From positions 1 to 37,549 of the forward strand of contig MHQP01000011.1 in the NCBI GenBank assembly GCA_001820685.1: DNA of 37,549 nt, given 5' to 3'. The position numbers were made by a program, and so were the translations under genes. Each line of letters begins with the position of its first letter. Positions within the stretch are counted from its first letter, which is position 1. The stretch is from Candidatus Sungbacteria bacterium RIFCSPLOWO2_01_FULL_47_32. Lineage in GTDB: Bacteria > Patescibacteriota > Minisyncoccia > Sungbacterales > GWA2-42-14. Below the pieces are notes generated by a model. The model ran no database searches. It had not been told where the DNA came from and saw only the letters and a program-made list of their open reading frames with translations. This document shows positions 1 through 37,549 of the stretch, piece by piece.

Positions 1-28
1 TGAACACGCGGAAACAAAACGAAGTCCT

Positions 29-1156
29 TTGTCAAAGACAACAAAGCCGGTTGTTTTTTTGATGGCGTCCGGCGGGATTGATTCGTCGGTTGCGGCAAAG
101 CTTTTGATAAACGCCGGATATTACGTCCGCATGTTTTACATCAAAGGATGGGCGCCCGAAGGGCTTGAGTGTCTTGAACCCGCCGAAAAGGAAATGGCCG
201 CGGAGGTTGCGCGGTGCCTCGGCGTTGATTTCGTTCCTATCAATACATGGTCGGAACATTTCTATGACGCCGTTTTCAGCCCGATGCTGAACGGATATCT
301 TGGCGGTATTACTCCGAATCCCGATACGCTCTGCAACCGCGAGATAAAGTTCAGGCTGTTTGCCGACTTTGCATTTTCGCACGGAGCCGACTTCATTGCT
401 TCCGGCCACTATATACGGAAGGCAGAAAGGCCGACGCGGCTTTTGGTCGCGCGCGACCCGGAAAAAGACCAGTCGTATTTCTTATACGACATAGGGTATG
501 GTGTTTTAGAGCGTTCTCTTTTCCCGATGGGAGAATACGTAAAGAAGAATGACACAATTCGCATGGCCCGGGAGTTCGGTTTCCCGGAACGCATTCTGAC
601 AAAACGCCCGACGGTCGATATTTGTTTTCTCCTGAAAAAGAAGTCGGAAGAGGGAGATGACCCCGCGCGCATTACAATGGAAGAGCTTTTGCTTCGCGAG
701 GGAGGAAAAAGGGGAATTGTTTTTACACCCGGTCCCATCATACATGTCCGCACTGGCAAGGTTGTTGGAGAGCATAACGGAGTCATGCTTTACGCCGCAA
801 CGATTGGCCAACGGAAGGGCATTGGCGTACACGGAGGAAAAACTCCCATGTACGTTGCCGGAAAGGACATTCCGACAAACCGGCTTTTTGTTTCGGATGA
901 ACAGTCGAAGTCTTCCGAAGTAATCATACATAATCTGAACTGGATATCGGGAGGCACGCCGAAGCTCCCGGCGCGCCTCAGTGCTAAGATCCGCACTCCG
1001 CAGAAGCTACAGGCGTGTTTGGTTGAGGAAACCGGCAGGGATGAATTACGCGTGCGGTTTGATTTGCCGCAAAATTCTGTAGCGCCGGGACAGGCATGCG
1101 TCCTCTATGATGGGGAGGTCGTGCTCGGAGGCGGAATTATTGCCGCGTCGGCGTAA
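29..1156 (+). CDS. mnmA: tRNA-specific 2-thiouridylase MnmA
   Basis: MnmA thiolates U34 of Lys, Glu and Gln tRNAs using ATP and sulfur relayed from a cysteine desulfurase. The N-terminal PP-loop SGGIDSS (residues 14-20) binds ATP. The two catalytic cysteines are visible: C102 in NPDTLCNREIKF and C199 in VDICFLL. ASGHY and DQSYFL are further family signatures, and the C-terminal beta-barrel is complete. The TTG at 29 is used because the ATG at 62 would remove the first beta strand. However, the frame is open to the window edge, so the true start may lie upstream. A strong terminator follows. Confidence 0.95.
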   Translation: MSKTTKPVVFLMASGGIDSSVAAKLLINAGYYVRMFYIKGWAPEGLECLEPAEKEMAAEVARCLGVDFVPINTWSEHFYDAVFSPMLNGYLGGITPNPDTLCNREIKFRLFADFAFSHGADFIASGHYIRKAERPTRLLVARDPEKDQSYFLYDIGYGVLERSLFPMGEYVKKNDTIRMAREFGFPERILTKRPTVDICFLLKKKSEEGDDPARITMEELLLREGGKRGIVFTPGPIIHVRTGKVVGEHNGVMLYAATIGQRKGIGVHGGKTPMYVAGKDIPTNRLFVSDEQSKSSEVIIHNLNWISGGTPKLPARLSAKIRTPQKLQACLVEETGRDELRVRFDLPQNSVAPGQACVLYDGEVVLGGGIIAASA

Positions 1157-1175
1157 ACTTTATACAAAGAAGTAT

Positions 1176-1208
1176 CCCGCGTTCGCCATTGGGTAACGCG
1201 GGTTTTTT
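1176..1208 (+). terminator. Rho-independent terminator after mnmA
   Basis: Eight-base stem CCCGCGTT / AACGCGGG with an 11-nt loop, followed by six T. It ends the mnmA transcript just before the next promoter. Confidence 0.9.
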
Positions 1209-1209
1209 G

Positions 1210-1238
1210 TTGACACCGTCTAAATTTTATGCTACTGA
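1210..1238 (+). promoter_or_regulatory. Promoter of the small lipoprotein gene
   Basis: A perfect -35 TTGACA (1210-1215), 17-bp spacer and TACTGA (1233-1238) preceded by TGC, which would make an extended -10. The -35 begins in the T-run of the preceding terminator. Confidence 0.65.
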
Positions 1239-1282
1239 TGTAATCAGGAATTTGAAACCATACTTGGCCAAGGAAGGAAAGA

Positions 1283-1702
1283 GTGAAACGCATTTCTATC
1301 GGATGGTTTTGCTTTCTGTTTCTCGCACTGTTTGTTTCAGGATGCCAGGATCCATATACGGATGCGACTCTGAATATTTCGTTTGGAGAGAAGCGGGAGG
1401 CGATGGGTAAGGTGGTCATACTTGAATTGATGGACGCGGGAAATAACCCTGTCATGATGGGCTCACGGGTCGAGCATCTTGCCGTTTTGGGGGCAGAAGG
1501 TGCCACGCAGTATTTTGCCATTCCTGTTCCGGGGAGATATCGCATCTCGGTGCTTGTGGGCTGCGGGGCTGACGGATTGCTAAAAAAACCGCTTGCTGTT
1601 TTTGAACTTCCGCCTCGGTACAAAAATATTCCGTATGAAGTCATCGTCAGCGATTCGAGGGTTACGGTAAATACCGGAGACCAGTCAAAAGAGCAAAAGT
1701 AA
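1283..1702 (+). CDS. Small predicted lipoprotein, member 1 of an exported trio
   Basis: Function not recognised. The 139-aa product has a type II signal peptide: basic MKR, a hydrophobic core, then a lipobox ending VSGC with C21 as the likely lipidated cysteine. The rest alternates short beta strands and turns, ending in a strand pair around PYEVIVSDSRVTV. The start is GTG, behind a purine-rich SD (AGGAAGGAAAG). It has its own promoter and terminator. Length, architecture and the C-terminal pattern resemble the genes at 2189 and 2695, so I infer distant paralogy. It is expected on the outer face of the cytoplasmic membrane. Confidence 0.8.
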   Translation: MKRISIGWFCFLFLALFVSGCQDPYTDATLNISFGEKREAMGKVVILELMDAGNNPVMMGSRVEHLAVLGAEGATQYFAIPVPGRYRISVLVGCGADGLLKKPLAVFELPPRYKNIPYEVIVSDSRVTVNTGDQSKEQK

Positions 1703-1726
1703 GGACCGGAGCACCCGGCCTTTTTT
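1703..1726 (+). terminator. Terminator after the lipoprotein gene
   Basis: GG(A)CCGG / CCGGCC stem with one bulged A and a 5-nt loop, followed by six T. Confidence 0.8.
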
Positions 1727-1769
1727 CTTTTGTATACGGCGTCCGGATTCTTTCAGATTTGGTCCGGAG

Positions 1770-1798
1770 TTGACAATAAATTTAAAAAAGAAGAGAAT
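1770..1798 (+). promoter_or_regulatory. Promoter of the basic 67-aa protein
   Basis: Perfect -35 TTGACA at 1770-1775, 17-bp spacer and GAGAAT (4 of 6 matches to TATAAT) at 1793-1798. The leader to the GTG start is about 35 nt. Confidence 0.55.
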
Positions 1799-1839
1799 CC
1801 CTGTAGGTATTTCCATGGGCATTGAATTCGGAGGTTTTT

Positions 1840-2043
1840 GTGAAGGCCAGTGGAGCACGCAAAAAATTGGCTTCGAAAAGAAGTCGCAGGCGAAGCCGGA
1901 GACTTACCCGTTCAGGGCTTGTTTCGCCTCTGGCATATGCCGCACGGCAACGGAAGGCCCGCAAAGCGCGAGCCCACAAAGCCCGGCGCAGGCGGGAGCG
2001 CTTAAAGAGGCGAAAAGCTGTTTCAAAAAGAAAACATAGATAA
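1840..2043 (+). CDS. Highly basic small protein, candidate nucleic-acid-binding or nucleoid protein
   Basis: I do not recognise the family. The GTG at 1840 has a near-ideal SD (GGAGG, 5-nt spacing) and opens a 67-codon frame in which about half the residues are Arg or Lys and only one is acidic. Alanines are interspersed, for example in RQRKARKARAHKARRRR. There is no membrane segment and no cysteine. Composition resembles histone H1-like or ribosome-associated tails, so binding to DNA or rRNA is a reasonable inference and not a demonstrated function. Its own -35 box and terminator support a real unit. A frame opening with TTG at 1770 covers much of the same DNA but includes the promoter and is less convincing. 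Confidence 0.55.
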   Translation: MKASGARKKLASKRSRRRSRRLTRSGLVSPLAYAARQRKARKARAHKARRRRERLKRRKAVSKRKHR

Positions 2044-2051
2044 TAATGTAC

Positions 2052-2106
2052 ACCGTGTGCATTCTGTTTTAACGCATACTAACAGATCTCACGGTTTTTC
2101 TTTTTT
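2052..2106 (+). terminator. Long-loop terminator after the basic protein gene
   Basis: ACCGTG (2052-2057) pairs with CACGGT (2090-2095). An inner CTGTT/AACAG helix extends it. A run of T with one C follows. Confidence 0.55.
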
Positions 2107-2118
2107 GAAAAACAGATA

Positions 2119-2147
2119 TTGACACCGGTAAAAATGAGTACTATGAT
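2119..2147 (+). promoter_or_regulatory. Promoter of exported protein 2
   Basis: TTGACA (2119-2124), exactly 17 bp, TATGAT (2142-2147). This is one of the best consensus promoters in the window. Confidence 0.8.
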
Positions 2148-2188
2148 GCTCTTGTGTTCTTTTTATAAGCTCGAAAGGGTGTGTACCT

Positions 2189-2587
2189 ATGCGAAAGCTT
2201 TTCAGCGCACGTGAATGGTTTTGTTTTGGTTTGGTTATCGCTCTTATGCTTTCGTTGGGGCTTGGGATCATGGTGATTGACGCATATCTGAAGATGCCAG
2301 TTTTACGCGTTATTTTGGAGGATGGGAAAGAAGGAGACACCATCGTTCTTTCGCGGCTTGATCGTGCCGACGGCGAGGAAAGACAGCAAACAGGCATCGA
2401 CTCGAATAAACAAGCAACGTTTCGCGTAATGGCAGGTTCTTCTTGGAAGGTATCAAGAAAGAGCGGCGGGCAGGAAACATATATTGTAACCTACACGGTC
2501 GGAAAGAGTATGGAAGGGTACGACCACGTGATTATTGAAGGACACGACGGAAGCATCACAGTTTCTGTCTCAAAGCGAGACGGGTAG
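2189..2587 (+). CDS. Membrane-anchored small beta-rich protein, member 2 of the trio
   Basis: Unrecognised 132-aa protein with one N-terminal membrane segment (about residues 11-33) and an extracytoplasmic domain rich in predicted beta strands. The domain opens LRVILEDGKEGDTIVLSRL and closes with YDHVIIEGHDGSITVSVSK. The closing pattern parallels the product at 2695 (NYTITLHKDDGISLTVEKK) and more weakly the one at 1283. ATG start with a GAAAGGG SD about 9 nt upstream. Monocistronic, with a strong promoter and a weak terminator. Charged linkers without cysteines suggest an exposed beta-sandwich of unknown binding function. Confidence 0.8.
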   Translation: MRKLFSAREWFCFGLVIALMLSLGLGIMVIDAYLKMPVLRVILEDGKEGDTIVLSRLDRADGEERQQTGIDSNKQATFRVMAGSSWKVSRKSGGQETYIVTYTVGKSMEGYDHVIIEGHDGSITVSVSKRDG

Positions 2588-2597
2588 AAAATAACAG

Positions 2598-2629
2598 CCG
2601 TCCTCTAGAAACTGGGTGGTTTTGTTTTG
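2598..2629 (+). terminator. Weak terminator after exported protein 2
   Basis: CCGTCC pairs with GGGTGG through two G-T wobbles, followed by TTTTGTTTTG. Confidence 0.55.
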
Positions 2630-2659
2630 TTGACAACGTATCATATCATAGTGTACTTC
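2630..2659 (+). promoter_or_regulatory. Promoter of exported protein 3
   Basis: Perfect TTGACA at 2630-2635 with TACTTC 18 bp downstream (2654-2659). The -10 is weak but placed like that of the lipoprotein gene. Confidence 0.5.
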
Positions 2660-2694
2660 TTAGAATATCGGTCTTTATAAACAAGGAGAAGTGA

Positions 2695-3105
2695 ATGAAG
2701 GGATTGCTTGTTGTTGGTGCCGCTACAGTTCTTCTTTTGGGCATGTTGGGAATGCAGTCAACTGCGCTTGGATTGCACACCACATCCGCTCCTTCAACCA
2801 ATCCGCAAGGTGTCGGAGTAAATATCGTTTTTGAGGAAAAGAAGGCCGGGGACTATGTTCAGATCGAAGCGACATGGTCTAACGGCTCAGCGAGCTTTTC
2901 TGCGTCAGCGGGAGAGGATGGAAAGGGGTACGTGTGTTGTATCGAATATCCGGCTAAAGTTAAAGTCTGGCATGTCTTTCCTGATGGCGCGAAAAGGCTT
3001 GCTATGACATTTACCATCTCTGCAAGTGCGGCACCAATCATGAATTATACTATTACGTTACATAAAGACGATGGCATCTCTTTGACAGTAGAAAAAAAGA
3101 AATAG
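2695..3105 (+). CDS. Secreted small beta-rich protein, member 3 of the trio
   Basis: Unrecognised 136-aa product with a classical signal peptide (MKG, hydrophobic core to about residue 20, likely cleavage near ALG). The mature domain carries strand-turn patterns (VGVNIVFEEKKAGDYVQIEA) and ends NYTITLHKDDGISLTVEKK, close in pattern to the neighbour at 2189. A vicinal Cys-Cys pair (VCCIEY) is unusual for an exported protein. ATG with an excellent AAGGAG SD. Monocistronic, ending in a strong hairpin that overlaps the stop codon. Confidence 0.8.
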   Translation: MKGLLVVGAATVLLLGMLGMQSTALGLHTTSAPSTNPQGVGVNIVFEEKKAGDYVQIEATWSNGSASFSASAGEDGKGYVCCIEYPAKVKVWHVFPDGAKRLAMTFTISASAAPIMNYTITLHKDDGISLTVEKKK

Positions 3106-3127
3106 TCCCGTTATCGCGGGACTTTTT
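3104..3127 (+). terminator. Terminator after exported protein 3
   Basis: AGTCCCG / CGGGACT seven-base stem followed by five T. The T-run overlaps the alaS -35 box. Confidence 0.85.
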
Positions 3128-3154
3128 GTATTTTCTTAAAAAATCTGCTTTAAT
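3126..3154 (+). promoter_or_regulatory. Promoter of alaS, leaderless type
   Basis: TTGTAT (3126-3131), 17 bp, TTTAAT (3149-3154) preceded by TGC (extended -10). The ATG at 3162 lies 7 nt downstream of the -10, so transcription should begin at or next to the start codon. Confidence 0.6.
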
Positions 3155-3161
3155 ATCCTCA

Positions 3162-4994
3162 ATGGAAGCAATCGATATCAGAAAAAAATTCTTGAAATTT
3201 TTTGAAGAGCGGGGACACACTATTGTTCCCTCCAGCTCCCTCATACCAGACGACCCGTCCGTTCTTTTGACGACGGCGGGCATGCAACAGTTCAAGAAAT
3301 ATTATATGGGCGAGGCGGATCCATATATGACTATTCATCCGTTGACCGCTAAGCCGCTCGGCTCAAAAAGTGCCGCCTCCGCGCAGAAAAGCTTCCGTAC
3401 TTCCGATATTGATGAAGTTGGGGATGAGGGGCACCTTACGTTTTTTGAGATGCTCGGCAATTTCAGTTTCGGCTATAAGCCCGGCGAGTCTTCTCCAAAA
3501 AGCGGATATTTCAAAAAAGGAGCTATCACGTACGCGTTTGATTTCATAACCAAAGAAATGGAACTTTCAATTTCATATGTAACGATATTTAAAGGTTCGG
3601 ATGCAGTGCCCAAAGACGAAGAATCGCGCTCGGTTTGGAATTCTCTTGGGGTAACAGACGTTCGCGAAGAGGGGATGGAAGACGTGTTTTGGGGGCCGAC
3701 GGGAACTTCAGGCCCATGCGGTCCAACGACGGAGGTATATTGCAAAACTGTTGCCGGGAAAGACGTCGAAATATGGAATATCGTATTCAACGAGTTCTTC
3801 TATCCGGGTTCGCGCGAAGAACTGCTTTCCGGTTCTTCCGGTAAAAAACTGGAGAGCTTGAAAGTGGCCGGAGTGGATACGGGCATGGGGTTTGAGCGGC
3901 TTGTCATGATTTCGCAAAAAAAAGCGACAATTTTTGACACGGACCTGTTTGCTCCGCTCCTTGAGCTTTTGTCGTCCGCCGTCGAACTTCGCCATAAGCG
4001 CATTATTGTTGACCATCTTCGCGCGATGAGTTTCCTTATAGCCGACGGAGTGCGCCCCTCAAACAAGGAGGCAGGATATGTTTTACGGAGACTCATGAGG
4101 CGCGCATTTGTATACGAACACATGTATCAAATTCCTCCTCATGTTTTTGACGCGCTGGTTCACGATATTGTTCACGAATATGGAGAGTTTTATCCGGAAT
4201 TGCTGAAACACAATGATGATATTCGTGAAGAAATGAAGAAAGAATACGACAAGTTCGCCAATACCCTGAAGCAGGGCGTGAAAAAACTTAAAGAAGTAAA
4301 GGAAGATTCTATTACCGCCGAAAGCGCCTTTCGGCTGTATGAGTCGTTCGGGTTGCCGTACGAAATAATAAAAGAGCTTGGTGGAGCGAAGACAGCCTCG
4401 CTTACGCGCGAAGCGTTCGACGCCGAATTCAAAAGGCATCAGGAAATTTCGCGCGCCGGACAGGAAAAAAAATTCGGCGGGCACGGCCTTTTGCTTGACA
4501 CTGGGGAACTTAAGGCGGCCAACGAAGAAGAACTTAAAAAAGTGACCCGACTGCACACGGCGACTCATTTGTTGCAGGCGGCGTTGCGGAAGGTCATCGG
4601 ATCCGAGGTTCATCAGGACGGCTCGGATATTACGGTGGAGCGTACCCGCTTTGATTTTACGTTTCCGCGCAAACTCACGCCGGAGGAAATAAAGCAAGCA
4701 GAGAATGTTGTAAACGAGGTTATTCAAAAAGATATGCAGATGACGCACGAAGAAATGAGTTATGAAGATGCGTTGAAATCGGGGGCGCTCCATTTTTTCA
4801 AAGAGAAGTATCCTCTGCGGGTAAGCATCTATACTGTTTCCGATAAAAAAACCGGAGAGGTTTTTTCGAAGGAATTTTGCGGAGGACCTCATGTAACGCA
4901 TACGGGCGAAATAGGGAGTTTTAAGATAATTAAAGAAGAAGCAAGCTCGGCGGGGGTGAGAAGGATACGCGCGGCGGTTGAAGACAAAAAATAA
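3162..4994 (+). CDS. alaS: Alanyl-tRNA synthetase, short form lacking the C-terminal domain
   Basis: Charges tRNA-Ala and clears mischarged Ser/Gly. The class II core starts DIRKKFLKFFEERGHT and includes the motif 2 region HLTFFEMLGNFSFG and the motif 3 region GVDTGMGFERL. The editing domain has its metal motifs H465-T-A-T-H469 and C573-G-G-P-H577. The product ends about 30 residues later at 610 aa, whereas typical bacterial AlaRS is about 870 aa. The oligomerisation helix and DHHA1/C-Ala domain are therefore missing. The ATG at 3162 is preferred to upstream in-frame starts because homology begins there and the promoter -10 sits 7 nt upstream. Confidence 0.95.
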   Translation: MEAIDIRKKFLKFFEERGHTIVPSSSLIPDDPSVLLTTAGMQQFKKYYMGEADPYMTIHPLTAKPLGSKSAASAQKSFRTSDIDEVGDEGHLTFFEMLGNFSFGYKPGESSPKSGYFKKGAITYAFDFITKEMELSISYVTIFKGSDAVPKDEESRSVWNSLGVTDVREEGMEDVFWGPTGTSGPCGPTTEVYCKTVAGKDVEIWNIVFNEFFYPGSREELLSGSSGKKLESLKVAGVDTGMGFERLVMISQKKATIFDTDLFAPLLELLSSAVELRHKRIIVDHLRAMSFLIADGVRPSNKEAGYVLRRLMRRAFVYEHMYQIPPHVFDALVHDIVHEYGEFYPELLKHNDDIREEMKKEYDKFANTLKQGVKKLKEVKEDSITAESAFRLYESFGLPYEIIKELGGAKTASLTREAFDAEFKRHQEISRAGQEKKFGGHGLLLDTGELKAANEEELKKVTRLHTATHLLQAALRKVIGSEVHQDGSDITVERTRFDFTFPRKLTPEEIKQAENVVNEVIQKDMQMTHEEMSYEDALKSGALHFFKEKYPLRVSIYTVSDKKTGEVFSKEFCGGPHVTHTGEIGSFKIIKEEASSAGVRRIRAAVEDKK

Positions 4995-5008
4995 TTTGAA
5001 CCACAATA

Positions 5009-5022
5009 CCGGCGGAAGCCGG
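5009..5022. other. GNRA-type stem-loop between alaS and the FtsA-like gene
   Basis: CCGGC-GGAA-GCCGG: a perfect 5-bp stem closed by a GNRA tetraloop. There is no T-run on either side, so it is not a standard terminator. Confidence 0.5.
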
Positions 5023-5053
5023 CATTTCGCAAAAAGGCTGTCTTTCATGTGAA

Positions 5054-5082
5054 TTGGCATAGAGTCCGCAATATTGTATAAT
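5054..5082 (+). promoter_or_regulatory. Consensus promoter of the FtsA/PilM-like gene, leaderless
   Basis: TTGGCA (5054-5059), 17 bp, perfect TATAAT (5077-5082). The ATG at 5090 is 7 nt past the -10, and there is no Shine-Dalgarno sequence. Confidence 0.85.
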
Positions 5083-5089
5083 AAAACCA

Positions 5090-6247
5090 ATGAAGATAGC
5101 CTCTTTATTTTCAAATTTTCTTGCGAAAGCCTCACCGGACGTGCGGGTTGTTATTGATATTGGCTCAATGTCGATCAAAACGGTTCTTCTTGAAAAAAGG
5201 GGGCGGGATATATGTGTTTTAAAAAAACTTGTTGTTGAGCTTCCTGTCCGGGAAGAAATGCTCTCCATCATAAAGTTCGTCAATGCCTATATCAGGGAAG
5301 AACTTTTCAAAATAATCAAGGATCTTCACCGCGTTCCCAAAAAAATAACCATAGGATTTTCAGGCGACTATCTCGAGAATTCCATTGAAGCCATTGCGGT
5401 CGAGCGCCCGCATAAGTCGAGAAACATTTCTGAAGAAGAGGTTGCGGCAATTTTTAAAAAAAGCCTTGGAGAGATAACGTCCCGCCGGGAAGGGATGCTA
5501 CTTGTCGACTCGTTCCCCGTACGGGTGCTTGTCGACGGCTATGAAATAGAGGACGTCTATAAAGACATGAAAGGGCAGAGGATCGGGGTATATATTTTCG
5601 CTTCGTTCATGAAAAAAGAGCACTGGGAGCAGTTCAAGAACTTAGGCCACATTCTTGGGGGAATCCCGATAAAATTCGTTTCAAACCAGTTTGTGAACGC
5701 TTTTTCCATTCCAAAGGTGCTTAAGGCGAACGAAGCGCTACTGATAGACGTCGGCGCCCGCGCTACGGAAATATCGCTTGTGCGGGGCGGGAGGATATAT
5801 TCGATAGAACGTTTTTTGTTTGGCGGGCATACAATTACCAAAGCCATTGCGAAAGCTCTTGATGCGGAGTATGCGGACGCTGACAGCATAAAACGCCAAT
5901 ATCAGGAGCAGGTATTGCCTCAATCGGTCGTTTCAAAAATAAAAGGAGCCGTAGACGAAAGCGTCGCATCGTGGCTGAAAGAGTTCATTTCCGCGCTTTC
6001 GCTTGATCCCCACCTCATGATTCCCGATAACGTGTTCATTTTCGGTGGAGGAGCTTTTTTGCCGGAACTTCGCGCGGTACTCGAAACCGGAGAATGGACG
6101 AAAGGATTTTCCTGGAAGCAAAAAACCAATATTTCATTCCTTTCCGCGGAGAATATTTCGCACGGCCTTCTTGAGGAGGCAAAGCTTACCGGATTCAATG
6201 AGATATCGTTTCTGTCTCTCATCTATTATTCTTATTTTGTCAGCTGA
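5090..6247 (+). CDS. FtsA/PilM-like actin-fold ATPase
   Basis: 385-aa member of the FtsA/PilM branch of the actin/Hsp70 superfamily, which usually anchors filaments or pilus machinery to the inner face of the membrane. The phosphate-1 loop is VVIDIGSMSIKTVLLE (about residues 20-35), phosphate-2 is LLIDVGARATEISLV and the adenosine motif is FIFGGGAFLPEL. The SHS2/1C-like insertion lies between the two phosphate loops. A hydrophobic C-terminus (ISFLSLIYYSYFV) may act as a membrane anchor. The next gene, 26 nt away, encodes a single-pass membrane protein, which suggests a cytoplasmic ATPase-membrane partner pair. FtsA and PilM cannot be told apart here. Confidence 0.8.
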   Translation: MKIASLFSNFLAKASPDVRVVIDIGSMSIKTVLLEKRGRDICVLKKLVVELPVREEMLSIIKFVNAYIREELFKIIKDLHRVPKKITIGFSGDYLENSIEAIAVERPHKSRNISEEEVAAIFKKSLGEITSRREGMLLVDSFPVRVLVDGYEIEDVYKDMKGQRIGVYIFASFMKKEHWEQFKNLGHILGGIPIKFVSNQFVNAFSIPKVLKANEALLIDVGARATEISLVRGGRIYSIERFLFGGHTITKAIAKALDAEYADADSIKRQYQEQVLPQSVVSKIKGAVDESVASWLKEFISALSLDPHLMIPDNVFIFGGGAFLPELRAVLETGEWTKGFSWKQKTNISFLSAENISHGLLEEAKLTGFNEISFLSLIYYSYFVS

Positions 6248-6273
6248 GTTTTGCGATAACTCCGCGTTCTTCC

Positions 6274-7992
6274 ATGACACTCTTTAAAGACAATACCGAC
6301 CCTGAAGAAAATCAAAAAAAAGACCATCGCGACCATGGCTTTTTAGACGGTGTTGCGTTTAAGCAGGAACGCATCGTTTCCGATATTATTCCTGGTCCGA
6401 AACGCACCGTGAGGGTCCAAAACACAGAGCCGGAACAGGAGGAAGAAAAAAACTCCCGGAATTTTCTCAAAAATATCCGTAGTTACTCTGGAAAAACAAA
6501 AAAGGGAGCCGCGGAAAAAGCCCGCGAAGCGCGCGAAGAAACGCGCCGAATAGATCTCCACCGATTCGTGCGCCCGGTGTCTCAGCCGACGGTTCACGAG
6601 CGGGAAGAGATTGTTGAACTTGAGCACGTTTCAAGAGTTTCGCGGGAACGCGAATTTACGCCAAAAATAATTCCGACATTACATAGCAAAAGGCTCAAGG
6701 AGGAAAGAGAAGAAGAAATAATCGAGGAGAACATTCCTGAAATCCTCGCGGAGAAAAAGAACAAAAGTGATGCTTTCGGAAAAGTTGCGGCCGGCGTTTA
6801 TGGCGTCGCAAAGAATTTCCAGCCGGAAGCCGGACAAAAGAGCATCCGCGTGCGCCTTATTATAGCGCTTTTGGCCCTCAGCATCCTTGTCGGCGGATTT
6901 TTTATCTTAACATCCGTTTTTTCTTCAGCCGTCCTGAAACTCCGTCTCAAGGTCGTCAATACCCCGATAGAGCCCGTTTTGGTCTCTGCTGACCCGAAGG
7001 CAACGGCTATTAATATTACGACCAAAAAACTTCCGGGTCTTTATGTTGAAACGACAAAAACCGTTTCAAAAAGTTTCGAACCAAAAACGGCAAAATTTGC
7101 CGAAAGCAAGGCGCACGGAACGCTCACGATATACAACGAATACAGCTTTGCTCCGCAGACACTCGTTGCCAATACCCGCTTTCAGACGAAATCCTCGGGG
7201 CTTATTTTCCGCCTTGAGAAACAGGTCGTCGTGCCGGGCGCAAAAAAGAACGCTTCCGGGGGGCTTGCCCCGAGCACCATTATGGTGGCTGTTGCGGCGG
7301 ACACAGCGGGAGAAAATTATAACATCGGGCCAACTGATTTTACCATACCGGGATTCAAAGGAACTCCCCGGTACCAAAAAATATATGCCCGTTCAACCGA
7401 TAAATTTTCCGGCGGATTCAAAGGGAATGGATTTGTTGCCGGAGACGCCGAAATAAAAACAGCCGAGGAGGCGGCAACCGCGCAAGTTTTTGAGGATGCA
7501 AAAAAGGATCTTACATCAAAAATTCCTCCGGGCTTTGTTATGATAAACGGGGCCCGCGAGATACGCATTACGCGCGTTTCAAAACCGCGTCCGGGAGAAG
7601 CCGGCACGGCATTTGTCGTATCAGCGGACGCAACGGCAGGCATGCTCATTTTCAAAAAGGAAGATATCTTGACACTTCTCTCAACGCTGTTCCTTAAGCC
7701 GGAGCAAGGAGAAGAAATTCTTGCCGATAAATCCGATATTTCATACACAAAAGCGGTTTTTGACTTTGATACGCGACTTCTCTCGTTCACTCTTGCTGGG
7801 AATCTTGTTATCTCGACTCATGTTGACCCCGAGGTGGTGCGCAAAAGCCTTGTTGGGCTTTCGGTGCTGCAGGCGGAGGGTCTTCTGAAGTCGCGCCCCG
7901 AATTTACCAACTTTACGCTTGATGTGGCTCCGTTGTGGGCGCGTTCGCTTCCGTCGAAACCTGAAAAAATAAAAGTTTCATTTGATGAATAA
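6274..7992 (+). CDS. Single-pass membrane protein with a baseplate J-like domain
   Basis: 572 aa. Residues 1-190 are charged, low-complexity and cytoplasmic. One membrane segment lies near residues 195-215 (LIIALLALSILVGGFFIL). The large extracytoplasmic part is recognisable by the sequence features often annotated baseplate J/gp47-like in CPR genomes: GTLTIYNEYSFAPQTLVANT, a VVVPGA segment and YNIGPTDFTIPGFKGTPRY. No enzyme motifs are seen. It is probably co-transcribed with the FtsA/PilM-like gene and could be the membrane partner of that ATPase. The role is unknown; a surface appendage or envelope scaffold is only an inference. Confidence 0.75.
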   Translation: MTLFKDNTDPEENQKKDHRDHGFLDGVAFKQERIVSDIIPGPKRTVRVQNTEPEQEEEKNSRNFLKNIRSYSGKTKKGAAEKAREAREETRRIDLHRFVRPVSQPTVHEREEIVELEHVSRVSREREFTPKIIPTLHSKRLKEEREEEIIEENIPEILAEKKNKSDAFGKVAAGVYGVAKNFQPEAGQKSIRVRLIIALLALSILVGGFFILTSVFSSAVLKLRLKVVNTPIEPVLVSADPKATAINITTKKLPGLYVETTKTVSKSFEPKTAKFAESKAHGTLTIYNEYSFAPQTLVANTRFQTKSSGLIFRLEKQVVVPGAKKNASGGLAPSTIMVAVAADTAGENYNIGPTDFTIPGFKGTPRYQKIYARSTDKFSGGFKGNGFVAGDAEIKTAEEAATAQVFEDAKKDLTSKIPPGFVMINGAREIRITRVSKPRPGEAGTAFVVSADATAGMLIFKKEDILTLLSTLFLKPEQGEEILADKSDISYTKAVFDFDTRLLSFTLAGNLVISTHVDPEVVRKSLVGLSVLQAEGLLKSRPEFTNFTLDVAPLWARSLPSKPEKIKVSFDE

Positions 7993-8045
7993 CGGCTCGA
8001 GGGGCTTCTTTCAGGAAACTCTTTTTTTAAGGGGGCATAGTACTC

Positions 8046-8073
8046 TTGACTTTTTTTAGGCTTCGAGTAAACT
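8046..8073 (+). promoter_or_regulatory. Promoter of the infA-ribosomal operon
   Basis: TTGACT (8046-8051), 16 bp, TAAACT (8068-8073). It leaves a leader of about 100 nt before infA. Confidence 0.55.
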
Positions 8074-8092
8074 AGTTATATTGCTTATTTTT

Positions 8093-8174
8093 GCTTGAAG
8101 TTTCGCTCTTTCCGCACGATACGGACAACGGCTTCAAGCCGTTTGTTTTATAGTGTTTAAGCCATTTTTTGGCT
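8093..8174 (+). promoter_or_regulatory. Structured infA leader with alternative hairpins
   Basis: GCTTGAAG (8093-8100) is fully complementary to CTTCAAGC (8132-8139). The latter also forms a local hairpin ACGGC-TTCAA-GCCGT (8128-8142) followed by TTGTTTTA. The two pairings exclude each other, as in an antiterminator/terminator pair. A further AGCC/GGCT hairpin ends seven nt before the infA ATG. This is inferred from base pairing only. Confidence 0.45.
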
Positions 8175-8180
8175 CTAAGG

Positions 8181-8405
8181 ATGGAAAAAAGGGAAAAAGA
8201 ACGTATATATAAAGAAGGAATAGTTGAAGAGGCATTGCCGGGAACGCTTTTTCGTGTAAAATTAGCCGATGGGAACGTGGTTCTTGCTCATTTGGCCGGA
8301 AAGCTAAGGCTTAACTACATCCACGTTTTGCCGGGCGACAAAGTCAGGATAGAAGTTTCTCCGTACGACGAAACAAAAGGAAGGATAGTCCTTCGCATGA
8401 AATAG
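8181..8405 (+). CDS. infA: Translation initiation factor IF-1
   Basis: IF-1 binds the 30S A site during initiation. The 74-aa product is a single OB fold with the family pattern GIVEEALPGTLFRVKLADG, VLAHLAGKLRLNYIHVLPGDKVRIEVSPYD and a basic C-terminus. The ATG at 8181 gives the usual family length; an upstream in-frame TTG at 8169 would add four residues. Only AAGG directly abuts the ATG, so SD recognition looks poor. It heads the ribosomal operon, as in many bacteria, but secY and map are not in this window. Confidence 0.95.
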   Translation: MEKREKERIYKEGIVEEALPGTLFRVKLADGNVVLAHLAGKLRLNYIHVLPGDKVRIEVSPYDETKGRIVLRMK

Positions 8406-8466
8406 CCACCCGTCTGTCATAATTTTCTTCACTAAGGAGGCGACCGCGAAATTCCCCAACCATAAA

Positions 8467-8535
8467 GCCGTATTCGGCAATTCGACTCCCTTTGAGTTCA
8501 GAAAATCACGACCAGACTTGTTCAGGGGTGAACAA
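8467..8535 (+). other. Two hairpins in the infA-rpmJ spacer
   Basis: GCCG-TATT-CGGC at 8467-8478 and TTGTTCA-GGGG-TGAACAA at 8518-8535. The second, with a 7-bp stem, sits about 40 nt before rpmJ. Neither has a T-tract. They could be processing or regulatory structures within the operon. Confidence 0.4.
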
Positions 8536-8573
8536 AAGGAAAGAATTTTAGTGCTTATTTAACAAAAGAGCAA

Positions 8574-8687
8574 ATGAAAGTACGCGCGTCGGTAAAGAAA
8601 ATTTGTATGAAATGTAAGATCGTCCGCCGCAAAAGGCGTATTTTTGTCATTTGCTCGACCGCAAAGCATAAACAGCGGCAAGGCTAG
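8574..8687 (+). CDS. rpmJ: 50S ribosomal protein L36 (bL36)
   Basis: 37 codons from ATG at 8574, opening [17 protein letters not shown] and ending KHKQRQG, the classic L36 termini. The zinc ligands are retained (C11, C14, C27 and H32), so this is the C+ form. L36 stabilises 23S rRNA near the peptidyl-transferase region. Its position between infA and rpsM matches the standard bacterial order. No clear SD is visible. Confidence 0.95.
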
Positions 8688-8692
8688 CGCGG

Positions 8693-8724
8693 TTAGAATT
8701 TAGGATTTAGATTTTAGGATTTTA
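8693..8724 (+). repeat. AT-rich TTAGAATTT/GGATTTTA repeat before rpsM
   Basis: Three imperfect iterations of a motif like TTAGGATTT occupy the spacer directly before rpsM. Related motifs occur before rpsK and mreB. Confidence 0.6.
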
Positions 8725-8730
8725 ACAGCC

Positions 8731-9117
8731 ATGCGCATCGTCGGAACAAACATTCCTGATAATAAAAAGATCGGCATCTCGCTTCGGTATATTTTTGGCG
8801 TCGGTCCGGCGCTTGCTTTGCAGATAGTCCGCCAGGCCCAAATTAATCCCGACAAAAAGGCGATCGAATTGACGCCGGAAGAAATAAACCGGGTTCGCGA
8901 CATCATCGAAAAGAATTTTAAGGTAGAAGGAGACCTCCGGCGCCAGATCATGATGAACATCAAGCGCTTGAAAGAAATAGGCACATACCGCGGCCATCGG
9001 CACATCAGGGGACTTCCTGTCAGAGGGCAGAGGACAAAGACGAATTCGAGAACCCGCCGCGGGAACACAAGAAAGACGATGGGTTCCGGAAGGAAGCCAT
9101 CAGCATCCCCCACTTAA
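8731..9117 (+). CDS. rpsM: 30S ribosomal protein S13 (uS13)
   Basis: 128-aa S13, a head protein of the small subunit that contacts P-site tRNA and bridge B1. It opens MRIVGTNIPDNKKIGISLRY and has the helix-two-turn-helix segment. It carries the C-terminal signature YRGHRHIRGLPVRGQRTKTN followed by a basic tail. It sits in the usual rpsM-rpsK-rpsD-rpoA-rplQ order. Confidence 0.97.
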   Translation: MRIVGTNIPDNKKIGISLRYIFGVGPALALQIVRQAQINPDKKAIELTPEEINRVRDIIEKNFKVEGDLRRQIMMNIKRLKEIGTYRGHRHIRGLPVRGQRTKTNSRTRRGNTRKTMGSGRKPSASPT

Positions 9118-9131
9118 AACGAAACCGAAAT

Positions 9132-9199
9132 TCCAAATCCGAAAACTTTTGGATTTTGGAGCTTCGAGCCTGTTTAGAATTTCGATATTAGAATTTCGA
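9132..9199 (+). repeat. AT-rich repeat spacer before rpsK
   Basis: Contains an inverted pair TCCAAATCC (9132-9140) / GGATTTTGGA (9151-9160). It also holds a perfect 12-mer direct repeat TTAGAATTTCGA at 9174-9185 and 9188-9199. The 12-mer resembles the element before rpsM. Confidence 0.65.
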
Positions 9200-9214
9200 A
9201 TTTTATAAGGAAAT

Positions 9215-9655
9215 ATGGGTAAAAAACGAATTAAGGAAAAATCGGAAGAAGAATCAAAGGACGGAGCCGCGAAAACCGGAGCCGAGCCTTCGCGTTCGGC
9301 AACGCGTTCTGTTGCGCGCGGAATTTTTCATATTCAGGCAACCTATAACAATACTCTCATCAGCATCACCGACGAAAAAGGGAATGTGCTGGCGGCTTCT
9401 TCGTCCGGAGCCATCGGGTTTCGGGGGACAAAGAAGTCAACTCCGTACGCGGCGGCTCGCGTTGCCGAGGTGCTTTCCGAAAAAGTTGCCCGCATCCAGA
9501 TGCCGGAAGTCGTAGTGCTTGTCAAAGGGGTTGGCTCGGGGCGGGAATCGGCAATTCGCGCGTTTGTAAACAAAGGATTTAACGTTGTTTTAATAAAGGA
9601 CATTACGCCTATTCCCCATAACGGCCCGCGGCCGAAAAAAGCTCGCAGAGTATAA
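9215..9655 (+). CDS. rpsK: 30S ribosomal protein S11 (uS11)
   Basis: S11 lines the platform near the E site. The core begins at ARGIFHIQATYNNTLISITD, with GFRGTKKSTPYAAA, VKGVGSGRESAIRA and the C-terminal DITPIPHNGPRPKKARRV. The product is 146 aa because of a charged N-terminal extension of about 30 residues rich in Lys, Glu and Ser. A TAAGGAAAT stretch before the ATG is a usable SD. Confidence 0.97.
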   Translation: MGKKRIKEKSEEESKDGAAKTGAEPSRSATRSVARGIFHIQATYNNTLISITDEKGNVLAASSSGAIGFRGTKKSTPYAAARVAEVLSEKVARIQMPEVVVLVKGVGSGRESAIRAFVNKGFNVVLIKDITPIPHNGPRPKKARRV

Positions 9656-9694
9656 TAAAAATACCGCACCTATTCGTAGATTAGCATTATTTAT

Positions 9695-10339
9695 ATGGCA
9701 AAAGTTTTGGAAAAAGTTGAGCGGAGACTCGGAGAAAAACTCTTTTTAAAAGGGGAGCGTTGCGCTGGCCCGAAATGCGCGGTAACGCGCAGGCCGTATC
9801 CGCCTGGGGCGCATGGGAAAGGAGCAAAACGTGGAGGAAGAAGGGGAGGAGGGTCGCAGTTTGCGGTTGAGCTCCGCGAAAAACAGAAAGTCCGCTATCT
9901 CTACGGTCTTCGGGAAGCAATGTTAAGACGCTATTTTGAAGAAGCGCTTCGCGACAAGAAACACCCGACCGGAGACGCGCTCATCAACATGCTCGAAAAA
10001 AGGCTCGATAATGTCATGTTCCGTGCGGGGCTTGCTCCGTCGCGCAATACCGCGCGCCACCTTGTAAGCTATGGGCATGTTCTCGTGAACGGCCGCGCCG
10101 TGAATAAGCCGTCCTACATTGTGCGCAAAGGCGACGTCGTGGAACTCAAGCAGAAAAGTTCTTCCAACGACAAGATTCTCACGGAGACGCAAAAAGCCAT
10201 GCTGAAAAAATTCGCCGCACCGTTATGGATGAAGTTCAATGTGGACGACCTGAAGATAGAGATCGTTTCCCAGCCCTACGACACCGACCTCCGGATAGAC
10301 CCGAAAATGCGTTCAGTCGTCGAGTTCTACTCGCGTTAA
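9695..10339 (+). CDS. rpsD: 30S ribosomal protein S4 (uS4)
   Basis: Primary 16S rRNA binder and 30S assembly initiator. 214 aa: N-terminal segment with a C-x4-C pair (RCAGPKCAV), YPPGAHGKG, a helical body and the S4 RNA-binding domain MLEKRLDNVMFRAGLAPSRN...VNGRAVNKPSYIV. In gamma-proteobacteria S4 represses its own operon through the leader. The following rpsD-rpoA spacer here is structured (10389-10453), which is compatible with but does not prove similar control. Confidence 0.97.
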   Translation: MAKVLEKVERRLGEKLFLKGERCAGPKCAVTRRPYPPGAHGKGAKRGGRRGGGSQFAVELREKQKVRYLYGLREAMLRRYFEEALRDKKHPTGDALINMLEKRLDNVMFRAGLAPSRNTARHLVSYGHVLVNGRAVNKPSYIVRKGDVVELKQKSSSNDKILTETQKAMLKKFAAPLWMKFNVDDLKIEIVSQPYDTDLRIDPKMRSVVEFYSR

Positions 10340-10388
10340 TCGCTAACAAGCAGCCAATCGTTTATAAAAAATAATTTTTTTTGTGAAG

Positions 10389-10453
10389 TGCCGGATATAC
10401 ATCAATGAGGTTCATGGACAAGAGTGGTTCACAATTCATTGAGCATTTCGGCA
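10389..10453 (+). promoter_or_regulatory. Nested inverted repeats in the rpsD-rpoA spacer
   Basis: TGCCG (10389-10393) pairs with CGGCA (10449-10453), and inside it TCAATGA (10402-10408) pairs with TCATTGA (10436-10442). The structure ends 10 nt before the rpoA ATG. The loop holds a duplicated GGTTCA. It could be a protein-binding leader such as an S4 site. Confidence 0.45.
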
Positions 10454-10463
10454 TTTGGTATTT

Positions 10464-11420
10464 ATGATACCATTACCCCAAAAACCCAAGGTCATCCTTG
10501 AGGAGGGAAACCGGGGAGTCTATGAGATCGAAGGACTCTATCCCGGATATGGACATACGCTCGGAAACTCGCTCCGACGCGTTTTACTGTCGTCTTTGAG
10601 TGGTGCCGTTATCACATCCGTAAAAATAGAAGGCGCATCCCATGAATTTACCACTATTTCGGGAGTGCTTGAGGATATGGTTGAGATAGTCTTGAATTTA
10701 AAACAGATACGCTTTAAGATGCACGGCGATGGCCCGCACACGATTTCAGTCGATGTCAAAGGAGAGCGTGAAGTAACATCATCCGATTTTACGCTTCCTT
10801 CCCAGCTTGAACTTGTTACCCCGGACGTGCACATCGTGACCGTAACGGACAAAAAAACGAATTTTAAAATGGACGCCGAAGTCGAAGTCGGCCTCGGATA
10901 TCAGTCGGTTGAATCCAGAAAAAAGGAAAAAGTGGAGATAGGGGCGGTAGCGCTCGATGCTTCATTTACGCCGGTGCGCGCCGTCAACTATGAAGTCGAG
11001 AACATGCGCGTCGGAGACCGCACTGATTTTAACAGATTGCGTTTGCATGTTGTGACCGACGGTTCGCTTTCGCCGCGCGAAGCCCTCAAAGAAGCGGCTC
11101 TCATTCTTGTAAGCCAGTTCCAGGGAGTTGTCGAGATTTTCACCGAAGGGTCTGAACCGTCGTCCGAGGCGAGCGAAGAAGCGGTACTAGAAGAAGGCGG
11201 AGAGGAAGGGGAAGAGGAAGAGGTTTCAAAAAAGAAAATAGAAGACCTTGACCTTTCAACCCGAACGATGAACGCGCTAAATGCAGGCGGTGTTAAGACC
11301 GTAGGCGTGCTTACAAAAAAAACCGAAAAGAAGCTGAAAGAGCTTGAAGGGCTCGGCGACAAGGGAATTCAGGAAATCAGGCGCGAACTCGGGAACCTCG
11401 GCCTCACATTAAAGGACTAA
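10464..11420 (+). CDS. rpoA: DNA-directed RNA polymerase alpha subunit
   Basis: RpoA dimerises to nucleate core RNA polymerase. The NTD shows GYGHTLGNSLRRVLLSS and the insert domain. It is followed by a very acidic linker (about residues 232-257, Glu-rich) and a C-terminal domain with the helix-hairpin-helix pattern LSTRTMNALNAGGVKTVGVL and LGDKGIQEIRRELGNLGL, which contacts UP elements. The ATG at 10464 is favoured over a TTG three codons upstream. Confidence 0.97.
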   Translation: MIPLPQKPKVILEEGNRGVYEIEGLYPGYGHTLGNSLRRVLLSSLSGAVITSVKIEGASHEFTTISGVLEDMVEIVLNLKQIRFKMHGDGPHTISVDVKGEREVTSSDFTLPSQLELVTPDVHIVTVTDKKTNFKMDAEVEVGLGYQSVESRKKEKVEIGAVALDASFTPVRAVNYEVENMRVGDRTDFNRLRLHVVTDGSLSPREALKEAALILVSQFQGVVEIFTEGSEPSSEASEEAVLEEGGEEGEEEEVSKKKIEDLDLSTRTMNALNAGGVKTVGVLTKKTEKKLKELEGLGDKGIQEIRRELGNLGLTLKD

Positions 11421-11434
11421 CGCTCGCAATTATT

Positions 11435-11497
11435 TTTTTCTTCACGCCTCCAGTGTAAATTCTTGTATGACCCCACCGCCAGCCCGATGAAGAAAAA
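11435..11497. other. 10-bp inverted repeat between rpoA and rplQ
   Basis: TTTTTCTTCA (11435-11444) and TGAAGAAAAA (11488-11497) are perfect complements 43 nt apart. The arm is A/T-rich. It may form a weak long-loop helix in the operon mRNA. Confidence 0.4.
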
Positions 11498-11542
11498 TTT
11501 CATTGCTTCGCTGAAACATAACTAAGGAATTAGGATTATAAT

Positions 11543-11893
11543 ATGCGTCATTTGCAAAAAGGCAGAAAATTTGGGATGGTCAAGAAAGTCCGCACGGCAT
11601 TCATCAAAAGCCTTGCTTCTTCACTCATCATGCGCGAGCGTATTCGAACAACGCTTGCGCGCGCAAAAGAAGTCCGCCCATTCGTTGAAAAACTTGTAAC
11701 GCACGCAAAAGGGGCAACTCTTGCAAAACGGCGCCTCGTCAGAAGCGCTCTTCCGGCGGATGCGGCGAAAAAGGTTTTTGACGAAATTGCGCCACGTTTT
11801 AAGGAACGGAGCGGTGGATATACCCGCATCATACGCCTAGGAAGGCGCCTTTCCGATTCCGCCGAAGAAGCCATTATAGAATTCGTGGACTAA
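11543..11893 (+). CDS. rplQ: 50S ribosomal protein L17 (bL17)
   Basis: 116 aa. It opens MRHLQKGRKFGMVKKVRTAF, close to the usual MRH-KLGR-hhR-h opening, followed by RIRTTLARAKEVRPFVEKLVT and the C-terminal YTRIIRLGRRLSDSAEEAIIEF. L17 lies near the exit of the 50S peptide tunnel. The ATG sits directly downstream of an AT-rich stretch without a clear SD. Confidence 0.96.
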   Translation: MRHLQKGRKFGMVKKVRTAFIKSLASSLIMRERIRTTLARAKEVRPFVEKLVTHAKGATLAKRRLVRSALPADAAKKVFDEIAPRFKERSGGYTRIIRLGRRLSDSAEEAIIEFVD

Positions 11894-11901
11894 AATCATT
11901 T

Positions 11902-12255
11902 ATGGAACAATCATTCGACGCAAAAGGAAAAATACTCGGGCGTCTGGCAACTGAAGTTGCCAAGGTTTTAATGGGGAAAAATTTCCCGGACTACGCGCCG
12001 AACAAAGCGCCGAAAGGGAATGTGAATGTCTCAAATATCGACCACATTGTTGTTACCGGCACAAAACTGCGGAATAAAAAATACTATCACCACTCCGGAT
12101 ACATCGGAAACCTTAAAACAGTTAGGCTTGAGGAGCTCATGAAAAAAGATTCGCGGAAGGTTTTCTACAAGGCGGTCTGGAACATGCTCCCAAAAAACCG
12201 CTTGAGGAGAGTGAGGATGAAGCACCTAAGGCTTTTTAAGGGGAACGCTCAATAA
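11902..12255 (+). CDS. rplM: 50S ribosomal protein L13 (uL13)
   Basis: Early-assembly 23S rRNA binder. 117 aa, slightly shorter than the usual 140 aa because the N-terminal segment is trimmed. Signatures are AKGKILGRLATEVAKVL, NKAPKGNVNVSNIDHIVVTG, YYHHSGYIGNLK and the C-terminal VWNMLPKNRLRRVRMKHLRLF. It lies 8 nt downstream of rplQ and 15 nt upstream of rpsI, so it is part of one operon. Confidence 0.96.
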   Translation: MEQSFDAKGKILGRLATEVAKVLMGKNFPDYAPNKAPKGNVNVSNIDHIVVTGTKLRNKKYYHHSGYIGNLKTVRLEELMKKDSRKVFYKAVWNMLPKNRLRRVRMKHLRLFKGNAQ

Positions 12256-12270
12256 TTTTTACATAGTACA

Positions 12271-12906
12271 ATGCCAACAAAAAAAACAGCAGAAAAAACA
12301 ACGGAGCCGAAAGCAAAAAAAGAGCCGAAAGAAAAAAAGGTTCCGGCTAAAAAAACGCCCAAAGCCAAAGAGCCGGCCGTATTAAAGGTGGCTCCCGAAG
12401 TTGTCGTCGAAGAAAAAAGGCCCGAGGCCGAGGCGGCTACCCCGGAAGCAGTTCAGGAAACTCTTGCTATTGGAGAAGAAATGTTTGCCGAAGGAGCGGA
12501 AGACCCGAATAAGCCCGACCGCTACTGGGAGGCGGTAGGCAGGAGAAAAACGGCGGTTGCGCGTGTCCGCCTGTTTACCCGGGGCGACAAAGGAATTATT
12601 GTGAACAAAAAAGCGTACGGAGATTATTTCCAGTGCCTTGAAGACCGCGTTGTTGTTGAAGATGCTCTAAAGAAAATGAAATCGTTTGAGCGGTTCCGTG
12701 TAACAGTCAAAGTTTCGGGTGGCGGAATTCACGCTCAAGCCGAAGCGTTGCGCCACGGCGTAGCCCGTGCCCTCACAAAATTCAACCCTGACTTTAGAAA
12801 GCGATTGCGCAGAGCAGGATACATGACCCGCGACCCGAGAATGAAAGAGCGCAAGAAATTCGGACTCAAAAAGGCACGCAAAGCGCCACAGTGGGCAAAA
12901 CGCTAG
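12271..12906 (+). CDS. rpsI: 30S ribosomal protein S9 (uS9) with a long N-terminal extension
   Basis: The S9 core (about residues 84-211) contains YWEAVGRRKTAVARVRLF, VSGGGIHAQAEALRHGVARAL and the basic tail ending KAPQWAKR. In the standard family the last residues reach the P-site tRNA. Ahead of the core is an unusual extension of about 80 residues, Lys/Pro/Ala-rich and then Glu/Ala-rich, with no recognisable domain. It is the last gene of the ribosomal block. Confidence 0.95.
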   Translation: MPTKKTAEKTTEPKAKKEPKEKKVPAKKTPKAKEPAVLKVAPEVVVEEKRPEAEAATPEAVQETLAIGEEMFAEGAEDPNKPDRYWEAVGRRKTAVARVRLFTRGDKGIIVNKKAYGDYFQCLEDRVVVEDALKKMKSFERFRVTVKVSGGGIHAQAEALRHGVARALTKFNPDFRKRLRRAGYMTRDPRMKERKKFGLKKARKAPQWAKR

Positions 12907-12942
12907 ATGAGCCCTTCAGTCCACTTGTCCTATTGAGCACTG

Positions 12943-12971
12943 TTTAAGCCCCGTTTTGAGCGGGGCTTAAA
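12943..12971. terminator. Strong stem-loop after rpsI
   Basis: An 11-bp perfect stem TTTAAGCCCCG / CGGGGCTTAAA with a 7-nt loop. It lacks a T-tract on the plus strand, so it may be a 3'-end stabiliser rather than a canonical terminator. Confidence 0.6.
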
Positions 12972-13031
12972 AATTAGAAATCATATGGCTCAAAATCCTG
13001 TCCGATAATGATTCAGTCCGCAAAGGAGAAA

Positions 13032-13172
13032 ATGAGAATCTTTACCAGGCCGTTAGAAAGGGTAAAAAATGGAGCTTACTGCCCGCATAACCTTTACAAA
13101 GGAAATCTAAAAACCGCCTTCGGGCGGTTTTGCATTACCCCTATTTCCTTATTGTCTAATTCGCGCGAATAA
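13032..13172 (+). CDS. Possible 46-aa small protein, doubtful
   Basis: An ATG preceded by a good AAGGAG SD at proper spacing opens a 46-codon frame starting MRIFTRPLERVKNG and ending LLSNSRE. No known family is recognised. The frame runs straight through the UUCG terminator hairpin at 13110-13131, which argues against a normal gene, although it could be a leader-type peptide. It has a basic first half and no membrane segment. Confidence 0.25.
   Translation: MRIFTRPLERVKNGAYCPHNLYKGNLKTAFGRFCITPISLLSNSRE
13110..13131. terminator. Bidirectional UUCG terminator
   Basis: AAAACCGCC-TTCG-GGCGGTTTT: a 9-bp perfect stem with a UUCG tetraloop, flanked by A on one side and T on the other. It most likely ends the ribosomal operon. 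Confidence 0.9.
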
Positions 13173-13174
13173 GC

Positions 13175-13259
13175 AAATAGCTCTAGCCAATGTTAACGCG
13201 TATTGAACGGTCGTTCAAAAATCGTTAACATTGAAAAAGGGGAGGGTCAGGAGCTATTT
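13175..13259. other. Three-tier nested inverted repeat
   Basis: Outer arms AAATAGCTC (13175-13183) / GAGCTATTT (13251-13259). Middle arms are CAATGTTAACG (13188-13198) / CGTTAACATTG (13223-13233). The inner hairpin is TTGAAC-GGTC-GTTCAA (13203-13218). All three helices are perfect and concentric. No T-tract follows. It could be a structured RNA, a cruciform or a small mobile-element remnant. Confidence 0.6.
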
Positions 13260-13311
13260 CATAAAAAATTTTTCCTGTGGCCATCAAGAAGAGAAATGCT
13301 TTTACGTTTTA

Positions 13312-13340
13312 TTGACTCGATAATCTTGCCATGGTACTTA
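13312..13340 (+). promoter_or_regulatory. Promoter of the histidine phosphatase gene
   Basis: TTGACT (13312-13317), 17 bp, TACTTA (13335-13340) with TGG just upstream. It is followed by a short leader with an AAGGAG SD. Confidence 0.65.
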
Positions 13341-13375
13341 TGAACTGACGCCAGATCTTTGTAAGGAGAAACCAT

Positions 13376-14041
13376 ATGGGATGGCCGAGGCGGCTTGTGC
13401 TGGTTCGTCATGCGGAGTCTGAAGGAAACATAAAAACGGCGGACGAGCGCGCGGGTTACGGCGTTTCCACGCACGCGTATTCACTGACGGAACGCGGACG
13501 ATATCAAGCAAAATTAACCGGAGAATATCTTTGTAATCGCTTTGGCGATTTTAACATCTACTACGTCTCGTATTACACCCGCTCAAAAGAAACAATGAAA
13601 ATTATGTATCCAAAAGCCCGGGTGTATGAAGACCCCAGGCTCGCGGAAGGACAGCGCGGCATTTATCACACGATGACCGAAGACCAAATACGTCAGTGTT
13701 ACCCCGGGGAGTTAGAGCGGAAAGAAAGAGAGGGCCTGTTTCATTATCGGGCGCCGGGTGGCGAAAATTGGCCCGATATTGAAATGCGGATCCATAGTTT
13801 TCTTGGTACGCTGAATAGAGATTACGACGGCCAAAACGTTTGCATTGTCGTCCACGGCCATTGGCTGATATTGTTCCAGCGTCTCGTTCACCACTTTTCG
13901 ATTGATGAGGCGGTCAGGCGATATAAAAATGCTGTCGCAAAAAACGCGTCGGTCACGATATATGATGGCATGGTCAGAGACGGAAAATCCCACCTAGTCT
14001 TACGGGATGAAAATATCGTTCCGTGGGAGGGGAGAGTATAA
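13376..14041 (+). CDS. Histidine phosphatase (phosphoglycerate mutase-like) family protein
   Basis: 221 aa, branch 1 of the histidine phosphatase superfamily. LVLVRHAESEGN holds the phospho-accepting His (R11-H12), R69 lies in YYTRSKET, E91 in LAEGQRG is the likely proton donor, and VVHGHW has the second catalytic His (H160). Substrate is uncertain: sugar phosphates or phosphoglycerate mutase activity are both possible, and the next genes favour sugar-phosphate metabolism. Strong SD (AAGGAG). It is followed at once by a terminator, so it is its own unit. Confidence 0.88.
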   Translation: MGWPRRLVLVRHAESEGNIKTADERAGYGVSTHAYSLTERGRYQAKLTGEYLCNRFGDFNIYYVSYYTRSKETMKIMYPKARVYEDPRLAEGQRGIYHTMTEDQIRQCYPGELERKEREGLFHYRAPGGENWPDIEMRIHSFLGTLNRDYDGQNVCIVVHGHWLILFQRLVHHFSIDEAVRRYKNAVAKNASVTIYDGMVRDGKSHLVLRDENIVPWEGRV

Positions 14042-14043
14042 TT

Positions 14044-14064
14044 GCGGAGGTTCTCCGCTTTTTT
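14044..14064 (+). terminator. Terminator after the histidine phosphatase
   Basis: GCGGAG-GTT-CTCCGC stem followed by six T, starting 3 nt past the stop codon. Confidence 0.9.
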
Positions 14065-14165
14065 GTTTTTATGCAATACAAGGAAGAAGTTTTAAAGTAA
14101 CTTTGCCGGTGGTTTCCTGCGTTGTACCTCGTATGAGAAAGTTCATTGATAAGCGAGTAGGAAAG

Positions 14166-15158
14166 ATGCGAGCGGCAATCGTGGGTTCCGGGAAGGTGAG
14201 CGCTGAACATGCGAAAGCGTACGGCGCGTGTGGTGTGGAGGTTGTAGCAATATGCAGTAGAACAAAAGAATCTGCCAGACGGAAAATTAATGAACTTGGC
14301 ATATCGGCGGTTTCTTATGATAACCTTGAGCTAATGTTGGCTAAGGAGCAGATTGATGTCGTATCTATTTGCAGTCCTCCGGAACTGCATGCCAAACAAA
14401 CTATACTGGTTGCAAAACATGGCGTTCACATCGCAATAGAAAAACCGGTTGCTTTGAGCAGAACGGAGTTGAACGAAATGCTGGACGCGGTGTCTCAAAA
14501 CGGCGTGAAGACAATAATTGGATTTGTTTTGCGCTGGAGTGATCTTGTTTTGAATATTAAACAGCGCTATCTCAAAAATATTGGTGAATTATTTTACCTC
14601 GAGACAGACTACTGGCATGGCTCTTCTCATGAAAAAGGGCATACCATCCACGAATATGGAACCAGAGGAGGCCCAATCGGAGCATTTATTGGCGGAGGAT
14701 GCCACGCTGTTGATATGGCGCGATTTTTGTCTAATTCCAATATTATTGAGGTTACTGCCGTAACGCCGCGCCGGGAGGAGCAGGGACTGCAACGAACCAC
14801 CGCTGCACTGGTTAAATTCGAAAACGGCATAGTAGGAAAAATATCCGCAACTGATGAAGTCTTCATGCCGTATGTGTTTAATATCTCTTTATTTGGTAAA
14901 GAAGGCGCAATACAACTGAACAAGTTTTATTCAAAACGCTCTCTGTCAAAAACATACGAGATTATTCCCGGCACAGTTCCCGATAGCGGCGCGGTCTGGC
15001 ATCACCCATTTCGTGGAATGATACAAGAGTTTATTGACTGCATTAGGGAAAATCGGGAAACCTCTTGTAGTTTACGTGATGCTGTTAACACGCATGCGGC
15101 GTGCTTTGCTATTGAGGAGTCAGCGCGCCGTGGAGGAGAAAAAATATGCATCCGATAA
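14166..15158 (+). CDS. Gfo/Idh/MocA family oxidoreductase
   Basis: 331-aa NAD(P)-dependent dehydrogenase of the glucose-fructose oxidoreductase / inositol dehydrogenase type. The N-terminal Rossmann motif is AAIVGSGKVSAEHAKAYGA, followed by the SICSPPELHAKQ segment, the EKPVALSRTE motif with its conserved Lys, and GGGCHAVDMARFL with the catalytic His-Asp. The ATG at 14166, preceded by GTAGGAAAG, starts right at the Rossmann strand. An ATG at 14133 in frame would add 11 residues. It overlaps the next gene by 13 nt, so the two are co-translated. Substrate is unknown, probably a sugar or sugar-nucleotide. Confidence 0.9.
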   Translation: MRAAIVGSGKVSAEHAKAYGACGVEVVAICSRTKESARRKINELGISAVSYDNLELMLAKEQIDVVSICSPPELHAKQTILVAKHGVHIAIEKPVALSRTELNEMLDAVSQNGVKTIIGFVLRWSDLVLNIKQRYLKNIGELFYLETDYWHGSSHEKGHTIHEYGTRGGPIGAFIGGGCHAVDMARFLSNSNIIEVTAVTPRREEQGLQRTTAALVKFENGIVGKISATDEVFMPYVFNISLFGKEGAIQLNKFYSKRSLSKTYEIIPGTVPDSGAVWHHPFRGMIQEFIDCIRENRETSCSLRDAVNTHAACFAIEESARRGGEKICIR

Positions 15159-15835
15159 AAACAGGTTATTTTCTTGATTTCGACCACACCCTCTTTAATA
15201 CGGACGAATTTTTCCATAGAGATGTGAGAGATTCCTTTCTTCGCTTCGGGATTGACGCAAAATGCTGGGAGGAGAGTTATCTGGCTGTGTGGCCGACGGG
15301 ATACGCGCTTGAAAAGCATGTTGAAGAGATTTGCCGGCGGTCTGGCGAAAAACTGCCGCTTAATGAGATGAAACAAATTGTGCGGGACTCATTTTCAGAC
15401 TTGAGCCGGTATCTTTTTCCCGATGTAGTGCCTTTTCTTGAAGCGGCAAAAGAAGCGGAGGCGTGGCTGGGCCTCTTATCGTTTGGCGACGAGGGGTGGC
15501 AGCGGTATAAAGTAACAAGCTCCGGCATTGATACCTATTTCGACCAAATGTTTTTTACCGCGGGGGAGGGCAGGAAAGCGGAGGTCGTTTTGGAACACGC
15601 ACGGGAGTTTCGGCGCATAGTTGTTGTCGACAATAGTTCAGATGAGCTCGACAGAATAAAGGACGCGGTGCCGGATGCGCGGACTATATATATGAATCGG
15701 GTTCCGGACGAACTCACTCTGCCTGATAGCGAGGTTTCCCGGCTAAAGTTTTTGGAGGCCCGGAGATACGCGGGGAAAGTATCGCGCTACTGGCACGATG
15801 TTTCAAAAACATTACATGGTATACTAAGCGTATGA
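15146..15835 (+). CDS. HAD-superfamily hydrolase
   Basis: 229-aa haloacid-dehalogenase-like phosphatase. Motif I is FLDFDHTLFNT with the nucleophile D11 and acid D13. A helical cap follows, motif II is around LLSFGDEGWQ, a conserved Lys lies in GEGRKAEVV, and motif IV is IVVVDNSSDEL. The start has a strong GGAGGAG SD lying inside the end of the upstream dehydrogenase gene. Its TGA overlaps the kinase ATG (ATGA), giving translational coupling. The phosphatase/kinase pair suggests a sugar-phosphate pathway; the exact substrate is unknown. Confidence 0.88.
   Translation: MHPIKTGYFLDFDHTLFNTDEFFHRDVRDSFLRFGIDAKCWEESYLAVWPTGYALEKHVEEICRRSGEKLPLNEMKQIVRDSFSDLSRYLFPDVVPFLEAAKEAEAWLGLLSFGDEGWQRYKVTSSGIDTYFDQMFFTAGEGRKAEVVLEHAREFRRIVVVDNSSDELDRIKDAVPDARTIYMNRVPDELTLPDSEVSRLKFLEARRYAGKVSRYWHDVSKTLHGILSV
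15817..15825 (+). promoter_or_regulatory. Possible internal extended -10 before the GHMP kinase
   Basis: TGG-TATACT ends 6 nt before the ATG, the same spacing as at other leaderless starts in the window. No clear -35 is seen, and it lies inside the HAD coding sequence, so it may be fortuitous. Confidence 0.35.
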
Positions 15836-16839
15836 ACATAATTCGAGCTGAAGCGCCAACACGTATTGATCTTGCCGGGGGAACACTTGATATTCATCCG
15901 ATTTTTTTATTCCACCAGCCGGCGTTAACCATAAATATCGCAATAAATATACGCGCGAAGGTCGCGATTGAGCCAAGCGAAAAAACGCAGATAATCTCGC
16001 AAGACCAGGGCGTGTCCGCCTTCTGGGACGACCCGCGGCGTATTTCGTGGGAAGAGCACCCTCGCCTGGAACTTATTTTGCGGATTATTAAATCATTTAA
16101 CCCAACAAAGGGTTTTAAACTGACAGTAAATTCGGAAGCTCCTGTCGGCTCCGGTTTGGGCGGTTCTTCCGTCATTGCTATAGCCCTTACGGCCGCTCTC
16201 GCCCGGTGGCTTGATGTCAGTTTTTCACAAGAAGAACTTGTGGACTATGCGAAGTCCATCGAAACGCAAACAATCAAGGTTCCCACAGGGTATCAGGACT
16301 ATTGGGGCGCGGTGTATGGTGGGGTTCATTCGTATGAGATGGGGCTCAATGGCAAGCTAAAACGCACAGCTCTTGGTTCAGATGCTTTTCATCGCGAACT
16401 TGAGCGCCATATAATGCTTGTATATGTCGGCAAGCCGCACTTTTCGGGGACGAACAATTGGGCCCTTTTCAAACAGCATATTGACGGCGAAAAAGCGACG
16501 GTGGAGTTTTTTGAGCGTTTGAAAGAAAATGCTCTTCTTATGAAAGAGGCCCTGCAAAAGGAAAGCCTTGAGAATGTAGCAGACGCCTTAAACAAAGATT
16601 GGAACACCAGGAAAACAATGTTGCCGACAATGACCACGCCGGAAATTGAAAAACTGGTAACCGAAACATTCAAAACAGGAGCTTTTGCCGCTCGTGTGTG
16701 CGGAGCCGGCGGCGGCGGCTGTACTCTTCTTCTAGTTGAACCAAAAAAGCGAGAGGAGACAACGGCCCTCATTCAAAAAATGGGCATGCAAATACTTCCG
16801 GCAAAAATATCGGAACGCGGAGTGTCAATAGAAATATAA
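15832..16839 (+). CDS. GHMP-family sugar kinase
   Basis: 335 aa. GHMP motifs in order: APTRIDLAGGTLDI near the N-terminus, the ATP-binding PVGSGLGGSSV (residues 104-114), and C-terminal motif 3 ARVCGAGGGGCTLLLVEP. Overall form resembles the sugar-1-phosphate and heptose-7-phosphate kinases of this superfamily, but no isomerase or nucleotidyltransferase is nearby to fix the substrate. It is translationally coupled to the HAD phosphatase and probably co-transcribed with the Gfo/Idh dehydrogenase. It is followed by a weak terminator. Confidence 0.88.
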   Translation: MNIIRAEAPTRIDLAGGTLDIHPIFLFHQPALTINIAINIRAKVAIEPSEKTQIISQDQGVSAFWDDPRRISWEEHPRLELILRIIKSFNPTKGFKLTVNSEAPVGSGLGGSSVIAIALTAALARWLDVSFSQEELVDYAKSIETQTIKVPTGYQDYWGAVYGGVHSYEMGLNGKLKRTALGSDAFHRELERHIMLVYVGKPHFSGTNNWALFKQHIDGEKATVEFFERLKENALLMKEALQKESLENVADALNKDWNTRKTMLPTMTTPEIEKLVTETFKTGAFAARVCGAGGGGCTLLLVEPKKREETTALIQKMGMQILPAKISERGVSIEI

Positions 16840-16855
16840 GAAGGAAGTTAATATT

Positions 16856-16879
16856 ATGCCATATGCGGTGGCATCTTTT
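16856..16879 (+). terminator. Weak terminator after the GHMP kinase
   Basis: ATGCCA / TGGCAT six-bp stem with a 7-nt loop, then C and four T. Confidence 0.55.
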
Positions 16880-16902
16880 ATTCTTATCGCTCTTGGTTTT
16901 TT

Positions 16903-16914
16903 GGGAACGTTCCC
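16903..16914. other. 12-bp perfect palindrome
   Basis: GGGAACGTTCCC, followed by GCCC and six T. It may be a protein site or a small hairpin. The surrounding 16840-17140 stretch holds no credible gene. Confidence 0.35.
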
Positions 16915-17020
16915 GCCCTTTTTTCTGCTGTTCGAGTAGGGTGTTTGCTAAATTCTTGGTCTTAATAGATTTATAAAAAGTAGGGTCAGAGAGCAGTTTG
17001 CGAAAATTTTTTTGAAACTT

Positions 17021-17053
17021 AAAACCGCCCCGATGAACATCGGGGCGGTTTTT
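17021..17053. terminator. Very strong bidirectional terminator
   Basis: AAAACCGCCCCGAT and its exact complement ending GGTTTT form a stem of at least 14 bp with a tiny loop, with T after it on the plus strand and also on the minus strand. Confidence 0.9.
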
Positions 17054-17142
17054 GCGTTGGTGCCGGAATCTGCGTGCGTGTATTGCAGATAAAGAGTTCT
17101 TAAAAACGAGCCAATAACAGTGATACAAAACAAACCAAGGTA

Positions 17143-17171
17143 TTGTCAAATAGCATGATTTATGCTATTTT
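17143..17171 (+). promoter_or_regulatory. Promoter with a palindromic operator before the class II aldolase-like gene
   Basis: TTGTCA (17143-17148), 17 bp, TATTTT (17166-17171) preceded by TGC. A perfect 9-bp inverted repeat, AAATAGCAT (17148-17156) / ATGCTATTT (17162-17170), fills the spacer and -10. A dimeric repressor bound there would block RNA polymerase. Confidence 0.6.
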
Positions 17172-17203
17172 ACATTCAGTTCATTTAACAAGGGGCCAAA
17201 ATA

Positions 17204-18298
17204 ATGAATAAACCGGTTTGCCCTCTGACTATAGGAGTTGTTGGCGGAACTTGGAATAAAGAAGGTGGACGCGAATCCCATTACATGGAAAAGTTTGAAA
17301 ATGAGCTTGTGGAAGCCGGGGCAACGGTTTGGTCGTTCAATGGCGGCTCATACGATACATTATCAGAAATTCTCCATGATTCGCCGCTATCGTCGTGTCG
17401 TGCGATTATCTGGGCGGCGAATGTCCCCAACAATCTTCCCAAGCAACGGAATGTTAAGGAACTATATCCCCACACTCTTTTTGTCGCCACAAAACGGAAC
17501 AACGGCGAATACAGTTTTCAAGAACTTGTGAATCGCGCTCTCGGACAGAAAGCGAACCTCGTGGTTGAGTTTGATAGCCGGGAGTTACCATACTACGCGA
17601 GGATTTTTGATCCGCTCGGCGTTGTTTGGCAAGATTATACGCACGATATCGCAAAATTGGCCCGTGCCCTTGTCCTGCGGCTGACCGAGCTCGGGGCATT
17701 TACCCGCAGGCAGACGCTTCAGGCTGACCCAGAACCTCTTGATGTTCCCTCGCACCCGGAATTTTTCCAGCTTGTAAAAGAATATGCGGATGTGTTCCAC
17801 TCGCTGTTACAGCCAGCACCAGGTGTCACGCGTTTTCTTGGGAACACCTCATTTCGTTGCGGGCGCGGATTTCCGTCTCTGCGGGGAGGTACCAGCGAAC
17901 AGATTTTTGTTTCCCGGCGAAATGTCGATAAGCGCTTTATAGAACCCTCGGCATTTGTTGCTGTGGAAGCCCGCGACGGCACGGTTGTCTATTGGGGGCC
18001 GAACAAGCCGTCGGTAGATACGCCGATTCAAGTTGCGCTTTACCGGGAATTGTCGGCAATACGGTTCATGCTCCACGGGCACGTATACGCTGAGAATGCT
18101 TCATATACAAAGAGGCCGGTTCCATGCGGCGCGCTTGAAGAAATAGATAAAATTCTCGCGCTCATTCCTGACCGGAACACATGCTTTGCCACGGTGAATC
18201 TGCTTGGGCACGGATGCCTCATTATGGCGGATTCGCCGGAAAAATTTATCGGTCTGCCGTTTATCGGACGGCCTATGCCGGAAATTATTACGTCCTGA
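17204..18298 (+). CDS. Class II aldolase/adducin-like domain fused to an unknown N-terminal domain
   Basis: 364 aa. Residues about 190-350 look like a class II aldolase/adducin domain: FLGNTSFR (the GN-S pattern), IFVSRRNVDK, KPSVDTPIQVALYRE, the metal motif MLHGHVY, VPCGALEE and a third His in LLGHGCLI. Residues 1-175 form a predicted alpha/beta domain (IGVVGGTWNKEGG..., RAIIWAANVPNNLPKQRNVKEL) that I cannot assign. The metal-binding His set is intact, so enzymatic activity is plausible. SD AAGGGG, 10 nt before the ATG. Expression is probably repressed through the palindrome in its promoter. A sugar-phosphate aldolase/epimerase role is an inference. Confidence 0.7.
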   Translation: MNKPVCPLTIGVVGGTWNKEGGRESHYMEKFENELVEAGATVWSFNGGSYDTLSEILHDSPLSSCRAIIWAANVPNNLPKQRNVKELYPHTLFVATKRNNGEYSFQELVNRALGQKANLVVEFDSRELPYYARIFDPLGVVWQDYTHDIAKLARALVLRLTELGAFTRRQTLQADPEPLDVPSHPEFFQLVKEYADVFHSLLQPAPGVTRFLGNTSFRCGRGFPSLRGGTSEQIFVSRRNVDKRFIEPSAFVAVEARDGTVVYWGPNKPSVDTPIQVALYRELSAIRFMLHGHVYAENASYTKRPVPCGALEEIDKILALIPDRNTCFATVNLLGHGCLIMADSPEKFIGLPFIGRPMPEIITS

Positions 18299-18308
18299 AT
18301 ACTTCTAC

Positions 18309-18337
18309 CCGTACGGTTTTCCGTACGGTATTTTTTT
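18309..18337 (+). terminator. Terminator after the aldolase-like gene
   Basis: CCGTACGG-TTTT-CCGTACGG hairpin followed by TA and seven T. Confidence 0.9.
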
Positions 18338-18360
18338 AAAATATTTTATCTGGTTATTTG

Positions 18361-18438
18361 TGCGGCTACCGGAGATTTTTACGGTAGCGGGCCGCTACGG
18401 ATTACTCTCGAAGCACGAACCGTATCCTCGAGTTTTTT
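18361..18438 (+). ncRNA. Candidate small structured RNA with H-type pseudoknot topology
   Basis: Hairpin GCTACCG (18365-18371) / CGGTAGC (18382-18388). It is followed by two interleaved helices: TACGG (18396-18400) with CCGTA (18420-18424), and CTCGA (18407-18411) with TCGAG (18428-18432). Interleaving of this kind is a pseudoknot. Six T follow (18433-18438), giving a terminator-like 3' end. The helices are only 5 bp, so chance cannot be excluded. Confidence 0.4.
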
Positions 18439-18470
18439 GTTTTCATAGCGGAATATGGTATCGTGATGCT

Positions 18471-18716
18471 ATGTTTATCAAACAGCGAAATAAATTATTC
18501 AAACTGAAAACGCCGAGATCTCTTAAGCTGGTCTATGCGTGGGGCAAGGGTCTCGGGCTTTTTTCCAATAAAAATTTCAGGAAAGGGGAAACAGTTATTC
18601 ATTTCAAGGCGGACAAGAAACGGAGTCAGGAGCCGTTTCTACAAAGATTTTCTCGCTTGCTCTGTCCACTCTCTGGCGGGACTTGCGTCGCGCCGCGCGT
18701 TTTGGAGAGAAAATAA
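18471..18716 (+). pseudogene. Truncated SET-domain protein gene
   Basis: 81 codons. Residues about 24-47 (WGKGLGLFSNKNFRKGETVI) match the N-terminal SET-domain pattern, in which a G-x-G-L-F turn precedes a K-GE-hI strand. SET proteins methylate lysines and need about 130 residues including an NHSC-type motif. Here the frame runs into an unrelated basic tail and stops after about 30 further residues, directly before a terminator, so the catalytic half is missing. The ATG lies 6 nt after an extended -10 (TGG-TATCGT). It is probably a deletion remnant; a short functional form is less likely. Confidence 0.6.
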
Positions 18717-18718
18717 AA

Positions 18719-18750
18719 AAACCGTCTCAAAAAAGGAGCGGTTTATTTTT
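18719..18750 (+). terminator. Terminator after the SET fragment
   Basis: AAACCG / CGGTTT stem with an inner CTC/GAG helix, followed by a T-rich tail. Confidence 0.6.
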
Positions 18751-18838
18751 TGAATTCGACGTTTATAATCTCTTCTGGTGTTTGTTTATACCACTCTGAA
18801 AGATGCTCGCGCGCGATAAGGCGGTGTCGGCGAACACA
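18743..18838 (-). pseudogene. Remnant of an unidentified gene, C-terminal end only
   Basis: On the minus strand a 31-codon stretch reads ...HRLIAREHLSEWYKQ and then TPEEIINVEFKK before a stop. It has the composition of a real protein C-terminus but no start codon; an in-frame TAG precedes it. With the SET fragment alongside, this looks like a decayed locus. The family is not recognised. Confidence 0.35.
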
Positions 18839-18864
18839 CTATGCTAGAAGCGGAAAATTATCTA

Positions 18865-18893
18865 TTGTGGCGAGGGTTTGTTTGTATCATAAT
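18865..18893 (+). promoter_or_regulatory. Possible promoter of the four-helix membrane protein gene
   Basis: TTGTGG (18865-18870), 17 bp, CATAAT (18888-18893), 8 nt before the ATG. Confidence 0.45.
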
Positions 18894-18901
18894 ACACAAT
18901 A

Positions 18902-19270
18902 ATGAAGGAACTATTGCTTGCAATTCATATTGGTGGGGCGGTTGTGACGGGGGCTGTTGTTGCCGCAAGTTTCGCCGCTCTTGCCGGAGGGGGGGCTCGG
19001 TTTTATCGGCGTCTTGCTTTGTTCGTCGGATTGGGCGGCGGATTTCAGCTTGTGTCCGGCGCTTTACTGGCGCTTGTTTCGAGTGATACCGTCCTTTCTT
19101 TTTGCTCGCGCATAGGCGTCTATGCGTTCGTAGTGCTTGCCACAGAGGCTTTTTTAGCACTCGCCATGCGCCGCTCGAAGGAGCGTTTTCCGAAAAAATT
19201 TGCTCTGTATCCTCTTGGCGCGGGAATGGCCGTCTCCCTCATGGCTGTGGCGGTGCTGGCTTTCAGATAA
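18902..19270 (+). CDS. Small four-helix membrane protein
   Basis: 122-aa hydrophobic protein with about four membrane helices, separated by short basic loops (RFYRR, MRRSKERFPKK) that should face the cytoplasm. It starts MKELLLAIHIGGAVVTGA; the single early His (H9) is reminiscent of small heme-binding membrane proteins, but this is not enough to assign a function. No SD is seen, and transcription probably starts very near the ATG. It is followed by a bidirectional terminator shared with the convergent PEGA gene. Confidence 0.7.
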   Translation: MKELLLAIHIGGAVVTGAVVAASFAALAGGGARFYRRLALFVGLGGGFQLVSGALLALVSSDTVLSFCSRIGVYAFVVLATEAFLALAMRRSKERFPKKFALYPLGAGMAVSLMAVAVLAFR

Positions 19271-19292
19271 CTACGTCCGTTCTCAATAAAAA

Positions 19293-19313
19293 ATTCCCCA
19301 AGAGGGGGATTTT
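19293..19313. terminator. Bidirectional terminator between convergent genes
   Basis: TCCCC / GGGGA stem with a 5-nt loop. TTTT follows on the plus strand and a longer T-run on the minus strand, so it also serves the PEGA-domain gene. Confidence 0.7.
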
Positions 19314-19329
19314 GTGTTAAAAACAAGAA

Positions 19330-20757
19330 TTAAAGCGGCAGGGAGAAGATCGAGGTTCCATCCCCCCAGAAAAGTTTTTGATTCCTATTGCTGTAAAAGA
19401 AATTTTCAACGGGAGCCTGAATAAGCTTTTTTATAAAAAATCCTCCGCGGCCGTCAATGTCGGAAACAAAGAGTCCGTTTTGGGTTTGTGTTAAAACATG
19501 TTCGCCGTCTCCTCCATACCATACTGCTTTCGCGATACGTTCTCCCGGCGCGGGAATTTTGATGTGAGTATTCTTTACGCGAAAGGGCTGATACTGCTCG
19601 TCGTCAAGAAGAATAATATCAAGCTCGCTTTCTTTCCAGTATAAAAGTTTTTTGCCGTCTTTGCTGAATTCCGCGCCTAAAACCCCTCCGTCAACCGGCT
19701 CTATTTCAAGCTCCTCCGAGCGTGCGATAAAAAGGCCGTTCAGCTCATCAATGAGAAATATTTCATCATTCGACGATTTGCCCATTTTTGCCATACCCGT
19801 GCTTGAAATAAAAGCTCCCTTTCTCCCAAGCGTTGCGATATTCTTTCCTTCAAGATCGGTCTGGGCGAAAAATCCGTTTTTGAAAAGCACAAGAATACTA
19901 TCCGCGGCGATGCTGTATGAATTTATGTTTTCCAATATATCCTGGACAGTAGCTGTTGCGGGGCTCTTGAGCGGAAGTTTTGAGAGCACTCCGGCTTCAT
20001 CAAACACGAAAATATTCGAGCTATTCGCCGGGTTGAGGGATGCGGAAACTGTTTTATAGGTTCCTGATTTTGCGCCGGGCCCTTTGCGGAAAACTGTTTC
20101 CGGAACAGAGAAAATGCTTTTTGCCCCTGCAAGCGTCAGATCTTTTACGGCAAATAATCCGCCAAATTCCCGCAAAAGAATTTGCCGGGAATCCTCCCCC
20201 CATTCCACCCCGAGAGTGTTTTTTCCCGGGACAAGGTCTCCTCCGTCGGTGGCTCCGGAATCGGTCCGTACGAGCCGGACAGTTCCCTTTGCCTTCTCAC
20301 GGACGGTTGTCTGCGACTCGTCTGGGGAAATGGAAATGAGCGAAAGGTTTGTTGAGCTTGAAGCTCGAAAAAGGGCCGCTGGGGTTTTTGCGACGTCCGG
20401 CAGAAGAAGAATATTTCTTACTTCGGTAACCCGCTCTTCGGCGACCGGCAACGTTTTGTGCCACGGCACGAACCCGCCCTTTTCTACGCGGATGGCGTGT
20501 TCTCCGGGAGCAAGGTCGGAAACAAGCGCTCCTTTTGAAAGAAAAGAAGTTTCCCGGTAGAGAAGTCCGTCAAGAAATATCTTAATGCCCGTTTCGTTTG
20601 ATGATTTCAAAAAAATGGCGCCGGTTTTTACAAAATTGCGGTTTTTGAAGCTTACCGTATAGCCTTTTGAATACAGGAAAAGGAAGGGCGTGATAGCGAG
20701 AAACACCAGGAGCGATACGTAAAAAAATACGCGTCGTTTTGTTTTTGATAAAGCCAT
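19330..20757 (-). CDS. PEGA-domain membrane-anchored beta-propeller protein
   Basis: 475 aa. One N-terminal membrane segment lies at about residues 10-30 (FFYVSLLVFLAITPFLFLY). Next is a PEGA domain (about residues 45-125; ETGIKIFLDGLLYRETSF, APGEHAIRVEKGGFVPW). The rest is a set of WD40/TolB-like blades with repeated ISPDES, VEWGEDS and AEFSKDGKKLLYW patterns. Such proteins are anchored outside the cell and probably bind surface polymers or proteins. It is read convergently to the gene at 18902. No clear SD was found. Confidence 0.78.
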   Translation of the reverse strand: MALSKTKRRVFFYVSLLVFLAITPFLFLYSKGYTVSFKNRNFVKTGAIFLKSSNETGIKIFLDGLLYRETSFLSKGALVSDLAPGEHAIRVEKGGFVPWHKTLPVAEERVTEVRNILLLPDVAKTPAALFRASSSTNLSLISISPDESQTTVREKAKGTVRLVRTDSGATDGGDLVPGKNTLGVEWGEDSRQILLREFGGLFAVKDLTLAGAKSIFSVPETVFRKGPGAKSGTYKTVSASLNPANSSNIFVFDEAGVLSKLPLKSPATATVQDILENINSYSIAADSILVLFKNGFFAQTDLEGKNIATLGRKGAFISSTGMAKMGKSSNDEIFLIDELNGLFIARSEELEIEPVDGGVLGAEFSKDGKKLLYWKESELDIILLDDEQYQPFRVKNTHIKIPAPGERIAKAVWYGGDGEHVLTQTQNGLFVSDIDGRGGFFIKKLIQAPVENFFYSNRNQKLFWGDGTSIFSLPL

Positions 20758-20821
20758 GTTTTTTGCGGGTTCTGCGTGGCAGGCTTGCAGAATACATCCT
20801 CATAATACCCCGTTTCCGGGC

Positions 20822-20846
20822 AAAATTAAATGCCTCGAAAGAGGCA
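20822..20846 (-). terminator. Terminator of the small minus-strand membrane gene
   Basis: On the minus strand, TGCCTC-TTTC-GAGGCA is followed by TTTAATTTT. Confidence 0.75.
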
Positions 20847-20859
20847 CTGTTGATTTGGA

Positions 20860-21141
20860 TTAAGGCATTTCCAAGACGTTTCGTGGTACGGGAGCGGATA
20901 CGAACTTTTCGTATCTCTCTTTTGCAAGCCTTATTCCGACTTTATTGCAATACGGCGACTTGAGGTCAAACTCCGGGAGCGCCTTGCGCGCTTCCAGGAT
21001 ACGCAGGGTTCGCTTATAAGTAATATACGTTTCGTTTCCGGCCTGGGTTATAATCAAGAGGAAAACTCCAGCATACATTACGAGGAATGCGACTAACCCA
21101 AAAACCGCCCCCCACAGCGTTTCCTTTAGGCCGTGCTTCAC
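20860..21141 (-). CDS. Small single-pass membrane protein
   Basis: 93 aa from a GTG start. One strong membrane helix (about residues 11-33, AVFGLVAFLVMYAGVFLLII) is followed by a charged soluble tail (YKRTLRILEARKALPEF...). Family not recognised. The only in-frame upstream codons lead to a TGA four codons before the GTG, beyond which the same frame is open for another 29 codons (21151-21240). The start therefore appears to depend on coupling to that short ORF. There is no recognisable SD. Confidence 0.6.
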   Translation of the reverse strand: MKHGLKETLWGAVFGLVAFLVMYAGVFLLIITQAGNETYITYKRTLRILEARKALPEFDLKSPYCNKVGIRLAKERYEKFVSAPVPRNVLEMP

Positions 21142-21150
21142 AATCTGGAG

Positions 21151-21240
21151 TCAGAGAAGCACATCAATTGCCATAAGAACATAGCCCAGCCAGGGTTGCG
21201 CGATTTCTAATGGCGCAGAGAAGATAAGCGCGAAAGCCAT
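21151..21240 (-). CDS. Possible 29-aa hydrophobic peptide, same frame as the downstream gene
   Basis: ATG to TGA encodes MAFALIFSAPLEIAQPWLGY and then VLMAIDVLL, a plausible membrane hairpin. The TGA is in frame with the GTG-started gene at 21141, so the pair may be one gene broken by a nonsense codon or two coupled small proteins. No good SD. UGA clearly acts as a stop elsewhere in the window. Confidence 0.35.
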   Translation of the reverse strand: MAFALIFSAPLEIAQPWLGYVLMAIDVLL

Positions 21241-21340
21241 ATTTCATGGGAGTGTTCTCCCCATGTTCAGAATATTCAGTTTTTGATTGGGGAACTGAGC
21301 GATATTTAAATACTAACATAATTTTAGAAAAAGTCAATAG

Positions 21341-21368
21341 TTACAACAGAAGCCATTTGTCTTACTAT
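21341..21368 (+). promoter_or_regulatory. Promoter of murA
   Basis: TTACAA (21341-21346), 16 bp, TACTAT (21363-21368). The ATG is 9 nt beyond the -10, so the transcript is leaderless or nearly so. Confidence 0.6.
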
Positions 21369-21377
21369 TAAGCCATT

Positions 21378-22685
21378 ATGGCGGAAAAATTCATTATTGA
21401 GGGCGGAAAAAAGCTTGAAGGGATTGTCCGGGTCAAGGGAGCCAAAAACTCCGTAGGCAATCTTTTCATGGCAACATTGCTCACGGATGAGCCGTGCGTT
21501 CTGACGAATGTTCCGAAAAACAAAGAGACCGATATTGCCGCAGAGCTTGCCGGGCATATCGGAAGTATTGTTGAACGCGAAGGGAACATTGTCCGTATTC
21601 ACACGCCCGAAATAAAAAATTTCCGCGTGAGCGAACTTTCTCGCAAAAACCGCATACCCATTTTGGCGTTAGGACCGCTTCTTTCGCGGGCGCATGAGGC
21701 CGAAGTTCCGCTTTTGGGCGGGGATAAAATCGGGCCGCGTCCCGTTGATTTTCATATTGGAGCTCTTGAAAAGCTTGGCACGGAAATTACCATTACCGAT
21801 TTCGCCTATGCCGCAAAGACAAAGGGCCTTACGGGCGGGGCGATAGCGCTTCCATATCCGAGCGTCGGGGCAACGCAAAACATACTTCTTTCTACGGTGC
21901 TTGCTGAAGGCTTAACAACACTCACGAACGCGGCAATTGAGCCGGAAGTGGTTGACCTCATCAAAATGCTTCGGGGGATGGGAGCTCTTATCGAGGTTGA
22001 CGCAAACCGCGCTATTAGAGTTGAAGGAGTTCAAAAACTTCGCGGCGTAAAGCACCATCTTATACCCGACCGCCTTGAGGCGGCCTCGTTTGCCATAATG
22101 GCGATTGCAACAAACGGGAACATTCTTGTCGAAGACGCGATGCAGGAACATTTGGCTCCTCTTCTTAATGCGATACGGAAAATAGGAGGAGAATATTCCA
22201 TAGAAGAAACCGGAATCCGTTTTTACCGGAAGGACTCGGGAAGTCCGCACCTCCTTTCTCTACATATAGAAACCGATACATATCCCGGCTTCGTTACCGA
22301 CTGGCAGCAGCCATTTGCCGTACTCATGACAGAGGGAGAAGGGGATTCCGTTATTCACGAAACCGTCTATGAGGACCGCTTTAATTATGTTGAAGACCTG
22401 AAACGAATGGGGGCCAGTATTGAAGTTGTTCCGAAGTGCATCGGCGCTCTCCCTTGCCGTTTTCAGGGCAAAATGTATAATCATAGTTGCATTATTCACG
22501 GCCCCACCAAGCTTCATCCGGCATCTATCGAAATGAGAGATATCCGGGCGGGAATGGCGCAGGTCATCGCCGCGTTAACTGCTGACGGAGTTTCTGAAGT
22601 TAGCGGAGTTGAGCATATTGATAGAGGATACGAATCAATAGATACCCGGTTGCGGATGATTGGTGCTGATATAAAGAGAATTTAG
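21378..22685 (+). CDS. murA: UDP-N-acetylglucosamine 1-carboxyvinyltransferase, Asp-type
   Basis: First committed step of peptidoglycan synthesis: transfer of enolpyruvate from PEP to UDP-GlcNAc. 435 aa with two EPT inverse alpha/beta barrel halves. GAKN (residues 21-24) holds the PEP-contacting Lys. The active-site loop reads LLGGDKIGPRPVDFH, with D116 where most enzymes have the Cys attacked by fosfomycin. Later signatures are EDRFNYVEDLKRMGA and the PEP/UDP-binding EMRDIRAGMAQV. The Cys-to-Asp form is known to be active and fosfomycin-insensitive in other bacteria. It lies upstream of mreB, another wall gene. Confidence 0.95.
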   Translation: MAEKFIIEGGKKLEGIVRVKGAKNSVGNLFMATLLTDEPCVLTNVPKNKETDIAAELAGHIGSIVEREGNIVRIHTPEIKNFRVSELSRKNRIPILALGPLLSRAHEAEVPLLGGDKIGPRPVDFHIGALEKLGTEITITDFAYAAKTKGLTGGAIALPYPSVGATQNILLSTVLAEGLTTLTNAAIEPEVVDLIKMLRGMGALIEVDANRAIRVEGVQKLRGVKHHLIPDRLEAASFAIMAIATNGNILVEDAMQEHLAPLLNAIRKIGGEYSIEETGIRFYRKDSGSPHLLSLHIETDTYPGFVTDWQQPFAVLMTEGEGDSVIHETVYEDRFNYVEDLKRMGASIEVVPKCIGALPCRFQGKMYNHSCIIHGPTKLHPASIEMRDIRAGMAQVIAALTADGVSEVSGVEHIDRGYESIDTRLRMIGADIKRI

Positions 22686-22697
22686 GAATCAATTTTT

Positions 22698-22767
22698 TGA
22701 TTTATGATAAATGATTTACGATTTAAGAATCTTAAATCATAAATCTTAATTCTTAAATCTTAAGAAC
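22698..22767. repeat. AT-rich GATTTA repeat with inverted halves before mreB
   Basis: The 5' half carries GATTTATGAT and GATTTACGATTTAAG. The 3' half carries the reverse complements (CTTAAATCATAAATC, CTTAAATCTTAAG), with a perfect GATTTAAG-AAT-CTTAAATC hairpin in the centre. It resembles the repeats before rpsM and rpsK. Confidence 0.6.
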
Positions 22768-23775
22768 GTGTTCGTAAAAAAAATCGGAATTGACCTTGGC
22801 ACCGCAAATACGCTTGTTTTCGTTCCCGGCAAAGGAGTCGTTATTAATGAGCCGTCGGTGGTCGCGGTTGCAACCGAAGACAATAAGGTTCTTGCCGTCG
22901 GGGCAGATGCCCGCCAGATGATAGGAAAAACACCCGACACCATTATTGCGTACCGCCCCATGAAAGACGGCGTTATCGCCGACTATCGCGTAACTGAAGC
23001 GATGCTCCGGTATTTTATCGACAAAACAACGGGACGATTCCGCATCTTCAAGCCGGAAGTCATGGTGTCGGTCCCTGCCGGAGTTACCTCAACCGAACGC
23101 AGGGCGGTGGTTGAAGCAACCATGAACGCGGGAGCAAAAGCGGCATACGTCGTAAAAGAGCCGGTTCTTGCGGCAATAGGAGCCGGAATTCCTATCAATG
23201 AGCCGAGAGGGCACATGATCGTTGATATCGGCGGTGGAACAACCGATGTGGCGGTTATTTCGCTCGGAGGAATCGTCGCGTCCACTTCGGTAAAAGTCGC
23301 GGGCAATAAGCTCGATCGCGCTATCGCTGAATATATAAAAAAGAACTACAACCTTGCCATCGGCGATATGACAGCCGAAGACGTAAAGATAAAAATAGGC
23401 TCCGCCGTTCCGATAGACGAAAATCTTTCGATGCAAATAAAAGGGCGCGACCTCATGACGGGGCTCCCGCGGGTCATTGAAATTGTCAGCCAGGAAATTA
23501 CCGAAGCTATCTCATATGAACTTGACGAGATCATCCGCGCCATTAAAAAAGTTTTGCAGGACACCCCGCCGGAGCTTTCGGCGGATATCATGGAACACGG
23601 CATTGTGATGTCCGGCGGATCTTCGCTCCTTCGGAACATCGACGAACTTGTTTTTCAGGAAACCGGCGTTGTCGCGCATATCGCTGAAGATTCACTTTTG
23701 TGCGTGGCAAAGGGAACGGGTATCGCGCTTGAACATCTCGATATTTACAAAAAGAGCATTACGTCGAAGCGATAA
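22768..23775 (+). CDS. mreB: Rod-shape-determining actin homologue MreB
   Basis: 335 aa. MreB filaments guide the lateral wall-synthesis machinery under the membrane. Nucleotide-binding motifs: phosphate-1 IGIDLGTANTLVFV, phosphate-2 MIVDIGGGTTDVAVISLGG and adenosine GIVMSGGSSLLRNID. PEVMVSVPAGVTSTERRAV is a family signature. The GTG start gives the standard N-terminus FVKKIGIDLG; no SD is seen after the AT-rich repeats. No mreC/mreD follows. It is terminated by a strong hairpin shared with the convergent gene. Confidence 0.96.
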   Translation: MFVKKIGIDLGTANTLVFVPGKGVVINEPSVVAVATEDNKVLAVGADARQMIGKTPDTIIAYRPMKDGVIADYRVTEAMLRYFIDKTTGRFRIFKPEVMVSVPAGVTSTERRAVVEATMNAGAKAAYVVKEPVLAAIGAGIPINEPRGHMIVDIGGGTTDVAVISLGGIVASTSVKVAGNKLDRAIAEYIKKNYNLAIGDMTAEDVKIKIGSAVPIDENLSMQIKGRDLMTGLPRVIEIVSQEITEAISYELDEIIRAIKKVLQDTPPELSADIMEHGIVMSGGSSLLRNIDELVFQETGVVAHIAEDSLLCVAKGTGIALEHLDIYKKSITSKR

Positions 23776-23801
23776 GCGTGGAATACCCAAATATAATATA
23801 A

Positions 23802-23823
23802 AAAGCGGGCGTATGCCCGCTTT
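23802..23823. terminator. Bidirectional terminator after mreB
   Basis: AAAGCGGGC-GTAT-GCCCGCTTT: a 9-bp perfect stem with A on one flank and T on the other. It ends the minus-strand gene as well. Confidence 0.85.
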
Positions 23824-23827
23824 AGCG

Positions 23828-24256
23828 TTATTCGTTTCGCAAATAAGAAAATATAATCGCTCCGTTTTTGGAGCCGATTGCGAGCGAGAATTCCAAGTCT
23901 TTGCTATGTGTCTCTCTTGAATATGCGCTTATCTCCTCGGCCATTCTGCAAACAATCTCCATATTCAGGCGGACGGCTGCATATTTCGGGATACCGGCGC
24001 ACCCAAGGATTTCATCGTTATCAAACACCCAATATGCATCGTATCCGTTTCCCGCACCCGTCACCTCCCGCCATGTTTTGACAAAGTTCTTAAAATCTTC
24101 AGCGTATTCTTTAGACGCAAACAAAAGATCTTTCCCATGAGCATTTTCAAGCACTTTCATGAGGGCAAACACCTTTTCCGCTCCTTTGGCGTTTTTTAGG
24201 ATACTAATAGAAGTATCATAATGAGGCAAATTTGTGAAGCGAACTCCGGCTTCCAT
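23828..24256 (-). CDS. Hypothetical soluble protein
   Basis: 142-aa acidic soluble protein with no signal or membrane segment and no family I recognise. Conserved-looking features include EKVFALMKVLENAHGK, a WREVTGAGNGYDAYWVFDND stretch and a C-terminal strand SLAIGSKNGAIIFSYL. It lies convergent to mreB and divergent from the clamp-loader gene 28 nt away, so its promoter region overlaps that of the neighbour. The ATG at 24256 gives the longest form; no SD is visible. Confidence 0.7.
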   Translation of the reverse strand: MEAGVRFTNLPHYDTSISILKNAKGAEKVFALMKVLENAHGKDLLFASKEYAEDFKNFVKTWREVTGAGNGYDAYWVFDNDEILGCAGIPKYAAVRLNMEIVCRMAEEISAYSRETHSKDLEFSLAIGSKNGAIIFSYLRNE

Positions 24257-24260
24257 TTTA

Positions 24261-24296
24261 CCCTAAATTTGCTATACTAAACCCATGATTTTAGGG
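24261..24296 (+). promoter_or_regulatory. Promoter of the clamp-loader gene, leaderless, within an inverted repeat
   Basis: Extended -10 TGC-TATACT (24273-24278) ends 6 nt before the ATG at 24285. A 7-bp inverted repeat, CCCTAAA (24261-24267) / TTTAGGG (24290-24296), brackets the -10 and start codon and could be an operator. The -35 is weak. Confidence 0.55.
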
Positions 24297-25178
24297 CATG
24301 AGCGCCAGTGGGAATACCTAAAAAAAGTGCATGAGCAAAAGAGCTTTGCCCATGCGTATTTGTTTTTTGGACCTCAACACGTCGGAAAAAGGACAATCGC
24401 AAAGGAATGGGCAAAGCTCTTTTTCTCAGTCGAGGCAAAGGAAGGGATTGACGCCGGAACGAATCCTGATGTTATTTTCTTCTCAAAAGAAAACGCGCTT
24501 GTTCCGACGGAGACGGAAAGTTCCATCAGCATTGATTCCATCCGCGAGTTAAAACGCCTGTGCTCCCTTGGTTCGTATTCCGGCGGGATGCGTTTTGTGA
24601 TAGTTGACGGCGCTGAAGACATGAGGATTGAGGCGCAAAATAGCTTTCTCAAACTTCTTGAGGAGCCTCCCAAAAACACTATTATCATTCTTATCAGTGC
24701 CGACGCGGAGATGCTTCTTCCGACGGTACGCTCACGCTCAATTCCCGTTGAATTCGGCTTTGTGGCGGAGAGTGAGATTAAAAAATATCTGAACAAACAG
24801 GCACTCGCCTCTTCAATTGACGACATTGTCGAAATTGCTTTGGGCAGGCCCGGGGTCGCAGTCCGGCTTTCGGAGGACCAAAAAATTCTGAAGGAATCGC
24901 TGAAAAAATACGCTTCGCAAAAAAGCATTCTTAATTCGGACCTTGCGAGGCAATTTCGCCTGTCGCAGGACCTGGCGAGGGATGAGCATGGGGCGGATGA
25001 AATACTTTTTCTCATGTTAAAAGACATCGAAAAAAATATCACATCCGGCGGCGGAAACCTTTCTCTCACGGATGCCGCAAAGAGAATTCTTATGGCGCGC
25101 GAAGCAATGAAACGAACGCCGATAAACAAACGTCTCCTTCTGGACACGGCATTTCTTGCTTATGCGGACAGGAGATAA
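24285..25178 (+). CDS. holB: DNA polymerase III clamp-loader subunit (delta-prime-like AAA+)
   Basis: 297 aa. It begins ILGHERQWEYLKKVHEQKSFAHAYLFFGPQHVGKRT, with a P-loop-like segment. RFVIVDGAEDMRIEAQNSFLKLLEEPPKNT is the family Walker B/sensor region, and PTVRSRS is the SRC-like arginine-finger region. Delta-prime helps load the sliding clamp onto primed DNA. The gene symbol is assigned by similarity to holB/delta-prime rather than dnaX, because the C-terminus is short and the protein is under 300 residues. It is probably co-transcribed with the next gene (12-nt gap). Confidence 0.85.
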   Translation: MILGHERQWEYLKKVHEQKSFAHAYLFFGPQHVGKRTIAKEWAKLFFSVEAKEGIDAGTNPDVIFFSKENALVPTETESSISIDSIRELKRLCSLGSYSGGMRFVIVDGAEDMRIEAQNSFLKLLEEPPKNTIIILISADAEMLLPTVRSRSIPVEFGFVAESEIKKYLNKQALASSIDDIVEIALGRPGVAVRLSEDQKILKESLKKYASQKSILNSDLARQFRLSQDLARDEHGADEILFLMLKDIEKNITSGGGNLSLTDAAKRILMAREAMKRTPINKRLLLDTAFLAYADRR

Positions 25179-25190
25179 CAAAAAATTTTT

Positions 25191-26276
25191 ATGAAAACAC
25201 TTCTTATCGTCATTATTTCGCTTGCCGTGCTTGGCATTGTCTTTGTTATTGTTTTGCCGTTCATGCTCGGGTACACCCCCCAAACTCCCCAAAAAGCCTC
25301 CGAAGCACCCGAGGCAAAAGAGGTTGGAATTTTCCGTTCGCAGGACAAAGGGGGTACCTGGCAGCGCATTGTTGAATCGGAAAATATCGTTCCAATCAAC
25401 GCATATCCCATTCTCGATATGACATTTCATCCGCGGGGTTCGGACATTATTTTTGCCGGCACAAAGGGAGGAGGGCTTTGGAGAAACGTCTCCAAGAGCA
25501 ATACATGGGACAAGATTCAGGATAAAAATAACGTTCTTGACGCCTCGTCGCAGATATATAAAATTGCCGTAGACAAAAGCAATCCCCAAGATATATACCT
25601 CGCGGCTTACCAAGGAGATCGCGGGAGAGTGTTGAAATCAACCGACGGCGGGGGCTCATTTCAGGAGATATATTTTACTCCCGTCGAAAAATTCGGAGTC
25701 TTTGACCTGTATGTCGGCGGAGGGGCGGTATATATGATAACGGGACAGGGTGGTTTTTTCATAAGCCGCGACCACGGAAAATCATGGCGCGTCGTCCGGT
25801 GGTTTTTGGACGGCCTTATCAAGCTTGTTGTTGACCCAAACAACCAGAGCGTTATGTACATTCTGACCCCGAAGGGAAGCATTTTCCGGACAACCGACAG
25901 CGGCGAGTCATGGCTTGATATATCGAACTACCTTTCGAAATACGCCGGCGCCAGATTAAATCAAAACTTATTTATCGACCAGAATTCCCGGCTGTACCTT
26001 GCTTCCAACTACGGACTTATCACGTCAAAAAATCAGGGAAAATCATGGGAAGAGGTTCCGCTCATTATTCCGCCCCAAGTGCTTCCGGTGCTTTCCGTTG
26101 CGGTAAGTCCCGATAACGCGAGCGAAATATACGTTTCCGCATCAAACGAATTATATAAAACCGAAGACGGAGGAAAGAGCTGGTCGGTTGCCGCTTCTCC
26201 TTCCGGCAAAAAACTTACGATGATCAAAGTTGACCCGCAAAGTACGAATACTATTTACGCGGTTGTGACGAAATAG
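25191..26276 (+). CDS. Membrane-anchored BNR/Asp-box beta-propeller protein
   Basis: 361 aa. An N-terminal membrane helix (about residues 4-27) is followed by a Pro/Ala/Glu linker and a repeat domain. At least six Asp-box-like motifs are seen: SQDKGGTW, STDGGGSF, SRDHGKSW, TTDSGESW, SKNQGKSW and TEDGGKSW, the pattern of sialidase/Ycf48/sortilin-type propellers. It should display a propeller on the outside of the membrane. No catalytic residues of a sialidase are evident, so binding or assembly roles are more likely. Confidence 0.85.
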   Translation: MKTLLIVIISLAVLGIVFVIVLPFMLGYTPQTPQKASEAPEAKEVGIFRSQDKGGTWQRIVESENIVPINAYPILDMTFHPRGSDIIFAGTKGGGLWRNVSKSNTWDKIQDKNNVLDASSQIYKIAVDKSNPQDIYLAAYQGDRGRVLKSTDGGGSFQEIYFTPVEKFGVFDLYVGGGAVYMITGQGGFFISRDHGKSWRVVRWFLDGLIKLVVDPNNQSVMYILTPKGSIFRTTDSGESWLDISNYLSKYAGARLNQNLFIDQNSRLYLASNYGLITSKNQGKSWEEVPLIIPPQVLPVLSVAVSPDNASEIYVSASNELYKTEDGGKSWSVAASPSGKKLTMIKVDPQSTNTIYAVVTK

Positions 26277-26372
26277 AATGTTGAATATAGAAGGAGGAAT
26301 GTAGGTTACGGTTATGGTATCGGCACTGCAAAAATTTCTTTATCAAATTATTTTAAGTAAAACACAACGTGT

Positions 26373-26669
26373 ATGCATAGTGAAAATCTCAAAGAAAAAC
26401 TGAACAAGGTTTATACCCCCCTTTTTTTTACGGGCAATCTAGTTATGTTGGTTGGCTATTCTTGGAAGCTTTTATTCGGTAGTGAGGGTTTTTTTGGGTT
26501 GATTTTTTTGAGCAGTGGCGCTTTTCTGCTGCTAGCTTCCATTAGCATTAAAACATTCCAGGTCGAGCGGACAGGGTCACTCGTAGAACAGAAAAAGTTT
26601 TACAGGGCGTCTTTTTATGGCATGGTGTTCGCTTTCGTAGTACTGTTATTCGCTTTATTCATTAGTTAA
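26373..26669 (+). CDS. Small membrane protein
   Basis: 98 aa with about three hydrophobic segments (residues 15-33, 39-57 and 77-97). The N-terminus MHSENLKEKLNKVY resembles the first residues of frr just downstream (MDTLKEKLNK), with closely similar DNA as well. Family unknown. It is preceded by a 96-nt spacer with no clear promoter and followed after 21 nt by frr, so it probably shares a transcript with it. Confidence 0.6.
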   Translation: MHSENLKEKLNKVYTPLFFTGNLVMLVGYSWKLLFGSEGFFGLIFLSSGAFLLLASISIKTFQVERTGSLVEQKKFYRASFYGMVFAFVVLLFALFIS

Positions 26670-26690
26670 CTAGTATTAAATAAATTTTTT

Positions 26691-27233
26691 ATGGATACTT
26701 TGAAAGAAAAACTGAATAAAGCGCTTGAGCACTTTAAATCCGAAATTGCGACGCTTCGAGCGGGTCGGGCAACCCCTGCGCTTGTTGAAGACATTGAAGC
26801 CGATTACTACGGAACAAAAACGCCCATCAAGGCGATGGGAGCTATTTCCACTCCCGAGCCGAGGCAAATTCTCATACAACCATGGGATAAAAACGCCATT
26901 CAGCCCATCGAAAAGGCCATACAGGCTTCCGAGCTTGGCATCAACCCCGTTGTTGACGGGCAATCGATCCGAATCACTCTGCCCCAGCTTACGGAAGAGC
27001 GCCGGCGCGATCTAATAAAAGTTTTGGGCAAAAGAATGGAAGAAGAGCGCATCGTCGTGCGGAGAGCCCGCGAAGATGCCATTCGGGAGGTGGATGAAGC
27101 CGAAAAGAGAAAGAAAATTTCCGAAGACGACAAAAGGCGCAAAAAGGAAGAGATACAAAAACTGAACGACGAGATAAATAAAAAAATTGAGGAACTTAGC
27201 GCAAAAAAGGAACAGGAAATTATGACGGGATAA
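26691..27233 (+). CDS. frr: Ribosome recycling factor
   Basis: 180 aa, splits post-termination ribosomes together with EF-G. The first helix reads MDTLKEKLNKALEHFKSEIATLRAGRATPALVE. The beta-domain signatures are PIKAMGAISTPEPRQILIQPWDK and the helix-bundle TEERRRDLIKVLGKRMEEERIVVR. Normal length is about 185 aa. The first residues share sequence with the preceding small membrane protein. Confidence 0.96.
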   Translation: MDTLKEKLNKALEHFKSEIATLRAGRATPALVEDIEADYYGTKTPIKAMGAISTPEPRQILIQPWDKNAIQPIEKAIQASELGINPVVDGQSIRITLPQLTEERRRDLIKVLGKRMEEERIVVRRAREDAIREVDEAEKRKKISEDDKRRKKEEIQKLNDEINKKIEELSAKKEQEIMTG

Positions 27234-27258
27234 GCTGATCTGTTTGGCGCACAAATAT

Positions 27259-27510
27259 ATGAAGGAAACAGAACCAACAGGAGGAAGCAATGAAATTGAG
27301 CAAACGAAAAAACTTATACGTCTCATAGAACAGGATGGCCACACGAAGTCTTTAACCGTAGCACAAATGGCATTGCGAGATATTGCGGTGGGTCGGATAG
27401 ATGCGGCTTTGCTAAGGCTTAAAGTTGATCTGGATAAAGTTATTGTATCAAATCGAGAACTGTACAATTATGTTTTGGAGCTGCTAGAAAAGAGGGGCTT
27501 ACGTGGTTAA
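27259..27510 (+). CDS. Hypothetical small helical protein
   Basis: 83 aa from ATG at 27259, mostly predicted helix with heptad-like spacing (KKLIRLIEQ, IDAALLRLKVDLDKVIV, LYNYVLELLEKR) and no cysteines. No recognisable family. A textbook AGGAGG SD at 27280 lies inside the gene and precedes an out-of-frame ATG (27290) opening only 12 codons, so the true start is uncertain. It sits between frr and pgeF. Confidence 0.55.
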   Translation: MKETEPTGGSNEIEQTKKLIRLIEQDGHTKSLTVAQMALRDIAVGRIDAALLRLKVDLDKVIVSNRELYNYVLELLEKRGLRG

Positions 27511-27550
27511 GGGTCTTTAACAAGGCCATTTTCCGTTTTTCAAAGTGGAC

Positions 27551-28255
27551 ATGAAGCTTGTTTTAAAAACTTCTCCGCGGAGTGTCGGCAACATGGGTTT
27601 TCTGAATGGAAAGCCTGAACGTTTTGTTATTAATAATCGCAATCGTTTTTATTACTCTCTCGGAGTGCGTCCCAAACAGGTTGCCCGGTGCGGACAGGTA
27701 CATGGGAAACATGTTCGAGCCGTTTCAAAGATTCCGGCAGCGGGATATTTTTTGAAAACTGACGCGCTCATAACTAACAAACCTGGCATATTTCTTACCG
27801 CTGTAACCGCCGATTGCTTTCCGGTGTTTTTTTATGCTTCGGGAAAAGGAGCTGTCGGAATCGCGCATGCCGGCTGGAGAGGTGTTGTAAAAAAAATAGT
27901 TCCGGAAACACTTCATGCAATGGTAAAAGTATATCTGCTTAAAACCGAAGATGTTCGTGTCGCTATCGGTCCCGGAATCAGGAAGTGCCACTTTGAAGTA
28001 ACCCGGGAAGTGCTGCTCAAGTTCAAATCGTCCCGTGCGTTCATTTTTCGGCGAGGCAGAAAAATTTTCATAGATTTACCTGGCATCATTCGGGATCAAC
28101 TTCGGAAAGCGGGTGTCCGCCACAAAAACATAGTGGATTCGGGGGAATGCACCTGCCACAACCCCCGAAAATATTTTTCCTATCGCCGCGATAAAAGCGA
28201 AGAGCACCCGAAGGGATTCGGCAATATGATATCGGTTATCGGATATAAAAAATAA
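27551..28255 (+). CDS. pgeF: Peptidoglycan-editing factor / multicopper-laccase-domain protein
   Basis: YfiH/PgeF family (DUF152), reported to act in peptidoglycan fidelity and also as a purine nucleoside phosphorylase. Conserved motifs: CGQVHG, TAVTADCFPVFF (metal Cys), IAHAGWRG (metal His), IGPGIRKCHFEV and GECTCHNPRKYFSYRRDK. Length of about 234 aa is normal. ATG at 27551; a GTG two codons upstream is possible. It is separated by 3 nt from the MFS gene and likely co-transcribed. Confidence 0.92.
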   Translation: MKLVLKTSPRSVGNMGFLNGKPERFVINNRNRFYYSLGVRPKQVARCGQVHGKHVRAVSKIPAAGYFLKTDALITNKPGIFLTAVTADCFPVFFYASGKGAVGIAHAGWRGVVKKIVPETLHAMVKVYLLKTEDVRVAIGPGIRKCHFEVTREVLLKFKSSRAFIFRRGRKIFIDLPGIIRDQLRKAGVRHKNIVDSGECTCHNPRKYFSYRRDKSEEHPKGFGNMISVIGYKK

Positions 28256-28258
28256 CAT

Positions 28259-29496
28259 ATGAGGATCTTCCGTTTAATTCGAATGGATAGGAGGAGCCAA
28301 TCACTCATCGCCATGAGCGGTATTATTTTTATCTATACCTTTGCAACAAGCATCATGCAGTATAACCTCTCAATTTTTACCGGCGCGATGGCTCAATCGT
28401 ACACGCTCTTCGGCATCATCATGGGGCTTCCATGGCTTTTTTCCCTTCTTACAGATATTCCTGTCGGGGCGCTTGCCGATCGTTTTGGATATAAAAAGAC
28501 GGTTGCACTTGGCCTTTTCGGTCTCTCTTTCAGCGGGTTTCTTCTCTATGGGGTTTCGAATTTTATTCAACTTTTCTGGGTATTGGTAGTATTTGGAGTT
28601 TTTGAAGGCCTGCTTACGGTTGCAGGCCTTGCACTCGTTATTTTGTCTTCACCATCCGGTAAAGAGAATCAATTTGTCGGCGGATACACAACCGCCTCTA
28701 GCCTCGGATATGTGGTTGGGCCGTTTGTGGGGGGACTTGCAGTCGCATGGTTTGGGAACGGAATTCCGTTTCTTATGTTCGGAGTAATTTGCCTTTTTGC
28801 GGCCTTCGTCGCAATAATACTTCTGAAAGACGGCAGGGGAGCACAGCAGTCATTTTTTCCGCTCTTGCGGATGTTTGGAAAAAGGACAGAGTATATATTT
28901 CGGAAGTTAAGGAGTTCTTTTCGGTCGGCAGGGAATCCCTTCTCGTCGGATGTTTCATGCTTCTTACCGGCATGTGGAGCGAGTTTATTTGGGCGATGGA
29001 GCCTCTTTTTATAAATCAGGCAGGAGCTTCGTATGCTGTCGGCGGCATAGTTCTTTCGTTTTTTGTAGCGCCCTTTGCCCTTTTCGGTTATGCCATAGGA
29101 CGATGGATAGACCGCACTCAAAAAAGATTTTTTTCCATTATCTTCGGCCTTGTTTGCGCGGGCTTCGGAATTCTTTTCTTTAGTTTTGCGACTACACCAT
29201 TTTGGTTTTGCTTTTTTGCCGCCCTTGCGTCTGTCGGATTTGCGTTTTTTTATGTTTCAATAAATGGCATCTTTGATTCGCTCTCCGATCACCACCGAAG
29301 AGGCCACATGACAGGCGTCTGGCAGGCGGCGGAGGATATCGGTTTCGTTCTTGGTCCGATAGCCGGAGGTATTATCGCCGATTTTATCGGTATGCGGGGG
29401 GCGTTTTTTGTTTTTGGAGCTCTCTTCCTTATGCTCACACTTCCGGTTATTTTTGTGCGCAGAAATATTCAATTTTATGAAAAAAAAGCGGCTTGA
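28259..29496 (+). CDS. MFS transporter interrupted by a frameshift
   Basis: Together the two frames encode a 12-helix major facilitator protein of about 412 aa. The first half (28259 to about 28858) ends in the correct frame around ILLKDGRGAQQSFF. The second (about 28855-29496) resumes at FSALADVWKKDRVYI and ends FVRRNIQFYEKKAA. The first frame would otherwise run to 29014 through non-homologous residues. The switch is a -1 shift at the six-T run 28853-28858. It could be an indel, a sequencing error or programmed slippage. The GALADRFGYKKTVALGL loop is the MFS motif A. Substrate unknown; it overlaps tlyA by 20 nt. Confidence 0.8.
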
Positions 29497-30199
29497 TGAT
29501 ATTTTAATATCGCAAAACCTTGCATCGGACAAAAACGACGCGTTTATTGTCGTTACCGAGGGCAGGGTGTTTGTTGACGGGCAGAAAGCAGTTTCTCCTT
29601 CACAGCTTGTTCCGGCCGGCGCCGACATTGCGGTTTGTAAAAACGACGGGTATGTCGGGCGGGGAGCGCTGAAACTCGAAGGAGCAATAAAAGATTTCGG
29701 CCTACAGCCACAAGGGAAAATATGCGCGGATATTGGGGCGGCAACGGGCGGATTTACGGAGGTTTTGCTGAAATACGGGGCAAAAAAGGTGTATGCCATT
29801 GACACCGCGAAAGGCAAGCTTGCAGAAAAAATTCGCAAAGATGAACGGGTTGCCGTCATGGAAGACACGAACATCCTGTACCTTAATGCATTGCCTGAAC
29901 GTGTGGATTTAGCTACTATTGATGTATCATTCACATCGCTCCGATTGGTGCTTCCGGCGCTAGAAAAGTTTTTGATAAAGGGTGGAGAGGTTGTTGCCCT
30001 GTTCAAGCCCCAGTATGAAACACGCGACCACGACATGTTAAAGCATGGTATCGTGAGGGATGACGTGGCGCGCGAAGGATTATTGCTTGATTTTAAGAGG
30101 TGGCTTGAAAACACTGATTGGACGCTTGATGGAAGCATTAAGTCTCCTATACGAGGGTCAAAAGGAAACACGGAATATCTTTTATATTTACGAAAATGA
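29477..30199 (+). CDS. tlyA: TlyA-family rRNA 2'-O-methyltransferase
   Basis: 240 aa from the ATG at 29477 (KKKRLDDILISQNLASDK), an N-terminal S4-like RNA-binding domain (about residues 3-60). It is followed by an FtsJ/RrmJ-type methyltransferase: YVGRGALKLEGAI, the SAM motif CADIGAATGGFTEVLL, IDVSFTSLRLVLPAL and ALFKPQYE with the catalytic Lys. Family members methylate 16S C1409 and 23S C1920. The start lies inside the end of the MFS gene, and the stop overlaps the rseP ATG (ATGA), so the three are coupled. Confidence 0.93.
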   Translation: MKKKRLDDILISQNLASDKNDAFIVVTEGRVFVDGQKAVSPSQLVPAGADIAVCKNDGYVGRGALKLEGAIKDFGLQPQGKICADIGAATGGFTEVLLKYGAKKVYAIDTAKGKLAEKIRKDERVAVMEDTNILYLNALPERVDLATIDVSFTSLRLVLPALEKFLIKGGEVVALFKPQYETRDHDMLKHGIVRDDVAREGLLLDFKRWLENTDWTLDGSIKSPIRGSKGNTEYLLYLRK

Positions 30200-31284
30200 T
30201 TTTTTCAATTCTATCATTTGTTTTTCTTATCGCAATCCTCGTTCTTGTGCATGAATGGGGCCATTTTTGGACTGCACGCAAGCTTAAAATAAAAGTTGAG
30301 GAATTCGGCTTTGGGTTTCCTCCGCGAGTGGGCGGAATTACAAAGAACGGCATTCTCTACTCATTGAATCTCCTGCCTCTCGGCGGATTTGTAAAAATAT
30401 TCGGCGAAGGCGGAGAGGGGGAAGGAAACCCCGAAAGTTTTATTTCACGCCCCGTGTGGCAGCGTTTTGTCGTCATTGGTGCTGGTGTGTTCATGAACCT
30501 TGTGCTCGCGTGGGTTCTTTTCAGCTTCGGCGCGGGCCTCGGAACTCCGTCCATTATTGATGAGGAAAATGCGGAGGAGGCGGGGGGTGCCGGAGTTACC
30601 ATCATCGGCGTTGTTCCGAAGTCGCCCGCGGATGCGGGTGGCATACAATTCGGCGACGTTGTAACTCGTCTTGAAAATCTTGATACCTCTGCCGCGGCTG
30701 ACGTGAAAAAAGTTCAGGAGCTTCAGGATTTTATTGCCAACAACGCCGGTCATAAAATAAAGATGGGTATCAAGCGGGGGAGTGCTGTAGTTGAAGTTAC
30801 TGCCGTTCCGCGCGTAAATCCTCCGGAGGGGGAAGGGTCGCTTGGTATAAGCATCGCGCTTGTCGGCATCGTCAGAGCGCCGTGGTATACGGCTCCATGG
30901 GAAGGCGCAAAAAGGGTTGTTATTTCTCTTGAGAATATTGTTTCCGGATTTTATAGCCTTTTCAAAGATCTTTTTGCCAGCGGGAAAGTTTCGGTTGATG
31001 TTTCCGGACCCGTCGGGATATTTGTTGTCGCGGGGCAAGCGGGACAGCTCGGGTTTGCGTATTTCCTGAATCTTATTGCCGTTCTTTCCGTCAATCTCGC
31101 GTTCTTGAACGCAATGCCTATCCCAGCACTCGACGGAGGACGCATTCTTTTTCTTGCTATTGAAAAAGTGCGCGGAGTCAAGGTGAATCAGCGCATCGAA
31201 CAAATGGTTCACACCATCGGCTTTGTCGTGCTTATTCTTCTTATGCTTGCTATCACATACCGCGACCTCACGAGGTTTTTATAG
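30196..31284 (+). CDS. rseP: Site-2 intramembrane metalloprotease RseP
   Basis: 362-aa M50B zinc protease that cleaves membrane proteins within the bilayer. The active-site HEWGH (H19-E20-x-x-H23) lies in the first helix, a PDZ domain spans about residues 110-210 (VTIIGVVPKSPADAGGIQFGDVV), and the third-ligand motif NAMPIPALDGGRILF is near the C-terminus. Four helices in total. It is coupled to tlyA through an ATGA overlap. The PDZ is a single copy. Confidence 0.93.
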   Translation: MIFSILSFVFLIAILVLVHEWGHFWTARKLKIKVEEFGFGFPPRVGGITKNGILYSLNLLPLGGFVKIFGEGGEGEGNPESFISRPVWQRFVVIGAGVFMNLVLAWVLFSFGAGLGTPSIIDEENAEEAGGAGVTIIGVVPKSPADAGGIQFGDVVTRLENLDTSAAADVKKVQELQDFIANNAGHKIKMGIKRGSAVVEVTAVPRVNPPEGEGSLGISIALVGIVRAPWYTAPWEGAKRVVISLENIVSGFYSLFKDLFASGKVSVDVSGPVGIFVVAGQAGQLGFAYFLNLIAVLSVNLAFLNAMPIPALDGGRILFLAIEKVRGVKVNQRIEQMVHTIGFVVLILLMLAITYRDLTRFL

Positions 31285-31293
31285 CCGGGGGTA

Positions 31294-31321
31294 TTGACTT
31301 TCTCTTGAATAAGAGTACAAT
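31294..31321 (+). promoter_or_regulatory. Promoter of the zinc-ribbon gene
   Basis: TTGACT (31294-31299), 16 bp, TACAAT (31316-31321). The leader to the ATG at 31461 is about 130 nt. Confidence 0.75.
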
Positions 31322-31358
31322 GGACATTACAGGTCGTATTATTCATCTATTATAAGCT

Positions 31359-31455
31359 CACGAATATCATATTTATGTTCGGGGAATAACCGCGAATAAT
31401 TATCAAATTATTTAGGTAGAACCCAATCAAATTAGTAAATATTCGTGGTTATTTC
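31359..31455 (+). promoter_or_regulatory. Switch-like leader of the zinc-ribbon gene
   Basis: The 3' segment (31439-31455) can pair in two exclusive ways. One is ATATTCGTG (31439-31447) with CACGAATAT (31359-31367). The other is a 16-bp helix of 31383-31398 with 31440-31455, with two G-T pairs, formed by AATAACCGCGAATA and TATTCGTGGTTATT. The larger helix covers -6 to -21 before the ATG, which is where a ribosome would land. The 130-nt leader itself is unusual for this genome. Confidence 0.5.
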
Positions 31456-31460
31456 GCATC

Positions 31461-31643
31461 ATGTTTCAGCGAGACGATCGAGGAAGCGGTGGCCGGGGCA
31501 ACTGGTCACAAGGTCCTCGGGAAATGCACCCGGCAACATGTTCTGATTGCGGCAAAGAAACGGAAGTTCCGTTCAAGCCGTCATCTGGACGCCCAGTGTT
31601 CTGTCGAGACTGCTACGCCAAAAAGCGCCCAGCTCGATATTAA
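31461..31643 (+). CDS. CxxC-x17-CxxC zinc-ribbon protein
   Basis: 60 aa. The motif CSDCGKETEVPFKPSSGRP and VFCRDC gives C-x2-C-x17-C-x2-C, the pattern of the small zinc-binding family named for this spacing (TIGR04272). The N-terminal half is Gly/Arg/Asp-rich and disordered. Such proteins are common in CPR; their role is unknown, and nucleic-acid binding is a guess. It has a single promoter and a long structured leader, and a strong terminator follows. No SD lies between the leader helix and the ATG. Confidence 0.85.
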   Translation: MFQRDDRGSGGRGNWSQGPREMHPATCSDCGKETEVPFKPSSGRPVFCRDCYAKKRPARY

Positions 31644-31650
31644 TTCCTTC

Positions 31651-31677
31651 AAAATCCCGCTCTTTGAGTGGGATTTT
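31651..31677. terminator. Terminator after the zinc-ribbon gene
   Basis: AAAATCCCGCTC-TTT-GAGTGGGATTTT: a 12-bp stem with one G-T pair, able to terminate both strands. Confidence 0.9.
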
Positions 31678-31681
31678 GATT

Positions 31682-31872
31682 TTCACTGTTTGTCCGGCCG
31701 ACGAAAGCGGACGGGAACAAACAGTGAACCCCGTACCAAGCTTAGAAGCAAAGTATTTTCAAGGCACAAGTAAGGCGTAGCAAAGCACATAATAGCTTTT
31801 GTGCTTTGCGAAGGCGGTACCGAGAGGTTGGCTTGGAGTAACCCTTGCGAACCTTCGAGCTTTGGTGCGGGG
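31682..31872. ncRNA. Complex multi-helix intergenic element, candidate structured RNA or REP-like repeat
   Basis: Helix A: 12 bp TTCACTGTTTGT (31682-31693) / ACAAACAGTGAA (31717-31728) capped by a GC-rich tip with ACGAAAG loop. Closing helix P1: 31729-31743 / 31857-31872, 15 pairs with one bulge and two G-T. Inside P1 is hairpin B, GCAAAGCACA (31780-31789) / TGTGCTTTGC (31800-31809), and P3, CGAAGG (31809-31814) / CCTTCG (31852-31857), enclosing a GGTT/AACC hairpin. The end of P1 shares a base with P3. No convincing protein is encoded. Orientation unknown. Confidence 0.5.
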
Positions 31873-31885
31873 CGGCGATTTACTT

Positions 31886-31915
31886 TTGAAAACAAGGGCG
31901 CATTCATGCTACTAT
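31886..31915 (+). promoter_or_regulatory. Promoter of the FAD oxidoreductase gene, leaderless
   Basis: TTGAAA (31886-31891), 18 bp, extended -10 TGC-TACTAT (31910-31915), 6 nt before the ATG at 31922. Confidence 0.7.
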
Positions 31916-31921
31916 TCCCGT

Positions 31922-33157
31922 ATGCGATACGAATACATCATCATAGGCGGAGGGATTGCGGGAATAACCGCCGCCGAGACCATCCGGGAGCATGATCCAA
32001 AAGGAGAAATCGCGATTTTTTCGAGGGAGCCGCATTTGCTCTATTCCCGCGTTGAGATACCAAGTTTCCTTAAGGGCCTCGTCAGGCGCGACCAGCTTTT
32101 TTTGCGTACTCTCGGCGACTTCGATAAAAAAAGAATAAATCTTTTTTCGGAGCGCTCTGTTGAATCTATAAATATACGGCATAAAAAAGTCGTCCTCGAT
32201 AACAGGGAATCTGTTTTTTACGGGAAACTTCTTATTGCGGCGGGCGGGGAGTTGGAACAGTGGAAAGTTCCCGGGGCATATTTGAACGGGGTAGTACGGA
32301 TGCAAACGCTCGACGATGCGGACGCTATCGCAAAGCATTTGGGCGAAGCAAAAAAAGCGGTTGTTGTAGGCGATTCGTTCACAGCGCTCGAATTTTTGGA
32401 AATTTTTTCATTAAAAAAAATTCCAGTGACACTCGTGTGCCTTGCGCCGTCGGTTTTCCCGGCTATACTGGATGCGGCCGGCATGGAACTTTTCACGCAT
32501 AATTTTAAAAAACATAAAATCGAAACACGGTTTGGAGAAAGCATCCGCGAAGTGAAAGGAACCGAATGTGTTACGGGGGTTCGCACAAGCCGCCCCGCAG
32601 AACTTGAGGCGGACACTGTGGCAGTGGACCTCGGCAGCACAAAAAACCTCGTTTTTTTTACGGGGCAGGATATCGAGATCGGAAAGAACGGCGTCAAAAC
32701 GAACGAATATCTTAAGACAAGCGGCGAAGACGTTTGGGCGGCGGGAGATATCACCGAATATTATGATGTTGTGTTCGAGCATCATCGGAGTGTTTCCAAT
32801 TGGACATCGGCATTTTTGCAAGGAGAAACGGCGGGACTCAACATGGTCGGCAAAAAAACTCCTTTCAAAAACGTATCGTTTTACTCCATAACGAACCTTG
32901 GATTGCACATTACGGCTCTTGGAGAATGCGAAACGGGGCCGGATATTGAAACAGTTTCGCGTTCCGACACATTGCAGGGAATGTACGAGCGTTTTTTTCT
33001 TGACCGGAGCGGCATTCTCAAAGGAGTATTCATTAGTAATATGTTTCAAGACAAACCGATACTCGCAACCTGGATAGAAAGAAAAGTTTCTCTTGCGGGC
33101 ATTAGGGGGCGCTTATCCGATATCGGACTTGACCTCAAGGATGTGGTTATCGGGTAG
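31922..33157 (+). CDS. FAD/NAD(P)-dependent pyridine nucleotide oxidoreductase
   Basis: 411 aa, two-dinucleotide-binding-domain flavoprotein. The FAD motif is YIIIGGGIAGITAAETIRE at the N-terminus. The NAD(P) motif is AVVVGDSFTALEFLEIF, in which the usual G-x-G-x-x-G is degenerate (GDSFTA). The second FAD motif is VWAAGDITE. No CxxC disulfide is present, so it resembles rubredoxin/nitrite-reductase-type or ferredoxin reductases rather than disulfide reductases. The ATG at 31922 starts the FAD fold; longer upstream frames run into the structured element. It is the first gene of a redox run. Confidence 0.85.
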   Translation: MRYEYIIIGGGIAGITAAETIREHDPKGEIAIFSREPHLLYSRVEIPSFLKGLVRRDQLFLRTLGDFDKKRINLFSERSVESINIRHKKVVLDNRESVFYGKLLIAAGGELEQWKVPGAYLNGVVRMQTLDDADAIAKHLGEAKKAVVVGDSFTALEFLEIFSLKKIPVTLVCLAPSVFPAILDAAGMELFTHNFKKHKIETRFGESIREVKGTECVTGVRTSRPAELEADTVAVDLGSTKNLVFFTGQDIEIGKNGVKTNEYLKTSGEDVWAAGDITEYYDVVFEHHRSVSNWTSAFLQGETAGLNMVGKKTPFKNVSFYSITNLGLHITALGECETGPDIETVSRSDTLQGMYERFFLDRSGILKGVFISNMFQDKPILATWIERKVSLAGIRGRLSDIGLDLKDVVIG

Positions 33158-33176
33158 TGGTGTGAAGCGCCGGAAT

Positions 33177-33205
33177 TTGCATTGACGGATAGTATATGTA
33201 ATAAT
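33177..33205 (+). promoter_or_regulatory. Promoter of the DsbA-like gene
   Basis: TTGCAT (33177-33182), 17 bp, AATAAT (33200-33205), 7 nt before the ATG. A TTGACG also occurs at 33182 but is poorly spaced. Confidence 0.5.
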
Positions 33206-33212
33206 CAATTCT

Positions 33213-34013
33213 ATGGAAAACGAACAAAAACAAACAACAGTTTCATCGGAAACTTCCACCGGCGGACAACCTCAAGGAGGAGGGTTTTCTTCTTCGCCCC
33301 TTTCGGTTCCGGTATCAATAGTTATTGCCGGAGCTATCATAGCGTTAGCCGTTGTCTATTCGGGAGGAACACGCCAAGGAGGAGCTCCCACGGCAGGACA
33401 ACAGGCCGGAGAGCGGCAGGGCAATACTCCCCCGGTTGCAGCGGTAAACCCCGCAGACCTTGTCGGCGCGGGAGACCCGATGCTCGGTAGTCCGGACGCA
33501 AAAGTTACCGTGGTTGAGTTCAGCGATTTTCAATGCCCGTTTTGCGGCAAGTTTTTCCGTGAGACAGAATCGAAAATAGTCGATATATATGTAAAGACCG
33601 GAAAGGTAAGGTTTGTGTACAAACATTTTCCGTTTCTTGGAAATGAATCGGAGTGGGCCGCACAAGCCTCGGAGTGCGCAAAGGAGCAAGGGAAATTTTG
33701 GGAGTATCACGACTATCTTTTTAATACTATCTGGGATAATTACTACGGGAAGGGCAAAGGCGGTGAGAACGTGGGTGCTTTCTCAAAAGCCAACTTGAAA
33801 AAATTTGCCGTGGCCCTCGGTCTTGATACGGCAATATTCGCTCAATGCCTTGATACGGAAAAATATAAGGATGTCGTGAACGAGGAAGAGGCACTCGGGA
33901 GGAAGGTCGGCGTGCAGGGAACTCCGAGCACTTTTGTGAATGGAAAAATGATCGTTGGGGCTCAGCCTTTTGAGGTGTTTGACGCCGCCATTAAGGAAGC
34001 GCTTGCCCAATAA
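33213..34013 (+). CDS. Membrane-anchored DsbA-like thiol oxidoreductase
   Basis: 266 aa. A Gly/Gln/Ser-rich cytoplasmic tail is followed by one membrane helix (about residues 32-50), a Gly/Pro linker, then a thioredoxin-like DsbA domain (about 85-266). The active site is FSDFQCPFCGKFF (C108-x-x-C111), and the cis-Pro loop is VQGTPSTFVNG. The domain belongs to the thioredoxin_4 / DsbA group that forms or isomerises disulfides outside the membrane. Promoter-proximal and leaderless-like, ending in a strong terminator. It is flanked by redox enzymes. Confidence 0.92.
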   Translation: MENEQKQTTVSSETSTGGQPQGGGFSSSPLSVPVSIVIAGAIIALAVVYSGGTRQGGAPTAGQQAGERQGNTPPVAAVNPADLVGAGDPMLGSPDAKVTVVEFSDFQCPFCGKFFRETESKIVDIYVKTGKVRFVYKHFPFLGNESEWAAQASECAKEQGKFWEYHDYLFNTIWDNYYGKGKGGENVGAFSKANLKKFAVALGLDTAIFAQCLDTEKYKDVVNEEEALGRKVGVQGTPSTFVNGKMIVGAQPFEVFDAAIKEALAQ

Positions 34014-34035
34014 TAGTTTTTAGGGAAATATCCGG

Positions 34036-34070
34036 AAAAGAGAGGTGAAAAACCTTTCTTTTCTCTTTTT
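34036..34070 (+). terminator. Terminator after the DsbA-like gene
   Basis: AAGAGAGGT-GAAAA-ACCTTTCTT stem (9 bp with one G-T) followed by a T-rich tail. Confidence 0.75.
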
Positions 34071-34125
34071 TGGGTGGAACAAGGGAATAGCTAGAATATT
34101 TGTCCACTTGTTATTCAAGGTAGGG

Positions 34126-34154
34126 TTGCGTAACGCGAGAACCGAGACTATAAT
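34126..34154 (+). promoter_or_regulatory. Promoter of the DUF3105 gene
   Basis: TTGCGT (34126-34131), 17 bp, perfect TATAAT (34149-34154), with a leader of about 33 nt and no SD. A second possible -10, TACTAA, lies 6 nt before the ATG. Confidence 0.7.
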
Positions 34155-34193
34155 AAATGGGCATTTTAAGTATTAATAGCTTACTAACTACGT

Positions 34194-34808
34194 ATGAATC
34201 AAGAAAAACAGGAAAGAATCAGACAGGCAAAACGCAAACAAGCACTCAAAACTTTTATTATTTGGGCCGGCATTGCCGTTTTGCTCGTCGGATTTGTATG
34301 GGGAATTATCGCTGTTTTGAAATATAAAAACACTAATCTTCCGGGAACATTTTACCAGGAAGTAGGGAGAGAGCATGTCGGTCTGAATGATCCGTTGCCG
34401 GTAGCATATAACTCAAACCCACCTTCTTCCGGCGCGCATTTTTCCCAGCAGGCAAATTGGGGAATTTACGATTATGAAGTGAATGATCGGATATTTATGC
34501 ATAATCTTGAGCATGGAGGTATTTGGATAGCGTATCGCCCGGGAATACCTCAAAATGCTGTCGATGATCTTAAGGCGATTGTCAACGAATATAGCAGAGC
34601 AAAACTTGTCATGGGGCCGCGGTCGGCAAATGACGCCGACATAGCGCTTGTTTCTTGGAGCCGGGTTTCCAAGTTTAGCCTTGCGGGAGGCAGTCTCACA
34701 TACGAGCAAAAAAACGAAATACGGAGTTTCTACCGGAGCTTGCGTGATCACGGGCCCGAGCTTGTGCCGGATAATACGCCCGGCATTGATCCGAAGAGCG
34801 TGCAATAA
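34194..34808 (+). CDS. DUF3105 membrane-anchored protein
   Basis: 204 aa. A basic N-terminus is followed by a membrane helix (about residues 22-42) and an extracytoplasmic domain with the DUF3105 signature: YNSNPPSSGAHFSQQANWGI, then MHNLEHGGIWIAYRPG with an invariant His pair. Its molecular function is unknown; the His-rich pattern suggests metal or cofactor binding. Its location between a DsbA-like protein and thioredoxin reductase suggests a role linked to envelope redox. It has its own consensus promoter. Confidence 0.88.
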   Translation: MNQEKQERIRQAKRKQALKTFIIWAGIAVLLVGFVWGIIAVLKYKNTNLPGTFYQEVGREHVGLNDPLPVAYNSNPPSSGAHFSQQANWGIYDYEVNDRIFMHNLEHGGIWIAYRPGIPQNAVDDLKAIVNEYSRAKLVMGPRSANDADIALVSWSRVSKFSLAGGSLTYEQKNEIRSFYRSLRDHGPELVPDNTPGIDPKSVQ

Positions 34809-34847
34809 TGATTGAGAGTTTTGTTAGCTGGATAATTTATAATTTTT

Positions 34848-35870
34848 ATGTACGACGTTATTATTATCGGCGGAGGGCCGGCGGGGACTGCCGCGGCGGT
34901 GTATACCGCCCGCAAGCAATTGAAAACGCTTTTGCTCACTGAATCGTTCGGAGGGCAGTCAATTGTTTCTGACGATATTCAAAACTGGATAGGCGAAAAG
35001 CATATATCCGGTTTTGACCTGGCAAAAAAATTCGAGGAACATGTCCGGAATTTTCCCGGTGTGGTGGATATTAAAACCGAAAAAGTTTCTGCTGTAAAAG
35101 CAATTCCTTCCATGGAAGCTTCTATCCCTCTTTCCGCAAGTGTTGAGGCGCTTGGGGGAGATGTTCAGCGGTTGTCGGACTTTGAAGTTACGACTGACAC
35201 AGGCACATATCAAGGGAAAACCGTTATTGTGTGTTCGGGTGCTCGCAGGAGAAGACTCGGCATTCCCGGAGAAGACAAATTCGACGGCAAAGGAGTTGCG
35301 TTTTGCTCAACGTGCGATGCTCCGCTTTTTTCAGGAAAAGTAGTCGCGGTTGTTGGAGGAGGAAATTCCGGAATGGAGGCGGCTGTGGACCTTTTTCCGT
35401 ACGCATCGAAAATATACGTGCTTGAGTTCGGTACGGCCCTAAAAGCCGACCCTGTAACAGCGGAAGAAGTAAGGAAAAATTCAAAAACCGAAATAATACT
35501 GAATGCCGAAGCAAAAGAAGTTGTTGGGGAAAAGTTCGTAACATCCATCAGATATGCCGACCGCGCGACAAATAAGGAAAAGATTCTTTCTGTTGACGGA
35601 ATATTTGTTGAGATTGGCTCCGTCCCGAACTCGGAAATGGTAAAAGGGCTTGCCGATATCGACAAATACGGGCAAGTTGTTATTGATTCGAAGCATGCTT
35701 CCACTTCGCGTCAGGGAGTGTTTGCCGCAGGAGACGTAACGGACGACCCCTACAAGCAAAATAATATTTCGGCAGGGGATGGCGTTAAGGCGGCCCTTGC
35801 CGCGTATGCGTATTTGCAGAAGCGCGGAAGACAAAGTCCGGCTGAAGAGCAGAATAATCAAGGAAAATAA
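34848..35870 (+). CDS. trxB: Thioredoxin reductase
   Basis: 340 aa. FAD motif YDVIIIGGGPAGTAAAVYTAR, NADPH motif VVAVVGGGNSGMEAAVD, active-site CSTC (C153, C156) in AFCSTCDAPLF, and the closing FAD motif GVFAAGDVTDD. It reduces thioredoxin (or a related thiol carrier) with NADPH. An insertion of about 20 residues (IPSMEASIPLSASVEALGGD) before the FAD-domain end is unusual. The gene lies 39 nt after the DUF3105 gene and may be co-transcribed. Confidence 0.94.
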   Translation: MYDVIIIGGGPAGTAAAVYTARKQLKTLLLTESFGGQSIVSDDIQNWIGEKHISGFDLAKKFEEHVRNFPGVVDIKTEKVSAVKAIPSMEASIPLSASVEALGGDVQRLSDFEVTTDTGTYQGKTVIVCSGARRRRLGIPGEDKFDGKGVAFCSTCDAPLFSGKVVAVVGGGNSGMEAAVDLFPYASKIYVLEFGTALKADPVTAEEVRKNSKTEIILNAEAKEVVGEKFVTSIRYADRATNKEKILSVDGIFVEIGSVPNSEMVKGLADIDKYGQVVIDSKHASTSRQGVFAAGDVTDDPYKQNNISAGDGVKAALAAYAYLQKRGRQSPAEEQNNQGK

Positions 35871-35872
35871 AA

Positions 35873-35895
35873 GCCGCACACTTTTCGGTGCCGGC
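35873..35895. terminator. Possible terminator between convergent genes
   Basis: GCCGCAC / GTG(C)CGGC seven-bp stem with one bulge; no good T-tract. It lies between trxB and the minus-strand gene. Confidence 0.4.
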
Positions 35896-35906
35896 ATCAG
35901 TTTTGA

Positions 35907-36179
35907 TTAATGACCTGGTTCAGACCAGCGGGAAACAAATTCAGGGGTAAGTTCAAATGCAAGTTGCGCGCAATATACAGTTTTTTTAATATCTCCCCGT
36001 TTTTCCGCCAAAGAAACTGCTTCGAGAACCTCGTTGGGCGCGCAAGAGATTTCTGCATTTTTGCAAAGGGAAAGAATGTTTTCCCATGTAAATGCGCCCT
36101 TAACATTTATACGTGCCATCAGATGTGGAATTTCTTTTGAAAGATCAACGGAGATGCGAGGTGCCGGCTTTGTGGCCAC
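35907..36179 (-). CDS. Hypothetical protein
   Basis: 90 aa from a GTG preceded by AAGGAAG at ideal spacing; a good promoter lies just upstream (TTGACA-16-TACTAT). A longer frame from an ATG at 36260 would contain the promoter itself and is less likely. Soluble, helical, with Cys residues in CKNAEISCAP and VYCAQ. No known family. It is convergent to trxB and divergent from gdhA. Confidence 0.6.
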   Translation of the reverse strand: MATKPAPRISVDLSKEIPHLMARINVKGAFTWENILSLCKNAEISCAPNEVLEAVSLAEKRGDIKKTVYCAQLAFELTPEFVSRWSEPGH

Positions 36180-36213
36180 AAACTTCCTTCTTTGCTGGGG
36201 GTCGTTGCTTAGC

Positions 36214-36241
36214 ATAGTATATTTTATAATTATTGTGTCAA
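36214..36241 (-). promoter_or_regulatory. Promoter of the minus-strand hypothetical gene
   Basis: On the minus strand: TTGACA (36241-36236), 16 bp, TACTAT (36219-36214), with a leader of about 30 nt to the GTG and its SD. Confidence 0.7.
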
Positions 36242-36293
36242 GTTTTTTACAAAGCTCCATATGTAATAATCAGAGGAGGAAGATACAGCAACA

Positions 36294-37549
36294 ATGTCAA
36301 CATTCTTCGAGAACACTCTTAAAATATTGGAAGAAGCGGGAGCAATCGCCAAACTCGACGGCGGTATTTTGGCGTTTCTGAAAAAACCGAAAAATGTTTT
36401 GGAGTTCGAAATTTCGGTGGATATGGAAAAGGGGGGAACGAAAAAGTTTCAGGCGTGGCGCGTACAGCATAACGACGTTCTTGGCCCGTACAAAGGAGGG
36501 ATACGATTCCATCAGGATTCGAGCCTGGATGAAGTGCAAGCGCTCGCTTCTCTCATGACATGGAAAACTTCTCTTATGGGAATTCCTTTTGGAGGAGCAA
36601 AAGGAGCGGTCAGGGTGAATCCGAAAGATCTGACAAAAGGAGAACTTGAACAATTAAGCCGCGGGTTCGTGCGCGGAGTTTTTGATGCGATCGGCCCGGA
36701 GCGTGATGTTCCGGCGCCTGATGTAAATACCGACGGGCAAATCATGGCCTGGATGATGGATGAATACTCAAAAATGAAAGGGTACAATGTTCCGGCTGTT
36801 CTTACGGGCAAGCCCGTCGAACTTGGCGGTTCGCGTGGGCGCGATATTGCGACAGCGTTCGGAGGGTTTGTGGTGCTCCGCGAATACCTGAAAAAGGCAA
36901 GCGATGTTTCTCTTCTGACCGGCGACTTAACGTGCGCCGTGCAAGGGTTCGGGAATGTCGGCGGGCACATGGCGCGGATGCTTGCCGAAGCGGGGTTTAA
37001 GGTTGTAGCCCTTTCCGACTCGAAGGGAGCGATTCGTCGTTCGGAAGGAATCAACGTTTCCGAACTTATAAAAATGCAGAAAGAAAAAGGAATTATCAAC
37101 AACAAAACATGCTCTCTTGAAGAAGCCTCCGGAGGAAATTGTAAAATAATCGGCAACAAAGAACTTCTGGAATTTGATGTTGATATTCTTATACCGGCCG
37201 CCCTTGAGAACCAAATAACGAAAGACAACGCGGAGAAAATAAAGGCAAAAGTTGTCGTTGAGATGGCAAACGGGCCGACGACGAAAGAGGCGGAAGATAT
37301 TCTTGTTAAAAAGGGTGTAGCTGTCTTGCCCGATATCCTTGCAAACGGCGGGGGTGTGGCGGGTTCATATTTTGAGTGGGTTCAAAATTTACAGCGTTTC
37401 TATTGGGAAGAGGGAGAAGTTATTCAGCGATTAGACAAAGTGATGACCGATGCGTTTCGGGCAACCGCGCATACAAAAGGTGAATTTAAATGCACCTGGC
37501 GGCAGGCGGCGTTCGTCAGGGCGGTTAGTCGGGTGGCAAGTGCAATGAA
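36294..37549 (+). CDS. gdhA: Glutamate dehydrogenase, partial at the window edge
   Basis: Interconverts glutamate and 2-oxoglutarate plus ammonia with NAD(P). 418 codons are present and the frame is open at the window edge, but family length and the final AAFVRAVSRVASAM suggest only a few residues are missing. Motifs: GPYKGGIRFHQD with the substrate Lys, PFGGAKGAV with a catalytic Lys, VPAPDVNTDG with the catalytic Asp, and the Rossmann AVQGFGNVGGHMARMLAEAG. ATG at 36294; GGAGG lies about 14 nt upstream, wider than usual. An important source of amino nitrogen in an organism with few other biosynthetic genes in view. Confidence 0.94.
   Translation, partial: MSTFFENTLKILEEAGAIAKLDGGILAFLKKPKNVLEFEISVDMEKGGTKKFQAWRVQHNDVLGPYKGGIRFHQDSSLDEVQALASLMTWKTSLMGIPFGGAKGAVRVNPKDLTKGELEQLSRGFVRGVFDAIGPERDVPAPDVNTDGQIMAWMMDEYSKMKGYNVPAVLTGKPVELGGSRGRDIATAFGGFVVLREYLKKASDVSLLTGDLTCAVQGFGNVGGHMARMLAEAGFKVVALSDSKGAIRRSEGINVSELIKMQKEKGIINNKTCSLEEASGGNCKIIGNKELLEFDVDILIPAALENQITKDNAEKIKAKVVVEMANGPTTKEAEDILVKKGVAVLPDILANGGGVAGSYFEWVQNLQRFYWEEGEVIQRLDKVMTDAFRATAHTKGEFKCTWRQAAFVRAVSRVASAM

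Follow-up and report, generated by a model that had tools for sequence, protein, structure and literature searches.

The question raised by positions 31682-31872 of the window (the whole stretch of 37,549 nucleotides that was analysed) was what kind of element lies there. A novel ncRNA, a large REP-like repeat and a mobile element had been proposed in the first-pass annotation, which described a multi-helix element between a terminator and a promoter. The plus strand of this segment folded at -86.2 kcal/mol, compared with a shuffle mean of -55.0 (sd 4.0, z -7.8), and none of 200 shuffles equalled it; the fold is therefore far beyond chance, which bears out the observation. The minus strand folded less well (z -4.9). 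The predicted 12-bp stem, closing helix, 10-bp hairpin and further stem were all found, although the exact pairing of the closing helix differed in detail from that predicted. The position between the terminator and the promoter was also confirmed. The features of the locus are as follows.

31461-31643, plus strand: flanking gene for a 60-aa treble-clef zinc-finger protein (PF23477 zf_Tbcl_2, E 1.5e-20), outside the element.
31649-31679, plus strand: intrinsic terminator that directly precedes the element and has the insertion site in its T-tail.
31682-31728, plus strand: hairpin 1, a perfect 12-bp stem formed by arms V (TTCACTGTTTGT, 31682-31693) and V' (ACAAACAGTGAA, 31717-31728).
31729-31872, plus strand: closed module, CCCCGTACCAAGC ... 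GCTTTGGTGCGGGG around the conserved core (match to covariance model R2, 56.9 bits, E 2.3e-10).
31729-31745, plus strand: 5' arm of the closing helix, from fold and covariation.
31770-31825, plus strand: conserved core, with the consensus AAGCCGMAGGCGATWCCGNG across the family; in the window copy it is interrupted within its hairpin loop.
31780-31809, plus strand: 10-bp hairpin inserted in the core loop, read from the sequence; most homologues lack it.
About 31820-31851, plus strand: further stem, from the fold.
31856-31872, plus strand: 3' arm of the closing helix and right end of the element, from fold and covariation.
31886-31915, plus strand: sigma-70-like promoter of the FAD oxidoreductase, outside the element.
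31922-33157, plus strand: flanking gene for a FAD/NAD(P) oxidoreductase (Pyr_redox_2), ATG at 31922.

On the minus strand, an open frame of 74 codons (31683-31907) spans the whole element; no Pfam match was obtained for it. The element was left unmatched when the window was compared with Rfam at gathering and permissive thresholds. Matches to AbsR25 and rnk were rejected because they were weak and driven by the terminator, on which they ended without covering the element.

A search for homologues and covariation had been suggested in the first-pass annotation, which would have been abandoned had neither been present; both were found. With BLASTN, only a single copy was detected in the genome itself and short fragment matches in relatives, a picture that was misleading until a covariance model was made. 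Starting from these matches, the same architecture was recognised in four relatives, in which the arms TTCAnTnTTTGT / ACAAAnAnTGAA were followed directly by CCCCGTACCAAGC ... GCTTTGGTGCGGGG, with compensatory changes. Model R1 was built from five homologous sequences, and R2 was a second model; their E-values are rough owing to short calibration. In the window's own genome, R1 located the element at 7 places (E<1e-5) and R2 at 10 (E<2e-4), the copies being diverged. Because the best 10 candidates per genome were scored in the searches of large sets, the counts are lower bounds: at least 92 of 286 relatives carried copies in the R1 search, with at least 10 in the richest genomes. When GTDB contigs containing the 20-nt core were examined, the full model was matched only in Patescibacteria (Moranbacteria, Parcubacteria, Sungbacteria and further bins), some of these bins being placed in the CPR only by their agreement with relatives from our genome set; numerous further bacterial contigs matched the core by chance, and none of them fitted the full model. 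A phylum-wide model search gave few matches; since the best 10 candidates per genome were again scored, absence from other classes is weak evidence. In viral contigs, the exact end pattern was matched 0 times and the core pattern once by chance, with no model match. Literature searches returned nothing relevant to the element family. The family is previously uncatalogued, non-coding and Patescibacteria-specific, with a length of about 105-215 nt.

In its members, hairpin 1, whose arms V and V' vary in sequence but remain paired (V' being the reverse complement of V), is followed directly by the closed module, mostly 109-114 nt long. The family closing helix, CCCCGYACCAATTC / GAATTTGGTGCGGGG, has 14 bp, and in most type-A copies the core AAGCCGMAGGCGATWCCGNG starts 43-44 nt from the 5' end and ends 47-49 nt before the 3' end. 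The linkers are AU-rich, with fixed length and free sequence. Variants include copies with a second subtype of the core, copies that consist of the module alone and copies flanked by a hairpin on each side; no ORF-bearing copy was seen among the loci read.

The structure is real and evolutionarily constrained, so that the segment is rightly called structured. In 52 sequences, the structure was 95.8% paired (the closing helix 95%), and two-sided changes were present at 10 of the 14 closing pairs (64 such cells, shuffles giving 15). A one-base shift of the pairing partner abolished this signal, and the top five column pairs by mutual information all lay within this helix. Apart from the closing helix and the core hairpin, no internal helix covaried across the family; therefore, the extra 10-bp hairpin of the window is specific to that copy.

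The plus strand folded better in 77 of 107 copies (p 6e-6), and wobble pairs in the closing helix read on this strand were G.T in 31 cases versus A.C in 11 (p 0.003); in the start-codon subset alone, this bias was small (10:5). The better fold and the G.T excess suggest that the plus strand is selected as a single strand, also where the neighbouring gene runs the opposite way. These data fit RNA and ssDNA alike.

The element is an insertion. The zinc-finger gene served as a synteny anchor in sister genera, and orthologues of the FAD/NAD(P) oxidoreductase were found in 5 of 5 family members. The locus comprising the zinc-finger gene, terminator and oxidoreductase is syntenic and element-free in three sister genera (G003, G004 and G005), and at L343, L344 and L345 the gene and terminator are arranged as in the window, without the element. 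Within another genus, the copy at the greA start of G111 (L084) is cleanly absent from the species G045 and G089. The L094 site is empty in both of these species and the L045 site in G045, whereas the L054 site in G045 holds unrelated sequence instead of the element. Closely similar copies lie at different genes in different species: L045 (G111) precedes a glycosyltransferase-like gene and L110 (G132) precedes rplB. The copies L051 and L053 are common to two sister species. Because the copies within one genome have diverged, no recent jump was captured. The empty L045 site already holds TTCATGTCAT, which could be the trace of an excision or a repeat that was there before. On the gene strand, this empty site (L179, G045) reads ATGACATGAA, in which the start codon is doubled, a possible footprint of excision.

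Of the kinds originally proposed, the miniature mobile element gains support from the multiple dispersed copies, the sites that are empty in relatives and the target-like repeats; a stand-alone ncRNA gene is not supported. The family, which is dispersed in multiple copies, keeps a conserved fold, is missing from orthologous sites and is placed precisely at gene boundaries, is probably one of miniature non-autonomous mobile elements, the window copy having been inserted just after the terminator T-tail.

Candidates for a mobilising enzyme were sought in the Y1, reverse transcriptase and TnpB families, and neither an autonomous copy nor a gene for mobilisation turned up among the loci read. A palindrome of the REP/BIME type, spread by a REP-associated tyrosine (Y1/HUH) transposase, would account for intergenic palindromes with a single-strand bias and strand-specific hairpins beside the target, and Y1 genes are common in the clade (183 of 286 genomes). 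However, they were found in 60 of 92 element carriers and 123 of 194 non-carriers (OR 1.08, p 0.79), Y1 matches were absent from seven element-rich genomes (G011, G029, G045, G103, G114, G191 and G221), and the 30 best Y1 loci contained no copy. HUH elements are, moreover, not expected to give an apparent target duplication, and the element is a multi-part structure of 105-215 nt. This origin is accordingly considered improbable. Reverse transcriptase was likewise unassociated with the element (46 of 92 versus 92 of 194; OR 1.11, p 0.71), and the TnpB domain PF07282 was nearly absent, occurring in 3 of 286 genomes, all without the element. All three families were rejected as mobilisers.

The placement of the copies was studied at 100 loci, with left boundaries taken from the covariance model and neighbouring genes from simple ORF readings. 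At 27 of 100 loci the left edge fell on an antisense start codon, exactly at +2/+3; random positions in these loci did so in 0.52% of cases. A stop codon at +1 was found at 6 of 100, compared with 0.1% of random positions. Because the model was built on sequences starting with TTCA, these exact offsets are somewhat biased; requiring a long open frame on the opposite strand introduces no such bias. Other left edges lay at a T-tract, often a terminator tail. A coarse sorting put 34 copies near an antisense start, 7 at a stop and 33 elsewhere; terminator tails accounted for 15 and other T-tracts for 11. The statement that the segment is not an obvious 5' or 3' UTR holds for the window copy, but many other copies adjoin start or stop codons. 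Those at start codons adjoin rplK, rplC, rplT, rpmA, nusG, ssb, groEL, recA, greA, dnaJ and others, named from their N-termini rather than from annotation. In L288, from a Moranbacteria genome, copies (458-615 and 1173-1328) sit at the start codons of two genes that lie close together and read as nusG and rplK from their N-termini.

Such neighbours, together with the covering of the start codon by hairpin 1 in these copies, would suit a cis-acting mRNA structure in a leader or 3' UTR by which the adjoining gene is regulated or stabilised, the V/V' pairing masking the start codon. This reading appears unlikely, since the better-folding strand is antisense to those genes (the small wobble bias of that subset notwithstanding), other copies follow stop codons or terminators on the same strand, close relatives have empty sites, and there is no conserved leader ORF. 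On the gene strand, ATG copies do occur upstream, but homologues share neither their reading frames nor their stops. A multi-copy, stand-alone gene for a trans-acting small RNA is hardly credible despite the strong RNA-like covariation and conserved unpaired core, given the start/stop-codon coupling, the insertion polymorphism and 7-10 diverged copies at unrelated genes, and a conserved promoter or terminator of its own was not noted.

For the mobile element reading, movement itself and the importance of the folded plus strand rest on the data given above. An enzyme encoded elsewhere would mobilise the element in trans, and the intermediate may be a single strand in plus orientation (ssDNA or RNA) folded as hairpin plus closed module. 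V' would pair with the target V at the left junction, either helping site choice or being copied from the target, and a few target bases would be duplicated at the right junction.

A V-like repeat in the right flank was found above the level of within-genome right-flank shuffles (4 of 5000 as high). It resembles a target duplication and is clear in many copies; at the window copy a clear duplication is absent (V TTCACTG, right flank CGGCGA). V and V' matched at 4.96 of 6 positions, compared with 4.24 +/- 0.13 in within-genome shuffles (maximum 4.67 in 2000). Some lineages keep V' constant (ATGAGCR), with no more than a partial match to V (L123, L048); in others V' tracks V closely. The constant V' with a partial V match fits a guide better than a copy, and since V' is steadier than V in some lineages, copying from the target is not general. 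It is possible, though tentative, that the element is guided by nucleic acid, a 5-7-nt guide V' pairing with V of a start codon, stop codon or terminator and so directing insertion to gene boundaries. The V/V' match could also stem from palindrome correction via template switching during replication. If the guide reading is true, insertion falls exactly where a compact genome tolerates it.

Patescibacteria are ultra-small bacteria that are difficult to culture, and to our knowledge their mobile DNA has been little described. A widespread family of conserved structure, landing precisely on the starts of ribosomal and other core genes, would be a new route of promoter and leader remodelling in reduced genomes. 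Enzyme identity and target choice by base pairing become testable, with the covariance models and empty-site pairs as a starting point.

Among known systems, a MITE whose body is structured and covaries comes closest to the family. Like MITEs, the element is small and non-coding and has many dispersed copies, no enzyme of its own and insertion polymorphism; its inverted ends CCCCGCACCAA...TTGGTGCGGGG, the 14-bp closing helix, form a terminal inverted repeat, and a short target duplication may be shared, the repeat of V being significant on average and clear in many copies but absent at the window copy. Unlike the fixed terminal repeats of MITEs, its ends covary compensatorily; it also differs in the separate hairpin outside the inverted ends on the left, the core at fixed spacing, the strong bias to exact start and stop codons and the lack of an autonomous parent among the loci read. 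HEARO and the IscB or TnpB omega RNAs (IS200/IS605) are structured RNA-like mobile units, often ORF-less, and HEARO inserts next to ATGA/GTGA. The element too appears to be such a unit, but the window gave no such Rfam match at any threshold tried, and no genome with the TnpB domain PF07282 bears the element. Group IIC introns insert downstream of terminators with guide-like pairing to the 5' flank, as the element appears to do; however, it is far too short, many of its placements are at start or stop codons, no intron-family Rfam match that would indicate a domain V was found in the window, and reverse transcriptase is unassociated. Since for each a defining feature was looked for and not found, the family was not filed under REP/RAYT, HEARO/omega RNA or group II introns. 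The R-box of integron attC (GTTRRRY) was not noticed by eye.

Other repeats were observed near or inside copies. At the sister-species sites of L105 and L054 (L166, L175 and L168), the same position, at a start codon or between genes, is taken by another palindromic repeat, GCGACACTAATTACGAAT...ATTGGTGTCGC, as though such sites were shared among several families of elements. The copy in L260 (element on the minus strand, 3650-3934) contains two nested occurrences of a short palindrome, CCCCGTAGTA..AGC..TACTACGGGG, which also occurs in the left flank of L124, beside another copy. In L110 and L102, a further inverted repeat of the CCCGCC...GGCGGG type is inserted on the loop side of hairpin 1.
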